Below, piece after piece: positions 1 to 64,000 of a stretch of 64,000 nt of DNA. Made by a program: the position numbers and the translations under genes. The notes under the pieces were generated by a model. That model saw only the letters and a program-made list of their open reading frames with translations, was not told the origin of the DNA and searched no databases. The DNA comes from Streptomyces noursei ATCC 11455 (GTDB lineage: Bacteria; Actinomycetota; Actinomycetes; Streptomycetales; Streptomycetaceae): positions 2,604,001 to 2,668,000 of the forward strand of contig NZ_CP011533.1 of the NCBI RefSeq assembly GCF_001704275.1. The letters run 5' to 3'. The first letter of the stretch is position 1; the number at the start of each line of letters is the position of its first letter.

Positions 1-800
1 TGGGCGAGCCCGCCGAAGGCGAGCGCGGCGTGCTCGACGGTGCCGTCGCGGACGGTGAGCACGGCGGCGACGGAGGCCAGCGCGAAGGCGAACGAGGCCC
101 GGTCGCGGGCCTTGCGGTAGCGGGAGCGGCCGCCGGGTCGGGCCGGCGGCAGTTCGACGGCGGTGAGCAGTTCGCCGAGCCGGATCTCGGTGTCGCGTTC
201 GGGGCTGTCGCCGGGCAGCCGGTGGAACTCGGCGGCCGGGACGGTGCGTTCGCCCTCGGGACCGTGCAGGCACACGGTGGCGTCCAGGGCGGCGAGGGCG
301 ACCGCCATGTCGGAGGGCTGGGTGGCGACGCAGTGCGCGGAGTGGCCGAGGACGGCGAGGTCGCGGTGGGTGCCCTCGCGGGCCGGGCAGCCGGTCCCGG
401 GCTCCCGTTTGTTGCAGGGCTTGGAGACGTCCTGGAAGTAGCCGCAGCGGGTGCGCTGGAGGAGGTTGCCGCCGGTGGTGGCGGTGTTGCGGAGCTGCCC
501 GGAGGCGCCGGCCAGCAGGGCCTGGGAGAGCACCGGGTAGCGGTCGCGGACGGCGGGCACCGCGGCGAGGTCGGCGTTGCGGACCAGGGCGCCGATCCGC
601 AGCCCGCCGTCCGGCAGTTCCTCGACGCGGTCCAGCGGGAGCCGGCCGATGTCGATCAGGGTGCGCGGGGCCTCCACGCCGAGCTTCATCAGATCGACGA
701 GGTTGGTGCCGCCGGCGAGGAACTGGGCGCCGGGCTGCCCGGCTGCGGCCCGCACCGCCTCGTCGACGCTGGCGACCCGCAGGTATCCGAACGGCCTCAT
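1..800 (-). CDS. Molybdo-flavoenzyme FAD-binding subunit (PaoB/YagS type), partial
   Basis: FAD-binding medium subunit of a xanthine dehydrogenase/aldehyde oxidoreductase-type enzyme; it passes electrons between the 2Fe-2S subunit and the molybdenum subunit. The N-terminus is intact (MRPFGYLRVASVDEAV) and shows the FAD signature AGGTNLVD at residues 29-36, then a TTGGNLLQRTRC stretch followed by a Cys-rich insert (C..YFQD..KPCNKREPGTGC). That insert is typical of YagS/PaoB, where it carries an extra [4Fe-4S] cluster. The start codon overlaps the stop of the 2Fe-2S gene by four bases (ATGA), so the two are translationally coupled. The C-terminus runs off the left edge; the molybdopterin subunit is expected just beyond. 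Family assignment is firm; the physiological substrate is unknown. Confidence 0.88.
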   Translation of the reverse strand, partial: MRPFGYLRVASVDEAVRAAAGQPGAQFLAGGTNLVDLMKLGVEAPRTLIDIGRLPLDRVEELPDGGLRIGALVRNADLAAVPAVRDRYPVLSQALLAGASGQLRNTATTGGNLLQRTRCGYFQDVSKPCNKREPGTGCPAREGTHRDLAVLGHSAHCVATQPSDMAVALAALDATVCLHGPEGERTVPAAEFHRLPGDSPERDTEIRLGELLTAVELPPARPGGRSRYRKARDRASFAFALASVAAVLTVRDGTVEHAALAFGGLA

Positions 801-1405
801 CCGCCGGCCACCCCCGCCCCGGTGACCGCCGCCCCCGTGACCGCCGCGTCGGCGACCGCCTCGACGATCCGGGGGTAGGCGCCGCAGCGGCACAGGTTGC
901 CGCTCATCCGCTCCCGGATCTCGTCGGCGGTGAGCGCCACCGGCGCCCCGGACCGCGCGGTGTCCGGCGTGACATGGGAGGGGAAGCCGTCGGCCGCCTC
1001 GTTCAGGACGCCGACCGCCGAGCAGATCTGGCCGGGGGTGCAGTAGCCGCACTGGAGGGCGTCGCGGTCCAGGAACGCTTCCTGGAGGGGGTGCAGCCGC
1101 TCGCCGTCGGCGAGGCCCTCGACGGTGGTGATCCGGCGGCCGTCGTGCGCCACGGCCAGCAGCAGGCAGCTGTTGGCGCGCCGTCCCTCGACCAGGACGG
1201 TGCAGGCGCCGCACTGCCCGTGGTCGCAGCCCTTCTTGGCGCCGGTGAGGCCGAGGTGCTCGCGGAGCAGGTCCAGGACGGTGGTGCGGTGGTCCAGGGT
1301 CAGGGTGTGCCGGGTGCCGTTGACGGTGAGGGCCAGTTCGGAGCGGCGGCCGTTGACCGGGTGAGGGCCGCCGGTGTCGTCCGGGCGGCCCTCCCCCGGC
1401 GCCAT
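797..1405 (-). CDS. Molybdo-flavoenzyme 2Fe-2S subunit (PaoA/YagT type)
   Basis: Iron-sulfur subunit of the same aldehyde or xanthine oxidoreductase, 202 aa. The first cluster is the plant-ferredoxin type with C60, C65, C68 and C80 (GCDHGQCGAC...NSC); the second, in the C-terminal four-helix domain, uses C119, C122, C172 and C174 (QCGYCTPGQ, GNLCRCGAYP). All eight ligands are present. I chose the ATG at 1405 because it forms TGATG with the stop of the upstream gene and gives the family's usual length. No twin-arginine signal is visible, so a cytoplasmic enzyme is more likely than the exported E. coli PaoA arrangement. Confidence 0.9.
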   Translation of the reverse strand: MAPGEGRPDDTGGPHPVNGRRSELALTVNGTRHTLTLDHRTTVLDLLREHLGLTGAKKGCDHGQCGACTVLVEGRRANSCLLLAVAHDGRRITTVEGLADGERLHPLQEAFLDRDALQCGYCTPGQICSAVGVLNEAADGFPSHVTPDTARSGAPVALTADEIRERMSGNLCRCGAYPRIVEAVADAAVTGAAVTGAGVAGG

Positions 1406-1815
1406 CAGGCGCCCCTCGTGACGGGCCGCCGCAGGGTCTCCAGCCGCAGTTCGACCTCCTTCTCCTGGTCGCCGGCGGCGGTGCCGAGGACGGTGACCAC
1501 GAACGCCGGCCGCAGGCCCGCGCACAGCTGGTCCACCGCCCAGTAGCCGCCCTGGAGGCTGACGGTGACGGGGGCGGTCAGCCGTCGCGGCTCCGGCTCG
1601 GTGCCGCGCTCGCTGACGTCGACGGTGGAGGTCCACACCGTCGTACCGGGGCCGGCCATCTCCTGGGGCACGTCGTCGGGCGCCCGGTCGGAGCGGAAGG
1701 CGGTGCGCAGGGCGCTGAAGACGGCGTGGGCGTCCGCCGTCCTGCAGCCCTCGACCTCCACCACGACCTCGGCCGATGGGTGTTCCGGGTGTGACGCCTG
1801 TTCCACGCTGTTCAC
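1405..1815 (-). CDS. Hypothetical protein, first gene of the molybdo-flavoenzyme operon
   Basis: 136 aa, soluble, acidic, no signal peptide or membrane segment. I do not recognise a named family. The sequence has alternating beta-like stretches (AEVVVEVEGCR, TVWTSTVDVSE, AFVVTVLGTA) suggesting a small alpha/beta domain with a possible ligand-binding role. It overlaps the 2Fe-2S gene by one base (TGATG), so it is co-translated with the oxidoreductase and is probably a partner or accessory factor; this is inferred only from position. It starts about 210 bases from the divergent lipase gene. Confidence 0.7.
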   Translation of the reverse strand: MNSVEQASHPEHPSAEVVVEVEGCRTADAHAVFSALRTAFRSDRAPDDVPQEMAGPGTTVWTSTVDVSERGTEPEPRRLTAPVTVSLQGGYWAVDQLCAGLRPAFVVTVLGTAAGDQEKEVELRLETLRRPVTRGA

Positions 1816-1950
1816 TGTGGGCCCTTCCTGTGGGTGCCGGTCGGTGGGTACCGGTCGCTTCCAGGCTCACTCGGCGCCACGGTGTGTGCGACCCGAGGCT
1901 CGAACGAGTGGTTTAAACGGGCGCACCTGCTCGCCGCACCCGCACGGAGT

Positions 1951-1984
1951 TACGGTGTGTAGTCAGAGCGCGCTCTCTGTAGTC
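1951..1984 (+). promoter_or_regulatory. Putative lipase promoter with palindromic operator
   Basis: TACGGT at 1951-1956 fits a TANNNT -10 box. Just downstream is the perfect 12-bp palindrome AGAGCGCGCTCT (1965-1976), flanked on each side by the same heptamer TGTAGTC (1958-1964 and 1978-1984). The placement over the expected start point, about 60 bases before the lipase start, suggests a repressor site. The binding protein is unknown. Confidence 0.4.
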
Positions 1985-2027
1985 GCCCTGTCGTCACTGC
2001 CGTCCGCACCCCTCCAGGAGCCCCCCG

Positions 2028-2858
2028 TTGACCAGTAGTCCCCGCGTCGACCAGCAGGCCACCGGCTACAGCCTCCGCCAGGCGGTGTGCATGGTGCGCG
2101 CCGCCGAGCTCGCGTACCAGGGCGAGCAGACCATCGAGGCCACTGCCCGGGAGTGGGGGTTCGACCGGGTGCGCCACCACCACACCGCCTTCCGCCCGCC
2201 GTTCCCGCTCCAGGACACGCAGGCGTACACCCTCGGCGGACGACACATGATCATCACCGCATTCCGCGGCACCGAGCCCGCCGAGCTGCGGGACTGGCTG
2301 TCCGACGCCACCACCCCGCCATGGCCCGGCCCCGGCGGCCGGGGCCACGTCCACTACGGCTTCGCCGAGGCGCTGGAGTCGGTCTGGCCGCAGGTCCTCA
2401 CCACGCTCAAGGAGTTCCGGGACAACGACCAGGCGCTCTACTTCACCGGCCACAGCCTGGGCGGGGCGCTGGCGATGCTGGCCGGCGCCCGGCTCCACTT
2501 CGAGGACCCGAAGCTGACCGCCGACGGCGTCTACACCTTCGGTCAGCCCCGCACCTGCGACCCGGGCCTGGCCAAGGAGTTCAACTCCGCCTTCACCGAC
2601 CGCATGTACCGCTTCGTCAACAACAACGACATCGTCCCCCAGCTCCCGCCGGAGCCGGTCTTCCGCCATGTCTCCGCGCTGCGCCACATCGACTCCCGGG
2701 GCGCGGTGCACAACACCATGCCGCTGATCGGCGGCCTGCTGGACCGCGGCCGGGGCCTGACCGCCGATCTGCTGGCCCCCGCCTCGGACGGCGTGCGGGA
2801 CCACTTCATCGCGGCGTACGTCACCGCACTGGAGAAGGCGGCGGAGCAGCGGGGCTGA
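2028..2858 (+). CDS. Class 3 lipase-family alpha/beta hydrolase
   Basis: 276 aa. The nucleophile elbow GHSLGG places the catalytic serine at S143, with D201 (NNNDIVPQLPP) and H228 (AVHNTM) as the likely rest of the triad, all in the order and spacing of Lipase_3 (fungal lipase-like) proteins. There is no signal peptide, so it probably acts inside the cell on acylglycerol or another ester. The start is TTG at 2028, supported by AGGAG at 2016-2020; the reading frame upstream is closed by the promoter region. Its 3' end overlaps the convergent isochorismatase-like gene by 38 bp. Confidence 0.88.
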   Translation: MTSSPRVDQQATGYSLRQAVCMVRAAELAYQGEQTIEATAREWGFDRVRHHHTAFRPPFPLQDTQAYTLGGRHMIITAFRGTEPAELRDWLSDATTPPWPGPGGRGHVHYGFAEALESVWPQVLTTLKEFRDNDQALYFTGHSLGGALAMLAGARLHFEDPKLTADGVYTFGQPRTCDPGLAKEFNSAFTDRMYRFVNNNDIVPQLPPEPVFRHVSALRHIDSRGAVHNTMPLIGGLLDRGRGLTADLLAPASDGVRDHFIAAYVTALEKAAEQRG

Positions 2859-3489
2859 CCGGGAGACCGGGCGCGGCGGCGGGCCCGACGGCGGGGCGGG
2901 GCGCGGCGGCGAAGGGGACGGCGGCGGCGTGCGGGACGATCTCGACCTCGTCGCCGAGGGCCCATTCGGCGGCCCGGGAGGACATCGCGGCCGGGACGGT
3001 GTCGCTGATGCCGGGCGCCGCGGGGATGTCGTAGGTGGCGTGCGCGTCGTGCGGCAGGACGACGCGATGCCCCCGGACCAGCGCGGTGCGCGCGGTGGCG
3101 GCCACACACATCTCGGAGAGCACGCCGCAGACGGCGAGTTCGGTCACGCCGGCGTCGGTGAGCAGGTCGCCGAGCGGGGTGTCCGCGAAGCCGTCGTCCT
3201 CGGTCTTGCGGACGACCCGCTCGCGGGGGCCGGGCTCGACGGGCAGGTGGAGTTCCCAGCCGGGGGTGTGCGGCGCGTCGACGGCGCCCGGTTCGCCGTC
3301 GTTCTGGAGGTGGACGACGAGGGCACCGGCCGCGCGGGCCCGGGAGAGCAGGTCGCGGGTGCAGCGCAGGACCCGGTCCGCGTCGGGGACCGCCTCCCAC
3401 CCGGAGACGAACGCGGCTTGCACGTCGACGACGAGGAGCGCCTGGACGGGGCGGATCGCAGCGGCGGTCGGGGCGGTCATGGCAGCCAT
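2821..3489 (-). CDS. Isochorismatase-family cysteine hydrolase
   Basis: Alpha/beta hydrolase of the isochorismatase/nicotinamidase superfamily. The catalytic triad is visible: Asp in ALLVVDVQAAF, Lys in VVRKTEDDGF, and Cys in CGVLSEMCVAAT. The substrate cannot be inferred. The C-terminus is extended by about 30 Pro/Ala-rich residues that run over the end of the convergent lipase gene. The start is uncertain: clustered ATG codons lie at 3492, 3489 and 3480 and none has a strong ribosome-binding site. Confidence 0.85.
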   Translation of the reverse strand: MAAMTAPTAAAIRPVQALLVVDVQAAFVSGWEAVPDADRVLRCTRDLLSRARAAGALVVHLQNDGEPGAVDAPHTPGWELHLPVEPGPRERVVRKTEDDGFADTPLGDLLTDAGVTELAVCGVLSEMCVAATARTALVRGHRVVLPHDAHATYDIPAAPGISDTVPAAMSSRAAEWALGDEVEIVPHAAAVPFAAAPRPAVGPAAAPGLPVSPAAPPPSPVR

Positions 3490-3682
3490 CATCCCGTGCC
3501 GCGACACTGGTCCGGACGGGCGGGAACGCTTCCGGCCGGACAGGCATGGTTGCCACAGGCATCGACCCGGACGGATCATCCGTACGTGCTCCACGGCCGG
3601 GGTGCGTCGTGCTCCGCGCGCGGGCGTCCTGGCGGCGGGGCGCGCCGCCCGACCGCACCGCGACGACGCGAGGAGAGCCACC

Positions 3683-4888
3683 GTGGAAGCCGCCACCGTC
3701 AAAGGCCACTGCGCACCGGGGTTCGAGGGGGTGCGGCGCGCGTTCGAGCGGAACTTCCGCGAGCACCGGGAGATCGGCGCGGCGGTCGCGGTGACGTGGG
3801 ACGGCGAGCCGGTGGTGGACCTGTGGGGCGGTCACGCGGACGCGGCCGGCAGCCGCACCTGGGAGCGGGACACCCTGGTCAACGTCTACTCGACGTCCAA
3901 GGGGATGACCGCGCTGTGCGCCCATCTCCTGGCGGACCGGGGCGAGTTGGACCTGGACGCCCCGGTCTCCCGCTATTGGCCGGAATTCGCCCGTGCGGGG
4001 AAGGAGGCCATACCGGTGCGCTGGCTGCTCTGCCACCGCGCCGGGTTGCTGGCGCCCCGCGAGCCCCTGGCCGAGGGCCGCGCCTACGACTGGGAGTACG
4101 TCTGCGACGCCCTGGCGCACACCCCGCCGTGGTGGGAGCCGGGGACCGCGCAGGGCTATCACGCGACGACGTTCGGATATCTGGTGGGCGAGGTGGTCCG
4201 GCGGATCACCGGGCAGTCGCTGGGGGCGTTCCTGCGCAGCGAGATCACCGGACCGCTCGGCGCCGACCTCTTCATCGGCACCCCCGCCGAGGAGCACCCG
4301 CGGTGCGCCGACATGGTCGGGCAGCTGGGCGACGCACTGCTCGCCGAGCGCTTCCCGGGCGCGCCGCTCCCCCCGGTGCGCGGCATCGAGGAGCATCCGC
4401 TGGCCCCGGTCACGCTGGCGCTGCGCTATGTCCCGATCGGCGACGTCAACAGCGCCGCCTACCGCTCGGCCGAGATCCCGGCCGGCAACGCCCACGCCTC
4501 GGCGCGCGGCCTGGCCGCCGTCTATGCGGCGCTGGCCGGCGGCCGGCTGGTCGGGCCCGCCACCCTGGAGGCGCTGCGCAGTTCGCAGAGCCGGCCGGAC
4601 GAGCCGGACCTGACGCTGGGCGCGCTCGTCCCGGAGGGCACCGCCACCGCGTTCCGCTGGGGGCTGGGCTACATGCTCAACGACCGCGGGCAGGCGGGCC
4701 CCAACCCGCGGGCGTTCGGGCACGGCGGCGCGGGCGGTTCGTACGCCTTCGCGGACCCGGAGAACGGGCTGGCCTACGCGTACACGATGAACCGCTTCGG
4801 GGGCGGCACCAGCGGCGAGGATCCGCGGAGCCGGGCGCTGGTGGCGGCGGTGTACGAGGCGCTGGCGGAGGTCCGCGGCCGGGCCTGA
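3683..4888 (+). CDS. Serine hydrolase, beta-lactamase/esterase class C family
   Basis: 401 aa, EstB-like member of the class C beta-lactamase/DD-peptidase fold. The SxxK motif is at residues 70-73 (STSK), followed by the Tyr-containing GYHATTFGYL segment and a C-terminal HGGAGGS that stands in for the KTG box. The absence of a signal peptide favours a cytoplasmic esterase or lactonase over a true beta-lactamase. The start is GTG 3683 with AGGAG at 3671-3675; an open reading frame continues upstream, but that part overlaps the divergent hydrolase and has no family similarity. Confidence 0.88.
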   Translation: MEAATVKGHCAPGFEGVRRAFERNFREHREIGAAVAVTWDGEPVVDLWGGHADAAGSRTWERDTLVNVYSTSKGMTALCAHLLADRGELDLDAPVSRYWPEFARAGKEAIPVRWLLCHRAGLLAPREPLAEGRAYDWEYVCDALAHTPPWWEPGTAQGYHATTFGYLVGEVVRRITGQSLGAFLRSEITGPLGADLFIGTPAEEHPRCADMVGQLGDALLAERFPGAPLPPVRGIEEHPLAPVTLALRYVPIGDVNSAAYRSAEIPAGNAHASARGLAAVYAALAGGRLVGPATLEALRSSQSRPDEPDLTLGALVPEGTATAFRWGLGYMLNDRGQAGPNPRAFGHGGAGGSYAFADPENGLAYAYTMNRFGGGTSGEDPRSRALVAAVYEALAEVRGRA

Positions 4889-5003
4889 GGGCCGCTCCGG
4901 CGCCGCCGCGGATGCGCCGGAGCGGCGCAATAATGGGAGGTGCGGCAGGATCCGTCCGGCGCCGCCGCGGGTGCGACGGCCCCGGAGAGAGGGCGTGGTG
5001 ACC

Positions 5004-5255
5004 ATGGAAAGGGACACCGAGACGGTTCACGAGGCGTACTCGTTCGTCTGCCTGCACTGCGGGCACGGGTGGGAGGAGGAGTACGAGATCCGGCACACCA
5101 CCGATCTGGCGGGCCACCGCCGCGCCGACTACTTCGCCCACGGCCGCCGGGTGCCCTCTCCGCTGACCCGTGCGGACTGCCCCGACTGCAACCGCGGCCC
5201 GATCCGCATCCTGCGCCCCGGCAGGGTGAACGCCGCGCGGTCGTTCCTCCCTTAG
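5004..5255 (+). CDS. Small zinc-ribbon protein
   Basis: 83 aa. Two CxxC pairs (CLHC near residue 17 and CPDC near residue 61) flank a charged middle, which is a zinc-ribbon layout. The function is not recognised; such proteins are common in Streptomyces. The GAGAGGG at 4987-4993 suits ATG 5004 (spacing 10) or an in-frame GTG at 4998 (spacing 4). Confidence 0.7.
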   Translation: MERDTETVHEAYSFVCLHCGHGWEEEYEIRHTTDLAGHRRADYFAHGRRVPSPLTRADCPDCNRGPIRILRPGRVNAARSFLP

Positions 5256-5492
5256 GTCCTGTCGTCGCACCCGCGTCGTCCGGCCCCGGCGGGCCGCCCG
5301 GTGCCGCTGCGATTCGGTAACGGCCGCGTACTCCCCGTCCGTCAGCCCGGCAAATGTTGCATATGCTCAGGTCGGGGGCCCGGAGGACGGTTTCGGACAG
5401 TCGAACGGACCGTGGCCGGCCCCGCAAGCGATCGCCCCTCGGGGACCGCCGGCCATCCGGTCCCCGAGCCGTCACAACGCCGGAGTGGACCT

Positions 5493-6617
5493 TTGACCGT
5501 GGAGAAGGCGGAGCAGCGCACCCGCTCCCGCGTGCTGGCCGCGCTTCCGTACCTGGTCATGGCCGCGGTCAGCGCGGTGGACATCACCGCGGGCCCGGGG
5601 GTCGGCTTCCTGCCCCTGGTGTCGCTGGGGCCGGCGTTCGCCGGTCTGGTCGGCGGCTGGCGGCGGACCGCGCTGGTCGGGCTGACCGCGGCGGTGCTCT
5701 GCGTCGGGCTGGGGGTGCACAGCGGGCTGTTCGAGAGCCGGCGCGGGCTGACCGCGCTGCTGTCGGTCGCCGGGGTGACCGCCGCCGGCGTGGTGGCCGC
5801 GGTGATGCGGCAGCGCCGGGAGGCGGAACTGGCCAATGTCCGGTCGATCGCCGAGGTCGCCCAGCGGGTGCTGCTGCGGCCGGTGCCGCGCGGCGCCGGC
5901 CCGCTGCGGATCGCGGTCTCGTACACCTCGGCGGTGGCCGAGGCCCGGATCGGCGGGGACCTCTACGAGGTGGTGACCTCGCCCGCCGGGGTGCGGATCA
6001 TCGTCGGGGACGTGCAGGGCAAGGGCCTGGAGGCGGTGGAGAGCGCCGCGGTGGTGCTCGGTGCGTTCCGGGAGGCGGCGCACGACGAACCGGACCTGCC
6101 GGCGGTCGGCGCCCGGGTCGAGCGGGCGCTGAACCGCCATCTGTCCGGCGAGCGGTTCGTGACCGCGGTCCTCGCCGAGATCGGCGACGGCCCGAACGCG
6201 ACCCTGCTGAACTTCGGCCACCCCTCCCCCCTGGTCGTCCGCCCCTCCGGCGAGGTCCGCTACGCCGCGCCGCCGGAACGCGCCCTGCCGCTGGGACTGA
6301 TGGACCACCGGCCGGACGCGCCGGTCCCCCACGAGGTGCCGTTCGCCCCCGGTGACCAGCTGCTCTTCTACACCGACGGGGTCACCGAGGCCCGGGACTC
6401 GGCCGGCTGGTTCTATCCCCTCGACGAGCGGGCCGTGCTGCTCAAGGACCCCGATCCGGAGGCGGCGTTGCGGGCGGTCCGGGAGGACGTGGTCGATCAC
6501 GCGGAGGGCCCGCTGCACGACGACGCGGCGATGCTGCTGGTGCGCTACCGCAGGGGGCATCGGGACCCGGACCGGCCGGGCCCCGGCGCCGGTCAGTACA
6601 GCGGCAGCCCGGTGTAG
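5493..6617 (+). CDS. Membrane-anchored SpoIIE/PP2C-type serine phosphatase
   Basis: About 374 aa. The N-terminal ~120 residues form four closely spaced hydrophobic segments (ALPYLVMAAVSAVDI, LVSLGPAFAGLVGG, ALVGLTAAVLCVGLG, LLSVAGVTAAGVVAAV). The rest is a SpoIIE phosphatase domain with the metal-binding GGDLYEV, GDVQGKG and DDAAMLLVRY motifs. Proteins of this design dephosphorylate anti-sigma-factor antagonists or related signalling proteins in streptomycetes. TTG 5493 is preceded by GGAG at 5482-5485, and GTG 5499 is an alternative; longer in-frame versions add only low-complexity sequence. The 3' end overlaps pobA by 25 bp, tail to tail. Confidence 0.87.
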   Translation: MTVEKAEQRTRSRVLAALPYLVMAAVSAVDITAGPGVGFLPLVSLGPAFAGLVGGWRRTALVGLTAAVLCVGLGVHSGLFESRRGLTALLSVAGVTAAGVVAAVMRQRREAELANVRSIAEVAQRVLLRPVPRGAGPLRIAVSYTSAVAEARIGGDLYEVVTSPAGVRIIVGDVQGKGLEAVESAAVVLGAFREAAHDEPDLPAVGARVERALNRHLSGERFVTAVLAEIGDGPNATLLNFGHPSPLVVRPSGEVRYAAPPERALPLGLMDHRPDAPVPHEVPFAPGDQLLFYTDGVTEARDSAGWFYPLDERAVLLKDPDPEAALRAVREDVVDHAEGPLHDDAAMLLVRYRRGHRDPDRPGPGAGQYSGSPV

Positions 6618-7795
6618 TTCTCGGCCAGTTCGGCGGCGGCGTGCCGGGAGTCGGCGATCCGGTCGAGCTGGGAGAGCTGCAGCCGGGTGTCGAAGGGGCT
6701 CTGCTCGGGGTCGGTGTGCAGGGTCGTGGTCATGAAGTGCGAGAAGTGCTCGGCGCGCCAGACCCGGCGCAGACAGGTGGCGGAGTAGGCGTCGAGCAGC
6801 TCCGCCGATCCGGTCCGGTGCCGGTGCGTCAGCGCGCGGGCCAGGACGGTGACGTCGGCGACCGCGAGGTTGAGGCCCTTGGCGCCGGTGGGCGGGACGA
6901 TGTGGGCGGCGTCGCCGGCCAGCAGGATCCGGCCCCAGCGCATCGGCTCGGTGACCGAACTGCGCAGCGGGAGGACCGCCTTGGCGGTGACCGGGCCGCG
7001 GGCCGGTTTCCAGGGGACGGTGTCGACGGCGGCGCGGGCCTGGAGTTCGTCCCAGATCCGCTCGTCGGGCCAGTCCGCCGGGTCGGTGTCGTCGGGGACC
7101 TGGAGGTAGAGCCGGCTGACGGTGGGGGTGCGCATGCTGAGCAGGGCGAAGCCGCGGTCGGAGTGGGCGTAGACCAACTCGTCGCAGGAGGGCGGGACGT
7201 CGGCGAGGACGCCGAGCCAGGAGTAGGGGTAGCGGCGGGTGAAGGTGCGGCGGGCGGACTTGGGGATCGCCTGCCGGGCCACGCCGTGGAAGCCGTCGCA
7301 GCCGACGACGTAGGCACAGGTCAGGGTGTGCTCGCGGCCGTCGTGGGCGTAGTGGACGCGGGGCCGGTCGGTGTCCGCGCCGGTGACCGCGAGCGCGCGG
7401 GCGCCGAACAGCAGCGGCGGGCCCTCGGCGAGCTGGAGCGCTATCAGGTCCTTGACGACCTCTGTCTGGGCGTAGACGGTGACCCGGCGGCCGTCGGTGA
7501 GTGCCGGGAAGTCGAGGCGGTGGGCGCGCCGGTCGAAGCGCAGCTCGATGCCCTCGTGGACCAGCCCCTCGCGGTCCAGTCGCTCCCCCGCACCGCAGGC
7601 GCGCAGGATGTCGGTGGTGCCCTGTTCGAGGATGCCGGCGCGCTGCCGCTGCTCGACGTAGGCGCGGTCCCGGCTCTCCAGCACCACGCAGTCGATGCCG
7701 GCGCGGTGCAGCAGCCGGGCGAGCAGCAGTCCGGCCGGCCCGCCGCCGATGATGCCGACGGTGGTTTCGCCGGGTGGGGCGGGGGTGCGGGACAT
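6593..7795 (-). CDS. pobA: 4-hydroxybenzoate 3-monooxygenase
   Basis: FAD-dependent hydroxylase converting 4-hydroxybenzoate to protocatechuate with NAD(P)H and O2, 400 aa as in the family. The Rossmann GxGxxG is GGGPAG at residues 17-22, the CDGF motif (VGCDGFHG) is in the middle, and the second FAD motif LAGDAAHIVPPTGAKG follows. The YAHSDRGFALLSMR region matches the substrate-binding sheet. The start overlaps the pcaD stop by one base (TGATG), making it the last gene of a pcaHG-pcaD-pobA operon that would carry 4-hydroxybenzoate into the protocatechuate branch. Confidence 0.93.
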   Translation of the reverse strand: MSRTPAPPGETTVGIIGGGPAGLLLARLLHRAGIDCVVLESRDRAYVEQRQRAGILEQGTTDILRACGAGERLDREGLVHEGIELRFDRRAHRLDFPALTDGRRVTVYAQTEVVKDLIALQLAEGPPLLFGARALAVTGADTDRPRVHYAHDGREHTLTCAYVVGCDGFHGVARQAIPKSARRTFTRRYPYSWLGVLADVPPSCDELVYAHSDRGFALLSMRTPTVSRLYLQVPDDTDPADWPDERIWDELQARAAVDTVPWKPARGPVTAKAVLPLRSSVTEPMRWGRILLAGDAAHIVPPTGAKGLNLAVADVTVLARALTHRHRTGSAELLDAYSATCLRRVWRAEHFSHFMTTTLHTDPEQSPFDTRLQLSQLDRIADSRHAAAELAENYTGLPLY

Positions 7796-8613
7796 CAGAG
7801 ATCCGTTCCTGGGGCAGGGGCGGTGGGGAGCGGGGCGAGGTGGGCGAGGAGGGCGGCGAGGACCTCGGCGGGCCGCTCGACACCGGCGAGGTGGGCGGCG
7901 CCGGACAGCTCGACGAGGCTGGCGCCCGGGATGCCGTCGGTGAGTTCCCGGGCGTGCGCGGGCGGGGTGGCCGGGTCGGCGCGGCCCGCCACGACGAGGG
8001 TGGGGACGCCGATCCGGGGCAGCGCGGGGCGCAGGTCGAAGACGGCGAGGGCGTCGCAGCAGGCCGCGTACCCCTCGGGGGAGACGTCCCGGCGCAGCGC
8101 CTCGACCAGGGCGGTGGCCTCCGGTGAGGTGGCGAAGGCGGGGGTGAACCAGCGGCCGGCGGCCGGGTCGGCGACCACGTCGGTGCCCTTGGCGCGCACC
8201 AGGGCGGCCCGTTCGCGCCAGCCGGCCGGCTCGCCGAACCGGGCGGAGGAGCAGACCAGGGCGAGCGAGGCGACCCGGCTCGGGTGGTGGGCGGCGAGCC
8301 AGGCGCCCACCGCGCCGCCCAGCGACGCCCCGGCGTAGGCGAACCGGTCGAGGCCGCGGGCGTCGGCGAGCTCCAGGACCAGGCCGGCCAGTTCGGGCAC
8401 GGTGGTCGTCCCGGGGTCGGCCAGCGCGTCGACGGGGGTGCCGCCGTGGCCCGGCAGGTCCCAGCGGACGACGTGGAACCGGCCAGCCAGGGCCGGGAGT
8501 TGGGGGTTCCAGACGGCGAGCGTGGTGCCCAGCGACGGGCCGAGGACGAGCGGTGGGGCGCCGGGCGGGCCGTCGGTGGTGTGGTGCAGTGCGGGCGCGG
8601 CGGGCGGCGTCAA
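7795..8613 (-). CDS. pcaD: 3-oxoadipate enol-lactonase
   Basis: 272-aa alpha/beta hydrolase that opens 3-oxoadipate enol-lactone in the beta-ketoadipate pathway. The catalytic serine is in the elbow AGASLGG, the oxyanion region is LGPSLGTTLAVW, and the likely His is in LSGAAHLAGVE near the C-terminus. Streptomyces pathways usually carry a PcaD-PcaC fusion (PcaL); here the protein stops after the PcaD domain and runs directly into pobA, so no carboxymuconolactone decarboxylase domain is present. Confidence 0.88.
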   Translation of the reverse strand: MTPPAAPALHHTTDGPPGAPPLVLGPSLGTTLAVWNPQLPALAGRFHVVRWDLPGHGGTPVDALADPGTTTVPELAGLVLELADARGLDRFAYAGASLGGAVGAWLAAHHPSRVASLALVCSSARFGEPAGWRERAALVRAKGTDVVADPAAGRWFTPAFATSPEATALVEALRRDVSPEGYAACCDALAVFDLRPALPRIGVPTLVVAGRADPATPPAHARELTDGIPGASLVELSGAAHLAGVERPAEVLAALLAHLAPLPTAPAPGTDL

Positions 8614-9003
8614 CGGGGCTCCTGCGGGTCGTGCCGGTGGTGCGGAGGGTGCCGGGCGGCTACGAGGTGCGGGTGGTACGCGCGGGGCGCGCGGGCGCCG
8701 GGCGGTCCGGGGCGGCGGGCGGGACCGACGGGCCGGCCCACGGCGTCCGGGGCGCCGGCCCGGCGCGCCCGGAGCGCTGCCTGAAGGACCTCGTCGCGGC
8801 CGGTCAGGGCGGTGAGGGCCGCGACGAGGCTCCCCCGGACGTCGTCCGGGGGCACCCCCAAGGGGGCGACCGGATCACCGGCCGTACCGAGGTTGTACCG
8901 CATCCCGGGCGCGGGCCCCGGCAGGCCCGCGGGGCGGGCGAGAGCCGGGTGGGCGGCGCGGGAACGGGCGCCCCGGGCCGGCGCCGCCCGCTGTGCCGGT
9001 GGT
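8614..9003. other. Gap between pcaG and pcaD, no convincing gene
   Basis: About 390 bases inside an otherwise tightly overlapping operon. A leftward open frame (9017-8610) exists, but its product is Arg/Pro-rich and resembles no Pca protein. This is the position where Streptomyces clusters usually carry pcaB. The stretch also holds a GC-rich palindromic repeat unit (8831-8865). Confidence 0.5.
8831..8865. repeat. GC-rich palindromic unit (intergenic, pca operon)
   Basis: CCCCCGGACG (8831-8840), one T, then its exact complement CGTCCGGGGG (8842-8851), followed by CCCCC-AA-GGGGG at 8854-8865. Read on the minus strand, its core matches the unit at 21886-21912 (GGTGCCCCCGGACG, a few bases, then GTC and GGGGGAG). 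Units like this are dispersed in Streptomyces genomes; that last point is general knowledge, not seen here. Confidence 0.65.
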
Positions 9004-9672
9004 TCAGCGGAAGGCAAGGAAGACCGTCTCCTCGAAGGCGCCGTCCGCGGACTGTTGGAGCTGTACGTCGAAGCGGTAGCGGCCGGGGCCGTCGGGGCGG
9101 GCCAGGAGGGTCCGGGCGCGCTCCTCGGGCAGCTGCGCCAGCAGCGGGTCGGTGGCGTGCGCCGCGGTGTGCTCGGGGAAGTAGACGCGGGTGAACAGGT
9201 GGTGCAGCAGACCGCGGGCGTGCACGCAGACCGCGAGATGGGGCGCGGCGTTCGAGCGTCCGGCGGCCGCGGGGCGCAGGGTGCGGACCGCGTAGCGCCC
9301 GCCGGCGTCGGTGGGGACCCGGCCGAAGCCGGTGAAGACCGCGCCGTCGCGGCCCAGGAGCGCGCCCAGCGGGGGGCGCGGCGTCAGCCGCTCCGGTGGA
9401 GCCGGAGCCTGCTCCCGGGGGTCGCGGCGCAGCGAGCCGGGGGCGCCCGCCAGGCTGCCGTCGGGTCCGGCCTGCCAGAACTCCAGCAGCGCGTCCGGCA
9501 CCGGGACGCCCGCCCCGTCGCGCACCAGGCCGTGCACGGTGACGGCGTCGGGATGCCCCTCGGGCGCGATCCGGCCGCCGTCGGGGACGGGCAGCGCGTG
9601 GCCGAAGAAGGGGCCGATGGTCTGCGCGGGCGTCGCGGCGAGCGACCCGCCGCGGTCGTCGGTGTCCGGCAT
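9004..9672 (-). CDS. pcaG: Protocatechuate 3,4-dioxygenase alpha subunit
   Basis: 222 aa. Protocatechuate 3,4-dioxygenase cleaves the aromatic ring intradiol to 3-carboxy-cis,cis-muconate. Alpha-subunit marks are TPAQTIGPFFGHAL near the N-terminus, VPVPDALLEFWQAG, and a degenerate C-terminal metal site (LAVCVHARGLLHHLFTRVYF) in which the iron-binding Tyr and His of the beta subunit are missing, as usual for alpha chains. The start overlaps the pcaH stop by one base (TGATG). Confidence 0.92.
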   Translation of the reverse strand: MPDTDDRGGSLAATPAQTIGPFFGHALPVPDGGRIAPEGHPDAVTVHGLVRDGAGVPVPDALLEFWQAGPDGSLAGAPGSLRRDPREQAPAPPERLTPRPPLGALLGRDGAVFTGFGRVPTDAGGRYAVRTLRPAAAGRSNAAPHLAVCVHARGLLHHLFTRVYFPEHTAAHATDPLLAQLPEERARTLLARPDGPGRYRFDVQLQQSADGAFEETVFLAFR

Positions 9673-10373
9673 CAGCGGCCCTCCTCGGTCCAGGTGGCGG
9701 ACGGGCCGTCGAGGACCACGTCCCAGCGGTAGGCCAGCGGTCCCGCGGGGAGGGACAGCGCGTGGTCGAAGGCGGCGACCAGGCGGTGGCGGTCGGCGGG
9801 GTCGCGGACCGCGGCGAGGATCTGGTCGTACGGGAGGAGCGGGTCGCCGGGGAAGTACATCTGGGTGACCAGGCGTTGGGTGAAGGCGGTGCCGAAGAAC
9901 GAGAAGTGGATGTGGGCCGGGCGCCAGGAGCTCTCGTCGGGCAGCGGGTAGGCGCCGGGTCTGACGGTGGTGAAGGCGTAGCGGCCCCGGTCGTCGGTGC
10001 GGCAGCGGCCGACGCCGGTGAAGTTCGGGTCCAGCGGGGCCGGATGCCGGTCCTGCCGGTGGGTGTACCGGCCGGCGGCGTTGGCCTGCCAGATCTCGAC
10101 GAGCTGGCCGCGGACGGGGCGGCCGGCGCGGTCCAGGATCCGGCCGGTGACGGTGATGCGCTCGCCGAGCGGCTCGCCGGGGTGCTGCCGGGTGAGGTCG
10201 GCGTCCCACTCGCCGACGTCGGCGGGGCCGAACACCGGGCCGGTCAGCTCCACGGCATCCGGGTCGGTGCCGGTGTCGAAGGGGAGGAGCGGCCGTCGGG
10301 GGTGGCGCTCCACCGCGCCGCGGTAGGGCGCGGGGGCCGGGGGCGGCGGGGCGGGGGATGCCGGTGCGGTCAT
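9672..10373 (-). CDS. pcaH: Protocatechuate 3,4-dioxygenase beta subunit
   Basis: 233 aa, the catalytic iron-binding chain. The four Fe(III) ligands are visible as Y103 (GRYTH), Y142 (RPGAYPLPD), H154 and H156 (WRPAHIHFSFF), with nearly the same spacing as in Pseudomonas PcaH. The N-terminal 16 residues are Pro/Ala-rich. First gene of the leftward operon; its promoter region is shared with the divergent IclR-type regulator. Confidence 0.94.
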   Translation of the reverse strand: MTAPASPAPPPPAPAPYRGAVERHPRRPLLPFDTGTDPDAVELTGPVFGPADVGEWDADLTRQHPGEPLGERITVTGRILDRAGRPVRGQLVEIWQANAAGRYTHRQDRHPAPLDPNFTGVGRCRTDDRGRYAFTTVRPGAYPLPDESSWRPAHIHFSFFGTAFTQRLVTQMYFPGDPLLPYDQILAAVRDPADRHRLVAAFDHALSLPAGPLAYRWDVVLDGPSATWTEEGR

Positions 10374-10572
10374 GGTGCCCTTTCCCTGCGGTGGACGGGT
10401 ACGGACCGGGCGGTGGACACCGCTTTCGCCGGGACGCGGTCCAGCGTGCCGACGTTTTCCCCGACGGTCACCGGGGCGCGCCGGCGGCGGCCGCGGCGTC
10501 CTGCTGAACCCCCGTCGGGAACCGGCCGGACGTGGCGCGATCCCGACCCTCCCGACGGGTCAACTCCCTTCT

Positions 10573-10608
10573 GAACAAAGGGCGTTCGCCCAGTGAACTG
10601 AAGTTCAC
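10573..10608. promoter_or_regulatory. Putative operator of the pca operon/IclR regulator
   Basis: An alternating series of GAAC and GTTC half-sites lies here: GAAC 10573-10576, seven bases, GTTC 10584-10587, seven bases, GAAC 10595-10598, four bases, GTTC 10603-10606. The last pair sits in a perfect inverted repeat, GTGAACT-GA-AGTTCAC (10593-10608). The repetitive GTTC architecture recalls the multi-repeat operators bound by IclR-type PcaU/PobR/PcaR proteins. Confidence 0.55.
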
Positions 10609-10714
10609 GTCGTGTGCTGCCCCGAGTCTGGTGCCGGCCCCGGGCCGTGTCAACGGGCCGCCCGGTACGGTTCCGGACTACCCCGGACCACAACGCCGCA
10701 CCGTGGAGAGCCCC

Positions 10715-12376
10715 TTGCCACCGTCCGCCTTCCCCGCTCCGCCCGCCCCACCGCCACCGGAGGCGGTGACACCGCTGATCCGCGCGCTGGCCGTGCTGCG
10801 CGCGCTGACGGCGGCCGGCGGCCGGGCGGCGGTGAGCGATCTGGCGCGGGCCACCGGGCTGGCCCGCGCCACCGCGGACCGCGTCCTGAGCACCCTCGCC
10901 GCCCTCGGCCACGTCCGCGCCGAGGGCCGGGACGCGGTGCTCGCCCCCGGTCTGTTGGAACTGGGCAACGCCTACCTCGCCGCCACCGGGCTCCCCGACC
11001 GGCTCGGCCCGCTCGCCGACCGCCTCGCCGACACGCTCGACGAGTCGGTGTCGCTGGCCGTGCCGGACGGCGACGGGGTGCGCTTCGTGCACCAGGCGAC
11101 CCGCCGCCGCGCGATGTCGCTGGCGTTCCGCATCGGCGATCTGCTGCCGGCCGAACGGGGCGCGCCGGGGGCCCTGTTCGCGGGGGACTGGGGCCCGGCG
11201 GAGTGGCGCCGCTGGCGGGCGCGCCGGGCCGCCGACCCGGTCGACGCGGGCTTCCCCGCGGTACCGGCCCGGGACGCCGGCGAGGCCGCGCCGGCCGGTG
11301 CTCGCCGGATCGCGGCGGACTTCACGGCGCGGGTGGCCGCGGCCCACGCCGCCGGCTGGTCCCCGGACGACCAGCTCATCGAACCGGGCCTGATCGCCGT
11401 GGCGCTGCCGGTCCGGGACCCGGCCGGCGGCACGGTCTGCGCGGTGAGCGTGGTCAGCCACACCAGCCGGCACACCGCCGCCGCGCTGCCGGACGCGGTC
11501 CTCGCCCGGCTCCGCGACACCGTCGCCGCGATGGAGGCCGCGCTGGCCGCGCCGCCCTCCGCCGAGGATCCGGCCGCGCGCCACCAGGCGGCCCGGCGGC
11601 GCGCGGCCAAGCAACAACTGGGCCCCGGATTCGTGGAGTCCGTCGCCCGCGGGCTCGCCGTGCTCACCGCGTTCGGCGCCGGCCGGGCCGCGCTGACGCT
11701 CTCCGCCGTCGCCGAGGCCACCGGCCTCCCCCGGGCCACCGCCCGGCGCGCCCTGATCACCCTGGAGCACCTCGGCTACACCGCGGCCGACGGCGGGCGC
11801 TTCCGGCTCACCCCGCAGGTGCTGGAGCTGGGCTTCGCACCGCTCTCCGGGCTCACCCTGCCGGCCCTCGCCCGGCCCCACCTGGCCGCGCTGGCCGAAC
11901 GGGTCGGGGAGTCTGCCTCGTTGGCGGTGCTGGCCGCCGACGGCGACGCCGACGGGCCGTCCGTCCAGTACCTCGTCGGGGTCCCGGCGGGGCGCATCAT
12001 GAGCGTCACGATCAGTCCGGGCAGCCGCGCCCCGGCGCAGGCCACCGCCCCGGGCCGGGTCCTGCTGGCCGCCCTGCCGGCCGCCGAGCGCGCGGCCACC
12101 GGCCCGGCCGGGCTGCCGGCCCTCCTGGACCGGGTCCGGGCCGACGGGCACGCGCTGGTGGACGACGAACTGGAGGCGGGTCTGCGCTCCTTGGCGGTCC
12201 CGGTGCACGACCGCGCCGGCCGTGCCGTCGCCGCGGTCGGGGTCGCCACCCATGCGGCCGGCCGGCCGCCGGCGGCCACCCGCGCCGCGGTGCTGCCCGC
12301 GCTGCGCGCGACCGCCGCCGCCGTGGAGGCCGAACTGCGGGTGGCCGGGCGCTTCCTGCGGATTCCGGTGCCGTGA
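10715..12376 (+). CDS. Tandem IclR-type transcriptional regulator
   Basis: About 553 aa, double the size of a normal IclR protein. It contains two complete units in series, each with a winged-helix HTH (LIRALAVLRALTAAGG...SDLARATGLARATADRVL; then SVARGLAVLTAFGAG...AEATGLPRATARRAL) and an IclR effector domain. The second half is closest to PcaR/PcaU/PobR-type regulators (MSVTISPGSRAPAQATAPG). Position divergent from pcaHG-pcaD-pobA makes it the likely protocatechuate or 4-hydroxybenzoate sensor. TTG 10715 with GGAGAG at 10705-10710 is the best start; GTG 10703 is an alternative. Confidence 0.86.
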   Translation: MPPSAFPAPPAPPPPEAVTPLIRALAVLRALTAAGGRAAVSDLARATGLARATADRVLSTLAALGHVRAEGRDAVLAPGLLELGNAYLAATGLPDRLGPLADRLADTLDESVSLAVPDGDGVRFVHQATRRRAMSLAFRIGDLLPAERGAPGALFAGDWGPAEWRRWRARRAADPVDAGFPAVPARDAGEAAPAGARRIAADFTARVAAAHAAGWSPDDQLIEPGLIAVALPVRDPAGGTVCAVSVVSHTSRHTAAALPDAVLARLRDTVAAMEAALAAPPSAEDPAARHQAARRRAAKQQLGPGFVESVARGLAVLTAFGAGRAALTLSAVAEATGLPRATARRALITLEHLGYTAADGGRFRLTPQVLELGFAPLSGLTLPALARPHLAALAERVGESASLAVLAADGDADGPSVQYLVGVPAGRIMSVTISPGSRAPAQATAPGRVLLAALPAAERAATGPAGLPALLDRVRADGHALVDDELEAGLRSLAVPVHDRAGRAVAAVGVATHAAGRPPAATRAAVLPALRATAAAVEAELRVAGRFLRIPVP

Positions 12377-12377
12377 G

Positions 12378-13364
12378 TCAGCCGGCGTCGAGGTCCTCGG
12401 CGGCCCGGCGCCGGGCGAGCTCCGCGCGGGCGGCGGCGGTGGCGACCGACGGCCACACCCGGTCCAGCGCGGCGTTCATGGCGGCGCCGACCAGGACCGC
12501 GAAGGCGGAGACCCCGATCCACAGCAGGACCGCGATCGGCGCGGCCAGGGAGCCGTAGATGGTGGGGCCCTCGACGGCCGCGGTGAGGTAGAGGCGGAGC
12601 AGGAAGCTGCCGAGGATCCACATCGCCAGGGCGACGACGGCGCCGGGGATGTCCTCGCGCCAGGGCGAACGGACCGGCACCGACAGGTGGTAGAGGGTGG
12701 TCAGGAAGGCGATGGAGAGGATCAGCACGACCGGCCAGTACAGGGCGCGGATGACGTTCCCGCTGGCCGGCAGCCAGCCGACCACCACGTCGGGGCCGGC
12801 GACCATCAGCGGCAGGGCGATGGCGCCGGCGGCCAGGGCGGCGAGGTAGAGCACGAAGGACAGCAGCCGGGTCTTGACGATGCCGCGCCGGCCGTCGAGC
12901 CCGTACATGATCGTGATGGTGTCCACGAAGACGTTGAGCGCGCGGGAGCCGGACCACAGGGCGAGGGCGAAGCCCAGGGAGATGACGTCGGGGCGGCGGC
13001 CGGTGAAGACGTCGTGCAGCAGGGGCCGGGCGATCTCGTCGACGCCCCGGTGGGACAGGACGGTGCCGGCGGCCTGCAGCAGGTGGCCGCGGAAGTTCTC
13101 CAGGGTGGTGTGGCCGATCCACGGTTCGGTGTAGCCGAGGACGCCGAGCAGGCCCAGGATCAGCGGGGGAAGCGAGAGCAGGCACCAGAACGCCGCCTCG
13201 GCGGCCAGGCCGGTGACCCGGTAGCGCATGCAGCTGCCGACGATGTCCTTGACCAGCAGCCACGCCAGCCGCCGCTTGGAGACGTTGCGGTAGAGCACCC
13301 GGGCACGGGTGAGACGCCCCCGGGGCGGCCCGTGCGGTTCGGTGGGTTCGTTCGGCGGCTGCAC
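12378..13364 (-). CDS. YihY/BrkB-type inner-membrane protein
   Basis: 328 aa with five to six hydrophobic segments, including AAEAAFWCLLSLPPLILGLLG, LLSFVLYLAALAAGAIALPL, ALYWPVVLILSIAFLTTLYHL and IAVLLWIGVSAFAVLVGAAMN. This is the YihY/virulence factor BrkB layout (once annotated as RNase BN); function in the family is not settled. GTG 13364 lies six bases after a TACGGT box on the minus strand and has no usable Shine-Dalgarno, which suggests a leaderless transcript; ATG 13400 is in frame but lies inside the divergent gene. Confidence 0.85.
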   Translation of the reverse strand: MQPPNEPTEPHGPPRGRLTRARVLYRNVSKRRLAWLLVKDIVGSCMRYRVTGLAAEAAFWCLLSLPPLILGLLGVLGYTEPWIGHTTLENFRGHLLQAAGTVLSHRGVDEIARPLLHDVFTGRRPDVISLGFALALWSGSRALNVFVDTITIMYGLDGRRGIVKTRLLSFVLYLAALAAGAIALPLMVAGPDVVVGWLPASGNVIRALYWPVVLILSIAFLTTLYHLSVPVRSPWREDIPGAVVALAMWILGSFLLRLYLTAAVEGPTIYGSLAAPIAVLLWIGVSAFAVLVGAAMNAALDRVWPSVATAAARAELARRRAAEDLDAG

Positions 13365-13385
13365 CTCTTTACCGTATCGGGCATG
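13364..13385. promoter_or_regulatory. Overlapping divergent -10 boxes, both genes probably leaderless
   Basis: The heptamer TACCGTA at 13370-13376 reads as TACCGT on the plus strand (13370-13375) and TACGGT on the minus strand (13376-13371), both matching TANNNT. The plus-strand box is seven bases before ATG 13383; the minus-strand box is six bases before GTG 13364. Neither start has a ribosome-binding site. Clear -35 boxes are not visible. Confidence 0.5.
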
Positions 13386-15029
13386 GCAGCTACCACTCAT
13401 ACCGTGACGAACCAGCCCCCGCCGCTCACCGGCTACGACGTCTTCGCCGCCGATCCGGCGCTCACCGAGGGGGTGGCCCGGTACGTCGCCGGGGAGCACC
13501 TCGACGAGGTGCGGGAGGAACTGGGCCGGCTGGGGCGGGCGGCAGGTTCGGCCCAGGCACAGCGCTGGGGCGAGCAGGCCAACGGCTCCCCGCCGGTGCT
13601 GCGCACCCACGACCGCTACGGACACCGCATCGACGAGGTGGAGTTCCACCCGGCCTGGCACCGGCTGCTCGGACACGCCGTCACGGCCGGGCTGACCGAC
13701 GCCTGGTCGCGTCCGCACGGGCACGTCCGGCGCACCTCGGGCTTCCTGGTGTGGACCCAGGTGGAGGCGGGGCACGGCTGTCCGCTGTCGATGACCCATG
13801 CGGCGGTGCCCGCGCTGCGGGCCGAACCGGAGCTGGCCGCGGTGTGGGAGCCGCTGCTGACCTCGCGGGTGTACGACGCGGAGCTGCGGCCCGTGGCGCG
13901 CAAGGCGGGCGCGCTGGCGGGGATGGCGATGACGGAGAAGCAGGGCGGCAGCGACGTCCGGGCGAACACCACCCGCGCCGAACCGCTCGCGGCGGCCGGG
14001 GAGTACGCCCTGACCGGCCACAAGTGGTTCTGCTCGGCGCCGATGTCGGACGCGTTCCTGGTGCTGGCCCAGGCGCCGGGCGGGCTGACCTGCTTCCTGC
14101 TGCCGCGGGTGCTGCCGGACGGCACCCGCAACGCCTTCCGGATCCAGCGGCTCAAGGACAAGCTCGGCAACCGCTCGAACGCCTCGGCGGAGGTGGAGTT
14201 CGACGGGCACACCTGGGCGCGCCGGGTCGGGGAGGAGGGGCGCGGGGTGGCGACGATCATCGAGATGGTCGCGGCGACCCGGCTGGACTGCGTCACCGCG
14301 TCGGCGGCGGTGATGCGGCAGGCGGTGGCGCAGGCGCTGCACCACACCGCGCACCGGGCGGCGTTCGGGCGCAAGCTGGCCGACCAGCCGCTGATGCGCA
14401 ACGTGTCGGCCGACCTGGCCCTGGAGTCGGAGGCGGCGACCACGGTGGCGCTGCGGCTGGCGGCGGCCTACGACAGCGGCACCGAACGGGACCGGGCCTT
14501 CCTGCGGCTGGCGGTGCCGGCGGCCAAGTACTGGGTGACCAAGCGGTGCACGCCCATGGTCGCGGAGGCGCTGGAGTGCCTGGGCGGCAACGGCTACGTG
14601 GAGGAGTCGGGGCTGCCGCGGCTGCTGCGGGAGGCCCCGCTGAACTCGATCTGGGAGGGCGCGGGCAACGTCCAGGCGCTCGATGTGCTGCGGGCGCTGC
14701 GGCGCGAACCGGCGGCGCTGGACGCGTATCTGTCCGAGATCGGCACCGCGCGGGGCGCCGACCACCGGCTGGACCGGGCGATCAGGGGGCTGCTGACCGA
14801 ACTCGCCGATCTGGAGGGCATCGAGGCGCGGGCCCGGCGGCTGGCCGAGCGGATGGCGCTGGTGCTCCAGGGGGCGTTGCTGGTGCGGTACGCGCCGCCG
14901 GAGGTGGCCGACGCGTTCTGTGCCGCGCGGCTGGGCGGCGACGCGGGGGCGGCGTTCGGCACGCTGCCGCACACGCTGGACCTGGCCGCGGTGGTGGGGC
15001 GGGCGCGCCCGGTGGTGGTGGCCGAGTAG
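13383..15029 (+). CDS. AidB-like acyl-CoA dehydrogenase family protein
   Basis: 548 aa, the length and layout of AidB/isovaleryl-CoA dehydrogenase-like DNA-alkylation-response proteins. The N-terminus NQPPPLTGYDVFAADPAL is characteristic. FAD-domain motifs are present (MAMTEKQGGSDVRANTT, GHKWFCSAPMSDAFLV) and the C-terminal half shows LGGNGYVEESGLPRLLREAP. Members bind FAD and DNA, and are linked to protection against alkylation damage in E. coli. Start at ATG 13383, seven bases after a TANNNT box; GTG 13404 is possible. Confidence 0.87.
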   Translation: MAATTHTVTNQPPPLTGYDVFAADPALTEGVARYVAGEHLDEVREELGRLGRAAGSAQAQRWGEQANGSPPVLRTHDRYGHRIDEVEFHPAWHRLLGHAVTAGLTDAWSRPHGHVRRTSGFLVWTQVEAGHGCPLSMTHAAVPALRAEPELAAVWEPLLTSRVYDAELRPVARKAGALAGMAMTEKQGGSDVRANTTRAEPLAAAGEYALTGHKWFCSAPMSDAFLVLAQAPGGLTCFLLPRVLPDGTRNAFRIQRLKDKLGNRSNASAEVEFDGHTWARRVGEEGRGVATIIEMVAATRLDCVTASAAVMRQAVAQALHHTAHRAAFGRKLADQPLMRNVSADLALESEAATTVALRLAAAYDSGTERDRAFLRLAVPAAKYWVTKRCTPMVAEALECLGGNGYVEESGLPRLLREAPLNSIWEGAGNVQALDVLRALRREPAALDAYLSEIGTARGADHRLDRAIRGLLTELADLEGIEARARRLAERMALVLQGALLVRYAPPEVADAFCAARLGGDAGAAFGTLPHTLDLAAVVGRARPVVVAE

Positions 15030-15195
15030 TGCGTGCCACCGGGTGCGCCCGCCCGGCCTCCGGTGGCGCGGCGGCGGTTCGCCGTCCCCTCGGAGCCGTC
15101 AGGAGGCGGCCCCGGGTGAGGGACGGGACAGGGGACAACCGCCGCCGCGCCGGGCAGGGAACGGTGCCGCGCCGACTCGGCACCGATCCCGGTCT

Positions 15196-15612
15196 TCAGG
15201 GCCATCGCGGCGGCTGCGGCGCGGTGCGCCCGCGCAGCGCCGCGTCGATGGCCACGATGATCTCGGCGTCCGGTACGTCCGGCCGGAAGCCGACCAGCAC
15301 GCCGCGCGCCTCGTAGTACCGGATCACGCGGGAGACGTCACCCGTGCCGTCCCGCTCCGCCTCGCGCAGATGCACGACGAGGTCGGCGAAGGCCGGTGCG
15401 GGCAGCGGACCGCCGAAGCGCGCCACCCGGTCGAGGAGTTGCGGCGCACCGTCGATCACATATCCTGCGCTCGGCAGTGGCTGACGTCTGATCAGGACGT
15501 CGACCGCGGACAGTCGGGGCACGCCGTAGTGCCCGGCCAGCCGGGCGGCCCGGGCGAGCCGACCGCCCTCGCCGGTGCCGATCACCACGACACGTGGGAC
15601 GGCGGCCACCAT
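15196..15612 (-). CDS. Adenylate-kinase-like protein with degenerate P-loop
   Basis: 138 aa. It follows the adenylate kinase fold in order: P-loop position (VVVIGTGEGGR, residues 8-18), the GVPRLSAVDVL strand matching GVPHISTGDLF, GYVIDGAPQLLDRV matching the GFLLDGFPRT segment, and a C-terminal YYEARGVLVGFRPDVPDAEII...IDAAL. The P-loop Lys is replaced (GTGEGGR instead of GxxGxGK) and the LID domain is absent, so it should not be an active kinase. ATG 15612 follows a strong GGGGAGGGGGA site. It is divergent from a GAF regulator, with an inverted repeat between them. Confidence 0.72.
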   Translation of the reverse strand: MVAAVPRVVVIGTGEGGRLARAARLAGHYGVPRLSAVDVLIRRQPLPSAGYVIDGAPQLLDRVARFGGPLPAPAFADLVVHLREAERDGTGDVSRVIRYYEARGVLVGFRPDVPDAEIIVAIDAALRGRTAPQPPRWP

Positions 15613-15795
15613 GGTGTCCCCCTCCCCCAGCGTGCCGACGACGCGGGCGGCCGATCGCATCCCCGGCGGGCTCCGGCGGGTTCTCCGTCGGGTGACCGGC
15701 GAAACCTCCGGATGTGGGTCCCCGACCCACGAGGCAGGGGAAGGGTGCCATCGGCCGCTGACACCAGATTTCCCCGCAGGCGTCATAGGCCACAA

Positions 15796-15817
15796 CGGTT
15801 GCATTCCGTTGCAACCG
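15796..15817. promoter_or_regulatory. Inverted repeat, candidate operator
   Basis: CGGTTGCA (15796-15803) and its exact complement TGCAACCG (15810-15817) separated by six bases. It is about 80 bases before the GAF regulator start and 185 bases before the divergent adenylate-kinase-like gene. The size fits a dimeric regulator site, possibly autoregulatory. Confidence 0.5.
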
Positions 15818-15899
15818 ATCTGGTCAATGGGCTCTCCAGGGCGGGCGGCTGACGGCACGATGGGCACCGACCGGACACACGGGCACGACGGGGAGCAGT

Positions 15900-17261
15900 G
15901 TGAGCGACAGACCGATCGACAGGACCGGCGGGCGAACCGGGGACCGGCCGACCGACAGACCGGTCGAGAGCGCCGTCCGGTCTGCCCAGGACATCCGGGA
16001 GACCTCGCGGCGGCTGGCCGGGCTCCACGAGGCGGCGCTGGCCGGCGACCACCTGCCGGCGGACGTGCCCCGGGACGCGCCCCGTACGGTGATCGGCGAA
16101 TCCTGGCGACGGGTGCTGGACCGCGGTGTGGACCCGGAGCGGGGGACCGACCAACATCCCCTGTCGATGGCCGAGTTGGAGCACCGGCGGCAGAAGTCCC
16201 AGCTGGCGTCGATACTGCCGGTGCTCGGCGGCGGGCTGCTGCCGACCGCCGACGCCGCCCAGCAGATCATGGTGGTCACCGACGCCGAGGGCCGGGTGCT
16301 CTGGCGGGAGGGCAGCGCCCCGATCCGGCGGATGGCCGACCGGCTGGGCTTCGACAAGGGCGCCGACTGGACGGAAGGGGTGGTCGGCACCAATGCGATC
16401 GGCACCGCGCTGGTGGCCCGCAGCCCGGTCCTGGTGCACTCCGCCGAGCACTTCCTGCGCAGCCACCACCAGTGGACGTGCGCCGCGGCACCGCTGCACG
16501 ACCCGCGCGACGGGCGACTGCTGGGCACGGTGGACGTCAGCGGCCCGGCGCCCTCGTTCCACCCGACGACGCTGGCCCTGGTCTCCGCGGTGGCCCGGCT
16601 CGCCGAGGGCGAGCTGCGGACCCGCCACCACGCGTCCCTGGGGCGGCTACGGGCGAGCGCGGCGCCGATACTGGCGCGGATCGGCGGGCGGGCTCTGGCC
16701 GTCGATCCGCACGGCTGGACGGCCGCGGTGACGGGGATGACCCCGCCGGACCGGGTGGCACTGCCCAAGGAACCGGAGGCCGGGCCGCTGTGGCTGCCGC
16801 GGTACGGGATGTGCACGTTGGAGCCGCTGCCGGGCGGTTGGCTGATCCGGCTCGGCCGGCCGGAGCGGGCGCCCGGGCCGCACCGGGTGGTGCTGGACCT
16901 CGGCGGTGCCGACGGTCCGGTGGTGACGGTGGCCGGGCCGGCGGGCAACTGGTCGCACGCGCTGACCCCGCGCCACGCCGAGCTGCTGTTCCTGCTGGCC
17001 ATCCATCCGCACGGCCGCAGCGCCGCCGAGCTGGCCCGGGACGTGTTCGGCGACGGCGGGCGCACGGTGACGGTCCGGGCCGAGCTGTCGCGGCTGCGGC
17101 GCCATCTCGCGGGGGTGCTGGCCCACCGGCCGTACCGCTTCGCGGACGGGGTCCAGGTCGAACTCCGGCTGCCGGCCCGGCCCCTGGAGCTGCTGCCGCA
17201 CTCCACGTCGCCGGCGGTGCTGGCGGCCCGGCGGACGGGGGCCGTCGTCGGGCCGGTGTGA
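15900..17261 (+). CDS. GAF-domain transcriptional regulator
   Basis: 453 aa. The N-terminal half resembles the sensor part of AcoR-type activators: SWRRVLDRGVDP, then a GAF domain (MVVTDAEGRVLWREGS, VGTNAIGTALVARSPVLVHSAEHF, WTCAAAPLHDPRDGRLLGTVDVSG). The AAA+ sigma-54 domain is missing, as expected in streptomycetes. The C-terminus instead has a winged-helix-like segment (LTPRHAELLFLLAIHPHGRSAAELARDVFG...VRAELSRLRRHL). GTG 15900 with GGGAG at 15891-15895. A truncated oxidoreductase gene follows directly, which may once have been its target. Confidence 0.83.
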   Translation: MSDRPIDRTGGRTGDRPTDRPVESAVRSAQDIRETSRRLAGLHEAALAGDHLPADVPRDAPRTVIGESWRRVLDRGVDPERGTDQHPLSMAELEHRRQKSQLASILPVLGGGLLPTADAAQQIMVVTDAEGRVLWREGSAPIRRMADRLGFDKGADWTEGVVGTNAIGTALVARSPVLVHSAEHFLRSHHQWTCAAAPLHDPRDGRLLGTVDVSGPAPSFHPTTLALVSAVARLAEGELRTRHHASLGRLRASAAPILARIGGRALAVDPHGWTAAVTGMTPPDRVALPKEPEAGPLWLPRYGMCTLEPLPGGWLIRLGRPERAPGPHRVVLDLGGADGPVVTVAGPAGNWSHALTPRHAELLFLLAIHPHGRSAAELARDVFGDGGRTVTVRAELSRLRRHLAGVLAHRPYRFADGVQVELRLPARPLELLPHSTSPAVLAARRTGAVVGPV

Positions 17262-17270
17262 GGGGTCGGG

Positions 17271-17528
17271 GTGCGCTCGGAGAACACGGCGGCCCGGGCG
17301 CCGCCGCGGACCGGGGTACTGTTCGGCGGATCGGTTTCGGCCGCGGTCGAGCGGGTGGCCCGGCGGGGCGACGGCTTCCTCGGGGCGGCCCTGCCGTCCC
17401 AGCAGGTGGACGGGCTGTTCCGTGATGTGGAGGCGGCCCGGGAGCGCACCGGCCGGCCCGGGCTGCCGGCCCGGGTGGACGCCGCCCTCCGGACCGGTCG
17501 CCGCCCCTCCACCGGTGTGATGTGCTGA
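17271..17528 (+). pseudogene. Remnant of an LLM-class (F420/FMN) oxidoreductase
   Basis: An 85-codon frame from GTG 17271. Residues 15-60 (VLFGGSVSAAVERVARRGDGFLGAALP and following QVDGLFRDVEAARERTGRPG) resemble the C-terminal part of luciferase-like flavin/F420-dependent oxidoreductases, where GGS...RVARRGDGF contacts the cofactor. The N-terminal two thirds of the expected protein is missing, so this is a truncated remnant. Recognition is from memory of the family. Confidence 0.55.
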
Positions 17529-17532
17529 CACC

Positions 17533-18123
17533 ATGAGCCACACCGTCACCACCTGGTATCTCGAACAGACCTCGCGCGCCGATCTGGCGCCCGCCGTCGA
17601 GCCGCTCGCCGAGCAGGATGTACGGATCGTCCACTCCCAGTCACCCTCACCCGAATTCAGCCGGTTCCTCTATACGGCGGTCGGCGGGGACATCCTGTGG
17701 ACCGACCGCCTGGAGTGGCCGTACGCGCGATGGGCCGAACACCTCGGGAAGCCGGGGACCGAGACCTGGGTGGCGTACGAGCGCGGCACGCCCGCCGGCT
17801 TCATCGAGCTCGAGGCCCAGCCGGAGGGGGTGGTGGAGGTCGCCTACTTCGGGCTGCTGCCGGCCTTCCGGGGGCGGCGGATCGGCGGGCACCTGCTCGG
17901 CTACGGGACGGCGCGGGCCTGGGACCTGGCCGAGCGGTGGCCGGACGTGCCGGAGACCACGCGGGTGTGGGTGCACACCTGCAGCGACGACGGGGCCCAT
18001 GCGCGGGCCAACTACGAGCGGCGCGGCTTCCGGCTGTACGACACCACGGTGACCGAGGAGCCGCTGGCCGAGAACCTCGGCCCGTGGCCCGGCGCGGGAC
18101 CGACGCCGGCCCCCGCCGGCTGA
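17533..18123 (+). CDS. GNAT-family N-acetyltransferase
   Basis: 196 aa. The acetyl-CoA binding motif A is visible as VAYFGLLPAFRGRRIGGHLLGYG (R/Q-x-x-G-x-G/A region RGRRIGG) followed by motif B with TRVWVHTCSDDGAHARANYERRGFRLYDT. The substrate is unknown; the N-terminal WYLEQTSRADLAP type is widespread in actinobacteria. It is followed by a strong terminator hairpin. Confidence 0.87.
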   Translation: MSHTVTTWYLEQTSRADLAPAVEPLAEQDVRIVHSQSPSPEFSRFLYTAVGGDILWTDRLEWPYARWAEHLGKPGTETWVAYERGTPAGFIELEAQPEGVVEVAYFGLLPAFRGRRIGGHLLGYGTARAWDLAERWPDVPETTRVWVHTCSDDGAHARANYERRGFRLYDTTVTEEPLAENLGPWPGAGPTPAPAG

Positions 18124-18147
18124 CGCACAGGCTCACCGCGGACCCAT

Positions 18148-18184
18148 GGAGGGGGTGCGGCCGGAATCCGGCGGCACCCCCTCC
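18148..18184. terminator. Strong intergenic hairpin after the acetyltransferase gene
   Basis: Two 18-base arms (18148-18165 and 18167-18184) pair with one mismatch, starting GGAGGGGGTGC and ending GCACCCCCTCC. It lies 25 bases after the acetyltransferase stop and before the sulfur cluster promoter. No U-tract follows, as is common in Streptomyces. Confidence 0.7.
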
Positions 18185-18233
18185 TTACGTGACGGACGCC
18201 ACAGCGTCTCGCAATGCGGGACGCTCATGTCCA

Positions 18234-18239
18234 TATCTT
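18234..18239 (+). promoter_or_regulatory. Putative -10 box of the sulfur cluster
   Basis: TATCTT fits TANNNT. It would start transcription near 18246, giving a leader RNA of about 340 nt before sirA that contains the leader peptide and hairpin below. The -35 region is not convincing. Confidence 0.35.
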
Positions 18240-18284
18240 GGATGACGGTGGACTGGCCAGAGAGCCGCGTGCCACGCTTCCGTC

Positions 18285-18368
18285 ATGTCTCGAGCTGGAA
18301 TTGCCTTGGTGAGTCGACGCCACGTCGACCTCGGCCGCATGTCCAGCGCCATTTGTCGGGCAGGCTGA
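18285..18368 (+). CDS. Cysteine-containing leader peptide of the sulfur operon
   Basis: 27 codons: M-S-R-A-G-I-A-L-V-S-R-R-H-V-D-L-G-R-M, then SSAICRAG and a stop. The core SRRHVDLGRMSSAIC matches the short putative leader peptides known in front of sulfur and cysteine genes in streptomycetes, with the single Cys near the end. It lies about 220 bases before the sulfite reductase gene. The likely role is sensing Cys-tRNA or translation state to control the downstream operon; the mechanism is inference. Confidence 0.75.
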   Translation: MSRAGIALVSRRHVDLGRMSSAICRAG

Positions 18369-18372
18369 CGCT

Positions 18373-18403
18373 GTACGCGTGAGGGCCCCGCCGCCCTGCG
18401 TAC
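18373..18403 (+). promoter_or_regulatory. Hairpin five bases after the leader peptide stop
   Basis: GTACGC (18373-18378) pairs with GCGTAC (18398-18403), and AGGGC (18382-18386) with GCCCT (18393-18397), leaving a three-base bulge on the left and a six-base loop. Its position directly behind the leader stop codon is what an attenuator or translation-coupled switch would need. There is no U-tract. Confidence 0.5.
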
Positions 18404-18587
18404 CCGGACAGCACTCAGCACCACCGCTTCGCACGCCGTCCCCACCGTCGCGGACGCGTTGCCCCCAACCCTGCAGCCCACCGCCGACGCGCGCCCGCGC
18501 GCCGCGCTTCGGTGTGTCCGCGCAGGTCAACAGGGGTGCATCGCACCGTCCGCAGCCCCCTTTGAGCCGCCCAGAAGGACGAAACCC

Positions 18588-20282
18588 ATGGCCGCCACCC
18601 CGGAACACCCCACCGCCACGACCCGCCGCAAGGCCGGCCGCCACCGCGGCGAGGGTCAGTGGGCCGTTGGCCACTTCACGCCCCTCAACGGCAACGAGCA
18701 GTTCAAGAAGGACGACGACGGTCTCAATGTGCGGACACGCATTGAGACGATCTACTCCAAGGCCGGCTTCGACTCCATCGACCCCAACGACCTGCGGGGC
18801 CGGATGCGTTGGTGGGGCCTGTACACCCAGCGCAAGCCCGGGATCGACGGCGGCAAGACCGCGGTGCTGGAGCCCGAGGAGCTCGACGACAAGTACTTCA
18901 TGCTGCGGGTCCGCATCGACGGCGGCCGGCTCACCGTCGCCCAGCTGCGCGCCATCGGCGAGGTCTCCGAGCAGTTCGCCCGGGGCACCGCGGACATCAC
19001 CGACCGGCAGAACATCCAGCTGCACTGGGTGCGCATCGAGGACGTCCCGGCCATCTGGGAGAAGCTGGAGGCGGTGGGCCTGTCCACGACCGAGGCGTGC
19101 GGCGACTGCCCGCGCGTGATCATCGGTTCCCCGGTGGCCGGCATCGCGGCGGACGAGATCATCGACGGCACCCCGGCCGTGGACGAGATCCACGAGCGCT
19201 ACATCGGCAGCAAGGAGTTCTCCAACCTGCCGCGCAAGTTCAAGACCGCGATCTCCGGCTCGCCCGTCCAGGACGTGGTGCACGAGATCAACGACGTGGC
19301 GTTCGTCGGCGTCGTCCACCCCGAGCACGGGCCGGGCTTCGACCTGTGGGTCGGCGGCGGCCTGTCCACCAACCCCAAGCTCGCGCAGCGCCTGGGCACC
19401 TGGGTGCCGCTGGACGAGGTCGCCGACGTCTGGGCCGGCGTGGTCGGGATCTTCCGCGACTACGGCTACCGGCGGCTGCGCACCCGCGCCCGCCTGAAGT
19501 TCCTGATGGCCGACTGGGGCCCGGAGAAGTTCCGCCAGGTGCTGGAGGACGAGTACCTCAAGCGGAAGCTGGTCGACGGCCCGGCGCCCGAGCAGCCCGC
19601 GCACAAGTGGCGCGACCACATCGGCGTGCACCGGCAGCAGGACGGCCGCTTCTACGTCGGCTTCGCCCCGCGCGTCGGCCGGGTCGACGGCGCCACCCTC
19701 ACCAAGGTCGCCGAACTCGCCGCCGCGCACGGCTCGGACCGGCTGCGCACCACCGTCGAGCAGAAGATGATCATCCTCGACGTGACCGAGGACCGGGTCG
19801 ACTCCCTGGTCGCCGGGCTGGAGGCGCTGGACTTCCAGGTCGACCCCTCGCCGTTCCGGCGCGGCACCATGGCCTGCACCGGCATCGAGTTCTGCAAGCT
19901 CGCCATCGTCGAGACCAAGGGACGCGGCGCCGCGCTGATCGACGAACTGGAGCGCCGGATGCCGGACTTCCAGGAGCCGATCACCATCAACCTCAACGGC
20001 TGCCCGAACGCCTGCGCCCGCATCCAGGTCGCCGACATCGGCCTCAAGGGCCAGCTGGTACTGGACGACGACGGCAACCAGGTCGAGGGCTACCAGGTGC
20101 ACCTGGGCGGCGCGCTGGGCCTGGAGCCCGGCTTCGGCCGCAAGGTCCGCGGGCTGAAGGTGACCTCCGCGGAGCTGCCCGACTACGTCGAGCGGGTGCT
20201 GCGCAACTTCGAGGCGCAGCGCACGGAGGGCGAGCGGTTCGCCAGCTGGGCGGCGCGCGCCGAAGAGGGTGCGCTGAAGTGA
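18588..20282 (+). CDS. sirA: Ferredoxin-dependent assimilatory sulfite reductase
   Basis: 564 aa sirohaem/[4Fe-4S] reductase that reduces sulfite to sulfide with electrons from ferredoxin. The cluster ligands are C430 and C436 (MACTGIEFCKLA), C472 and C476 (NGCPNACARIQ); the last also ligates sirohaem. Both ferrite/nitrite reductase half-domains are present (ITDRQNIQLHWV; VHRQQDGRFYVGFAPRVGR). Genomic setting with cysHCDN favours sulfite over nitrite. ATG 18588 follows AGAAGGA at 18573-18579. First main gene of the sulfur operon; a chelatase-like gene at 27.5 kb may provide sirohaem. Confidence 0.93.
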   Translation: MAATPEHPTATTRRKAGRHRGEGQWAVGHFTPLNGNEQFKKDDDGLNVRTRIETIYSKAGFDSIDPNDLRGRMRWWGLYTQRKPGIDGGKTAVLEPEELDDKYFMLRVRIDGGRLTVAQLRAIGEVSEQFARGTADITDRQNIQLHWVRIEDVPAIWEKLEAVGLSTTEACGDCPRVIIGSPVAGIAADEIIDGTPAVDEIHERYIGSKEFSNLPRKFKTAISGSPVQDVVHEINDVAFVGVVHPEHGPGFDLWVGGGLSTNPKLAQRLGTWVPLDEVADVWAGVVGIFRDYGYRRLRTRARLKFLMADWGPEKFRQVLEDEYLKRKLVDGPAPEQPAHKWRDHIGVHRQQDGRFYVGFAPRVGRVDGATLTKVAELAAAHGSDRLRTTVEQKMIILDVTEDRVDSLVAGLEALDFQVDPSPFRRGTMACTGIEFCKLAIVETKGRGAALIDELERRMPDFQEPITINLNGCPNACARIQVADIGLKGQLVLDDDGNQVEGYQVHLGGALGLEPGFGRKVRGLKVTSAELPDYVERVLRNFEAQRTEGERFASWAARAEEGALK

Positions 20283-20316
20283 CGCCGCATCGCACCGAGA
20301 CCGAACGGGAGGAACC

Positions 20317-20568
20317 GTGAGCGAACGCGCCGCGCCGTTCTACTGCCCGTACTGCGGGGACGAGGACCTGCGCCCCTCCGAGGAGGGAGGGGGGTCCGCC
20401 CAGCCCGAGCGGGGCCGAGGGCTCGGGGGCGGAGCGTGGGAGTGCCGGGCGTGCAGCCGGGCCTTCCGGCTGAAGTTCCTGGGGCTGCTGGCCCCCGGAG
20501 CCGCCGGGTCCGCCCCGCCTCCTTCCCCTTCCGCAGCTCCTTCCGCATCCGACGGAGGTACGCCGTGA
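20317..20568 (+). CDS. Small zinc-ribbon protein of the sulfur operon
   Basis: 83 aa. CPYC at residues 10-13 and CRAC (ECRACSRAF) make a zinc ribbon, a form seen between sulfite reductase and cysH in other streptomycetes. GTG 20317 has a GGAGGAA site. The two CxxC pairs are separated by a Gly-rich stretch (EEGGGSAQPERGRGLGGGAW) encoded by a GC-rich imperfect palindrome, which looks inserted. The stop overlaps the cysH GTG (GTGA), so it is translationally coupled. Role unknown; could handle iron-sulfur assembly or regulation. Confidence 0.78.
   Translation: MSERAAPFYCPYCGDEDLRPSEEGGGSAQPERGRGLGGGAWECRACSRAFRLKFLGLLAPGAAGSAPPPSPSAAPSASDGGTP
20377..20435. repeat. GC-rich imperfect palindrome inside the zinc-ribbon gene
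   Basis: CCGCCC (20397-20402) and CCGAGC (20405-20410) can pair with GCTCGG and GGGCGG in 20422-20435, giving a stem with small bulges. It encodes the Gly-rich spacer between the two Cys pairs. The interpretation as an inserted unit rests on memory of shorter homologues. Confidence 0.4.
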
Positions 20569-21254
20569 CCACCACCACCGACCTTCAGCGGCTCGCCGAG
20601 CAGGCGGGCCGCGACCTGGAGGACGCGCCCGCCCTGGAGATCCTCACCTGGGCCGCCGAGACCTTCGGTCCGCGCTTCTGCGTCACCTCCTCGATGGAGG
20701 ACGCGGTCGTCGCGCACCTGGCCTCGCGGGCCCTCCCCGGCGTGGACGTGGTGTTCCTGGACACCGGCTACCACTTCCCGGAGACCATCGGCACCCGGGA
20801 CGCGGTGGCGGCGGTGATGGACGTCAACGTCATCACCCTGACGCCCCGACAGACGGTGGCCGAGCAGGACGCCGAGTACGGGCCGAGGCTGCACGACCGC
20901 GACCCCGACCTGTGCTGCGCGCTGCGCAAGGTCAAGCCGCTCGAAGAGGGCCTGACCGGCTACGACGCCTGGGCGACCGGGCTGCGCCGGGACGAGTCGC
21001 CGACCCGGGCGAACACCCCGGTCGTCGGCTGGGACACCAAGCGGCGCAAGGTGAAGGTCTCGCCGATCGCCCGCTGGACGCAGGACGACGTGGACGCGTA
21101 CGTGGCCGAGCACGGGGTGCTCACCAACCCACTGCTGATGGACGGCTACGCCTCCGTCGGCTGCGCCCCCTGCACCCGCCGGGTGCTGGCGGGGGAGGAC
21201 GCGCGGGCCGGCCGCTGGGCCGGCAGCAACAAGACCGAGTGCGGACTGCACTGA
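20565..21254 (+). CDS. cysH: APS/PAPS reductase, [4Fe-4S] type
   Basis: 229 aa. Reduces adenylyl sulfate (APS) to sulfite with thioredoxin. It has the paired cluster cysteines C117-C118 (DLCCALRK) and C200/C203 (GCAPC), marking the iron-sulfur APS-reductase type, and the catalytic Cys in the C-terminal ECGLH (C226). The PP-loop is TSSMEDAV. GTG 20565 with GGAGG at 20554-20558. It overlaps cysC by one base at its stop (TGATG). Confidence 0.94.
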   Translation: MTTTTDLQRLAEQAGRDLEDAPALEILTWAAETFGPRFCVTSSMEDAVVAHLASRALPGVDVVFLDTGYHFPETIGTRDAVAAVMDVNVITLTPRQTVAEQDAEYGPRLHDRDPDLCCALRKVKPLEEGLTGYDAWATGLRRDESPTRANTPVVGWDTKRRKVKVSPIARWTQDDVDAYVAEHGVLTNPLLMDGYASVGCAPCTRRVLAGEDARAGRWAGSNKTECGLH

Positions 21255-21277
21255 TGGCGGAGTTTTTGGAGACACAG

Positions 21278-21811
21278 ATGACGGGCGCCACGATCTGGCT
21301 GACCGGTCTGCCGAGCGCGGGCAAGACGACCCTCGCGCGTGAGCTGGCCGAGCGGCTGCGCGGCGAGGGCCATCGCGTCGAGGTGCTCGACGGCGACGAG
21401 ATCCGCGAGTTCCTCTCCGCGGGCCTCGGATTCGGCCGCGAGGACCGGCACACCAACGTCCAGCGGATCGGCTTCGTCGCCGAACTGCTGGCGAGCAACG
21501 GCGTGAAGGCCCTGGTCCCGGTGATCGCCCCGTACGCGGACAGCCGCGAGGCGGTGCGCGAGCGCCACCAGAGCGAGGGCACCGCGTACCTGGAGGTGCA
21601 CGTCGCCACCCCGGTCGAGGTGTGCTCCGAGCGCGATGTGAAGGGGCTGTACGCCAAGCAGGCGGCCGGCGAGATCTCCGGCCTGACCGGCGTGGACGAC
21701 CCGTACGAGGCGCCCGCGGCGCCGGACCTGCGGATCGAGTCGCACACCCAGACCGTGCGGGAATCCGCGGCGGCGCTGCACGCGCTGCTCGTCGAGAGGG
21801 GGCTGGCGTGA
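21278..21811 (+). CDS. cysC: Adenylylsulfate kinase
   Basis: 177 aa from ATG 21278. Phosphorylates APS to PAPS. The P-loop GLPSAGKTT is followed by DGDEIREFLS and the FGREDRHTNVQRIGFVAELL region typical of APS kinase; the C-terminal DVKGLYAKQAAGEISGLTGVDDPYE is also diagnostic. GGAGA at 21268-21272 supports ATG 21278; an upstream ATG at 21254 forms TGATG with the cysH stop and would add eight residues. Presence of both CysC and an APS-type CysH lets the cell use either APS for assimilation or PAPS for sulfation. Confidence 0.93.
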   Translation: MTGATIWLTGLPSAGKTTLARELAERLRGEGHRVEVLDGDEIREFLSAGLGFGREDRHTNVQRIGFVAELLASNGVKALVPVIAPYADSREAVRERHQSEGTAYLEVHVATPVEVCSERDVKGLYAKQAAGEISGLTGVDDPYEAPAAPDLRIESHTQTVRESAAALHALLVERGLA

Positions 21812-21933
21812 GCGGCACACACGCGGGCACCGACCCGCAGCAGGCCGTGATACCCGCCCCTCTGTGCCGCGTGGGCGGAGATGGAGGTGCCCCCGGACGG
21901 AGTCTGGGGGAGTACGAAGGGGATACCGCGTGA
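21808..21933 (+). CDS. Short coupled frame between cysC and cysD
   Basis: A 41-codon frame whose GTG overlaps the cysC stop (GTGA) and whose TGA overlaps the cysD GTG. Its product (MSGTHAGTDPQQAV...EYEGDTA) resembles no family and its second half is encoded by a palindromic repeat unit. It probably serves, if translated, only to carry ribosomes from cysC to cysD. Confidence 0.35.
   Translation: MSGTHAGTDPQQAVIPAPLCRVGGDGGAPGRSLGEYEGDTA
21886..21912. repeat. GC-rich palindromic unit between cysC and cysD
   Basis: CCCCC-G-GAC (21890-21898), three bases, then GTC-T-GGGGG (21902-21910) pair with one G-T wobble. Flanks GGTG before and AG after match the unit in the pca operon read on the minus strand. 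It ends four bases before the GAAGGGGA site of cysD. Confidence 0.65.
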
Positions 21934-22868
21934 CCACCGTTGCTTCGCTTTCCGAGGACCTGGACAACAACCCCTACGCTCTGTCGCACCTGGACGCCCT
22001 GGAGTCCGAGGCGGTGCACATCTTCCGCGAGGTGGCGGGCGAGTTCGAGCGGCCGGTGATCCTCTTCTCCGGCGGCAAGGACTCCATCGTCATGCTGCAC
22101 CTGGCGCTGAAGGCGTTCGCGCCGGCGCCGGTACCGTTCGCGCTGCTGCACGTCGACACCGGGCACAACTTCCCCGAGGTCCTCGACTACCGCGACCGCA
22201 CCGTGGCGCGGCACGGGCTGCGGCTGCACGTCGCCTCGGTGCAGGACTTCATCGACCGCGGCGAGCTGCGCGAGCGCCCGGACGGCACCCGCAACCCGCT
22301 GCAGACCGTGCCGCTGCTGGACGCCATCGAGAAGAACCGCTTCGACGCGGTCTTCGGCGGTGGCCGGCGGGACGAGGAGAAGGCGCGCGCCAAGGAGCGG
22401 GTGTTCTCGCTGCGCGACGAGTTCGGCGGCTGGGACCCGCGCCGGCAGCGGCCCGAGCTGTGGCAGCTCTACAACGGCCGGCACTCGCCCGGCGAGCACG
22501 TCCGGGTCTTCCCGCTCTCCAACTGGACCGAGCTGGACGTCTGGCAGTACATCGCCCGCGAGAAGATCGAACTCCCCGCCATCTACTACGCCCACGAGCG
22601 CGAGGTCTTCGCGCGCAGCGGCATGTGGCTGGCGCCCGGTGAGTGGGGCGGCCCGAAGGACGGCGAGCGGCTGGAGGTCCGGCAGGTGCGCTACCGCACC
22701 GTCGGCGACATGTCCTGCACCGGCGCCGTCGAGTCGGACGCGGACACCATCGAGGCCGTCATCGCGGAGATCGCCGCGTCCCGGCTCACCGAGCGGGGCG
22801 CGACCCGGGCCGACGACAAGCTGTCCGAGGCCGCCATGGAGGACCGCAAGCGCGAGGGGTACTTCTAG
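21930..22868 (+). CDS. cysD: Sulfate adenylyltransferase subunit 2
   Basis: 312 aa PP-loop ATP pyrophosphatase; with the GTPase CysN it makes APS from ATP and sulfate. The PP-loop is LFSGGKDSIVML, followed by HVDTGHNFPEVL, FGGGRRDEEKARAKER and the C-terminal RYRTVGDMSCTGAV. GTG 21930 follows GAAGGGGA at 21916-21923. It is two bases from cysN. The cysC-cysD spacer is longer than the other junctions because of the palindromic unit. Confidence 0.94.
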   Translation: MTTVASLSEDLDNNPYALSHLDALESEAVHIFREVAGEFERPVILFSGGKDSIVMLHLALKAFAPAPVPFALLHVDTGHNFPEVLDYRDRTVARHGLRLHVASVQDFIDRGELRERPDGTRNPLQTVPLLDAIEKNRFDAVFGGGRRDEEKARAKERVFSLRDEFGGWDPRRQRPELWQLYNGRHSPGEHVRVFPLSNWTELDVWQYIAREKIELPAIYYAHEREVFARSGMWLAPGEWGGPKDGERLEVRQVRYRTVGDMSCTGAVESDADTIEAVIAEIAASRLTERGATRADDKLSEAAMEDRKREGYF

Positions 22869-22870
22869 CC

Positions 22871-24265
22871 ATGAGCACGACCAACACCACCCGTGCGGAC
22901 CTGACGGTGGATGCGGGTGCCACCTCGCTGCTGCGCTTCGCCACCGCCGGCTCCGTGGACGACGGCAAGTCGACCCTGGTCGGCCGGCTGCTGCACGACT
23001 CCAAGTCGGTCCTCGCCGACCAGTTGGAGGCCGTCGAGCACGCGTCCCGCAACCGCGGGCAGGAGGCGCCGGACCTGGCGCTGCTGACGGACGGGCTGCG
23101 CGCCGAGCGCGAACAGGGCATCACCATCGACGTGGCCTACCGCTACTTCGCCACCCCGCGCCGCCGCTTCATCCTGGCCGACACCCCCGGGCATGTGCAG
23201 TACACCCGGAACATGGTGACCGGGGCGTCCACCGCCGAGCTGGCCGTCGTCCTCGTCGACGCCCGCAACGGCGTGGTCGAGCAGACCCGCCGGCACGCCG
23301 CGGTCGCCGCCCTGCTGCGGGTGCCGCACGTCGTGCTGGCCGTCAACAAGATGGACCTGGTCGACTACCAGGAGTCCGTCTTCGCGGCCATCGCCGAGGA
23401 GTTCACCGCCTACGCCGGCTCGCTGGGCGTGCCGGGCTGGGGGTCTGGGGGAGACCCCCAGGAAAACTGGTGCACCGCCATCCCGATCTCGGCGCTGGCC
23501 GGCGACAACGTCGTGACGCCGTCGGCCACCATGGACTGGTACGGCGGCCCGACCGTGCTGGAGCACCTGGAGACCGTGCCGGTGGTCGCCGACCCGTCGG
23601 ACGACCCGGCCCGCTTCCCGGTCCAGTACGTCATCCGTCCGCAGACCGCCGAGCACCCCGACTACCGCGGCTACGCGGGCCAGATCGCCTCCGGCGTGCT
23701 GCGCGTCGGCGACGCCGTCACCGTACTGCCCTCGGGCCGGACGAGCACCGTCGAGGGGATCGACGCGCTCGGCCAGAGCGTGGACGTCGCCTGGGCACCG
23801 CAGTCGGTGACCCTCCGGCTCGCCGACGACATCGACGTCTCCCGCGGCGACCTGATCGCCCCGGCCGCCGCGGCGCCGTCGGTCACCCAGGACGTCGAGG
23901 CCACCGTCTGCCACGTCGCCGACCGGCCGCTGACCGTCGGGCAGCGGGTGCTGCTCAAGCACACCACCCGCACCGTCAAGGCGATCGTCAAGGAGATCCC
24001 GTCCCGGCTGACCCTGGACGATCTCTCCCAGCACCCGGCCCCCGGTGAACTGGTCGCCAACGACATCGGCCGGATCGTGGTCCGCACCGCCGCGCCGCTG
24101 GCGCTGGACGCCTACGCGGACTCCCGGCGCACCGGCTCCTTCCTGCTGATCGACCCCTCGGACGGCACCACGCTGACCGCGGGCATGGCGGGCACGGCGT
24201 TCGCGGAGGCGACCGCGGACCCGGCGCCGGAGGGTGCGACCGACGACGAGGGGTGGGATTTCTGA
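22871..24265 (+). CDS. cysN: Sulfate adenylyltransferase subunit 1 (GTPase)
   Basis: 464 aa EF-Tu-like GTPase that drives APS formation by CysD. G1 is GSVDDGKST (residues 27-35), G2 includes EQGITIDVAYRYF, G3 is DTPGH and G4 is NKMD; the beta-barrel domains follow. Residues about 189-200 (GWGSGGDPQENW) interrupt the usual sequence between the LGVP and TAIPISAL blocks and are encoded by a perfect palindrome at 23437-23461. The insertion is in frame and lies on the surface loop before the G5 strand, so activity may be kept. Confidence 0.93.
   Translation: MSTTNTTRADLTVDAGATSLLRFATAGSVDDGKSTLVGRLLHDSKSVLADQLEAVEHASRNRGQEAPDLALLTDGLRAEREQGITIDVAYRYFATPRRRFILADTPGHVQYTRNMVTGASTAELAVVLVDARNGVVEQTRRHAAVAALLRVPHVVLAVNKMDLVDYQESVFAAIAEEFTAYAGSLGVPGWGSGGDPQENWCTAIPISALAGDNVVTPSATMDWYGGPTVLEHLETVPVVADPSDDPARFPVQYVIRPQTAEHPDYRGYAGQIASGVLRVGDAVTVLPSGRTSTVEGIDALGQSVDVAWAPQSVTLRLADDIDVSRGDLIAPAAAAPSVTQDVEATVCHVADRPLTVGQRVLLKHTTRTVKAIVKEIPSRLTLDDLSQHPAPGELVANDIGRIVVRTAAPLALDAYADSRRTGSFLLIDPSDGTTLTAGMAGTAFAEATADPAPEGATDDEGWDF
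23437..23461. repeat. Perfect palindrome inserted in frame in cysN
   Basis: CTGGGGGTCT (23437-23446) and its exact complement AGACCCCCAG (23452-23461) with a GGGGG loop. It encodes most of the extra residues 189-198 of CysN. Confidence 0.7.
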
Positions 24266-24267
24266 TC

Positions 24268-24369
24268 ATGCTCAGGGACATCTTCTCGACCTTCGCGAAG
24301 GAAGGGGGCCGCGTCGGCAGCGGCGCCCTCGGGAGCGGACAGGGCGGAGTCGGCCGATGTATGTGCTGA
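24268..24369 (+). CDS. Possible small peptide ending Cys-Met-Cys
   Basis: A 33-codon frame starting two bases after the cysN stop: MLRDIFSTFAKEGG..., Gly-rich middle, and C-terminus GRCMC. No family is known to me. Two of its last three codons are Cys, and it lies directly in front of the sulfonate transporter genes, so it might act as a second Cys-sensing leader. No strong ribosome-binding site is visible; a chance frame is possible. Confidence 0.3.
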   Translation: MLRDIFSTFAKEGGRVGSGALGSGQGGVGRCMC

Positions 24370-24482
24370 CCGGGCCCGACTCCGTACCCCCCACGTCCTC
24401 CCTCCGAAGTTCCACCCTTTCGCCGGGCGCGCCCCCCTAGCGAGGCGCGTACTCCCCCGGCCTTCCGAGAGGAACACCTCCC

Positions 24483-25592
24483 GTGTCTGCCGTTCGTCAT
24501 CGCCTCCTGGCGGTCGCCGCCGCCGTCCCGTTGCTGACCCTCGCGCTGGGGGCCTGCGGCTACGGCTCCCAGGCCCAGAAGGACACCGCGGCCACCGTCG
24601 CCCCGAAGGGGCCCAAGGTCGACGGGCTCGATCAGGTCAAGATCGGATTCTTCGGCAACACCACCCACGCCACGCCGCTGATCGGCCTTCAGACCGGCCA
24701 GTTCCAGAAGGAGCTGGGCGGCACCGCGGTGAAGTCCTCGGTCTTCAACGCCGGCCCCGCCGAGATCGAGGCGCTCAACTCGAACGCCATCGACATCGGC
24801 TGGATCGGCCCCTCCCCCGCGATCAACGGCTATGTGAAGTCGCACGGCAAGAGCCTGAAGATCATCGCCGGTTCGGCCTCCGGCGGTGTCTCGCTGATCG
24901 TCAACCCCAAGAAGATCAAGAGCCTGGACGACCTCAAGGGCAAGACGATCGCCACCCCGCAGCTGGGCAACACCCAGGACGTCGCCCTGCTGAACTTCCT
25001 TGCCGGCAAGGGCTACACGGTCGACGCCACCACCGGCAAGGGCGACGTCACCGTCCAGCGCATCGACAACAAGGTCACGCCCACCGCCTTCGCGCAGGGC
25101 AGCATCGACGCCGCCTGGGTGCCCGAGCCCACCGCGTCCAAGCTGGTCGCCGCGGGCGGCAAGGCGCTGCTGGACGAGAAGAAGCTGTGGCCGGACGGCA
25201 AGTTCGTCATCACCAACGTGATCGTCTCGCAGCGCTTCCTCAAGGAGCACCCGAAGGCGGTCGAGGCCGTGCTGCGCGCCTCGGTGACGACCAACGCCTG
25301 GATCCGGTCGCACCCCGCCGAGGCGGTCAAGGCGCTGAACGAGAAGCTGGCCGACCCGGCGATCACCGGCAAGCCGCTCCCGGACAACGTCATCGACCCG
25401 GCCTTCAAGAACGTCGACGTCACCGATGACCCGCTGGCCGCCACCCTCCAGGAGGAGGCGGACCACGCCGTCAAGGCGGGGCTGCTGAAGAAGCCGGACC
25501 TCAAGGGCATCTACGACCTCACCCTGCTGAACAAGGTGCTCAAGTCCGAGGGCAAGCCGCCGGTCGACGACGCCGGCCTCGGCGGCAACTGA
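24483..25592 (+). CDS. ssuA: Sulfonate/sulfate-ester ABC transporter, substrate-binding lipoprotein
   Basis: 369 aa. Signal peptide with lipobox LALGAC, lipidated at C25, so it is anchored outside the membrane. The rest is an SsuA/TauA/NrtA-type periplasmic-binding fold (VKIGFFGNTTHATPLIGLQTGQF, NAIDIGWIGPSPAINGY, DLKGKTIATPQLGNTQD). Position within the cys cluster supports aliphatic sulfonate or related sulfur compound uptake; taurine or sulfate cannot be excluded. GTG 24483 has GAGAGGA at 24467-24473. Confidence 0.9.
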   Translation: MSAVRHRLLAVAAAVPLLTLALGACGYGSQAQKDTAATVAPKGPKVDGLDQVKIGFFGNTTHATPLIGLQTGQFQKELGGTAVKSSVFNAGPAEIEALNSNAIDIGWIGPSPAINGYVKSHGKSLKIIAGSASGGVSLIVNPKKIKSLDDLKGKTIATPQLGNTQDVALLNFLAGKGYTVDATTGKGDVTVQRIDNKVTPTAFAQGSIDAAWVPEPTASKLVAAGGKALLDEKKLWPDGKFVITNVIVSQRFLKEHPKAVEAVLRASVTTNAWIRSHPAEAVKALNEKLADPAITGKPLPDNVIDPAFKNVDVTDDPLAATLQEEADHAVKAGLLKKPDLKGIYDLTLLNKVLKSEGKPPVDDAGLGGN

Positions 25593-25626
25593 CCCCGGCC
25601 CCCCGAACTCCCAGGAGGTGACACCG

Positions 25627-26451
25627 ATGACGACCAGCACGCTCACCAAGCCCGCCCCGGCGGACGCCGGAACCACCGGTCCGTACGCCGCTCGTATCCA
25701 CCACGTCTCGAAGTCCTTCGGCCGCCCCGGCGCGCAACAGCAGGTGCTGGACGACATCAGCATCGACGTCGCGCCCGGCTCCTTCGTCTGCCTCCTGGGG
25801 GCCTCGGGGTGCGGCAAGTCCACCCTCCTCAGCCTCGTGGCCGGTCTGGACAAGCCGTCCGCCGGCACCATCGAGACGCCCGGCGGCAGGCCGGCTCTGA
25901 TGTTCCAGGAGCATGCGCTGTTCCCGTGGCTGACCGCGGGCCGCAACATCGAACTGGCGCTGCGGCTGCGCGGGGTGCCGCGCGCGGAGCGCCGCGGCGA
26001 GGCCGAGCGGCTGCTGGAACTCGTCCGTCTCAAGGGCGCGTACGGCAAGCGGGTGCACGAGCTGTCGGGCGGCATGCGCCAGCGGGTGGCGATGGCCCGG
26101 GCGCTGGCCCAGGACAGCCAACTGCTGCTGATGGACGAGCCGTTCGCCGCCCTCGACGCCATCACCCGCGATGTGCTGCACGACGAACTGACCCGGATCT
26201 GGCAGACCCAGAACAGCAGCGGCTCCACCGCGGGCAACCTCTCGGTGCTCTTCGTCACCCACAACGTCCGTGAGGCGGTGCGGCTCGGCGAGCGGGTCGT
26301 GCTGCTCTCCTCCCGGCCCGGCCGGGTCGCCCGGGAGTGGCACGTGGACATCCCCCAGCCGCGCCGCATCGAGGACTCCGCGGTCGCCGACCTGTCCATC
26401 GAGATCACCGAACAGCTCCGTGGGGAGATCCGCCGCCATGGCCAGCACTGA
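25627..26451 (+). CDS. ssuB: Sulfonate ABC transporter ATP-binding protein
   Basis: 274 aa. Walker A GASGCGKST (residues 58-66), Q-loop MFQEHALFPWL, signature LSGGMRQR, Walker B LLLMDEPFAALD and switch VTHN are all present. It energises the permease encoded next. ATG 25627 follows AGGAGGTGA at 25613-25621. It overlaps the permease gene by 14 bases. Confidence 0.92.
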   Translation: MTTSTLTKPAPADAGTTGPYAARIHHVSKSFGRPGAQQQVLDDISIDVAPGSFVCLLGASGCGKSTLLSLVAGLDKPSAGTIETPGGRPALMFQEHALFPWLTAGRNIELALRLRGVPRAERRGEAERLLELVRLKGAYGKRVHELSGGMRQRVAMARALAQDSQLLLMDEPFAALDAITRDVLHDELTRIWQTQNSSGSTAGNLSVLFVTHNVREAVRLGERVVLLSSRPGRVAREWHVDIPQPRRIEDSAVADLSIEITEQLRGEIRRHGQH

Positions 26452-27502
26452 GACCACCGCGTCGTCCGCCAAGGGAAACCCCGGCGACGACCCCGCCGGA
26501 CCCTCCACCGCCCCGGCCACCGACACGGCCACCGACGAGGCGGCCGGCTCGGAGGGCTCCACGGACGGTTCCCCCGCCGAGGCGACCACGGAAACCCGGA
26601 CCGGAGCCGGTGCCGAGGCGGCCGGCGCCACACCCCGTCCCGCCGCCGGCGACCTCGCCGGTCTGGAGGCCGGGCTCGACGCCCTGGACTCCGCCGTGGT
26701 CGCCCGGCAGCCGTGGCTGCGTACTGCGCTGTCAAAGGCCTTCCCTCCCGTCATCGCGATCGTGATCGTGCTGGCGCTGTGGCAGCTCGCGTACCACTTC
26801 CAGCTCAAGCCGCACTATCTGCTGCCGAGCCCGCTCGACGTCTTCCGCTCGCTCCAGCAGAAGTGGCTCGAAGGCACCCTGCTGGGCTTCGTGTGGACCA
26901 GCCTCTCCCGCGGCGCCCTCGGCTTCCTGGCATCGGTCGTCCTCGGCACGGCGCTCGGGCTGATCGTGGCCCGCGTCAAGCCTGTACGGGCCGCGATCGG
27001 TCCGATCCTGAGCGGGCTGCAGTCCCTCCCCTCGGTGGCCTGGGTCCCGGCGGCGATCATCTGGTTCGGGCTGAGCGACGCCACCATCTACGCGGTGGTG
27101 CTGCTCGGCGCCGTGCCCTCGATCGCCAACGGGCTGGTGTCCGGTGTCGACCAGATCTCTCCTCTCTATCTGCGGGCCGGCCGCACCATCGGCGCGACCG
27201 GTCTGGCCGGTGTCCGCCATGTGCTGCTCCCCGCCGCGCTGCCCGGCTACCTCGCCGGGCTCAAGCAGGGCTGGGCGTTCTCCTGGCGGTCCCTGATGGC
27301 CGCCGAACTCATCGTCAACGCTCCCGATCTCGGCACCGGCCTGGGCCAGCTCCTGGAACAGGGCCGCGAACTGCAGGACATGTCCTGGGTGTTGGCCGCG
27401 ATCCTGCTGATCCTGATCGTCGGCATCGGCATCGAGCTGTTGATCTTCGCCCCGATCGAGCGCCGGGTGCTGCGCAGCCGCGGCCTCCTCGTCAAGAGCT
27501 GA
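26438..27502 (+). CDS. ssuC: Sulfonate ABC transporter permease
   Basis: 354 aa. About 85 residues of Ala/Gly/Thr-rich cytoplasmic extension precede a normal SsuC-type BPD permease with six membrane segments (AIVIVLALWQLAYHF; LGFLASVVLGTALGLIVA; IYAVVLLGAVPSIANGL; SWVLAAILLILIVGIGIEL). The EAA-like loop is YLRAGRTIGATGLAGVRHVLLPAALPG. The long extension is unusual and looks disordered. ATG 26438 with GGGGAG at 26422-26427. Confidence 0.91.
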   Translation: MASTETTASSAKGNPGDDPAGPSTAPATDTATDEAAGSEGSTDGSPAEATTETRTGAGAEAAGATPRPAAGDLAGLEAGLDALDSAVVARQPWLRTALSKAFPPVIAIVIVLALWQLAYHFQLKPHYLLPSPLDVFRSLQQKWLEGTLLGFVWTSLSRGALGFLASVVLGTALGLIVARVKPVRAAIGPILSGLQSLPSVAWVPAAIIWFGLSDATIYAVVLLGAVPSIANGLVSGVDQISPLYLRAGRTIGATGLAGVRHVLLPAALPGYLAGLKQGWAFSWRSLMAAELIVNAPDLGTGLGQLLEQGRELQDMSWVLAAILLILIVGIGIELLIFAPIERRVLRSRGLLVKS

Positions 27503-27506
27503 CACC

Positions 27507-28277
27507 ATGAGCACACGCCCCACTCTCCTCGTCATCGCCCACGGCAGCCGCGACCCTCGGCACGCCGCGACCGTCGCCGCGCTCCGCGCGCGCGTCCGGA
27601 AGCGGCGGCCGGGGCTGCGCGTGGAGGTCGGCTACCTCGACTTCAACGCGCCCCGGGTGCCCCGTGTACTGGAGCGCCTCTCGGCCGAGGGTGTACGGAA
27701 CGTGGTGGCGCTTCCCCTCCTCCTCACTCGTGCTTTTCACGCGAAGTCCGACATCCCCGGGGTGCTGCGGGAGGCCGCCGCACGGCTGCCCCTGCTCACC
27801 GTCCACCAGGCCGATGTGCTCGGCCCCTCCCTCCTCCTGACCGGCGCCCTGGAGCGCCGGCTGGAGGAGGCCGGGCTGCGGCCCGGTGACCACCGCTCGA
27901 CCGGGGTCGTCCTGGCCTCGGCGGGCTCCTCAGACCCGGAGGCGATCGCAGTGATCGCTGAAATCGCGCGGGAGTGGCGGCGCACCGCTGACTGGTGTGC
28001 CGTGCGACCTGCGTTCGCCTCCGCATCCCTTCCCCGCACGGCCGACGCCGTACGGGAACTGCGGGCCGAGGGCGTCCAGCGGGTGGCCGTCGCCCCGTAC
28101 GTCATCGCGCCGGGCTTCCTGCCGGACCGGATCGCCGCCGGTGCCCGCGAGGCCCGCGCCGACATCCTCGCCCCGGTGCTCGGCGCCGCCCCCGAACTGG
28201 CCCGGCTGCTGCTGCGCCGCTACGACCAGGCCGTCCGGGCCCGCTCCCACGGCGACGCGGCGGCGCTGATCGCCTGA
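27507..28277 (+). CDS. CbiX/SirB-like sirohydrochlorin chelatase family protein
   Basis: 256 aa, two repeated chelatase half-domains. The first has LLVIAHGSRDPRHAATV and ALPLLLTRAFHAKSDIPGVL; the second VLASAGSSDPEAIAVIAEIA and VAPYVIAPGFLPDRI. His residues of the first half (AHGS, FHAKSD) are the usual metal ligands. It would insert iron into sirohydrochlorin to make the sirohaem needed by SirA, which explains its place four bases after the permease gene as last gene of the sulfur cluster. Confidence 0.85.
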   Translation: MSTRPTLLVIAHGSRDPRHAATVAALRARVRKRRPGLRVEVGYLDFNAPRVPRVLERLSAEGVRNVVALPLLLTRAFHAKSDIPGVLREAAARLPLLTVHQADVLGPSLLLTGALERRLEEAGLRPGDHRSTGVVLASAGSSDPEAIAVIAEIAREWRRTADWCAVRPAFASASLPRTADAVRELRAEGVQRVAVAPYVIAPGFLPDRIAAGAREARADILAPVLGAAPELARLLLRRYDQAVRARSHGDAAALIA

Positions 28278-28370
28278 GCGATACCGACCGCCACCGCCTC
28301 GCCGCGGCCCGCCCCGCCCCACGTCTCATCAGGGCAGGTCAGGGCCAAGGCCGGAGCGGGGCAGGTCGGG

Positions 28371-29459
28371 TCAGGTCGCCATCGCCACCCGCTGCCCCGA
28401 GGGTGCGTCGGCGCGCCCCTTCTCGTAGACCGTGAGCCCCCGCGCCAGGTGCAGGGGCACCAGCAACAACTCCACGACCAGGGCCTTCCAGGCGTAGACG
28501 ACGTTGACCGCCTTGGTGGCGTAGGCACAGGGGATGTTCACCAGCACGCCCCACAGGGGGAGTTTGCGGCGATGGGCGGCGTACACCAGCGGTGGCAGCG
28601 TCAGCAGGAGGTCGGTGCCTGCCCACCACGCGAGGGCGGCCGGTGGTGAGGCGCCGGTCGTCGCGGTGAGCACGAACGGGGTGACCCACCACAGCGGCGC
28701 GGTGAGGATCTCGAACAGGGCGAGCAGCACCCAGATCGCCAACAGCGGTTTGCGGACGAGGAGTCGGCCGAGGTGGAGCCGGACGTTCTGGCAGAAGCCG
28801 GCCATCCAGCGCTTGACCTGTTTGCGGAAGTAGGTGAGGTTCTCCGGGTCGGCGGCGAGGGCCACCGCGTCGGAGACGTAGACCGCGCGCCGGCCGGCGA
28901 TCTGTCGGGACCAGGTGTAGTCCATGTCCTCGACGATGGTGCGCTCGGGGAAGCCGCCGCACGCCACCAGTTCGCCGCGCCGGAAGACCGAGCAGCACCC
29001 CGAGCAGACCATGGGGCTGTCGGCGAGTGCCTGGATGGGCCGGTGGAAGTGGAACCCGAAGAGGTACTCCGTGGAGCGGCCCCGCTCCCAGACGGTGCGG
29101 GTGTGTCGGGTGCGGACCGTGCCCGCGGCGACGGCGACGTCGGGGTCGTCGAAGACCGGGAGGATGCGTTCGAGGTAGTCCGGAGCCAGGACGGTGTCCG
29201 CGTCGACGGCCAGGACGAGGTCGGTGGTGCACCGCGGAAGGGCGTGGTTCTGCGCCCTCGCCTTGCTGCCGAGGTTGCGCGGCGGGCGGAGCACCGTGGC
29301 GCCGTGTGCGGCGGCTACCTCGCCGGTGCGGTCGGTGGAGGCGTCGTCGACGACCAGGATCCGGTCGGGCGGGACGGTTTGCCGGGCGAGGGACTCCAGC
29401 GTGGCCGGTAGCCCCTCTTCCTCGTTGTGCGCCGGGACGATGACGGTGACGGTGTGCAT
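28371..29459 (-). CDS. Membrane glycosyltransferase, family 2
   Basis: 362 aa. GT-A domain with VIVPAHNEEEGLPATL, DDASTDRTGEV, LAVDADTVLAPDYLERI (DxD) and the acceptor/catalytic EDMDYTWSRQIAGRRAVYV, followed by QVKRWMAGF and three to four C-terminal membrane segments. Such enzymes make extracellular polysaccharide or glycolipid. ATG 29459 has GGGGGAG seven bases upstream. A separate frame just upstream encodes a membrane helix of the type that often precedes GT2 domains. Confidence 0.88.
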   Translation of the reverse strand: MHTVTVIVPAHNEEEGLPATLESLARQTVPPDRILVVDDASTDRTGEVAAAHGATVLRPPRNLGSKARAQNHALPRCTTDLVLAVDADTVLAPDYLERILPVFDDPDVAVAAGTVRTRHTRTVWERGRSTEYLFGFHFHRPIQALADSPMVCSGCCSVFRRGELVACGGFPERTIVEDMDYTWSRQIAGRRAVYVSDAVALAADPENLTYFRKQVKRWMAGFCQNVRLHLGRLLVRKPLLAIWVLLALFEILTAPLWWVTPFVLTATTGASPPAALAWWAGTDLLLTLPPLVYAAHRRKLPLWGVLVNIPCAYATKAVNVVYAWKALVVELLLVPLHLARGLTVYEKGRADAPSGQRVAMAT

Positions 29460-29566
29460 GGCGGGCTCCCCCCTGTCGTGCGGACCGCGCCGAGGACGAC
29501 GCAGATCAGTCCGATCACTCCGTAGACGATGGTGCTGATGCCGAGAATCGGCGTGACTCCGTGCAT
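29315..29566 (-). CDS. Possible small membrane peptide ahead of the GT2 gene
   Basis: ATG 29566 opens MHGVTPILGISTIVYGVIGL followed by ICVVLGAV, a clear single membrane helix. The frame then runs 145 bases over the start of the glycosyltransferase in another frame, where its sequence becomes low-complexity. Either it is a real short membrane protein or the membrane anchor of the GT2 enzyme separated by a frameshift. Confidence 0.4.
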   Translation of the reverse strand: MHGVTPILGISTIVYGVIGLICVVLGAVRTTGGSPPCTPSPSSSRRTTRKRGYRPRWSPSPGKPSRPTGSWSSTTPPPTAPAR

Positions 29567-29671
29567 GTCACCGACGGTAGCCACGCTCGGCCGTCCACGG
29601 ATTCGGAGGGAGCCTCCTGTGGATAACCCGACGCGAGGGAAGGCGCGTTGGCGGGCCGCGGGTACGGCGAA

Positions 29672-29712
29672 GCCGGCCGCCGCGCCCCGTGGGGGCGAGC
29701 GCGACGGCCGGC
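29672..29712 (-). terminator. Terminator after the subtilase gene
   Basis: GCCGGCCG (29672-29679) pairs with CGGCCGGC (29705-29712), with an additional GCGC/GCGC pairing inside. It lies about 40 bases past the subtilase stop at 29749. Confidence 0.6.
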
Positions 29713-29748
29713 GTCAGGGGCCGAACGACCCGATCGGCTGCCGGCGGA

Positions 29749-30960
29749 CTACTCCACGACCTTCAGCAGCTTGTTGGGCGTGCCCTGGCCCGGGTTGCTG
29801 ATCTTGTCGGGGGTGGCCCCGTCCGTCAGCGCCTTCTCCACGTCGGCCGGCTTGGCGTCCTTGTGGTCGGCCAAGTAGATCGCGGCGGCACCCACGACGT
29901 GCGGGGTCGCCATCGACGTGCCGGAGATGGTCTTGGTGGCGTCGTCGCTGGTGTTCCAGTCCGAGGTGATGTCGGAGCCCGGAGCGTAGAGGTCGACGAC
30001 GCTGCCGTAGTTGGAGAAGTCGGACTGCTGGTCGTCCTTGGTGCTGGAGGCCACCGTGATGGCCTCCTTGACGCGCGCCGGGGAACCCTGGCCCGCGTCG
30101 GTGGACTCGTTGCCGGCCGCGACGCCGAAGGTGACACCGGAGTCGATGGCCTTCTTCACGGCCGCGTCGAGCGCCTCGTCCGCGCCGCCGCCGAGCGACA
30201 TGTTGGCGACCGAGGGGCCCTTGTGGTTCTTGGTGACCCAGTCGATGCCCGCGACGACCTGCTCGGTGCTGCCGGAGCCCTGCGCGTCGAGGACCTTCAC
30301 GGCGACCAGCTTGACCTTCTTGGCGACGCCGTGCGCGGTGCCGCCGATGGTGCCGGAGACGTGGGTGCCGTGGCCGTTGTCGTCCTCGGCCTTGTCGCTG
30401 TTGTCGATGGCGTTGAAGCCGTACGACGCGCGACCGCCGAAGTCCTTGTGGCTGATGTGGATACCGGTGTCGATGACGTAGGCGGTGACGCCGTCGCCCG
30501 CGCTGTCCGGGTAGTTGTACTTGCCGTCACCCTTGGTGTCGGTCTGGTCGATGCGGTCCAGACCCCACGACGGCGGGTTCTCCTGGGTGCCGTCGATGTG
30601 GAAGGTGTGGTTCTGGACGACCTTGTCGACGGCCGGGTCGGCCGCCAGGCGCTTGGCGTCCTCGGCGGACAGGCCGGTGGTCGAGAAGCCGTCGATGGCG
30701 GAGGTGAAGGTCCGCTTGACCTTGCCGCCGTACTTGGCGGCCAGGTCGCCGCTCTCGGCGGCGCGCATCGAGGCGGACTTCTTCAGCAGCACGATGTAGC
30801 TGCCCTTGACGGCACCCTTGGCGTCGGCACCGTAGATCTTGCCCTCGGCGGCGGGCGACGCGCCCGCGGTGACCGCAGTGACGGCGGCGATACCAGTGGC
30901 GGCCACGGCGGCGGATATCGCCGTGATGAGCCGCTTCTTGCTGGAACGCTTATGAGCCAT
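29749..30960 (-). CDS. Secreted subtilisin-like serine protease (S8)
   Basis: 403 aa. A twin-basic N-terminus and hydrophobic core (KRLITAISAAVAATGIAAVTAV) form the signal peptide; an I9 inhibitor propeptide follows (YIVLLKKS...VVQNHTF, residues about 55-120). The catalytic triad is D164 (VIDTGIH), H197 (NGHGTHVSG) and S349 (SGTSMATPH), with the oxyanion Asn in AAGNES. The protein ends right after the protease domain. ATG 30960 has AGGAG ten bases upstream. Likely an extracellular nutrient or developmental protease. Confidence 0.94.
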   Translation of the reverse strand: MAHKRSSKKRLITAISAAVAATGIAAVTAVTAGASPAAEGKIYGADAKGAVKGSYIVLLKKSASMRAAESGDLAAKYGGKVKRTFTSAIDGFSTTGLSAEDAKRLAADPAVDKVVQNHTFHIDGTQENPPSWGLDRIDQTDTKGDGKYNYPDSAGDGVTAYVIDTGIHISHKDFGGRASYGFNAIDNSDKAEDDNGHGTHVSGTIGGTAHGVAKKVKLVAVKVLDAQGSGSTEQVVAGIDWVTKNHKGPSVANMSLGGGADEALDAAVKKAIDSGVTFGVAAGNESTDAGQGSPARVKEAITVASSTKDDQQSDFSNYGSVVDLYAPGSDITSDWNTSDDATKTISGTSMATPHVVGAAAIYLADHKDAKPADVEKALTDGATPDKISNPGQGTPNKLLKVVE

Positions 30961-31201
30961 GGCGAGGGTTCTCCTCGTTCGTGGTGTGGGGGGAAGCGTT
31001 GCGAACAGCCCGAGGAGACCGCGAGATCTCCGGCGGACTGGTTCGAAACCCTGTCGGATTGACGAGTGCAATTCAAGGGCCGCCGGGCCGTGTGAGATTC
31101 GCAACAACCCTGTAGAAATGCAAAAGGTTTCAGAAGTACCCAAAGGGCGCGCTGGAGTTGACGAACACCGACTCAACTCCGTTTACATTTGCGCAACGAA
31201 G

Positions 31202-31241
31202 GGGGACAGCTGACGATTCATTTGCTCGTTCAACTGTCCCC
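31202..31241 (-). terminator. Terminator after the macrolide glycosyltransferase gene
   Basis: GGGGACAG (31202-31209) pairs with CTGTCCCC (31234-31241), with ACGA/TCGT continuing the stem inside. It lies about 40 bases beyond the stop at 31283. The remainder of 30961-31282 is the subtilase upstream region; no clear promoter boxes were identified. Confidence 0.6.
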
Positions 31242-31282
31242 TTGTGGCATGCTCGCGCCTCGCAAGATCTGCGTACCGGCGG

Positions 31283-32494
31283 TTACCCCCACGGGAGTTG
31301 GGCCTCGATGAGATCGGCGGCCCGCCGGCTGCCGCCCTCGTCCGCCATCTCCGCGCGGATCCGTCGGAGCGTCTCGGCCACATCGGAATCGTCGATCAGT
31401 GAACGCACCGCGTCACCCAGCGCCCGCGCCGTCACCTGCCCGTTCGCCAACTGCCGTGCGACACCCAGCCTTTCCAGGGTATCGGCGTTCATGAACTGGT
31501 CGGCGGCCTGCGGTACGCACACCATGGGCACCCCGCTCGCCAGACCTTCCTGGCTGCCGCCCATCCCCGCATGGGTGACGAACACGTCCGCCTGGCGGAG
31601 GATCGCCAGCTGCGGGACCCAGGTGTGCACCGCGATGTTGTCCGGGACCTCGCCGAGCACCGCCGGGTCGGTGAACTTCCCGATCTGCAGCACCACATGC
31701 CAGTCCGGCCGCCCGCCGAACTCCTCGATGCAGGCCCGGTAGACCTCCGGCGCGTCGGTGAACACCGAGCCCAGGGAGACCAGGAGCACCTTGACGTCCG
31801 GCGCGAGACGGGCGGGCCGCCGCCAGTCGCCCTGCGCGGAGCGGTCGCCGCGACAGGAGCCGACGAAGGTGAAGACGGAGGCGTCGACCCGGTCGGCGTT
31901 CGGCTGCATGGCGCGGGGGATCAAAACGATGGCGCGGGCGGGGCGGGCGGACAGGAAATCCGGCTCGACGACGCCCGGCAGTCCGTGCTCCGCCAACCAG
32001 GCCCGGAAGCGCGCGTGGTAGGCGCGGCCGCGCTCGGTGCGCAGCACCTCCTCCCGCATCCCCTTGCCCACCTCCTCTTCGTAGCCGTCCCAGGCGACCA
32101 TGTGCGGGGTGAGCTGGATGGCCGGAACCCCCCACCGGTGGGCGAGCAGCGGTGCCGGGAACGCGGCGCTGTCATGGAGGACGAGGTCCGGGGTGTCGCC
32201 CTCGTAGGCCGCGGCGAGCTGCGGCAGGGCCTGCACCGCGTCGTCGAGGAAGGGTTCGAGGTGGTCGAGGAGGCCCGGGCCCCAGGACCGCGGATTCTCA
32301 TCGAGGGGCAGGACGGAGGTCCACGGCCGGTGTTCGGCGCCGGTGGCGGCGACGAGATCGGCGAAGGCGTCCGGGAGGGCGTAGCTGACCCGGTGGCCGC
32401 GGTCGACCAGTTCGCGGATGACGTCGAGGTTCGGTTGGACGTGGCCATGCGCCGGGATGCTGAACATGGCGATGTGCGAGGGGTGCTGAGGCAT
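31283..32494 (-). CDS. mgt: Macrolide-type glycosyltransferase (OleD/Mgt family)
   Basis: 403 aa GT1/GT-B enzyme. N-terminal [16 protein letters not shown] carries the catalytic His (H16), and the C-terminal donor site [26 protein letters not shown] is the UDP-sugar motif. Close to OleD/MgtA enzymes that inactivate macrolides by glucosylation. There is no antibiotic cluster around it, so intrinsic resistance or xenobiotic glycosylation is more likely. A perfect palindrome overlaps its promoter region (32514-32527). Confidence 0.9.
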
Positions 32495-32513
32495 GCCCAG
32501 GACCCTACGCGAG

Positions 32514-32527
32514 ACGATACGTATCGT
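32514..32527. promoter_or_regulatory. Perfect palindromic operator of mgt
   Basis: ACGATACGTATCGT, 14 bp, exact dyad symmetry, 20 bases before the mgt start. On the minus strand it contains TATCGT, which fits TANNNT, so a bound protein would block transcription. The sequence type suits TetR-family repressors; no such gene lies in this window. Confidence 0.6.
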
Positions 32528-32677
32528 TTAACGGCGAAAAGTCGTCACACCCAGGGTGCGACGGGCGTCCAACTCCCCTACCCGGCAGTGCACTTCCGAC
32601 GGCGGGCGGACGGGCCCCGGAGCGGCGTCGGGCACCTGCGACACTGGTCGCGAGACCGCACCGCAGGAGGCAACCCG

Positions 32678-33565
32678 ATGACCGAACCCAGCCCCGCCTT
32701 CACCGAGGCGCGTGCCCGGGACGTGCTGGCCGCGGCCGGGCACCCCGGCGCGGCGGCGGACGCCCGGCTGCTCGCACTCGGTGAGAACGCCGTCTTCGCC
32801 CTGGGCGAGCGCGGCCCGGTCGTCCGGGTCGGCCGAAGCGCCGAACTGCTGGCGCGCGCCGAGCGGGAGCTGGCCGTGGCGCAGTGGCTGGCGGCCGAGG
32901 ACGTCGCGGCCGTGCGGGCCGCGGAGCCGACCGCGCGGCTCGTCGACGGGCACCCCGTGACGTACTGGCAACAGCTGCCGGAGGCCGTCCGGCCCGCCGC
33001 CCCGCAGGACCTCGCCGAGCTGCTCAAGCGCGTCCACGCGCTGCCCGAGCCGCCGTTCGCGCTCCCCCGGCGCGAGTTGCTGGACGGCGTGGAGCGGTGG
33101 CTGCGGCTGGCCGGCGACGCGGTGTCGCCGGCCGACGCGGAGTATCTGCGCGGCCGGCGGGACGCCTTCGCGCTGGCCGCGACGGCGCTGGAGCCGCATC
33201 TGCCGCGCGGCCCGATCCACGGCGACGCGCTGACCCGCAACGTCCACATCGGGCCCGCCGGACCGGTGCTGGTCGACCTGGAGACCTTCTCCTCGGACCT
33301 GCGCGAGCACGACCTGGTCGTGATGGCGCTGAGCCGGGACCGCTATGGGCTGGGCGCGGAAGCCTACGACGCCTTCGTGGCGGTGTACGGGTGGGACGTC
33401 CGGGACTGGGAGGGCTGCGCCGTCCTGCGCGGATCCCGGGAGACCGCGAGCTGTGCCTGGGTCTCCCAGCACGCGCCCGGTAATCCGGCGGCGCTCAAGG
33501 AGTTCCGACGCCGGATCGCCTCGCTGCGCGAGAAGGACGCGGCGGTCCGGTGGTATCCGTTCTGA
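32678..33565 (+). CDS. Aminoglycoside-phosphotransferase-family kinase
   Basis: 295 aa. The catalytic loop is IHGDALTRNVHIG (H181, D183, N188) and the metal-binding segment is LVDLETFSSDLREHDL, where DLE replaces the usual DFD/DWE. The N-lobe is short (VVRVGRS as the beta3 strand). The substrate may be an antibiotic, choline or another small metabolite and cannot be told from sequence. ATG 32678 has AGGAGG at 32665-32670. Confidence 0.86.
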   Translation: MTEPSPAFTEARARDVLAAAGHPGAAADARLLALGENAVFALGERGPVVRVGRSAELLARAERELAVAQWLAAEDVAAVRAAEPTARLVDGHPVTYWQQLPEAVRPAAPQDLAELLKRVHALPEPPFALPRRELLDGVERWLRLAGDAVSPADAEYLRGRRDAFALAATALEPHLPRGPIHGDALTRNVHIGPAGPVLVDLETFSSDLREHDLVVMALSRDRYGLGAEAYDAFVAVYGWDVRDWEGCAVLRGSRETASCAWVSQHAPGNPAALKEFRRRIASLREKDAAVRWYPF

Positions 33566-33604
33566 GGCGGTGACCCGGCCTCCGGGCGGCGCCGGCCGCG
33601 TGCC

Positions 33605-34318
33605 TCAGCGCTGAAACGGGATCAGCGGCCAGGCCGGCTCGACTCTCGCCCGCGGGTCGCCGGACCGGCGCAGATACGCCTGGAACGAGGCGGCCTGCTC
33701 GGCGGCGGCCTGCTCCTGCAGGGCGTGCAGGGCGCGCGGCGAGGGCAGCGCGACGGCCGGGTACTTCTCCCCGATGCGACGGGCGACGCCGGCCGCGGCC
33801 ACCGCGTCGGCGCCCGCCTCGTGCGCGCCGTCGAGCGGTACGCCGTAGTGCCCGCAGAGCGCCTGGAGCGCACGCTTGCCCTTGCGGTAGCGATCCACGT
33901 GCTTGTCGAGGACGAGCGGGTCGATGACCGGGGCGGGCGGTCGGCCCAGCCGGTCGGTCAGCGTCGGCACACCGTGGCGGCGGCACTCGCGGTCCAGGAG
34001 CGAGAGGTCGTAGCGGGCGTTCATCACCACCAGCGGTATGTCCGCGCGCAGGACCTCGGCCAGTGCCTCGGTGATCTCCACTATGGCGCCCGCCGGCGAT
34101 CGGCCGTGCTCCTGGACGTACGCGGTCGACATGCCGTGGATCTCCGCGGCCTCGTCGGGGATCGGTACGCCCGGATCGAGCAGCCAGGACCGCTTGTCGG
34201 CCACCCGGCCGTCCCCCTCCAGCCGGATCAGCGCGGCCGTGACGACGCGGTCCTGCTCGACGTCGGTGCCGGTGGTCTCCAGGTCGAAGCCGGCCAGCAG
34301 CTCCTGATGCCAGCTCAT
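33605..34318 (-). CDS. DEDDh 3'-5' exonuclease
   Basis: 237 aa, DnaQ/epsilon-like. Exo I is FDLETTG (D, E), Exo II is VMNARYDLSLLD (D), and Exo III is HEAGADAVAAAGVA (H and D). It stands alone, as do the extra epsilon-type exonucleases of streptomycetes, and could act in DNA repair or RNA trimming. ATG 34318 (MSWHQELLAGFDLETTG) gives the family's normal start; longer in-frame starts only add basic low-complexity residues. Confidence 0.9.
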   Translation of the reverse strand: MSWHQELLAGFDLETTGTDVEQDRVVTAALIRLEGDGRVADKRSWLLDPGVPIPDEAAEIHGMSTAYVQEHGRSPAGAIVEITEALAEVLRADIPLVVMNARYDLSLLDRECRRHGVPTLTDRLGRPPAPVIDPLVLDKHVDRYRKGKRALQALCGHYGVPLDGAHEAGADAVAAAGVARRIGEKYPAVALPSPRALHALQEQAAAEQAASFQAYLRRSGDPRARVEPAWPLIPFQR

Positions 34319-34523
34319 GCCGAAACCTCGCTTCGCCCGACCCCGCACCGGCGCGGCGCGCACCCCTGCTCGATGCCGTCCCGGCCCTCGGCCGGGCCGA
34401 TCCCCACGCTGCGCTCACTCATGCGCGGCCTCCTTCGGTGGTTCCTCCCCCGTGGTCCGACCACTCTCCCACGCGCCACTGACAACGGGCCGGGCCGCCC
34501 GGCACGCCGCCGCCCGGACCGGC

Positions 34524-35774
34524 TCAGGAGACCGGCCGCGAGTCCGCCCAGACGCTCTCGAACTCCTCGCGGTAGATCTCGAAGAGCCCGTGGTCGATGT
34601 CCCGGCCGTCGCGGGCGTCCTGGCGGACCACCTCGCGGCCGCCCCCGCGCAGCACGAAGACCGGCGACTCCATCCCGCGGCTCTTGCGGAGGTAGTGCTG
34701 GACGACGGCTATCCCGTCGGGCCCGTCGCCGTCGACGAGGTAGGCGGTGAAGCGCGGGGTCTCGTCGAAGACCTGGATCTCGAAGGCGCCGGGATCCCGC
34801 AGCCGGGCCCGGACCCGGCGCATGTGGAGGATGTTCATCTCGATGGAGCGGCTCATCTCGCCCTTTTTGAGGCCGATTTCGCGCTCCCGGCGGCGGACCG
34901 CGCTGCTGGCCGGGTTGAGGAACAGCAGCCGGACCCGGCAGCCGGACTCGGCGAGCCGGACCAGCCGACGGCCGGAGTAGTTCTGGACCAGGAGGTTGAG
35001 TCCTATGCCCACCGCGTCGAGGCGGCGGGCGCCGCCGAAGAGGTCCTCGGCGGGCAGCTGGCGCTGGAGCCGCACCCGGTCGGGGTGTACGCCGACCACG
35101 TCGGCGTAGCGGTCGCCGACGAGGTCCTCGACGGCGTCGATGGGCAGCCGCCCGGAAATACGGGTGCCGGCCCCGGAACCGAGGATGTCCAGCAGACGGG
35201 CGGAGGCCCGCTCGGCCTGGGCCAGGACGGTCTCGGACAGCGCGCGGTTGCGGGAGACGATGTTGCGGGCCACCTCCAGCTCGTCCAGGACCAGCTCGAC
35301 CTCGCGGCGGTCGTCCACGTAGGGCTCGAAGCAGGGCCAGTGCTGGACCATCAGCTCGCGCAGCTGCGGGAGCGTCAGGAAGCTGACGATGTTGTCGTCG
35401 GCGGGGTCGAGGAGGTAGCCCTTGCGGCGGCTGACCTCGCGGACCGCGACCGCGCGCTGGACCCACTCCTGGCCGGCGGGCCCGGCGGCCGCGATGACCC
35501 ATTCGTCGCCGTGCACCGGCTCGTAGATGGGGCGCAGGACGGCCGCGACGACGGCCCGCAGGCGCTGCTCGACGAGATTCAGCCAGATATAGGCGCGACC
35601 GGCCCGTCGGGCCCGGGTCCGCACCTCGCTCCAGGCGTCGGCCCCCCAGTCCAATTCCGCGCCGATCTCCAGGGGGCGGGCCAGGGACACCGTGCCGGGC
35701 GGTGCGTCCACGGAGCCGCCCTCGTGGCCCTCATGACTCTCGTCACCAGGGGGCAACTCCAGCCCGCCGCTCAC
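34524..35774 (-). CDS. SAV2148-type HEPN domain protein
   Basis: 416 aa. Matches the streptomycete SAV2148 family: EVRTRARRAGRAYIWLNLVEQ, LRPIYEPVHGDEWVIAAAGP, AVREVSRRKGYLLDPADDN and LPQLRELMVQHWPCFEPYVD. HEPN domains are often RNases or toxin components; the canonical R-x4-6-H pair is not obvious to me here. The C-terminal half (RRLDAVGIGLNLLVQNYSGRRLVRLAESGCRVRLLFLNP) looks like a phospholipase-D-like fold. GTG 35774 with GGAGG upstream. No antitoxin partner is adjacent. Confidence 0.8.
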   Translation of the reverse strand: MSGGLELPPGDESHEGHEGGSVDAPPGTVSLARPLEIGAELDWGADAWSEVRTRARRAGRAYIWLNLVEQRLRAVVAAVLRPIYEPVHGDEWVIAAAGPAGQEWVQRAVAVREVSRRKGYLLDPADDNIVSFLTLPQLRELMVQHWPCFEPYVDDRREVELVLDELEVARNIVSRNRALSETVLAQAERASARLLDILGSGAGTRISGRLPIDAVEDLVGDRYADVVGVHPDRVRLQRQLPAEDLFGGARRLDAVGIGLNLLVQNYSGRRLVRLAESGCRVRLLFLNPASSAVRRREREIGLKKGEMSRSIEMNILHMRRVRARLRDPGAFEIQVFDETPRFTAYLVDGDGPDGIAVVQHYLRKSRGMESPVFVLRGGGREVVRQDARDGRDIDHGLFEIYREEFESVWADSRPVS

Positions 35775-36341
35775 CTGCCACCGCCTCCCGAACCCCCGTG
35801 CCAACGATCAAGGCAGACTACTGCGGCGCGGGGGGCGGTGCAGCAGGATGCATCGAGTCGGATGCCAACTCCCCTTGTTCATAGTGCCGGTTGTGGCCGG
35901 AAAGCGCGGGGGGAGTGAGCGGTTTCATAGCCGGGGCAGGGGGCGCGGACCGATTCCGGCCCACGCGATGGAGTGTCCCGACGGCGGGCCGTTGACATCG
36001 CGCCGCGGGGCCGGACCTGGCGCGGGGGCGCCGTGGTGGGCCGGAATGTCGCTGGCGAACTGCCGGCATTTGATGTAGTCCGTCGAAGAGGTCCGCTTTA
36101 GGGACAGCCGTACCGGTCCGCCGCCCCGTACACCGACCGTTCACGCCGGCCACCGACCCCGATCGACGCACGGTACGACAATCCGACATCGCAGAAGACG
36201 ACCCACCATTCAGCGGAGTTCACACGAAAATCTCCCACTATCCGGCAGTTTGGGACATATGGGGGAAGGAATCCGATTCGGTCCGCGGACGTGTGTCGTG
36301 GAGCCGCCGCCGCCCCGTAGAGAAAGTGGAAGAGTCTACGC
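35775..36341. other. Intergenic region before glgX
   Basis: About 570 bases between the divergent HEPN gene and glgX. A TTGACA stands at 35992-35997, but no matching -10 follows. The last 150 bases are less GC-rich and probably hold the glgX promoter. I see no gene, repeat or RNA structure that I can support. Confidence 0.5.
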
Positions 36342-38609
<2,268 letters not shown>

Positions 38610-38629
38610 GCCGGCGCGGGTCCGGAGGT

Positions 38630-39898
38630 TCAGGGGGCCGGGGTGCGGTCCACCGCGGCCTCCCGTCCGGGCCGGGCGGTGCGGACGGGGGCGGTGGGCC
38701 GGGAGCCGGCGCGGGTGATGAGGGCGACGCCGAGGATCAGCACGGCGGCGCCGACGGCGACCGCGAAGGCGGCGGACGGGCCGTACGCGTCGGCGAGCCG
38801 CCCGGAGACCGCCAGCGCGACGGCCTGGCCCCCGACCACCGCGCTGGTGAGGAACGCCATCGACTCGGCCAGCCGGGTGGCGGGCACCAGCCGTTCGGTG
38901 AGCCCGAAGAGAGTGATCAGGTGCGGCGCGAACGCCACCCCGAGCACCACGACGACCAGGTAGAGCGCGGCCATCGACCGGACGAACAGCAGCGGCACGG
39001 ACAGCACGATGAGTGCGGCGGCGGCCGCCCGCCAGCGGGTCGGCAGGCCGATCCGGGCCGGTACCAGCGCGAGCGAGAGGCCCGCGACGGCGCTCATCAC
39101 GCCCATCGCCGCGTACACCAGCCCCGCCTGGGCGGGCTGGTGGAGGCGTTCGGTGAGCGCGGTGATGCCGGCCTGGCAGGCGCCGAACATGGCGCCCTGG
39201 AGGGCCGTCGACAGGCGCATGGCGTGGACGGCGCGGGGCATCCGGGTGCGGGCGGGGCGGACGGCCCGGGCGGCGTTCGCGGCGGGCCGCACGGCGACCG
39301 CGGTCGGGTGCAGCGCGAACGCCGAGCCGCAGACCGCCAGCAGCGCCGCGGCCAGGGCCAGCGCCACCGCCGGGTGCGCCAGGGTGGCGGCCAGCCCCAC
39401 CAGCGCCGGACCGAGCACGAACGACACCTCGTCCAGGGTGCCCTCCAGGGACAGCGCGGCGCTCACCACCCGGTCGTCGGCCGCCGCGCGGTGCGCCAGG
39501 GCGACCAGCCGGGTGCGGGCCAGCGGGCCAATCTGGGGCACGCTCGCCCCCGCCAGCAGGCCGATCGCGGCGAGCGGCGGCGTCGCCGTCCGGGCCAGCG
39601 CGGCCGTCACCAGGGCCGCCACCGCCAGCGCGTTGAGCCAGCAGGCGACGAGCACCACCGGGCGCTGGCCGTGCCGGTCCGCGAGCCGCCCCGTCAGCGG
39701 GCCGGCGACCGTCTGACCCGCCGCCAGGGCACCGCCCACCAGACCCGCGGTGGTCAGCGAACCACTGGTCTCGGCCACCAACAACACACTGCCGAGCTGG
39801 CACATGGCGGTCGGCAGCCGCCCCAGGAAGGAGACGACGGGCAGCAGCGGCCCGCTGAGGGCGAGCACCCGGCGGTACGTGGCGGTGGCGGCGGTCAT
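38630..39898 (-). CDS. MFS transporter
   Basis: 422 aa with about 12 hydrophobic segments and the loop 2-3 motif GRLADRHGQRPVVL. The substrate is unknown; it belongs to the drug/sugar efflux-like MFS type common in streptomycetes. Start ATG 39898 lies six bases after TAGCTT (39910-39905 on the minus strand), with no ribosome-binding site, so the transcript is probably leaderless; GTG 39901 is in frame. Placed between glgX and treY in opposite orientation. Confidence 0.87.
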   Translation of the reverse strand: MTAATATYRRVLALSGPLLPVVSFLGRLPTAMCQLGSVLLVAETSGSLTTAGLVGGALAAGQTVAGPLTGRLADRHGQRPVVLVACWLNALAVAALVTAALARTATPPLAAIGLLAGASVPQIGPLARTRLVALAHRAAADDRVVSAALSLEGTLDEVSFVLGPALVGLAATLAHPAVALALAAALLAVCGSAFALHPTAVAVRPAANAARAVRPARTRMPRAVHAMRLSTALQGAMFGACQAGITALTERLHQPAQAGLVYAAMGVMSAVAGLSLALVPARIGLPTRWRAAAAALIVLSVPLLFVRSMAALYLVVVVLGVAFAPHLITLFGLTERLVPATRLAESMAFLTSAVVGGQAVALAVSGRLADAYGPSAAFAVAVGAAVLILGVALITRAGSRPTAPVRTARPGREAAVDRTPAP

Positions 39899-40062
39899 CA
39901 CAAGAAGCTATCCGCCGCACCGGCACGATCCGTAGCGGCGGTACGTACGAAGCGATACCGCGAAGGGGCTTTCCGGTTCGGACGAAAACACGACCGGCGG
40001 GACGACCGGGGATGACGCAACCCGATGACAGAACGGGCCGTCGGCGGGGTACGGGTGTTCCC

Positions 40063-42615
40063 ATGACGCAGCCTTCGAGTCCGTCGCCGACCGCCACCTA
40101 CCGGCTGCAGCTCCAGCCGGACTTCCCGTTCGCCGCCGCCGAACGGGCGGTACCGTACCTCGCCGCCCTCGGGGTGTCCCATCTGCACCTCTCCCCCGTA
40201 CTGGAGGCGGTGCCGGGGTCCACCCACGGGTACGACGTGACCGGCCACGCGGCGGTCCGGGCGGAGCTGGGCGGCGAGGAGGGGCTACGGGCACTGGCGG
40301 CGACGGCCCGGGCGCACGGCCTCGGGCTGGTCGTCGACATCGTGCCCAACCACATGGCGGTGCCCGCGCCGCTGTCGCTCAACGGGGCACTGTGGGAGGT
40401 GCTGCGCGACGGGCCGGCGTCGCGGTACGCGCGCTGGTTCGACATCGACTGGGACGGCGGGCACGGGGGACGGCTGTTGCTGCCCGTCCTGGAGGGGCGG
40501 ATCGGGGACGAGCTGCCCCGGTTCCGGGTCGAGCGCGGGCTGCTGCACTACGGGGAGCAGGTCCTCCCGCTGCGCCCCGGTACGGAACTGCTGCCGCTGC
40601 CGCGTCTCCTGGAGGCGCAGTGGTACCGCCTCGCCTGGTGGCGGTTGGCCCGCACCGAGCTCAACTACCGGCGTTTCTTCACCATTTCGGAGCTGATCGG
40701 GATCCGCGTCGAGGATCCGGAGGTGTTCGACGCGACGCACGGGACGGTGCTGCGGCTGATCCGGGAGGGGGTCGTCGACGGGCTGCGGGTCGACCATCCG
40801 GACGGGCTGGTGGATCCCGGGGGCTATCTGGCGCGGCTGCGGGCCGGGACCAAGGGCTGCTGGACGGTGGTGGAGAAGATCCTGACCGGCGCGGAGCGGC
40901 TGCCGGACGGCTGGGCCTGCGCGGGCACCACGGGCTATGACGCGCTCCGCCACATCGACGGGCTGTTCGTCTGCCCGCAGGGCGCCGGTCGGCTGTTCTC
41001 GCACTACCGCGACTTCGTCACCCCGTTGGCCGACGAGGGCGGCGACTGGGACGAGACGGTGCGCCGGGCCGCCTACGAGGTCGTCGAGCACGACCTGGCG
41101 GCGGAGGTGGAGCGGCTGGTGCGGACCGCGGCGCGGATCGTCGAGCGGGTGCCGAGGCCGGGCGACCATGCGCCGTGGGCACTGCGGCAGGCGGTGCGGG
41201 AACTGCTGGTGCGGCTGCCGGTCTACCGGCCGTACGCCGGGGAGGCCGCGGACACCGCCCGGGCCGCGGCGGACGCGGCGATGCTGCGCGCCGCGGCGGA
41301 GCGGGCCCGGGCCACCTTCCGGGTGCCGGAGGAGGCCGGGGCGGTGGATCTGGTCTCCGACCTGGTGCTGGGGCGGTTCGGATACGGCGCCGACGGCGCG
41401 GACGGCGCGAAGAGCGGGGCCGGCGGGGCCGGCGCCCCGGGTCCCGATGCCGTGGCGCGCGACGCCGCGGAAACGGACGCCGTGGAAATGAACGCCGTGG
41501 ACCCCGATGTCGCGGACTTCGCCGCGCGGTTCGCGCAGACCGCGTCCGCGCTGCACGCCAAGTCCGTGGAGGACACGGCCTTCTACCGCTATCCGGTGCT
41601 GCTGTCGGCCTGCGAGGTCGGGGGCGATCCCGGGGAACCCTCGCTGGGGCCCGGGACGTTCCACGAGTACTGCGCGCGGCTGCAGCGGGACTGGCCGGAG
41701 AGCGGCACGGTGCTCTCCACGCACGACACCAAGCGCAGTGCCGATGTGCGGGCGCGGATCGCGGTGCTGTCGGAGTGCCCGGACCGCTGGCGGGACGTGT
41801 TGAACGTGGTGGCCGACGGAAGGGAGGTCGCGGACGGTGCGGTGCCGGTGGATCCCTTGGTGGCCTGGTCGGCCTGGCAGACCGCGTTCGGGCTGGGTGC
41901 GTCCGCCGCCGGCGGCCCGACGGCGGAGCAGTTGACGCCCGCGGTCCTCAAGGCGGTGCGGGAGGCCGGGTTGCGCACGACCTGGACGGAGCCGGACGCG
42001 GTGTACGAGGAGGCGGTGGCGGAGTTCGTCCGCAGTGGGCCGTGCGGTCCGGCCGCCGACCAACTGGCCGCGCTGGAGGCGGAACTGGCCCCGTACGTCC
42101 GGGCGAACGTACTGGCCGCGACGCTGCTGCACCTCACCATGCCGGGCGTCCCCGACCTCTACCAGGACACCGAGCGGGAGTACGCGGCGCTGGTCGATCC
42201 GGACAACCGGCGGCCCGCGCGGTGCGATCCGGGGCCGCTCGCGGCACTGGACGGCGGTGCCGCGCCGGCCGGGCTGTCCGCCGAGAAGCTACGGCTGACG
42301 GCCACCGCGCTGCGGCTGCGGCGGGCGCACCCGGAGTGGTTCGGCGCCGCCGCGTCGTACGAGCCGCTGTCCGCGGAGGGCCCGGCGGCCGAGCACTGCG
42401 TGGCGTTCGTCCGTGCGGGACGGGTGGTGACGGCGGTGACCCGGCTGTCGCTGCGGTTGCAGGAGACCGGCGGCTGGTGGGACACCGGGCTGCGGCTGCC
42501 CGCGGGCGGCGACTGGCGGGAGCTGCTGACCGGCCGCACGCTGGCGGGCGGTGCCGCGGTGGGGGTGGACTCGCTGTTGACACAGTGGCCGGTGGCGCAG
42601 CTCGTACGGGAGTAG
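40063..42615 (+). CDS. treY: Malto-oligosyltrehalose synthase
   Basis: 850 aa GH13_26 enzyme that converts the reducing end of a maltodextrin into a trehalosyl unit. N-terminal TATYRLQL and HGYDVTGH, D244 nucleophile (VDGLRVDHPDG), and LHAKSVEDTAFYRYPVLLS, STHDTKRSADVRARI and VPDLYQDTE are typical. Residues about 442-480 form a Gly/Ala/Asp-rich insertion (GADGADGAKSGAGG...) just before the LHAKSVEDT block. TreZ, encoded 1.7 kb downstream, releases trehalose from its product; the two genes are separated by decayed genes and the FHA gene. Confidence 0.94.
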   Translation: MTQPSSPSPTATYRLQLQPDFPFAAAERAVPYLAALGVSHLHLSPVLEAVPGSTHGYDVTGHAAVRAELGGEEGLRALAATARAHGLGLVVDIVPNHMAVPAPLSLNGALWEVLRDGPASRYARWFDIDWDGGHGGRLLLPVLEGRIGDELPRFRVERGLLHYGEQVLPLRPGTELLPLPRLLEAQWYRLAWWRLARTELNYRRFFTISELIGIRVEDPEVFDATHGTVLRLIREGVVDGLRVDHPDGLVDPGGYLARLRAGTKGCWTVVEKILTGAERLPDGWACAGTTGYDALRHIDGLFVCPQGAGRLFSHYRDFVTPLADEGGDWDETVRRAAYEVVEHDLAAEVERLVRTAARIVERVPRPGDHAPWALRQAVRELLVRLPVYRPYAGEAADTARAAADAAMLRAAAERARATFRVPEEAGAVDLVSDLVLGRFGYGADGADGAKSGAGGAGAPGPDAVARDAAETDAVEMNAVDPDVADFAARFAQTASALHAKSVEDTAFYRYPVLLSACEVGGDPGEPSLGPGTFHEYCARLQRDWPESGTVLSTHDTKRSADVRARIAVLSECPDRWRDVLNVVADGREVADGAVPVDPLVAWSAWQTAFGLGASAAGGPTAEQLTPAVLKAVREAGLRTTWTEPDAVYEEAVAEFVRSGPCGPAADQLAALEAELAPYVRANVLAATLLHLTMPGVPDLYQDTEREYAALVDPDNRRPARCDPGPLAALDGGAAPAGLSAEKLRLTATALRLRRAHPEWFGAAASYEPLSAEGPAAEHCVAFVRAGRVVTAVTRLSLRLQETGGWWDTGLRLPAGGDWRELLTGRTLAGGAAVGVDSLLTQWPVAQLVRE

Positions 42616-42672
42616 CGCCACGCCGTGGAGGCGGCGGCAGGGGTGCCGCGGCCGGGAATTCTTGACGCAGCG

Positions 42673-43140
42673 TCAGGACGCTTCGGCGGCGCCCCACCCC
42701 CTCAGCAGCTCGGTGAACTCCGCTGCGGCACCGGTCAGTTCCGCCCGCGAGAAGACCGTGTGTCGCGGCGCCACGGCGGGTCGGTGGGTATCCGCGCGCA
42801 GTCCAGGCCGGTGAGTTCGTGGGCCGCGGTGAGCAGGACGCCGACGCCCGCCGAGGCCGTCCGGACGGCGTCGAGGCGTGCTGGGTGCGGACGGCGGCGC
42901 GCGGGGTGAAGCCCGCCCGCTCGCACTCCACGTCCAGCCAGCGGCGGCCCGCCAGCACCGGTTCCAGGCTGCACCGCACCCAGGGCCGGTCCAGCCAGGT
43001 CCGTCAGGCGCAGCGACTCCCGGCCGGCGAGCGGGTCGTCGTGCGGGACGACCACCACCATCCGTTCCCGGCCGACGACGGTGACCGGCCCCGGCCAGTC
43101 CTCCGGGCGCGGCCCCGGCGCCACGTCGGCCAGCGCCGCG
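42673..43140 (-). pseudogene. LysR-type regulator remnant, frameshifted
   Basis: The C-terminal effector domain of a LysR regulator survives in three different minus-strand frames. From about 43135: VAPGPRPEDWPGPVTVVGRERMVVV and DDPLAGRESLRLTDLAG in one frame; RCSLEPVLAGRRWLDVECERAGFTPRAAVRTQ in a second; DAVRTASAGVGVLLTAAHELTGLDC back in the first; PRHTVFSRAELTGAAAEFTELLRGWG in a third. The HTH half is missing: the remnant stops where the lpd fragment begins. Confidence 0.65.
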
Positions 43141-43141
43141 C

Positions 43142-43495
43142 GCCACCGTCGTCACACCCAAGGGCGAGGAGGTGGTGGTCGAGGCCGAGCGGCTGCTGGT
43201 CGCGGTGGGGCGGGCCCCGGTGACCGACGGGCTCGGGCTGGCGGCGGCCGGACTGGCCGTGGACCAGCGGGGGTTCCTGCCGCCGGCGGCCTGGTCGCGG
43301 CTGGAGGCCGCGGTGCCCGGCATCCACCTGGTGGGTCCGCACGTCTCGGAGATGATCGCGGAGAGCCAGCTGATCGTGGCGTGGGACGCCGAACCGTCCG
43401 ATGTCGCGCAGCAGGTGCACGCCCATCCGACGCTGTCGGAGGCGGTCGGCGAGGCGTTCCTGACGCTGGCGGGGCGGGGGCTGCACCGGCACTGA
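43142..43495 (+). pseudogene. Dihydrolipoamide dehydrogenase remnant (lpd) with internal deletion
   Basis: An open frame encoding TVVTPKGEEVVVEAERLLVAVGRAP (NAD domain end) then AAWSRLEAAVPGIHLVGPHVSEMIAESQ and AHPTLSEAVGEAFLTLAGRGLH, the C-terminal dimerisation end. The FAD domain at the N-terminus is gone, and about 100 residues between the PGIHVVGD-type and GVHLVGPH-type segments of normal Lpd are missing, joined within GIHLVG. Active-site Cys pair is absent, while the C-terminal HPTLSE motif remains. Confidence 0.7.
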
Positions 43496-43586
43496 CCGCA
43501 CTCGCACCGGGCCGCTCCGCCACTCCGCCGCCGGGCGCCCAACTACCGCGCCCTTCCGCTCCCCTGCTGTGCCCCTGCCGCGTTCG

Positions 43587-44141
43587 TCAGCGCTCGGGCG
43601 GGGCCTGGCGCTCCGTCAGGACGTAGTCGACCTGCCCGAATCTGATGTGGTCGCCGGGACCGACCGGTATCTCACCCACCAGCCGGCGGCCGTTGACGCA
43701 GGTGCCGTTGGTGGAACCGAGGTCGCGCAGCATCCAGCCGGTGCCCTCGCTGCGCAGCTCGGCGTGGTTGCGGGAGACCGTCTCGTGGTTGAGCCGCAGG
43801 CCGACGCCCGGGGCCCGCCCGATCAGCAGCGGGAACGGCCCGGGCTCCGGCAGCAGCAGCTTCGGCAGCCGCTCCGTGCGCCAGGCCCTGCGCACCCGGA
43901 TGTGGAACGCCGACACCCGGCCGACCATCCGCAGCAGCACCCCCTGGACCTTGCCGCGGCTCTCCAGATCGGCGGTGGCGGCCGCGAGATCGGAGTGCTG
44001 CTGGGCGGTCAGGACGAGTTCCAGCCGACGCAGGAAGGTGTCCTGGGACAACCGTCCCTCCGCCGCACCGTCGCGCAGCAGCTCAAGGGCGCGTTCCCGA
44101 TCGGCGTCCGAAGGCCGCGCGGGGAACTGGAGCGAAGTCAT
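43587..44141 (-). CDS. DUF1707-FHA domain protein
   Basis: 184 aa. N-terminal DUF1707 (LQFPARPSDADRERALELLRDGAAEGRLSQDTFLRRLELVL, residues about 4-55), a short basic linker, then a C-terminal FHA domain (IGRAPGVGLRLNHETVSRNHAEL...DLGSTNGTCVNGRRL). FHA domains bind phosphothreonine, so it is a likely reader of Ser/Thr kinase signalling. All key FHA residues (GR, SRxH, NG) are present. Confidence 0.9.
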   Translation of the reverse strand: MTSLQFPARPSDADRERALELLRDGAAEGRLSQDTFLRRLELVLTAQQHSDLAAATADLESRGKVQGVLLRMVGRVSAFHIRVRRAWRTERLPKLLLPEPGPFPLLIGRAPGVGLRLNHETVSRNHAELRSEGTGWMLRDLGSTNGTCVNGRRLVGEIPVGPGDHIRFGQVDYVLTERQAPPER

Positions 44142-44301
44142 AGCGTGATTGTCCGGCCTGCGGCGAGTCGGTGTCCAGGCGATGTCGGTGCCCCGCCGCG
44201 CCGCGTCCTTCCGTCCACGGCGGCGGCGTGCTTTGGTCGTCGGTGACCGGGGCCGCCCGGTGTCGGGACGGCCGGGGCCGCAGTGACGAAGGAGGACAGC
44301 C

Positions 44302-46131
44302 GTGTTGTTCGAGGTATGGGCGCCGGGTGCCGGACGGGTCGACCTCCAGTGGGCCGGCGACCGTTCCGACGAGCCCCCGGTCCCGCTGGAGCCCGCCCCC
44401 GGACGCCCCGGCTGGTGGCGCGCCGAGGCGCCGGCCCGCGACGGCGACCGCTACGCCTTCCGGCTCGACGACGGCCCGCCGCGGCCCGACCCGCGCGCCG
44501 CCCGGCTGCCGGAGGGCCCCGGCGGTCCCGGCGCGGTCGTCGAGCACGCCGGGTTCGCCTGGCGGCACCCCTGGCCCGGCCGTCCGCTGCCCGGCGCGGT
44601 CCTCTACGAGCTGCACATCGGGACGTACACGCCCGAAGGCACCTTCGACGCCGCGGCGGCCCGTCTGGGCCACCTCGCCGACCTCGGCATCACCCACATC
44701 TCCCTGATGCCGGTCTGCCCGTTCCCGGGGACCCACGGCTGGGGGTACGACGGGATCGCGCCCTGGGCGGTGCACGAGCCGTACGGCGGGCCCGACGGGC
44801 TCAAGCGGTTCGTGGACGCCGCGCACGGCCACGGCCTCGGGGTCGTCCTCGACGTGGTCCACAACCACCTCGGCCCGTCGGGCAACCACCTCCCGGAGTT
44901 CGGCCCGTACTTCACCGAGGCCCACCACACGCCCTGGGGGGCCGCGGTCAACCTCGACGCCCCCGGTTCCGACGAGGTCCGCGGCTATCTCATCGGGAGC
45001 GCGCTGGGCTGGCTGCGCGACTACCGCATCGACGGACTGCGGCTCGACGCCGTGCACGCCCTGCACGACGACCGCGCCCAGCACTTCCTGGCCGAACTCT
45101 CCGCCGCCGTGGACGCGCTCGCCGCCCAGCTGCGCCGCCCGCTGTTCCTGATCGCCGAGTCCGACCGCAACGACCCGCGCACCACGGCGCCGCGGGCGAG
45201 CGGCGGCCTCGGCCTGCACGCCCAGTGGAACGACGACTTCCACCACGCCCTGCACACCGCGCTGACCGGCGAGTCCCACGGCTACTACGCCGACTTCGCG
45301 CGCGCCCCGCTCGCCGCCCTCGCCAAGACCCTGACCGGTGGCTTCTTCCACGACGGTGGCCACTCCAGCTTCCGCGGCCGCCGCCACGGCGCACCGCTCG
45401 ACCTGCGGACGACCCCGCCGCACCGACTGCTCGCCTACGCCCAGACCCACGACCAGATCGGCAACCGCGCCCACGGCGACCGGCTCACCGCGGCACTCTC
45501 CCCCGGCCTGCTCGCCTGCGCCGCCGCGCTGGTGCTCTGCTCCCCCTTCACCCCGATGCTGTTCATGGGCGAGGAGTGGGGCGCGCGCACCCCCTGGCAG
45601 TACTTCACCGACCACCCGGACCCGGAGCTCGCGGAGGCCGTACGGGCCGGCCGGCGACGCGAGTTCGCCGCGCAGGAGGGCAGCGCGGCGCACGGGGACG
45701 GGGGCGACGCCGACTGGCCGGACCCCCAGGACCCGGCCACCCGCGACCGCTGCGTCCTGGACTGGGCCGAACGCTCCGCCGAGCCGCACGCCGCCCTGCT
45801 GTCCTGGTACCGCACCCTCCTCGCCCTCCGCCGCATCCATCCCGCCCTGACCGACCCCGACCCGTCCCGCACCCACCTCACCCACGACGCGGCCGCCCGC
45901 TGGCTCCTCCTCCGCCGCGGCCCCGTGCACCTGGCCGTCAACCTCGCTTCTGAGGGCACGTCAGCCATCCCCGTGGGCCCCGCCGGGGCATCCCGCTTCG
46001 AAGCGGTGGCGGGCTGGCCCCGCCCGCTGCACCCGGAGGCCGACGGAACGCTGCACCTGCCGGCGGAATCGGCGGTGGTGTTGGTGGGGGACGGGGCGGC
46101 GGATCACCCGCCCGTGATCGGGCCGAGGTAG
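44302..46131 (+). CDS. treZ: Malto-oligosyltrehalose trehalohydrolase
   Basis: 609 aa GH13_10 enzyme releasing trehalose from the TreY product. N-terminal CBM48-like FEVWAPGAGRVDLQW, LYELHIGTYTPEGTFDAA, nucleophile D249 (IDGLRLDAVHAL), acid E286 (LIAESDRND), AYAQTHDQIGNRAHGDR and LLFMGEEWG-type FMGEEWGARTPWQYF are all present. GTG 44302 with GGAGG at 44291-44295. The 3' end overlaps the convergent SDR gene by 28 bases. Confidence 0.94.
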   Translation: MLFEVWAPGAGRVDLQWAGDRSDEPPVPLEPAPGRPGWWRAEAPARDGDRYAFRLDDGPPRPDPRAARLPEGPGGPGAVVEHAGFAWRHPWPGRPLPGAVLYELHIGTYTPEGTFDAAAARLGHLADLGITHISLMPVCPFPGTHGWGYDGIAPWAVHEPYGGPDGLKRFVDAAHGHGLGVVLDVVHNHLGPSGNHLPEFGPYFTEAHHTPWGAAVNLDAPGSDEVRGYLIGSALGWLRDYRIDGLRLDAVHALHDDRAQHFLAELSAAVDALAAQLRRPLFLIAESDRNDPRTTAPRASGGLGLHAQWNDDFHHALHTALTGESHGYYADFARAPLAALAKTLTGGFFHDGGHSSFRGRRHGAPLDLRTTPPHRLLAYAQTHDQIGNRAHGDRLTAALSPGLLACAAALVLCSPFTPMLFMGEEWGARTPWQYFTDHPDPELAEAVRAGRRREFAAQEGSAAHGDGGDADWPDPQDPATRDRCVLDWAERSAEPHAALLSWYRTLLALRRIHPALTDPDPSRTHLTHDAAARWLLLRRGPVHLAVNLASEGTSAIPVGPAGASRFEAVAGWPRPLHPEADGTLHLPAESAVVLVGDGAADHPPVIGPR

Positions 46132-46883
46132 GTACCGCCGGAGACATCGATGATCTGGCCGGTCACCCAGCGTCCCCGGGGACCCGCCAGGAAGGCCACC
46201 ACATCCGCGACGTCCCCAGGCTCGCCGATCCGTCCGAGCGCGGTGATCGACTCGAGTTCGGCCATCGCCTCGGGAGCGTCGGTCCACCCGGCGGTCATGT
46301 CGGTCAGTACCACCCCGGGTTCGACCGTGTTCACCGTGATCCCGCGTCGGCCCAGTTCGTTGGCGAGCGACGGGCCCAGGGCAGCCAGCGCGGCCTTGGT
46401 GACGGTGTAGCCGATCTGGAGAGGGTTCGCGATCCGGGTGGCCGCCGAGCCCACGTTGACGATCCGTCCGCCGTCCCGCAGCAGCGGGAGCGCCCGCTGA
46501 ACCACGAAGATCGGCGTGCTCACGTTGACCGCCAGAAGCCGCTCCAACTCCTCCTCGGTGAGCTGCCCGATCGAACTGACCGAGTGGATACCCGCATTGT
46601 TGACCAGGATGTCCAGGCCGTCCGCACCGTGGTCCGCCAATCCGGCGGTGAGCGCCTCGAACAACGAGTCCACCGCACCGCTCTCGCCGAACCTGGCCTG
46701 CACCGCGAACGCCCGGCCCCCGGCCTCGCCGATCAGCGCCACAGTCTCCGCGGCGGCCGCGTCGTTGCCGCCGTAGTGGACCGCGACCAGCGCCCCCTCG
46801 CCGGCGAGCCGCAGGGCGACCGCGCGCCCGATCCCACGCGAGCCGCCTGTCACCAGTGCGGTCCTGCCGTCCAGTTCCCCCAC
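46104..46883 (-). CDS. Short-chain dehydrogenase/reductase
   Basis: 259 aa classical SDR. Cofactor motif TGGSRGIG, NNAG, catalytic Ser in NVGSAATRIANP and YTVTK (Y-x3-K), C-terminal GRWVTGQIIDVSGG. Arg after the glycine motif and no acidic residue at the end of beta2 (VAVHYGGN) suggest NADP(H). Substrate unknown. Confidence 0.9.
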   Translation of the reverse strand: MGELDGRTALVTGGSRGIGRAVALRLAGEGALVAVHYGGNDAAAAETVALIGEAGGRAFAVQARFGESGAVDSLFEALTAGLADHGADGLDILVNNAGIHSVSSIGQLTEEELERLLAVNVSTPIFVVQRALPLLRDGGRIVNVGSAATRIANPLQIGYTVTKAALAALGPSLANELGRRGITVNTVEPGVVLTDMTAGWTDAPEAMAELESITALGRIGEPGDVADVVAFLAGPRGRWVTGQIIDVSGGTYLGPITGG

Positions 46884-46986
46884 GATCGCCTCTCCCCTCG
46901 TGCTGCCCCGGCCGAATCCGGGACCGATCTCAGGTGCATCCGAAGTTCCGCGCTGCCAAAGGGACGAAGGCGTCCACGATCAGTGC

Positions 46987-47193
46987 GTGACGACCGATCC
47001 GAACACCCTCTCGACCGCACTGTACGTGAAGTCCGACGACGAGATCGGGGGAACGCGACGGCTGGGCCGGCTACGGCTGCTCCGCCCCCTCTCCCGGTTC
47101 TTCCGGGGCCTGCGCCTCGGGGTGGGCGCGCCCCCCGTGGGCCACAACGCCGATGCGGGGCGAGGATGTTCCGCGGATGGCCGGGCGCCGTGA
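46987..47193 (+). pseudogene. IS982-like transposase N-terminal remnant
   Basis: From GTG 46987 the frame reads TTDPNTLSTALYVKSDDEIG followed by GTRRLGR, which resembles the start of Streptomyces IS982-family transposases (T.DTLLTALYVKIDD.IGG.R). The likeness ends near codon 33 (about 47085); the following Arg/Gly-rich residues are unrelated. The DDE domain and clear terminal repeats are missing. Confidence 0.55.
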
Positions 47194-47308
47194 CCCGCGG
47201 GCGCGCCGCCGGCGAGCGGTTCAGCGCTTGAGCGGTTCTGCCGCCCAGCAGTTCTGGTCGTGCGGTTCTGCCGCTCCACCGTTCAACGGTTCTGCGCGCT
47301 TCAGTCGT

Positions 47309-47842
47309 TCAGCGGGCGAACTCCTCGACCATCGCCTTGCAGAAGGCTGGCAGGTCGGCCGGTTTGCGGCTGGTGACGAGGGTGTTGGCGGCCTGGGTGC
47401 AGACGACGACCTGTTTGTCGACCCAGGTGCCGCCGGCGTTGCGGATGTCGGTGCGCAGGCTGGGCCAGGAGGTGAGGGTGCGGCCGCGGACCATGTCGGC
47501 CTCGATCAGGGTCCAGGGTGCGTGGCAGATGGCCGCGACCGGTTTGCCGGTCTCGAAGAAGGACGCGATGAGGGAGATGGCGCCCTTGTCGAGCCGGAGG
47601 GCGTCGGGGCTGGCCACGCCGCCGGGGAGGACCAGGGCGTCGAAGTCGGCGACCGACGCCGCGTCCACGGTCCGGTCGACGGGGAAGGTGTCGGCCTTGT
47701 CGAGGTGGTGGAACGCCTGGATCCGGCCCGACCTGGTGGAGATCAGCGTGGGGGTGCCTCCCGCGGCGAGGACCGCCTGCCAGGGCTCGGTCAGCTCGAT
47801 CTGTTCGGCGCCCGCGGGGGCCACCAGAAACGCCACCTGCAT
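47309..47842 (-). CDS. DJ-1/PfpI-family protein
   Basis: 177 aa from ATG 47842. Single class-I glutamine-amidotransferase-like domain; the nucleophile elbow is AAICHAPWTL, and the acidic partner is in LVLPGGVASPDALR. Such proteins are stress-linked deglycase or protease-like chaperones (YhbO/PfpI). GGGAAGTGAG upstream supports ATG 47842 over ATG 47863. Confidence 0.88.
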   Translation of the reverse strand: MQVAFLVAPAGAEQIELTEPWQAVLAAGGTPTLISTRSGRIQAFHHLDKADTFPVDRTVDAASVADFDALVLPGGVASPDALRLDKGAISLIASFFETGKPVAAICHAPWTLIEADMVRGRTLTSWPSLRTDIRNAGGTWVDKQVVVCTQAANTLVTSRKPADLPAFCKAMVEEFAR

Positions 47843-48007
47843 GGTGCGCTCACTTCCCTTCATCCGGGCGGCCGGATGGCCGGACGGGGCCGGAAACCGC
47901 CGGTCGGTCGGTGGGACGTGCCCCTACCGACCGACCATAGCGGGAGGAACGGGGCGGCTCATCCGCTGGTGCGCGGCGGCCCCGGGCGGCCCGCGCCGCC
48001 CCGCGGG

Positions 48008-49498
48008 TCAGGCGGGCGGGGGCGAGGCCGCGGTGGCCGCCCCCGCCCCGTCGACCCCCTCCAGCTCGCGCTCGCTCTCGGCGACCGCCGCCGCCTCCGC
48101 CGCCCGGTCGAGGTTGCGGCCGAGCAGGTAGTACAGGCCGCCGCCGACCAGCAGGCCCGGGACGAAGGCCAGGTCCGCGCCGCCCAGCGCCTTGGTCACC
48201 GGGCCGGTATAGAAGGACGTGGAGAAGAACGGGATCATCGCGACGAAGCCCGCGACGTAGGCGGCGATACCGCGCCAGGACCAGCGGCCGTAGATGCCGG
48301 CCGGGTCGAAGATCGCGGTGACCGCGTAGTGGCCGCGCCGGACCCAGTAGAAGTCGACCAGGTTGACCGCCGTCCACGGGATCAGGAAGTAGAGCATCAT
48401 CAGCACGAAGGTGTTGAAGCTCTCCAGGTAGTTCTCCGGGAGCAGCATCGCCACGGTGAAGACGATCAGGCCGATGGCCACGATGCCGGCGATCCGGATC
48501 CGGACGGTCGGCTTGACCGCGCGGAAGGCGTCGATCGCGCTGGTGGTGGTGAGCATCGCGCCGTAGGCGTTGACGGCCATGATGCCGACCAGGGCGACGG
48601 AGGAGACGACCACCGCGAAGGTGCCGAAGCCGGGGATGATCGCGTTGCCGACCTGACGGATGCCGCTGATCGCGTCCGGGTGCGGCAGCGCCGAGGCGAG
48701 CAGGGCGCCCAGCGACATCAGCCAGGCGGCGGAGCCGGCCGCGCCCGCGTAGGTCCACCAGATGACCTTGCGCGCGGAGACGTCGCGGGGCAGGTAGCGG
48801 GAGTAGTCCGAGACGTAGACGGCGTAGCTGATCTGGTAGCCGGCCGCGGCGGAGAAGACGACCAGGAACGACGTCCAGGAGCCGTGCGCGGCGTGCCCGG
48901 CGGCCGCGGAGTGCGGGTCGAGCTGGATCAGCGCGCCGACGGTCAGCACGCCGAAGACCGCGATCAGCACGTAGGTGAGCCAGCGCTGGACGAGGTGCAG
49001 CAGGTCGTGGCCGACGACGGCGAGCACGATGGCGACGCCGATGATCAGCACGTACCAGAGGGTGGTGCCGCCGGGGAAGACGGTCCGCAGGCCCTGCGCG
49101 GCCAGGACGACGTTGAAGACGTTGAAGCCGACGTAGACGAAGACCACCGCGGCGAACGGGACGATCGCGCCGCGGATGCCGAACTGGGCCCGCGACTGGA
49201 TCATCTGCGGCAGCCCCATCCGCGGGCCCTGGTTGGCGTGGAAGGCCATGAAGAAGGTGCCGAAGCAGGCGCCGAGGACGACCGCCGCCACGGAGGCGGG
49301 CAGGCTCAGGCCGAGAGCCGGGCCGAGGAAGCCGGTGACCATCGTGGTCAGCACGAAGTTGCCGGTGAACCAGAAGGGGCCCTGGTGCCACACCTTCCCG
49401 TGCCGCTCGCGGACGGGTACGTAGTCGATGGAGCGGACCTCGATCATGCGGGAGCCTCGCCCCTCGCTCGTGCCTTCCACAGGTGCCGTGGGATCCAT
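48008..49498 (-). CDS. NCS1-family purine/cytosine permease
   Basis: 496 aa with about 12 membrane segments. The N-terminal RSIDYVPVRERHGKVWHQGPFWFTGNF and LPQMIQSRAQFGIRGAIVPF motifs are characteristic of NCS1 nucleobase transporters (cytosine, purine, allantoin or hydantoin). It is divergent from a PucR-type regulator, a typical pairing for purine-catabolism control. The C-terminal tail is acidic and Ala-rich. The start may be 49498 or an internal ATG at 49447 (MIEVRSIDYV). Confidence 0.9.
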   Translation of the reverse strand: MDPTAPVEGTSEGRGSRMIEVRSIDYVPVRERHGKVWHQGPFWFTGNFVLTTMVTGFLGPALGLSLPASVAAVVLGACFGTFFMAFHANQGPRMGLPQMIQSRAQFGIRGAIVPFAAVVFVYVGFNVFNVVLAAQGLRTVFPGGTTLWYVLIIGVAIVLAVVGHDLLHLVQRWLTYVLIAVFGVLTVGALIQLDPHSAAAGHAAHGSWTSFLVVFSAAAGYQISYAVYVSDYSRYLPRDVSARKVIWWTYAGAAGSAAWLMSLGALLASALPHPDAISGIRQVGNAIIPGFGTFAVVVSSVALVGIMAVNAYGAMLTTTSAIDAFRAVKPTVRIRIAGIVAIGLIVFTVAMLLPENYLESFNTFVLMMLYFLIPWTAVNLVDFYWVRRGHYAVTAIFDPAGIYGRWSWRGIAAYVAGFVAMIPFFSTSFYTGPVTKALGGADLAFVPGLLVGGGLYYLLGRNLDRAAEAAAVAESERELEGVDGAGAATAASPPPA

Positions 49499-49610
49499 GG
49501 GTTACTCCTCGGACATGGCGACAGGGTGTGCGGGGACGGCGCCGCGGGAGGCCGCCGGGGAACTGCGGACTCCGCGGTGGTGTGAACCTAGGCGCCCGGC
49601 CGCCGGGACT

Positions 49611-49624
49611 CGATCGCCCGATCG
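49611..49624. promoter_or_regulatory. CGATCG repeats between NCS1 permease and pucR-type gene
   Basis: Two CGATCG hexamers (49611-49616 and 49619-49624) separated by CC, with a related CGATAG at 49631-49636. They lie about 30-40 bases before the regulator start in the divergent promoter region and may be its binding site. Confidence 0.4.
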
Positions 49625-49652
49625 TCCATTCGATAGATATGTGGTGGACACT

Positions 49653-51242
49653 ATGTCTATGCCCTTGCGTATCTCGGACCTGCTGGCCCGGCCCGGCCTG
49701 CATCTGGCCCTCACCTACGACGTGCCGCCCGAGCTGCTGTCCCGCACCATCGAGGCGGCGACCGTCTCCGACCTCCTGGTCCCGGGGAAGTGGCTGCAGG
49801 GCGGCGAGCTGCTGATGACGATCGGGCTGCTGCTGCCGATGGAGCCGGCGGCCTGCCGGGCCTACGTCCGCGACGTGGCCGAGGGCGGCGCGGCCTGCCT
49901 GGCACTCGGGCTGGGGCACGGACTGCCCTACCAGGAGGCACCGGAGCCGCTGGTCACGGCGGCGCGGGAGGCGGGGCTGCCGCTGCTGACGGTGCCGGAC
50001 GAGGTGCCGTTCATCGCGGTCACCAAGGCGGTCTTCGACGCCCGGGCCACCGAGCAGCAAGAGGTGCTGCACCGGGCGTTCGCCACCCAGCGGCGGCTGA
50101 CCGCGGCGGCGGCGACCAGCGACGGCCTGCAGCCGATGCTGGAGGAGTGGACGGCCGCCACCGGGATCGGCGCCACGGTCCTCGATCCGCTGGGCCGGCA
50201 GCTGGCCACCGCCGAGCAGGAGCCGCCCACGCCCCTGGAACACGCCCACGACCTGGTCGAACGGGTCGCCGCACGGGGGCTGCGGGGCAGCGCGACCAGC
50301 ACCGCCGGCGGCCGGCAGCTGGAGGTGCAGCCGCTCGGCGCCCGCCGGCTGCGCGGCCTGCTGCTGCTCGCCGGCCGCCCGGACGACGCCGCCCGGTCCG
50401 TCGTCCCGGGACTGATCTCGCTGCTCTCCCTGGAGCTGGAGCGGCGCCATCTGCGGGACGAGCCGGAGCGCCGCCGGCGGTCCGCGCTGCTGTCGGAGCT
50501 GCTGGCCGACGAGGAGCTGGCGGCGGACCGGGCCCGGGACATGCTGGCCTCGGTGGGGCTGTCCGCGGAGCGGGTACGGGCGGTCGTCGTGGAGAGCGCG
50601 CCCGCCACGGGGGCGGGCGGCGGCCCCGCGCCGGTCGGGCCGTCGGAGGGCGCGGCCCAGGAGACGGCGGCCGATCTGGCGCTGGCGATGCCCGGTGGGC
50701 TGGTGCGGGTGACCGGAGGTCCGGGGCCCGGGTCGGCGCCGCTGATCGAGGCGGTGGTGGGTGAGGAGCTGGACATCCACGCGGTGCTCGGGCGGTTCGC
50801 GCCGCACTGCCCGGCGGGCATCGGCCCGGCGACCGCGCCGGAGGCGGTCCGGGTGTCGTTGCGGCAGGCGACCGGGCTGCTGGCGGTCAGCCGGACCAGC
50901 GGCGCGCCCGTGGAGGCCCGGCAGAGCGAGGCCGCCCGGCTGCTGCTGGGGCTGGGCGACCGGCGGACGCTGCACGGCTACGCCGACACCGTGCTGGGCC
51001 CGCTGGACCTGGCCGAGCACGGCGAGGAGCTGATCGCCACCCTCTCCGCCTGGCTGGAGACCGGCGGTGCCTGGGACGCCACCAGCCGCCGGCTCGGCGT
51101 CCACCGGCACACCGTGCGCAACCGTCTGGACAAGGCGATGGACCTCACCGGGCGGCGCCTGGAGGACCCCGACGACCGCTTCGACCTGTGGCTCGCCACC
51201 CGGATCCGGCGCGGCGGCGCCCCCCTGCCCGGGAGCCGGTGA
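49653..51242 (+). CDS. PucR-family transcriptional regulator
   Basis: 529 aa. N-terminal PucR domain (LRISDLLARPGLHLALTYD, LLVPGKWLQGGELLMTIGLLL), a middle GGDEF-like/CdaR region, and a C-terminal PucR-type HTH_30 (LSAWLETGGAWDATSRRLGVHRHTVRNRLDKAMDLTGRRLEDPDDRFDLWLA). This design controls purine degradation and transport in Gram-positive bacteria; the divergent NCS1 permease is the probable target. Start ATG 49653; the local sequence is comparatively AT-rich. Confidence 0.9.
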   Translation: MSMPLRISDLLARPGLHLALTYDVPPELLSRTIEAATVSDLLVPGKWLQGGELLMTIGLLLPMEPAACRAYVRDVAEGGAACLALGLGHGLPYQEAPEPLVTAAREAGLPLLTVPDEVPFIAVTKAVFDARATEQQEVLHRAFATQRRLTAAAATSDGLQPMLEEWTAATGIGATVLDPLGRQLATAEQEPPTPLEHAHDLVERVAARGLRGSATSTAGGRQLEVQPLGARRLRGLLLLAGRPDDAARSVVPGLISLLSLELERRHLRDEPERRRRSALLSELLADEELAADRARDMLASVGLSAERVRAVVVESAPATGAGGGPAPVGPSEGAAQETAADLALAMPGGLVRVTGGPGPGSAPLIEAVVGEELDIHAVLGRFAPHCPAGIGPATAPEAVRVSLRQATGLLAVSRTSGAPVEARQSEAARLLLGLGDRRTLHGYADTVLGPLDLAEHGEELIATLSAWLETGGAWDATSRRLGVHRHTVRNRLDKAMDLTGRRLEDPDDRFDLWLATRIRRGGAPLPGSR

Positions 51243-51335
51243 CGGCCGGGCGCGCGGGCCCGGCGGGCCGGCGGCACAGCTGTTGGATCATGGAAGTCGC
51301 TTCACTCTCCCCGCGTCACCGTCTTTACTGCTGAG

Positions 51336-52253
51336 GTGACCTACGAGATCCGCACCTTCGCCCCCGGCGCCCAACACGCCACCGCCGGGCCGGCCCCCGC
51401 CTCGCGCGAGGGCCGGCTGGTGGCCGTCAGTGACCTGCATGTCCGGTACGAGGAGAACCGCGACATCGTCGAGCGGTTGCGACCGGAATCCGACGACGAC
51501 TGGCTGCTGGTCGCCGGCGACGTCGGGGAGTACTCCGAGGACATCCGGTGGGCACTCGGCCTGCTGAGCGAACGGTTCGCCAAGGTGATCTGGGTGCCCG
51601 GCAACCACGAGCTGTGGACGCCCGCACAGGACCCTCTCCAGCTGCGCGGGGTGGCCCGCTACGAGCATCTGGTGGAGATGTGCCGGGAGTTGGGGGTGAT
51701 CACCCCTGAGGACCCCTATCCGATCTGGGAGGGCGCGGGCGGCCCGGTCGTCATCGCACCGCTGTTCCTGCTCTACGACTACTCCTTCCGGATGCCCGGC
51801 GCGAGCTCCAAGGAGGAGGCCCTGGCGATCGCCGAGAAGGCCGGGATCGTCTGCACCGACGAGTACTTCCTCCACCCCGACCCCCATCCGTCCCGCGAGG
51901 CGTGGTGCCGGGCCCGGGTGGCGGAGACCGAGGCCCGGCTCGCCGCGCTCCCGGAGGACCTGCCGACGATCCTGATCAACCACTGGCCGCTGGTCCGCGA
52001 ACCCACCAGACCGCTGTGGTACCCGGAGTTCGCCCTGTGGTGCGGGACGGAGGCCACCGCCGACTGGCCCCGGCGGTTCCGCGCCGCCACGGTGGTCTAC
52101 GGCCACCTGCACATCCCCCGACTGATCGTCTGGGACGGAGTGCCTCATCAGGAGGTGTCGCTCGGCTACCCTCGCGAGTGGCGGCGCCGCTCCGGCTCCC
52201 CCGGCCGCCCGGTCCAGATCCTGCCCGTCGCGACCACCGGAGTGCCCGCGTGA
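51336..52253 (+). CDS. Metallophosphoesterase
   Basis: 305 aa calcineurin-like phosphoesterase. Metal ligands are visible as D33 and H35 (SDLHVRYE), D62 (VAGDVGE), N90 and H91 (PGNHELW), INHWPL and GHLHIPR. GTG 51336; no clear Shine-Dalgarno. The stop overlaps the GTG of the PPTase gene (GTGA). This pairing is conserved in streptomycetes, but the substrate is unknown. Confidence 0.9.
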   Translation: MTYEIRTFAPGAQHATAGPAPASREGRLVAVSDLHVRYEENRDIVERLRPESDDDWLLVAGDVGEYSEDIRWALGLLSERFAKVIWVPGNHELWTPAQDPLQLRGVARYEHLVEMCRELGVITPEDPYPIWEGAGGPVVIAPLFLLYDYSFRMPGASSKEEALAIAEKAGIVCTDEYFLHPDPHPSREAWCRARVAETEARLAALPEDLPTILINHWPLVREPTRPLWYPEFALWCGTEATADWPRRFRAATVVYGHLHIPRLIVWDGVPHQEVSLGYPREWRRRSGSPGRPVQILPVATTGVPA

Positions 52254-52909
52254 TCGAGAAGCTGCTGCCCCCGCCGATAGCGACCGCCGAGTCCTTCCAC
52301 GACGACCCGGTCTCGGATATGTATCCGGAGGAGTTCGTGCTGGTGGCCGAGTCGGTGCCGCACCGCCAGCGGGAGTTCGGCACGGTGCGGAACTGTGCCC
52401 GCCGGGCCCTCGGCACGTTCGGCGTCGCCCCCGGCCCGATACTTCCCGGGCCCGGCCGCGCCCCGATCTGGCCGGAGGGCATCGTCGGCGCGATGACCCA
52501 CTGCACCGGCTACCGCTGCGCCGCGGTGGCCCGGGCGACGGACATCCGCTCGCTGGGCGTGGACGCCGAGCCGCACGCCCGCATAGACGACCCCGGCGTC
52601 CTGGAGCTGGTGTCCCTCCCCGAGGAGCGGACCCAGATCGCCCAACTCTCCCGGCACCAACCGGAGATCTGCTGGGACCGCCTGCTCTTCAGCGCCAAGG
52701 AGAGCGTCTACAAGGCGTGGTATCCGCTCACCGGCCGCTGGCTGGGCTTCGAGGACGCCCACCTCACGCTCGACCCCACCAACGCCAGCTTCACCGCCCG
52801 GCTGCTGGTACCGGGCCCGGTGGTGGACGGCCGGAGCCTCGGCGAGTTCAACGGCCGGTGGCTGATCGGGGCGGGACTGGTGGTGACGGCGGTGACGATA
52901 CCGGCGTGA
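52250..52909 (+). CDS. 4'-phosphopantetheinyl transferase, Sfp type
   Basis: 219 aa. Transfers 4'-phosphopantetheine from CoA to carrier proteins of polyketide and peptide synthetases. It has IVGAMTHCTGYRCAAVA, the magnesium-binding LGVDAEPH (D105, E107) and FSAKESVYKAWYPLT (KEsvyK). GTG 52250 is coupled to the metallophosphoesterase stop. No synthase gene lies nearby, so it probably serves clusters elsewhere in the genome. Confidence 0.92.
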   Translation: MIEKLLPPPIATAESFHDDPVSDMYPEEFVLVAESVPHRQREFGTVRNCARRALGTFGVAPGPILPGPGRAPIWPEGIVGAMTHCTGYRCAAVARATDIRSLGVDAEPHARIDDPGVLELVSLPEERTQIAQLSRHQPEICWDRLLFSAKESVYKAWYPLTGRWLGFEDAHLTLDPTNASFTARLLVPGPVVDGRSLGEFNGRWLIGAGLVVTAVTIPA

Positions 52910-53152
52910 CGGACGGGGACCGGGCACCCGGCACGGGGGCTCCCGACGGCGCCCCGCCGCCCGGGCCGGTCCTGGCTCGCCCCTCCCGTCCGATCCCGGC
53001 GGCCGGGAGACGCCTCCGCGCACCCACCCCCGACATGGGATGATTCGGGGCTGCGACGTGGGGGAATCCGCCGGACGCGCAGACGGGGCGACGCCTCCGC
53101 AGACCGCCTTCGGCCGGGCCGCGGTGCGCCGCGCCGCCGGCAGTGACCACCC

Positions 53153-53659
53153 CATGGAGAACCGCTCCGCATCACCCGCTTCACGGCGGGGCCCGAGGGC
53201 GGCTGGGTCGATCTGGCCGCGAACCTCCCCGGCGACGTGACCGCCATCGCCGTCGACGGCGGCGTCCACCTCGTCCGCGGCACCTGGCTGTGCTCGTCCG
53301 AGGGCATCGACCTCGACACCACGTGGGGCGGGTTCAAGAACCTGGCCGGCGGCGAGGGCGGATTCCTGGTCCGCGCGGAGGGCCGGGGCCAGGTCCTCGC
53401 GACCTGCTACGGGGCTCTGGACGAGGTCGAGCTGGGGCCCGGCGAGCAGATGGTCCTGGACTCCGGGCACCTGGTCGCGTTCGGCGACGGCGTCTCCTAC
53501 ACGACGCGCAAGGTGGCCCACGGGCTGATGCAGACCCTGAAGTCCGGCGAGGGCCTGGTCTTCGAGTTCACCGGCCCCGGCCGGCTGTGGACCCAGAGCC
53601 GCAACCCCCATGAGCTGGTCACCTGGCTCACCGCGAAACTCCCCTTCAGCCGGGGATAG
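53153..53659 (+). pseudogene. Truncated AIM24/TIGR00266-family gene
   Basis: The frame HGEPLRITRFTAGPEGGWVD through LPGDVTAIAVDGGVHLVRGT, SSEGIDLDTTWGGFKNLAGGEGGF and GPGRLWTQSRNPHELVTWL matches the C-terminal two thirds of TIGR00266 proteins. The expected N-terminal ~90 residues are absent, and an in-frame stop lies at 53144-53146; a plausible continuation (GRAAVRRAAGSD) is in another frame. GTG 53237 could still start a 140-aa product. Confidence 0.6.
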
Positions 53660-54059
53660 TTCGGCACCGGGGCGGGCCCGGCCGGGAGGTGCGCCGTCTC
53701 GGGCGCCCCGGCCGGGCCCTGTGGCACCCACGCCCCGCCCGGCCCCGCGCGCCGTCCTCGCGCCGTCCGGCCGGGCCGAAACCCCGTCATATTTTCGTAC
53801 GCCAACAGGAGCGGGCAGCCCCGCCCCGAACCGACGGCCCGGAATCCGAAGTCAGCCGTGCGGCCGAGTGGGCTTACCCGTCACACCGTCAAAGGCTGCA
53901 CGGGCGGCATCAGTTGCGGCACCCGTTGTGGCGCCGGTTGGTGACGGCCGCGAAATTCGGCGCGTCCCTGGGCAGGTGCGTCACATTTTGCATTAATCTC
54001 CACTAACCGTATGAAGCCGATCAATTACCGATCGCATCCGGTCGATTTTCGGAGATAAC
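53660..54059. other. Intergenic region and promoter of the repeat-protein gene
   Basis: About 400 bases. The last 120 are unusually AT-rich for this genome. TTGCAT (53988-53993), 16 bases, TATGAA (54010-54015) is a possible promoter, and GGAG (54051-54054) precedes the ATG at 54060. No gene is seen in the rest. Confidence 0.45.
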
Positions 54060-54623
54060 ATGCGCAAGCTTCGCAAGGCTGCCGTCATGGTGGCTGTCCT
54101 CGGCAGCGTCGGCCTGCTCGGCGCGGGCACGGCCGCCGCCAACGCCGGGCCGGGCGGTGGCCACCGCCAGCTCCGGCCGACCCAGCAGACCGCCATCCGC
54201 ACGCTGCCGGGCCAGCAGGTGATCATCCGGCAGCAGCCGCAGGTCATCATCCGGCAGCAGCCGATCCGGCAGTACACCGCCCCCCAGCGGCCGAGACGGC
54301 AGATCGTCGTCCTGCAGCACCCGGTACGCCAGAACGTCGTCCCGCAGCGGCCGGTCCGCCAGCACGTCGTCCGGCAGCAGCCGATCCGGCAGCACGCCGT
54401 CCGACAGCAGTCCAACGGACGGCAAGGCTCGTCGCACGGCCACAAGATCGTCATCCGGCAGTTCACCTCGTGCCGGACGTTCGACAAGAACGTCGACGTC
54501 CTCGGCGGCGTCGGGATCGCGAACGGCTGGTTCGGCCCCTGGCACCGGTGGTTCGACCGGCGGGGCGTGGAGCACACCAGGATCGGCACGACCGTGGGCT
54601 GCAACAACGTCGTCCGCTTCTGA
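54060..54623 (+). CDS. Secreted protein with Q-x-V-V-x-Q-x-P-x-R decapeptide repeats
   Basis: 187 aa. Signal peptide with AAANA cleavage region near residue 28. Residues 61-120 form six decapeptides in perfect register: QVIIRQQPIR, QYTAPQRPRR, QIVVLQHPVR, QNVVPQRPVR, QHVVRQQPIR, QHAVRQQSNG, preceded by a partial copy. The C-terminal ~55 residues are a compact domain with two Cys (FTSCRTFDKNVDVLGG and TTVGCNNVVRF), likely disulfide-bonded. No family is recognised. Its strong basic, Gln-rich repeats with beta-prone VV pairs suggest a cell-wall or surface polymer role, which is inference. Confidence 0.8.
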   Translation: MRKLRKAAVMVAVLGSVGLLGAGTAAANAGPGGGHRQLRPTQQTAIRTLPGQQVIIRQQPQVIIRQQPIRQYTAPQRPRRQIVVLQHPVRQNVVPQRPVRQHVVRQQPIRQHAVRQQSNGRQGSSHGHKIVIRQFTSCRTFDKNVDVLGGVGIANGWFGPWHRWFDRRGVEHTRIGTTVGCNNVVRF

Positions 54624-54662
54624 GCGCCCGGCACCACACGCCCGACGCGCCCCGCGCAACAG

Positions 54663-54713
54663 CGCACACCGATGCCCGCTCCTCGCTCGGCGAGGGGCGG
54701 GCATCGGTGTGCG
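54663..54713. terminator. Very strong hairpin after the repeat-protein gene
   Basis: Perfect 17-base arms (54663-54679 and 54697-54713, starting CGCACACCGATGCCCGC), with an additional CCTCG/CGAGG pairing inside the loop. It lies 40 bases after the stop at 54623. Confidence 0.8.
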
Positions 54714-54861
54714 GACCACGAGGGCTTCCGGCGCAATCCACCAGGGGGCGCCCCCTCCCCCGCCGACGCGGGACCCGGCCTCGTCGGGAATCGGCCACGG
54801 CTGACAAGCTGTCCCGGGCGGGACGGCATCGGGCGCCCCGCGACCGCGGGGAGGGCCTGTC

Positions 54862-55893
54862 ATGGGTGTGGGTGTGGGTCTCGGTGGGACGCCGTCGGAA
54901 CATGATCCCGGCGCGACGGGGCGCCAGGTGCCGCCCTTCGACCCGGAGTTGCGCACCGTGCTGGCGGCCATGGGCGAGGCGGCACGGAGACCGGTCACCC
55001 CTGGGAACCTCGCGGCCCGGCAGGAGCGGGACGCCGCGGCCCGGCCCCGGCCGACGGTCCGGGAGCTGGCGGACGGCGGCCGGTTCGAGGTGGCGGAGGT
55101 GTGCGCGCCGGGGCCGCGCGGCGGGGGCGAGGTCAGGCTCGTCAGCGCCCGGCCCGCCGGGATCGCCGGGCCACTGCCGCTGCTGTACTACCTGCACGGC
55201 GGCGGCATGATCATGGGCAATGCCTGGTCCGTGCTTCCGCGGCTGCTGCGCGAATGGGCCCTTCCGCTGCGGCTCGCCGTCCTCTCCGTCGAGTACCGAC
55301 TGGCGCCGCGGGCGCAGTACCCCGACCCCGTGGAGGACTGCTACGCCGGGCTCGTGTGGGCGGCCGACCAGGCGGCCGGACAGGGCTTCGACGCGGACCG
55401 CATCATCCTCGGGGGGAAGAGCGCCGGCGCCGGCCTCACCGCGGCGCTCGCCCTGCTGACCCGCGACCGCGGCGGGCCGGCTCCGATCGGTCAACTGCTG
55501 CTGAGCCCGATGCTCGACGACCGCAACGACACCTTCTCCGGCCACCAGATGGCCGGCGTCGACACCTGGGACCGCATCTCCAACGCCACCGCGTGGCAGG
55601 CGCTGCTGGGCGACCGGTACGGCGCCGCCGACCTGCCGCCCTACGCGGCACCCGCGCGCGCCACGGAGCTGTCCGGGCTGCCCCCGGCCTACGTCGAGGT
55701 CGGGTCGGCCGAGACCTTCCGGGACGAGGCGGTGGCCTACGCCCAGGCGATCTGGCGGTCCGGCGGCGAGGCCGAACTCCATGTATGGGCCGGTGCCTGC
55801 CACGGCTTCGACACCCTCGCGCCGCGGGCGGCCCTCAGCCAGGACGCCCTCGACGCGCGCACCCGCTGGCTCCGCCGGATACTTGGCCGCTGA
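54862..55893 (+). CDS. Alpha/beta hydrolase, hormone-sensitive-lipase type
   Basis: 343 aa. Oxyanion motif YLHGGGMIMG, catalytic elbow GGKSAGAG (G-x-S-x-G), likely Asp in VEVGSAETFRDEA and His in GACHGFD. This is the HSL/family IV esterase layout. ATG 54862 follows GGGGAGGG (54848-54855). The first residues are encoded by a GGGTGT repeat. The substrate is unknown. Confidence 0.88.
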   Translation: MGVGVGLGGTPSEHDPGATGRQVPPFDPELRTVLAAMGEAARRPVTPGNLAARQERDAAARPRPTVRELADGGRFEVAEVCAPGPRGGGEVRLVSARPAGIAGPLPLLYYLHGGGMIMGNAWSVLPRLLREWALPLRLAVLSVEYRLAPRAQYPDPVEDCYAGLVWAADQAAGQGFDADRIILGGKSAGAGLTAALALLTRDRGGPAPIGQLLLSPMLDDRNDTFSGHQMAGVDTWDRISNATAWQALLGDRYGAADLPPYAAPARATELSGLPPAYVEVGSAETFRDEAVAYAQAIWRSGGEAELHVWAGACHGFDTLAPRAALSQDALDARTRWLRRILGR

Positions 55894-56146
55894 GCCCGCG
55901 GCGGGGGTCCCCGGCCAGCGGCGCGGGCGGAGCCGCGATCACGAGCATCACGGCGCGCTCGGTGGTGGTACGGGCCGCGGGCCACGGCGTGTTCCTGTCC
56001 ACGTCGGTCGGCGAGGGCGGCACCGGCAGCCTGAACGGGCTGGGCTTCCGGGTGGTGGAACTCCGCGCCGGCGCCGGCCGTACTGGACTTCTTCCCGAAG
56101 CGGTAGCCCGCGCGGAACGGTCGTCCCGGGTGCGAGGTCACCCCAT

Positions 56147-56644
56147 CTACCCCTGGTCCAGCCGGAGTTGGGCGCCCGCGGCGGTGGCCAGCCGGGTGGC
56201 CGGGCGGCGCAGCCCCGCCGCGGAGCGGTCGCCGCCGACGGTCAGGTCGAGCGTCTCCACCGCCGCGTCGCCATCCCGGTTGGTGAAGGGGCGGTGGGTC
56301 ACGCCGACCCGGCAGGTGTGGTCGCCGTCCGCGTCCGGCTCGACGACGGCGGGGCGTCCGCCCACCCGGGTGAGCGTGCCGTCGGAGGCGTCGAGCGGCT
56401 GACCGCGGTCGAACCGCAGCTCCACCCACAGGGGGCCGGTGGTGCTGCGCCAGCGGCAGCCCCAGTTGCCGAACGAGATGTCCGGGTCGCCGGCGTCGAT
56501 GCCGGGCACGGACTGCAGGGCGCCCGGGGTGAGCAGGGCGCAGGCGTCCTGATGGATCAGCGAGGCGGCCGGCAGGGGTGTGCGGCGTGCGATCGCGCCG
56601 CGGCCCAGCACCTCCAGCGCATGGTCGGTGGCGGTCTCCGCCAT
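56147..56644 (-). pseudogene. N-terminally truncated Cys-containing hypothetical protein
   Basis: 165 aa from ATG 56644. It reads HALEVLGRGAIARRTPLPAASLIHQDACALLTPGALQSVPG, FGNWGCRWRST, then DGDHTCRVGVTHR and ETLDLTVGGDRSAAG, which resembles the C-terminal DUF3558-like domain of longer exported streptomycete proteins. The in-frame sequence upstream (AAAKGPLCTMAETATDHAL) suggests that the front part was lost by deletion next to msrB. It might still be expressed as a short protein. Between it and the esterase (55894-56146) I see only unassigned sequence. Confidence 0.5.
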
Positions 56645-56727
56645 CGTGCACAACGGCCCCTTGGCAGCGGCGAGGCAGGCGGGGTCGGGAGGGGGCGACG
56701 GGCGCCTCCTCCCGACCCGACCGGTGC

Positions 56728-57135
56728 TCAGCTCTCGTCGGAGAGCAGCCGCAGCGAGATCGAGTTGATGCAGTAGCGCTGGTCCGTCGGCGTCGGGTAG
56801 CCCTCGCCCTCGAAGACGTGGCCGAGGTGGGAGCCGCAGCGGGCGCAGCGGACCTCGGTGCGGACCATGCCGTGGGTGCGGTCCTCCAACAGCTCTACGG
56901 CGTCGGTGTCCTTGGGGTCGTAGAAGGACGGCCAGCCGCAGTGGCTCTCGAACTTGGTGGTGGAGCGGAAGAGTTCGGCGCCGCAGGCGCGGCAGGAGTA
57001 GACGCCGGCGGCCTTGGTGTCGGTGTACTCGCCGACGAAGGCGGGCTCGGTGCCGCCCTGGCGCAGGACGTGGTACTCGGCCGGGGTCAGCTCGGCGCGC
57101 CACTGCTCGTCGGGCTTGTCGATCTCGTACGTCAT
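56728..57135 (-). CDS. msrB: Peptide-methionine (R)-S-oxide reductase
   Basis: 135 aa. Repairs methionine-R-sulfoxide in proteins. Zinc ligands are C48/C51 and C97/C100 (CRAC, CARC); the catalytic Cys is C122 (RYCINSISL). KFESHCGWPSFYDP and HLGHVFEGEG are the family hallmarks. It lies 15 bases after murC in the same direction, so the two are probably co-transcribed. Confidence 0.95.
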   Translation of the reverse strand: MTYEIDKPDEQWRAELTPAEYHVLRQGGTEPAFVGEYTDTKAAGVYSCRACGAELFRSTTKFESHCGWPSFYDPKDTDAVELLEDRTHGMVRTEVRCARCGSHLGHVFEGEGYPTPTDQRYCINSISLRLLSDES

Positions 57136-57150
57136 CGGGGGCTCCTCAGC

Positions 57151-58560
57151 TCATGCGCCCAGGCGGGTCAGGATGGCGGGGCCGAGGTCGGTCACATCGC
57201 CCGCGCCCATGGTGAGAACAAGGTCACCGGGGCGGCTCATTCCGGCGATCAGGTCCGGGATCGCGCTCTTGTCGGCCTCGGGGGTGACCTGGGCGCCGGC
57301 GGCCCGGGCGGCGTCGGTGATCAGGGCGCTGGTGACGCCCGGGATCGGGTCCTCGCGGGCCGGGTAGATGTCCAGGACGACGGAGGCGTCGGCGAGCGCG
57401 AGCGCCTGGCCCATCTCGGTGCCCAGCTCCTGGGTGCGGGAGTACAGGTGCGGCTGGAAGACCACGAGGATGCGTCCGCCGGACTCCTCGGTGGCGCTGC
57501 GGATGGCCTCCAGGTCGGCGGTCATCTCGGTGGGGTGGTGGGCGTAGGAGTCGATGACCTGGACGCCGGCGGCCTCGCCCTTGAGCTGGAGGCGGCGCTT
57601 GACGCCGGTGTACTTGCCGAGGGCGTCGGCGAGCTGGTGCGGCGGGAGGTCGAGGGCGACACCGGCGGTGAGCGCGGCGACGGCGTTGCTCGCGTAGTGC
57701 CGGCCGGGGACGGAGACGGTGAAGGTGAGGATCTTGCCGCTGGTGAGGGTGACGGTGACATCGCTGGCCAGGCCGTGCGGGGTGATCTGGAGGATGCGGA
57801 CGTCGGCGTCCTTGGACTCGCCGTAGGTGACGATCTCGATGTCGTCGCGGCCGGCGAGGCGGGCGGTCAGCTCGCGGGCGCCGGGGTGGTCGGCGGAGAC
57901 GACGAGGGTGCCGCCGGGGCGGACACGGTCGACGAAGGTCTCGAAGGAGGCGTAGATCTCGTCCATCGAGGCGTAGTTGGCGTGGTGGTCGAGCTCGACG
58001 TTGAGGACGATGGCGACCTCGGGGGCGTACTTGTGGAAGCTGCGGTCGCTCTCGTCGGCCTCGGCGACGAAGATCTGGCCGGTGCCGTGCTCGGCGTTGG
58101 ATCCGGGGGCGTCGAGGTCGCCGCCGATGGCGTACGACGGCTTCAGGCCGAGGGCGCCGAGGGAGACGGCGAGCATCGACGTGGTGGTGGTCTTGCCGTG
58201 GGTGCCGGCGACGGCGATGGGGCGCAGGCCGTCCATGAGGGCGGCGAGGGCGTCGGAGCGGTGCACGACGGGGATGCCGCGCTGCTGGGCGGCGGCGAGC
58301 TCGGGGTTGTCGGAGCGGATCGCGGAGGAGACCACGACGCTGGTGGCTTCGGCGGCGAGGTGCTCGGCGGCGTGCCCGATGTGGACGGTGACGCCGAGGT
58401 CGCGCAGGGCCCTGGCGGTCGCGGAGTCCTTGGCGTCGCTGCCCGCCACCGCGGCGCCGCGCTGCGCGAGGATCTTGGCGATGCCCGACATGCCGGCGCC
58501 GCCGATGCCGATGAAGTGCGGCCGTTCCATCGAGGCTGGGATGGCGGTGGCGGGTGCCAT
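57151..58560 (-). CDS. murC: UDP-N-acetylmuramate--L-alanine ligase
   Basis: 469 aa. Adds L-Ala to UDP-MurNAc in peptidoglycan synthesis. N-terminal GIGGAGMSGIAKIL, ATP loop GTHGKTTTT at residues 119-127, FVAEADESDRSF, and C-terminal YAHHPTEM and VFQPHLYSRTQEL are diagnostic. As in other streptomycetes it stands outside the main dcw cluster and beside msrB. The first ten residues are not conserved, so an ATG ten codons later (MERPHFIGIGG) is an alternative start. Confidence 0.95.
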   Translation of the reverse strand: MAPATAIPASMERPHFIGIGGAGMSGIAKILAQRGAAVAGSDAKDSATARALRDLGVTVHIGHAAEHLAAEATSVVVSSAIRSDNPELAAAQQRGIPVVHRSDALAALMDGLRPIAVAGTHGKTTTTSMLAVSLGALGLKPSYAIGGDLDAPGSNAEHGTGQIFVAEADESDRSFHKYAPEVAIVLNVELDHHANYASMDEIYASFETFVDRVRPGGTLVVSADHPGARELTARLAGRDDIEIVTYGESKDADVRILQITPHGLASDVTVTLTSGKILTFTVSVPGRHYASNAVAALTAGVALDLPPHQLADALGKYTGVKRRLQLKGEAAGVQVIDSYAHHPTEMTADLEAIRSATEESGGRILVVFQPHLYSRTQELGTEMGQALALADASVVLDIYPAREDPIPGVTSALITDAARAAGAQVTPEADKSAIPDLIAGMSRPGDLVLTMGAGDVTDLGPAILTRLGA

Positions 58561-58711
58561 GGATGGGTCTCCCTGATCGTCGAGCGGATCGTGCGGTCGA
58601 GCGTGGTGTCGTACGTCGTGCTGCGGACGATTCTCGCACCCGGCACCGACAGCGGCGGTCCGCGACCCCGCGGCGGCGTGCGCCGCGCGGCCGGCCCCAC
58701 GGCGGCGACGC

Positions 58712-59353
58712 TCAGCGGCGGATCAGGCCCTGGGCGGTGGCGGCGGCGACCGCGGCGGTGCGGGAGTCGACGCCCAGCTTGGAGTAGATGTGGACGAGGT
58801 GGGACTTGACGGTCGCCTGGCTGAGGAAGAGCCGCTTGCTGATCGCCGCGTTGGACAGGCCGTCGGCGACGAGCTGGAGGACCTCGGTCTCGCGGCGGGA
58901 GAGGGCGGTGGCGGGCGTCCGCATGCGGTCCATCAGGCGCAGCGCGACGGTCGGGGCGAGCGCGGACTTCCCGGCGGCGGCGGCCCGCACCGCGGCGGCG
59001 AGCTCGTCCGGCGGGGCGTCCTTGAGGAGGTAGCCGGTGGCGCCGGCCTCGATGGCGGCGAGGATGTCGGCGTCGCTGTCGTAGGTGGTCAGGATCAGGA
59101 CCCGGGGGGCTCCGGGGCGGCCGGTGATCTCGGCGGTGGCCCGGGACCCCAGCATCCGGCCGCCGAACTGGAGGTCCATGAGGACCACGTCGACGTCGAG
59201 CCGCCCGGCCAGTTCCACGGCCTCCTCGGCGGTGGGGACGTCGGCGGCGATCTCGAAGTCCGGCTCGGTCTCCAGGACGGCGCGGAGTCCGGCACGGACG
59301 ACGGGGTGGTCGTCGGCGAGCAGCAGCCGGACGGGGGCGGCGGGTGCGGTCAC
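58712..59353 (-). CDS. NarL/LuxR-family response regulator
   Basis: 213 aa. Receiver with DDHPVVRAG acidic pocket, phospho-acceptor D60 (VVLMDLQFGG), switch T and K (LTTYDSD, LLKDAPPDEL), and C-terminal LuxR HTH (LSRRETEVLQLVADGLSNAAISKRLFLSQATVKSHLVHIYSKLGV). GTG 59353 overlaps the histidine kinase stop (GTGA). Likely controls the divergent ABC exporter genes. Confidence 0.93.
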   Translation of the reverse strand: MTAPAAPVRLLLADDHPVVRAGLRAVLETEPDFEIAADVPTAEEAVELAGRLDVDVVLMDLQFGGRMLGSRATAEITGRPGAPRVLILTTYDSDADILAAIEAGATGYLLKDAPPDELAAAVRAAAAGKSALAPTVALRLMDRMRTPATALSRRETEVLQLVADGLSNAAISKRLFLSQATVKSHLVHIYSKLGVDSRTAAVAAATAQGLIRR

Positions 59354-60597
59354 GGGGCGGCTCCCGGTGCGGTCTCGGGGGCGGCGGACGGGTCGGGGCA
59401 GGGCAGGGTGACGGCGAGTGCGGTGCCCTCCCCGGGGGCGGACTCGACGGCGAGGGTGCCCTGGAGGGCGCGGGCCCGGGCGCGCATCGCGGCCAGCCCG
59501 AAGCCGGAGTCGCCGGCCGCCGCGGAGCCGGGCGGCGGGACCTCGGCGGGCAGGAACCCGGCGCCGTCGTCGACGACGTCCAGGGCGACCTCGGTGTCCA
59601 TGTAGCTCAGGGTCAGCTCGACGCGGCCGGCGGCGGCGTGCTGGACGGTGTTGGCGAGCGCGGACTGGGCGATGCGCAGCAGGGCGACCTCGTGCGGGGT
59701 GGGCAGCGGGGCGGGGACGCCGGAGACCTGGCAGTGCACGACCAGCCCGGAGGTGCGGGCGGTGGCGGCGCACAGCCGCTCCAGGGCGGCCGGCAGCGAA
59801 CCGGCCTCCAGGTCGGGCGGGCTTAGCGCGCGGACGAAGCGGCGCGCCTCGGCGAGGTTGTCGACGGCGGCCGTACGGGCCTGCCGGATGTGGCCGAGGG
59901 CGGTCTCCGGCCGCTCCGGCACGGCCCGCTCGGCGGCCCGGAGCAGCAGCTGGATGCTGGACAGGCCCTGGGCGAGGGTGTCGTGGATCTCGCGGGCCAG
60001 CCGCTCCCGTTCGGCGAGGACGCCGGCGGCCCGCTCCGCGACGGCCAGTTCGCTGCGGGCCTCGGTGAGCTCCTCGATGAGGCGGCGGCGCTGTTCGCTC
60101 TCCCGGTAGAGGGCCTGGTAGCCGAGGACGACGGCGACCGCGACCGCGGCGCCCAGGACGGGGCCGATGACCGTGCCGACGCTGAGGGTGTGGGTGTGCC
60201 AGGCGAATCCGGCGATGGCGAGGGCCGTACTGGCCGCGACGGCGGGCAGTGCCCAGCGCAGCGGCAGCAGGTGCAGCTCGACGAAGAAGAGCGGGAAAGC
60301 CAGCCAGACGCCGTCCGGGGTGAGTGCCAGCAGCACCATCCAGACCGCGACCACGGCGGCGAGCCAGAGCCCGGCGGCGCGGGAGGAGCTGCGGACCCGG
60401 GGCAGTACGGGGCCGAGGACGTAGAGCGTCAGCAGGACCACGGCGGTGGCGAGCACGGCCGGTGCGGTGGGCCTCCCGTCGGCCACCGCGCGTACGGCGG
60501 CGAGCGCGAGCAGCGCGGCCACCATCAGGTGGAGGCACAGGCGCAGCACGCGCAGAACAGGGGTGAGGGAGTGGTCGGTCCTGGCTTCTTCGGTCAC
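59350..60597 (-). CDS. Histidine kinase, NarL-partner type (HisKA_3)
   Basis: 415 aa. Five to six N-terminal membrane segments (residues about 20-160) without a sizeable extracellular domain, then a HisKA_3 dimerisation helix with H205 (EREIHDTLAQGLSSIQ-type EIHDTLAQGL) and a HATPase domain (ALANTVQHAAAGRVELTLSY, DDGAGF, GFGLAAMRARA). Such kinases sense membrane or cell-envelope stress. GTG 60597 follows TAGCCT by nine bases and AAGGGG by a few. Confidence 0.92.
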   Translation of the reverse strand: MTEEARTDHSLTPVLRVLRLCLHLMVAALLALAAVRAVADGRPTAPAVLATAVVLLTLYVLGPVLPRVRSSSRAAGLWLAAVVAVWMVLLALTPDGVWLAFPLFFVELHLLPLRWALPAVAASTALAIAGFAWHTHTLSVGTVIGPVLGAAVAVAVVLGYQALYRESEQRRRLIEELTEARSELAVAERAAGVLAERERLAREIHDTLAQGLSSIQLLLRAAERAVPERPETALGHIRQARTAAVDNLAEARRFVRALSPPDLEAGSLPAALERLCAATARTSGLVVHCQVSGVPAPLPTPHEVALLRIAQSALANTVQHAAAGRVELTLSYMDTEVALDVVDDGAGFLPAEVPPPGSAAAGDSGFGLAAMRARARALQGTLAVESAPGEGTALAVTLPCPDPSAAPETAPGAAP

Positions 60598-60641
60598 GGC
60601 CCCTTCAGGCTACGGTCCGGTTCCGCCGCCGGCATCAATCG

Positions 60642-60690
60642 AAAGGTGGAGCGCGGGCATCCAAAGGTGGAGGCCGGAGCGCATCTTTCG
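60642..60690. promoter_or_regulatory. Repeats between the two-component system and the ABC exporter
   Basis: AAAGGTGGAG occurs at 60642-60651 and again at 60663-60672, 21 bases apart, two helix turns. They are enclosed by CGAAAG (60640-60645, overlapping the first repeat) and its complement CTTTCG (60685-60690). This is a plausible binding site for the response regulator in the divergent promoter. Confidence 0.5.
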
Positions 60691-60789
60691 GCCCCGGTGA
60701 ACCACACCTGGGCGCGATGCCCGGCACCCGCGCGGTGGGCGACGGTGGGAGCCAGTCGCCGGGCAGCGGGTCCGGCACCGTTGTCGAGG

Positions 60790-61890
60790 ATGGCCGCGCC
60801 GGTGTTCGTCGCCTGGAGAGATCTGAGATTCGCCAAGGGCCGGTTCGCCCTGATGGGGACCGTCGTCACTCTGATCACGGTGCTGGTGGGGCTGCTGTCC
60901 GGCCTGACGGCGGGGCTGGGCCGGGAGAACACCTCGGCGATCACCGCGCTCCCCGCCGACCACCTGGTCTTCTCCGCTCCCGCCGGGGACGGCAAGCCGT
61001 CGTTCACCGATTCCCGGCTGCCGGAGCGGACGGTACGGGAGTGGGCTCGGGTGCCCGGTGTACGGAGCGCGGAACCGCTGGGGATCGCCACCACGAAGGC
61101 CGAGGGGGCCGGCGGGAAGTCGGCGGCGGTGTCGGTGTTCGGGGTGCGGCCCGGGTCGCACCTGGCGCCGTCCGCGGGGCCGGCCGGGGACGGCACGGTG
61201 GTGTTGTCCGAGAAGGCCGCCTCGACGCTCGGTGTACGGGCCGGCGACCGGGTCTCGCTGGGCGGCCGGAAGCTCGCGGTGGCGGCGGTGTCGGGCGCGG
61301 CGATGTACAGCCACACGCCGGTGGTGTGGGCCTCGCTGGGCGACTGGCACCGGCTGTCCGGGAGCCCCGGCGGTGCGGACTCCGGAGGCGCGACCGTGCT
61401 CGCCCTGTCCACCACCGGGACGGACGGCCTGGCCGCCGCCGACCGCCGGCTGGACACCAGGACGGTGGCCGCCCAGGACGCCCTGACCGCGATCGGTTCG
61501 TACAGCGCCGAGAACGGCTCGCTGCAGTTGATGCGCGGCTTCCTGTTCGCGATATCCGCGCTGGTCATCGGGGCGTTCTTCACGGTCTGGACGATCCAGC
61601 GCAGCGGCGACGTCGCGGTGCTCAAGGCGCTCGGCGCCTCGACCCGCTACCTGCTGCGGGACGCCCTCGGCCAGGCCGTCGTCCTGCTGGTCGTCGGCAC
61701 GGCCCTGGGGACCGCGATGGCGGCCGGGGTGGGCGCCGCGGTGGGCGGCACCGTGCCGTTCGTGCTCGACCCGTCCACCGTGCTGGTCCCCGCCCTGATC
61801 ATGATCGCGCTGGGTGCCGTGGGCGCCGCGCTGTCCATCCGCCGCATCACGTCCGTCGATCCGCTGACCGCCCTGGGAAGTGCCCGATGA
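60790..61890 (+). CDS. FtsX-like ABC transporter permease
   Basis: 366 aa. One N-terminal membrane helix (RFALMGTVVTLITVLVGLLSGLTAG), a large extracellular domain (about 60-250) and three C-terminal helices (FLFAISALVIGAFFTVW, VVLLVVGTALGTAMAAGVGAAVGG, VPALIMIALGAVGAALSI), the MacB/FtsX arrangement. It ends in SVDPLTALGSAR. The stop overlaps the ATPase gene start (ATGA). Confidence 0.9.
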   Translation: MAAPVFVAWRDLRFAKGRFALMGTVVTLITVLVGLLSGLTAGLGRENTSAITALPADHLVFSAPAGDGKPSFTDSRLPERTVREWARVPGVRSAEPLGIATTKAEGAGGKSAAVSVFGVRPGSHLAPSAGPAGDGTVVLSEKAASTLGVRAGDRVSLGGRKLAVAAVSGAAMYSHTPVVWASLGDWHRLSGSPGGADSGGATVLALSTTGTDGLAAADRRLDTRTVAAQDALTAIGSYSAENGSLQLMRGFLFAISALVIGAFFTVWTIQRSGDVAVLKALGASTRYLLRDALGQAVVLLVVGTALGTAMAAGVGAAVGGTVPFVLDPSTVLVPALIMIALGAVGAALSIRRITSVDPLTALGSAR

Positions 61891-62573
61891 GCCTCGAACT
61901 GTCCGATGTCACCCTCACCTACCCCGACGGCGACACGCGGCTGACCGCGCTGGACGCGGTGTCGCTGACCGTGCCGGCTGGCTGCCTGACGGCGGTGGTC
62001 GGGCCGTCCGGGTCCGGCAAGTCCAGCCTGCTGGCAGTGGCCGCGACGCTGATCCGGCCGGACCGCGGGCGGGTGGTGATCGCCGGCCGGGACACCGCGG
62101 GCCTGAGCCGCGCGGAGCTGACGACGCTGCGCCGCACCACCATCGGGACGGTCTTCCAGCAGCCGAACCTGCTGCCGGCGCTGACGGCGGCCGAGCAGCT
62201 CCAGGTGATGGCCCATCTGGACGGCCGCTCGCCCCGTACGGCGCGGTCCCGGGCGCGGGAGCTGCTGGCGGCGGTGGGCCTGGCGGACCAGGCGGACCGG
62301 CGTCCGCACCAGTTGTCGGGCGGCCAGCGGCAGCGGGTCAACATCGCCCGGGCGCTGATGAACGAGCCCTCGGTGCTGCTGGTCGACGAGCCGACCAGCG
62401 CACTGGACCACGAGCGGGGCGCGGCGGTCCTCGGCCTGCTGACCGAGCTCACCCACGCCCGCGGCACCGCGACGGTGCTGGTCACGCACGACCGCTCCCA
62501 CCTGGACGCGGTGGACGCGGTGGCGGAGGTGCTGGACGGCCGGCTGACCTCAGGGGCGGGCGCCGGGGTGTGA
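61887..62573 (+). CDS. ABC transporter ATP-binding protein, LolD/MacB type
   Basis: 228 aa. Walker A GPSGSGKSS, Q-loop VFQQPNLLPALT, signature LSGGQRQR, Walker B VLLVDEPTSALD and H-switch VTHD. With the preceding FtsX-like permease it would work as a mechanotransmission or export complex for a peptide, antibiotic or lipid. A terminator follows at once. Confidence 0.92.
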   Translation: MSLELSDVTLTYPDGDTRLTALDAVSLTVPAGCLTAVVGPSGSGKSSLLAVAATLIRPDRGRVVIAGRDTAGLSRAELTTLRRTTIGTVFQQPNLLPALTAAEQLQVMAHLDGRSPRTARSRARELLAAVGLADQADRRPHQLSGGQRQRVNIARALMNEPSVLLVDEPTSALDHERGAAVLGLLTELTHARGTATVLVTHDRSHLDAVDAVAEVLDGRLTSGAGAGV

Positions 62574-62575
62574 GT

Positions 62576-62615
62576 GTGTACGGGACGGGCGGGGGCACCG
62601 GCCCGTCCCGTACAC
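62576..62615. terminator. Terminator after the ABC exporter operon
   Basis: GTGTACGGGACGGGC (62576-62590) and its exact complement (62601-62615) with a ten-base loop. It also lies just past the end of the convergent small gene (62623) and can end both transcripts. Confidence 0.8.
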
Positions 62616-62622
62616 GCGGGGG

Positions 62623-62823
62623 CTAGTCGTCACGGTGCGAGAAGGTGGGGAACAGGCCGTGCTCGTCGGTCACCCGCCTCTTGCCGGCTCCGCTCTCGGG
62701 CGTGGACTCCTCGGCCTCCGGGGCGGCCTGCCCCGACCGCTCCGGGGCGCGCTCGTCGTCCCGGGCCCGGCCCTCGCGACGACCGCGCTTGCGCTGCGCG
62801 TCCGGTTCCCGCTGCTCCGCCAT
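62623..62823 (-). CDS. Small disordered hypothetical protein
   Basis: 66 aa of mixed charged residues (Arg, Glu, Asp) with no hydrophobic core, ending LFPTFSHRDD. GAGGAAAGGGGA lies six to twelve bases before ATG 62823, and the gene ends against a strong terminator, so it is likely real. No function is recognised. Confidence 0.6.
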   Translation of the reverse strand: MAEQREPDAQRKRGRREGRARDDERAPERSGQAAPEAEESTPESGAGKRRVTDEHGLFPTFSHRDD

Positions 62824-63002
62824 GACGTCCCCTTTCCTCGATGCGCCGGTCCTCGGCGGTGCCGGCTGCGGCCCGCGGTGGGCCGCTTCCTGACCAGGAA
62901 CGCACCGAATCGGGACAGCAGTGCGCTGCAGCTGCCCCGTTCGGGTGGCGGGTCGGTGCGGGATTGACGCGATCCGGCCGGCGCGGGCCGTACCGGAGCG
63001 GG

Positions 63003-63497
63003 TCAGGCGCCGGGCGCGTGCGGCTGGTCGTCGGCGGCGTGCGAGAACAGCTTGAGGACGGGGACGCCGACCTTGTGGCGAGCCCGGGAGGCCCAGTCCC
63101 GGTGGAAGAACTCCTCGACGAAGTGCGGGGTGGTCAGCACGATCACCTCGTCGGCTCCGGTCTCGTCGACCACCGACTTCAGCAGGTCCAGCGGATGGTC
63201 CTCGACCACCTGGCCGACCGCCTCGGAGCCCGCAGCGCGCAGCGCCTCCAAGGTGTGCGACAGGCCCTGTTCGGCGGGGAGCACGGCGTTCGCCCCGCCG
63301 GGCTCGTCGCCCTCCCGCACGGCGTCCTCGAACTCCCCGAGCGCCACGTCGTCGATGGCCCGCAACAGGACGTCCTGTTTGCCGCGCGGCTGCATGAGGA
63401 CGACGAAGGAGACCGGGTCATCGCCGTGCAGGGTGGTGACGAACTCCACATCGGCGGGCGTCAGGGGCTTCTCGATCATCAATACGCTCGTGAACAC
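63003..63497 (-). CDS. Conserved hypothetical alpha/beta protein
   Basis: 164 aa. Two halves with Rossmann-like character: LTPADVEFVTTLHGDDPVSFVVLMQPRG and VVDETGADEVIVLTTPHFVEEFFHRDWASRARHKVGVPVLKLF. Similar streptomycete proteins are sometimes labelled indole-3-glycerol phosphate synthase, which the sequence does not support; it looks closer to a universal-stress-type nucleotide-binding fold. GTG 63497 has AAGGG nine bases upstream; ATG 63527 gives a longer basic version. Confidence 0.75.
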   Translation of the reverse strand: MFTSVLMIEKPLTPADVEFVTTLHGDDPVSFVVLMQPRGKQDVLLRAIDDVALGEFEDAVREGDEPGGANAVLPAEQGLSHTLEALRAAGSEAVGQVVEDHPLDLLKSVVDETGADEVIVLTTPHFVEEFFHRDWASRARHKVGVPVLKLFSHAADDQPHAPGA

Positions 63498-63607
63498 GAC
63501 GGACGCCCTTCTTCGCTTCGGCACCACTCGCCGCGGTGCCCACAGAAACCATCCTGCCCCGTCGCCACACGGGACCTGTCGGCTTTTAGTGTGCCCAACA
63601 CAAGCTA

Positions 63608-63628
63608 AGCGGAACAGATAATTCCGCT
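63608..63628 (-). terminator. Terminator after the RibD-type gene
   Basis: AGCGGAA (63608-63614) and TTCCGCT (63622-63628) with a seven-base AT-rich loop, 22 bases beyond the stop at 63651. Confidence 0.55.
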
Positions 63629-63650
63629 CAATTGAGAACCTGCGGCGCTG

Positions 63651-64000
63651 TCAGAACCGGCGGTAACGGGTGAACAGGAATCCGGAGTCCTCCAGCACGG
63701 ACGCCAGCGCGAACCGCGTGGGAACCGCGACCGCGGGCCCGTCCATGATCCGCTGCGCATCGCCCACCGCCACCACCGGGGCCAGCGACAGACACATCTC
63801 GTCCAGCGCCCCGGCCGCCGCGAACTGCCCCAGCAGGCGCGGCCCGCCCTCGGTGAGCAGCCGGGTGTGCCCCCGTTCGGCCAGCACCTCCGCCACCCGG
63901 GCCGGGTCGACGCCCAGCCCCTCGCCGGCGAAGAGCACCTCGACGCCCGCCGCCCGGGCCGCGCGCACCCGGTCCTCGGGGGCATCGGCACCGGTCAGCA
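63651..64000 (-). CDS. RibD C-terminal-type pyrimidine reductase, partial
   Basis: Dihydrofolate-reductase-fold protein of the RibD_C family; the window holds only the C-terminal ~115 residues. VLAERGHTRLLTEGGPRLLGQFAAAGALDEMCLSLAPVV is the NADPH-binding and dimer segment of RibD/YwjB-type reductases. The upstream part lies outside the window, so whether a riboflavin or another substrate is used cannot be judged. Confidence 0.85.
   Translation of the reverse strand, partial: LTGADAPEDRVRAARAAGVEVLFAGEGLGVDPARVAEVLAERGHTRLLTEGGPRLLGQFAAAGALDEMCLSLAPVVAVGDAQRIMDGPAVAVPTRFALASVLEDSGFLFTRYRRF

Follow-up and report, generated by a model that had tools for sequence, protein, structure and literature searches.

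Upstream elements and a leader frame before sirA

Within the window (the whole 64-kb stretch of DNA that was analysed, 64,000 nucleotides), a nitrite/sulfite reductase gene of the SCO6102 type, sirA, is followed by further sulfur genes and preceded by a short open reading frame with a single Cys codon. The features of this region are as follows:

18206..18222, + strand: palindrome GTCTCGCAATGCGGGAC, of the genus-conserved pattern GTCnC..CG.GAC
18229..18243, + strand: NdgR-like box GTCCATATCTTGGAT, with 12 of 15 positions fitting the published ChIP-seq motif by eye
18249..18254, + strand: probable -35 element TGGACT, at -36..-31 with the A of ATG as +1 (61-species gapless profile)
18270..18278, + strand: probable extended -10 element TGnCACGCT, at -15..-7 (61-species gapless profile)
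18285..18368, + strand: leader peptide frame of the NF042934 family, 27 codons, on an mRNA that is probably leaderless
18354..18356, + strand: core Cys codon, TGT here as in all 61 sirA leaders and all 115 family leaders examined
18354..18368, + strand: 5' arm of the complementarity P1 (Cys codon, codons 25-27 and stop)
18369..18572, + strand: C-rich, G-poor spacer, a possible Rho loading region (first 100 nt: C 0.47, G 0.27)
18373..18403, + strand: inverted repeat (the hairpin noted earlier), a clade-specific apical extension within the P1 loop
18414..18427, + strand: 3' arm of P1, element CUCAGCACCACCGC
18574..18579, + strand: Shine-Dalgarno sequence GAAGGA of sirA
18588..20282, + strand: sirA, nitrite/sulfite reductase (SCO6102-type)
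20317..25592, + strand: downstream sulfur genes (small ORF, cysH, cysC, cysD, cysN, ssuA-like)

The leader frame (18285-18368, +) begins with ATG, encodes the 27-residue peptide MSRAGIALVSRRHVDLGRMSSAICRAG and contains a lone Cys codon, TGT, at 18354-18356. It is matched by the NCBIfam model NF042934 ("putative leader peptide") with 33 bits (E = 3.1e-8), over the curated cut-off of 27, while the models of the Ms4527A family (NF042936, 29 bits) and the Ms5788A family (NF042933, 14.1 bits) both score it below their curated cut-offs of 45. A search of the 64-kb window against Rfam gave no match at the gathering threshold, and up to an E-value of 10 the leader region returned a single match, to osmY, at chance level (11.1 bits, E = 9.1).

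Matches to sirA, whose closest named relatives are from Streptomyces, were found in all 61 genomes of the genus set (the own genome and 60 others; 62 matches in all). A leader lies upstream of the sirA ortholog in every one of them, invariably with an ATG start and with a length of 27 codons in 60 and 26 codons in one; a second, 67% identical sirA copy (L072, in genome G038) showed no leader in the 1000 bases upstream. The peptide pattern R-x-V-D-L-x-R is kept at the level of residues, with its synonymous sites free. Judged by these sequence comparisons, the 27-codon frame with a single TGT codon that had been proposed in the first-pass annotation is real, far beyond chance, and its proposed tie to the sulfur operon is borne out by the NF042934 score and by its position before sirA orthologs across the genus. 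Placement before a Cys or sulfur gene is an expectation that comes from family neighbours, the model itself having no such rule, and it was found here in the sirA operon; in the same genome a sulfurtransferase gene (L004) and a cysM-type gene (L003) are likewise preceded by NF042934 leaders over the cut-off. The earlier remark that leaders of this type are known agrees both with the NCBIfam models and with the leaderless Cys-rich uORFs of mycobacteria (PMC4633059, in excerpt).

The sirA operon is described as induced in oxidative stress via HbpS-SenS-SenR, together with cysA and cysM (PMC4991794, in excerpt), and an annotation paper on S. lividans lists eight leader peptides, none of which is assigned to cysteine (PMC8079986, in excerpt). 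Between sirA and cysH lies an 83-aa ORF (20317-20568) with Cys pairs resembling a zinc ribbon, for which all Pfam and NCBIfam matches were sub-threshold.

A gapless promoter profile of the 61 species, anchored on the leader ATG, revealed TGGACT at -36..-31 (its bases conserved in 59, 60, 60, 59, 59 and 51 of 61) and a -10 region with TG at -15/-14 (60/61 each) followed by CACGCT at -12..-7 (A-11 in 60/61, T-7 in 61/61). With the A of ATG taken as +1, the spacing of these conserved elements is textbook, which makes it probable that the mRNA is leaderless and starts at the leader ATG; because this spacing fits the ATG, an alternative start at the GTG of codon 9, served by a separate -10, was dropped. 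Since both hexamers are far from TTGACA/TATAAT, and since a consensus promoter scan found no promoter, the -35 at 18249..18254 included, the leaderless promoter is one that we infer. Mycobacterial relatives of the leader have been reported to be leaderless (PMC4633059, in excerpt). The NdgR-like box lies upstream of the probable -35, and NdgR binding at the SCO6102 promoter of S. coelicolor has been found by ChIP-seq (PMC4340878, in excerpt). Just upstream of this box, at 18206-18222, stands the palindrome GTCTCG-N5-CGGGAC, whose pattern is kept across the genus.

A conserved UGU codon in sirA leaders and family leaders

In each of the 61 sirA leaders the core Cys is encoded by UGU. Within the sirA gene, Cys codons are UGC 157 : UGU 3 (30 genomes with full sirA), and in eight genes of the window UGC 22 : UGU 0. 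A class-wide search gave NF042934 matches over the cut-off in 96 of 148 genomes, with matches at E 1e-4 or better in 54 of 81 genera; in a phylum-wide draw of 149 genomes the family was found in 7, all within the class Actinomycetes. A set of 115 leaders was assembled, made up of 108 of 110 loci examined from among the best-scoring class-wide matches (L143, read in the wrong frame, and L176, in which the core was not located, were left out) and 7 paralogs from the own genome, whose other matches are L002 (the sirA leader, counted among the 61), L006 and L010. The core Cys, ten residues past the V of VDL, is encoded by UGU in 115 of these 115 leaders of the class, a count that ignores the kinship of leaders (73 distinct cores; 105 distinct 33-base cores).

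Because the HMM and the core-finding expressions act on protein, they cannot favour UGU. The other Cys codons of the 115 leaders are mostly UGC, both upstream in the core (UGC 48 : UGU 5) and in the tail (UGC 75 : UGU 19), and in the 44 leaders with a C-x-C motif the first Cys is UGC 38 : UGU 6 while the core Cys is UGU in all 44. The ORFs that lie downstream, called by script and with a GC3 of at least 0.8, have UGC 168 : UGU 16, and at other conserved residues of the leaders the synonymous sites are free, as with Asp (GAC 89 : GAT 26). Twenty-one further loci, several of which repeat earlier places, comprised 20 with UGU and one, L281, with UGA. A stop codon thus stands at the core-Cys position in L281 (RRHIDLLRVCSAI, TGA) and also in L006 (RRHIDLLRVCSAA, TAG), and Arg takes this position in L010, which is below the cut-off; UGC was not found there in any of the leaders examined. 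In a set of named sirA loci, which overlaps the 61-genome set (L204 and L019, for example), 77 of 80 fit the search expression, all with UGU, the remaining three being L190 (TGT) and L210, which have a slightly different core, and L254, which is cut off.

The genes downstream of the 115 leaders were grouped into BLAST clusters, with Pfam run on one representative of most clusters; the starts of the downstream genes were picked by script, and individual assignments may therefore be wrong. The largest clusters are rhodanese/sulfurtransferase (32), sirA (NIR_SIR, 14), cysteine dioxygenase (CDO, 9) and cysM-type (PALP, 8), followed by SBP family 5 (6), cysH (PAPS reductase, 5), luciferase-type monooxygenase (4) and SDF-family symporter (4). 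Smaller clusters hold ThiS-type carriers (3), FMN reductase (3), MarR-like (3), flavin reductase (2) and POR-type (2) products, with APS kinase and TauD among the smallest, and some clusters are without an evident sulfur role. The strong conservation of the peptide could also be expected if it acted in trans, or if the ORF were an incidental, conserved stretch of promoter or RNA. We regard this as very improbable, as Cys and sulfur genes lie in cis among the largest downstream clusters and codon-specific fixation is not expected of a trans-acting peptide.

Ideas of selective charging at attenuator codons compare isoacceptors. If, as we presume, these genomes have a single tRNA-Cys, selective charging fails to account for the preference for UGU; slower reading by wobble would account for it, and so would an arrest specific to the codon in the A site. 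We put forward, as a tentative proposal that we would not yet back, that NF042934 leaders are codon-specific arrest sensors, in which the VDLxR chain would make the ribosome hesitate at one wobble-read UGU, and in which a synonymous change to UGC would weaken or remove control by cysteine throughout the class. If this is right, one synonymous site decides cysteine sensing across a major bacterial class. The usual interpretation of such leaders is attenuation by a run of codons; here a single codon that appears fixed in its nucleotides stands beside a peptide fixed in its residues. On the counts above, the retention of UGU, the rarer synonym, at one Cys of the family leaders is a regularity that we have not found described: neither the Streptomyces sirA leader nor this constancy of UGU came up in the titles, abstract starts and passages of open-licence PubMed Central literature, and a mycobacterial study (Canestrari 2020) may already mention the codon.

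Complementarity across the leader stop codon and the hairpin beside it

Past the leader stop, most of the 61 species share a recurrent element, CAGCACC(A/G)CCG or a near form, which is complementary to the last leader codons and the stop. Its CAGC lies 4-12 bases past the stop in 47 of 61 species and 13-50 bases past it in 9, and is absent in 5. The window's own pairing is between GCUGA at 18364-18368 and UCAGC at 18415-18419, which closes a loop that contains the hairpin at 18373-18403. The Cys codon often joins this complementarity, GUC pairing with GAC or GAU. Codon 27 follows an N-G-C pattern in which the first base is free (C, G, A or T) and the others are nearly fixed (G 56/60, C 60/60), and this suits RNA pairing better than it suits the peptide.

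Among 13 positions scanned, the 45-base segment that opens with the Cys codon had the lowest mean folding z (-1.36), with 28 of 61 species below -1.5; 16 of 61, our own sequence among them (+0.38), were above -0.5 at this position, and the 73-base P1 element of the window has a z of -0.28, with 75 of 200 shuffles as good. At least six pairs across the stop are expected in 59 of 61 species. The leader tail folds better with its native spacer than with a shuffled one in 48 of 61 (mean z -0.95), nine pairs being reached by 48% of shuffled spacers as against 48 of 61 natives, and native tail-spacer pairs are better in energy than those with swapped spacers in only 26 of 61. Covariation was assessed in an alignment of 45 of the 61 sequences, from which 16 with inserted or unusual loops were left out (L011, which is the window, L019, L021, L024, L025, L028, L029, L035, L036, L039, L047, L049, L053, L057, L058 and L071). 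None was found in these 45 species: 91.4% of cells pair, against 91.1% with shuffled columns, and double changes occur in 1 of 396 cells, compared with 8 cells when the element is slid by +3. RNAalifold did not recover P1. P1 is a conserved complementarity, not a proven stem. A P1-like hairpin was rejected as a general feature of the NF042934 family, the mean z over the 115 leaders being -0.08.

These data bear on whether UGU could have been retained for pairing at the base of P1 and not for decoding. Downstream pairing of the codon's G and U is indeed predicted for sirA leaders, with mean probabilities of 0.64 and 0.58, and a pyrimidine follows UGU in 109 of 115 leaders (C 89, U 20, A 5, G 1). 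We nevertheless consider a pairing role for the codon improbable, given that UGU is equally fixed in the family leaders, a set without the hairpin (mean z -0.08, n = 115), and that no partner with matching unusual conservation appears in the nucleotide profile from -75 to +44.

The hairpin just after the leader stop, to which the first-pass annotation had drawn attention, exists as an inverted repeat at 18373-18403, separated from the stop by four bases, and sirA does begin a short way past it, at 18588, 184 bases further on. As a structure it is not special: the stretch 18369-18408 folds at -17 kcal/mol (z -1.08), with 21 of 200 shuffles equally good. A strong post-stop fold, defined by an energy of at most -12 kcal/mol over the first 40 bases past the stop and a stem starting within 10 bases of that stop, occurs in only 6 of 61 species (the window, L028, L029, L035, L036 and L071), which leaves 55 without one, and the median over the 61 species is -4.2 kcal/mol. 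The hairpin was accordingly rejected as a conserved element. As it lies inside the P1 loop, the first reading appears to have caught the tip of a larger element. The compensatory arm changes in relatives that the earlier reading had named as its test are wanting in the basal stem, where the single cell in 396 does not go beyond shuffles; at the tip, arms differ yet still pair in the closest relatives. Indeed, the four closest named relatives (L183-L186) carry an apical hairpin at the same place with different arm sequences (for L184, a shorter fold shows it in the centroid only), while the next three (L187-L189) have a short loop without it. Unrelated hairpins between the leader stop and the region of the P1 3' arm were also observed in L021, L025, L029 and L035, as in the window, and suggest that the apical position is a tolerant one.

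Possible outputs of the leader and comparison with known systems

Taking the locus as a whole, we think it likely that the leader controls the sirA-cysHCDN operon as a cysteine-responsive leader-peptide attenuator and represents a single-codon form, in Streptomyces, of the actinobacterial NF042934 family. When Cys-tRNA is scarce, a ribosome on the leader would slow at UGU, perhaps aided by the VDLxR nascent chain, and while at the Cys codon would cover one arm of P1, which then could not form. With ample cysteine the ribosome would pass and leave, P1 would form and sirA expression would fall. The output would most likely be premature transcription termination in the C-rich spacer, by Rho or by a U-less hairpin, control of sirA translation being less likely. 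The sensor step is the best supported part of this putative mechanism.

No terminator-like site with a U tail was found in 18130-18640, so that the hairpin with a U-run that marks a classical terminator/antiterminator attenuator was not seen in this region. That result is in keeping with Rho-dependent attenuation, in which the C-rich spacer would serve as a Rho loading site to which the leader ribosome controls access, and so is the composition of the spacer. C exceeds G in 61 of 61 species, and the C/G ratio is 1.5 or more in 60 of 61 as against 8 of 61 upstream; the same ratio is reached after the stop in 67 of 107 family leaders, compared with 12 of 115 upstream; among gene upstream regions of the window, 4 of 33 reach it. 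For the cys leaders of mycobacteria, Rho attenuation was also put forward, as a weak prediction, in a 2005 paper (PMC1262725, in excerpt). C-richness is, however, only circumstantial, and the Cys codon lies few codons before the stop (the stop is the third to fifth codon after it in 89 of 115 leaders). A ribosome stalled there would barely reach the spacer and would hardly mask it as in TnaC, which weakens a simple Rho model. Rho is the output that we favour for the proposed attenuator, as a plausible choice that falls short of being probable.

Alternatively, in translational attenuation, the leader RNA would sequester the sirA ribosome-binding site in the absence of a stalled ribosome, and a stall at the Cys codon would free it. 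Such a mechanism is cited for Cys genes of M. smegmatis in a 2026 paper (PMC13236596, in excerpt), and two complementarities lend it some appeal, namely a loose GUCC..GGAC pattern over the sirA Shine-Dalgarno sequence in 50 of 61 species (mismatched in the window) and CCGUCC/GGACGG in 8 of 9 cysteine dioxygenase leaders. When a ribosome stall at codon 24 was modelled, however, the unpaired probability of the sirA Shine-Dalgarno sequence went from 0.366 to 0.376 (mean change 0.009), and the only consistent change was at bases next to the stop, with none near the sirA ATG. Native duplexes between leader and Shine-Dalgarno sequence likewise equalled permuted ones over 62 leaders (p 0.51). Pairing of the two via UGUCC/GGAC, attractive by eye, was dropped, being unsupported by both the mask model and the permutation test. 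We hold translational attenuation to be rather unlikely for sirA.

Several sequence patterns near the Shine-Dalgarno region may be recorded in their own right. The GUCC..GGAC pattern often takes the form GUCCCGAAGGAC; in the window it falls in the region 18574-18581, where the copy reads GCCC..GGAC, with one mismatch. A GCGC-rich inverted repeat, CUGCGCA..UGCGCAG, just upstream of the sirA Shine-Dalgarno sequence matched by pattern in 94 of 141 loci, and the pattern search did not find it in the window (L011). In leaders before cysteine dioxygenase, CCGUCC follows the Cys codon and is complementary, by eye, to GGACGG of the Shine-Dalgarno region in 8 of 9 (L001, L124, L125, L128, L129, L130, L132 and L134; L133 has a mismatch), so that direct sequestration of the ribosome-binding site is possible in this subgroup.

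E. coli TnaC and Rho-dependent leaders combine a conserved nascent peptide with a downstream C-rich region that lacks a U-tailed terminator, and the stall occurs at the stop codon. The sirA leader resembles TnaC in its conserved nascent peptide and in the C-rich, G-poor region past the stop in which no U-tailed terminator was found, but differs from it in that the stall would fall on a Cys codon that precedes the stop by a few codons, and not on the stop itself. The uORFC-8-2 motif before cysS in Rhodobacterales has tandem Cys codons, mostly UGC, in a stem, together with an intrinsic terminator (PMC8632094, in excerpt); the two share uORF Cys codons inside a stem, a putative one in the sirA leader, whereas the sirA leader has one UGU and no terminator was found. 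In mycobacteria, Cys-rich uORFs before nirA/MSMEG_4527 and cysA2 are reported as leaderless (PMC4633059, in excerpt). These leaders, Ms4527A (before nirA/MSMEG_4527) and Ms5788A (before cysA2), are like the sirA leader in having a nirA/sirA-type gene downstream, a related core (29 bits with NF042936) and a probable leaderless start. The mycobacterial uORFs have a run of Cys codons, while the sirA leader has a single one, scores below both 45-bit cut-offs and lacks the run by which polycysteine leaderless attenuators are recognised. With NF042934 (cis_reg_atten) the sirA leader shares the same core, at a score over the curated cut-off; that model describes protein only, and the UGU codon and the P1 complementarity lie outside it.
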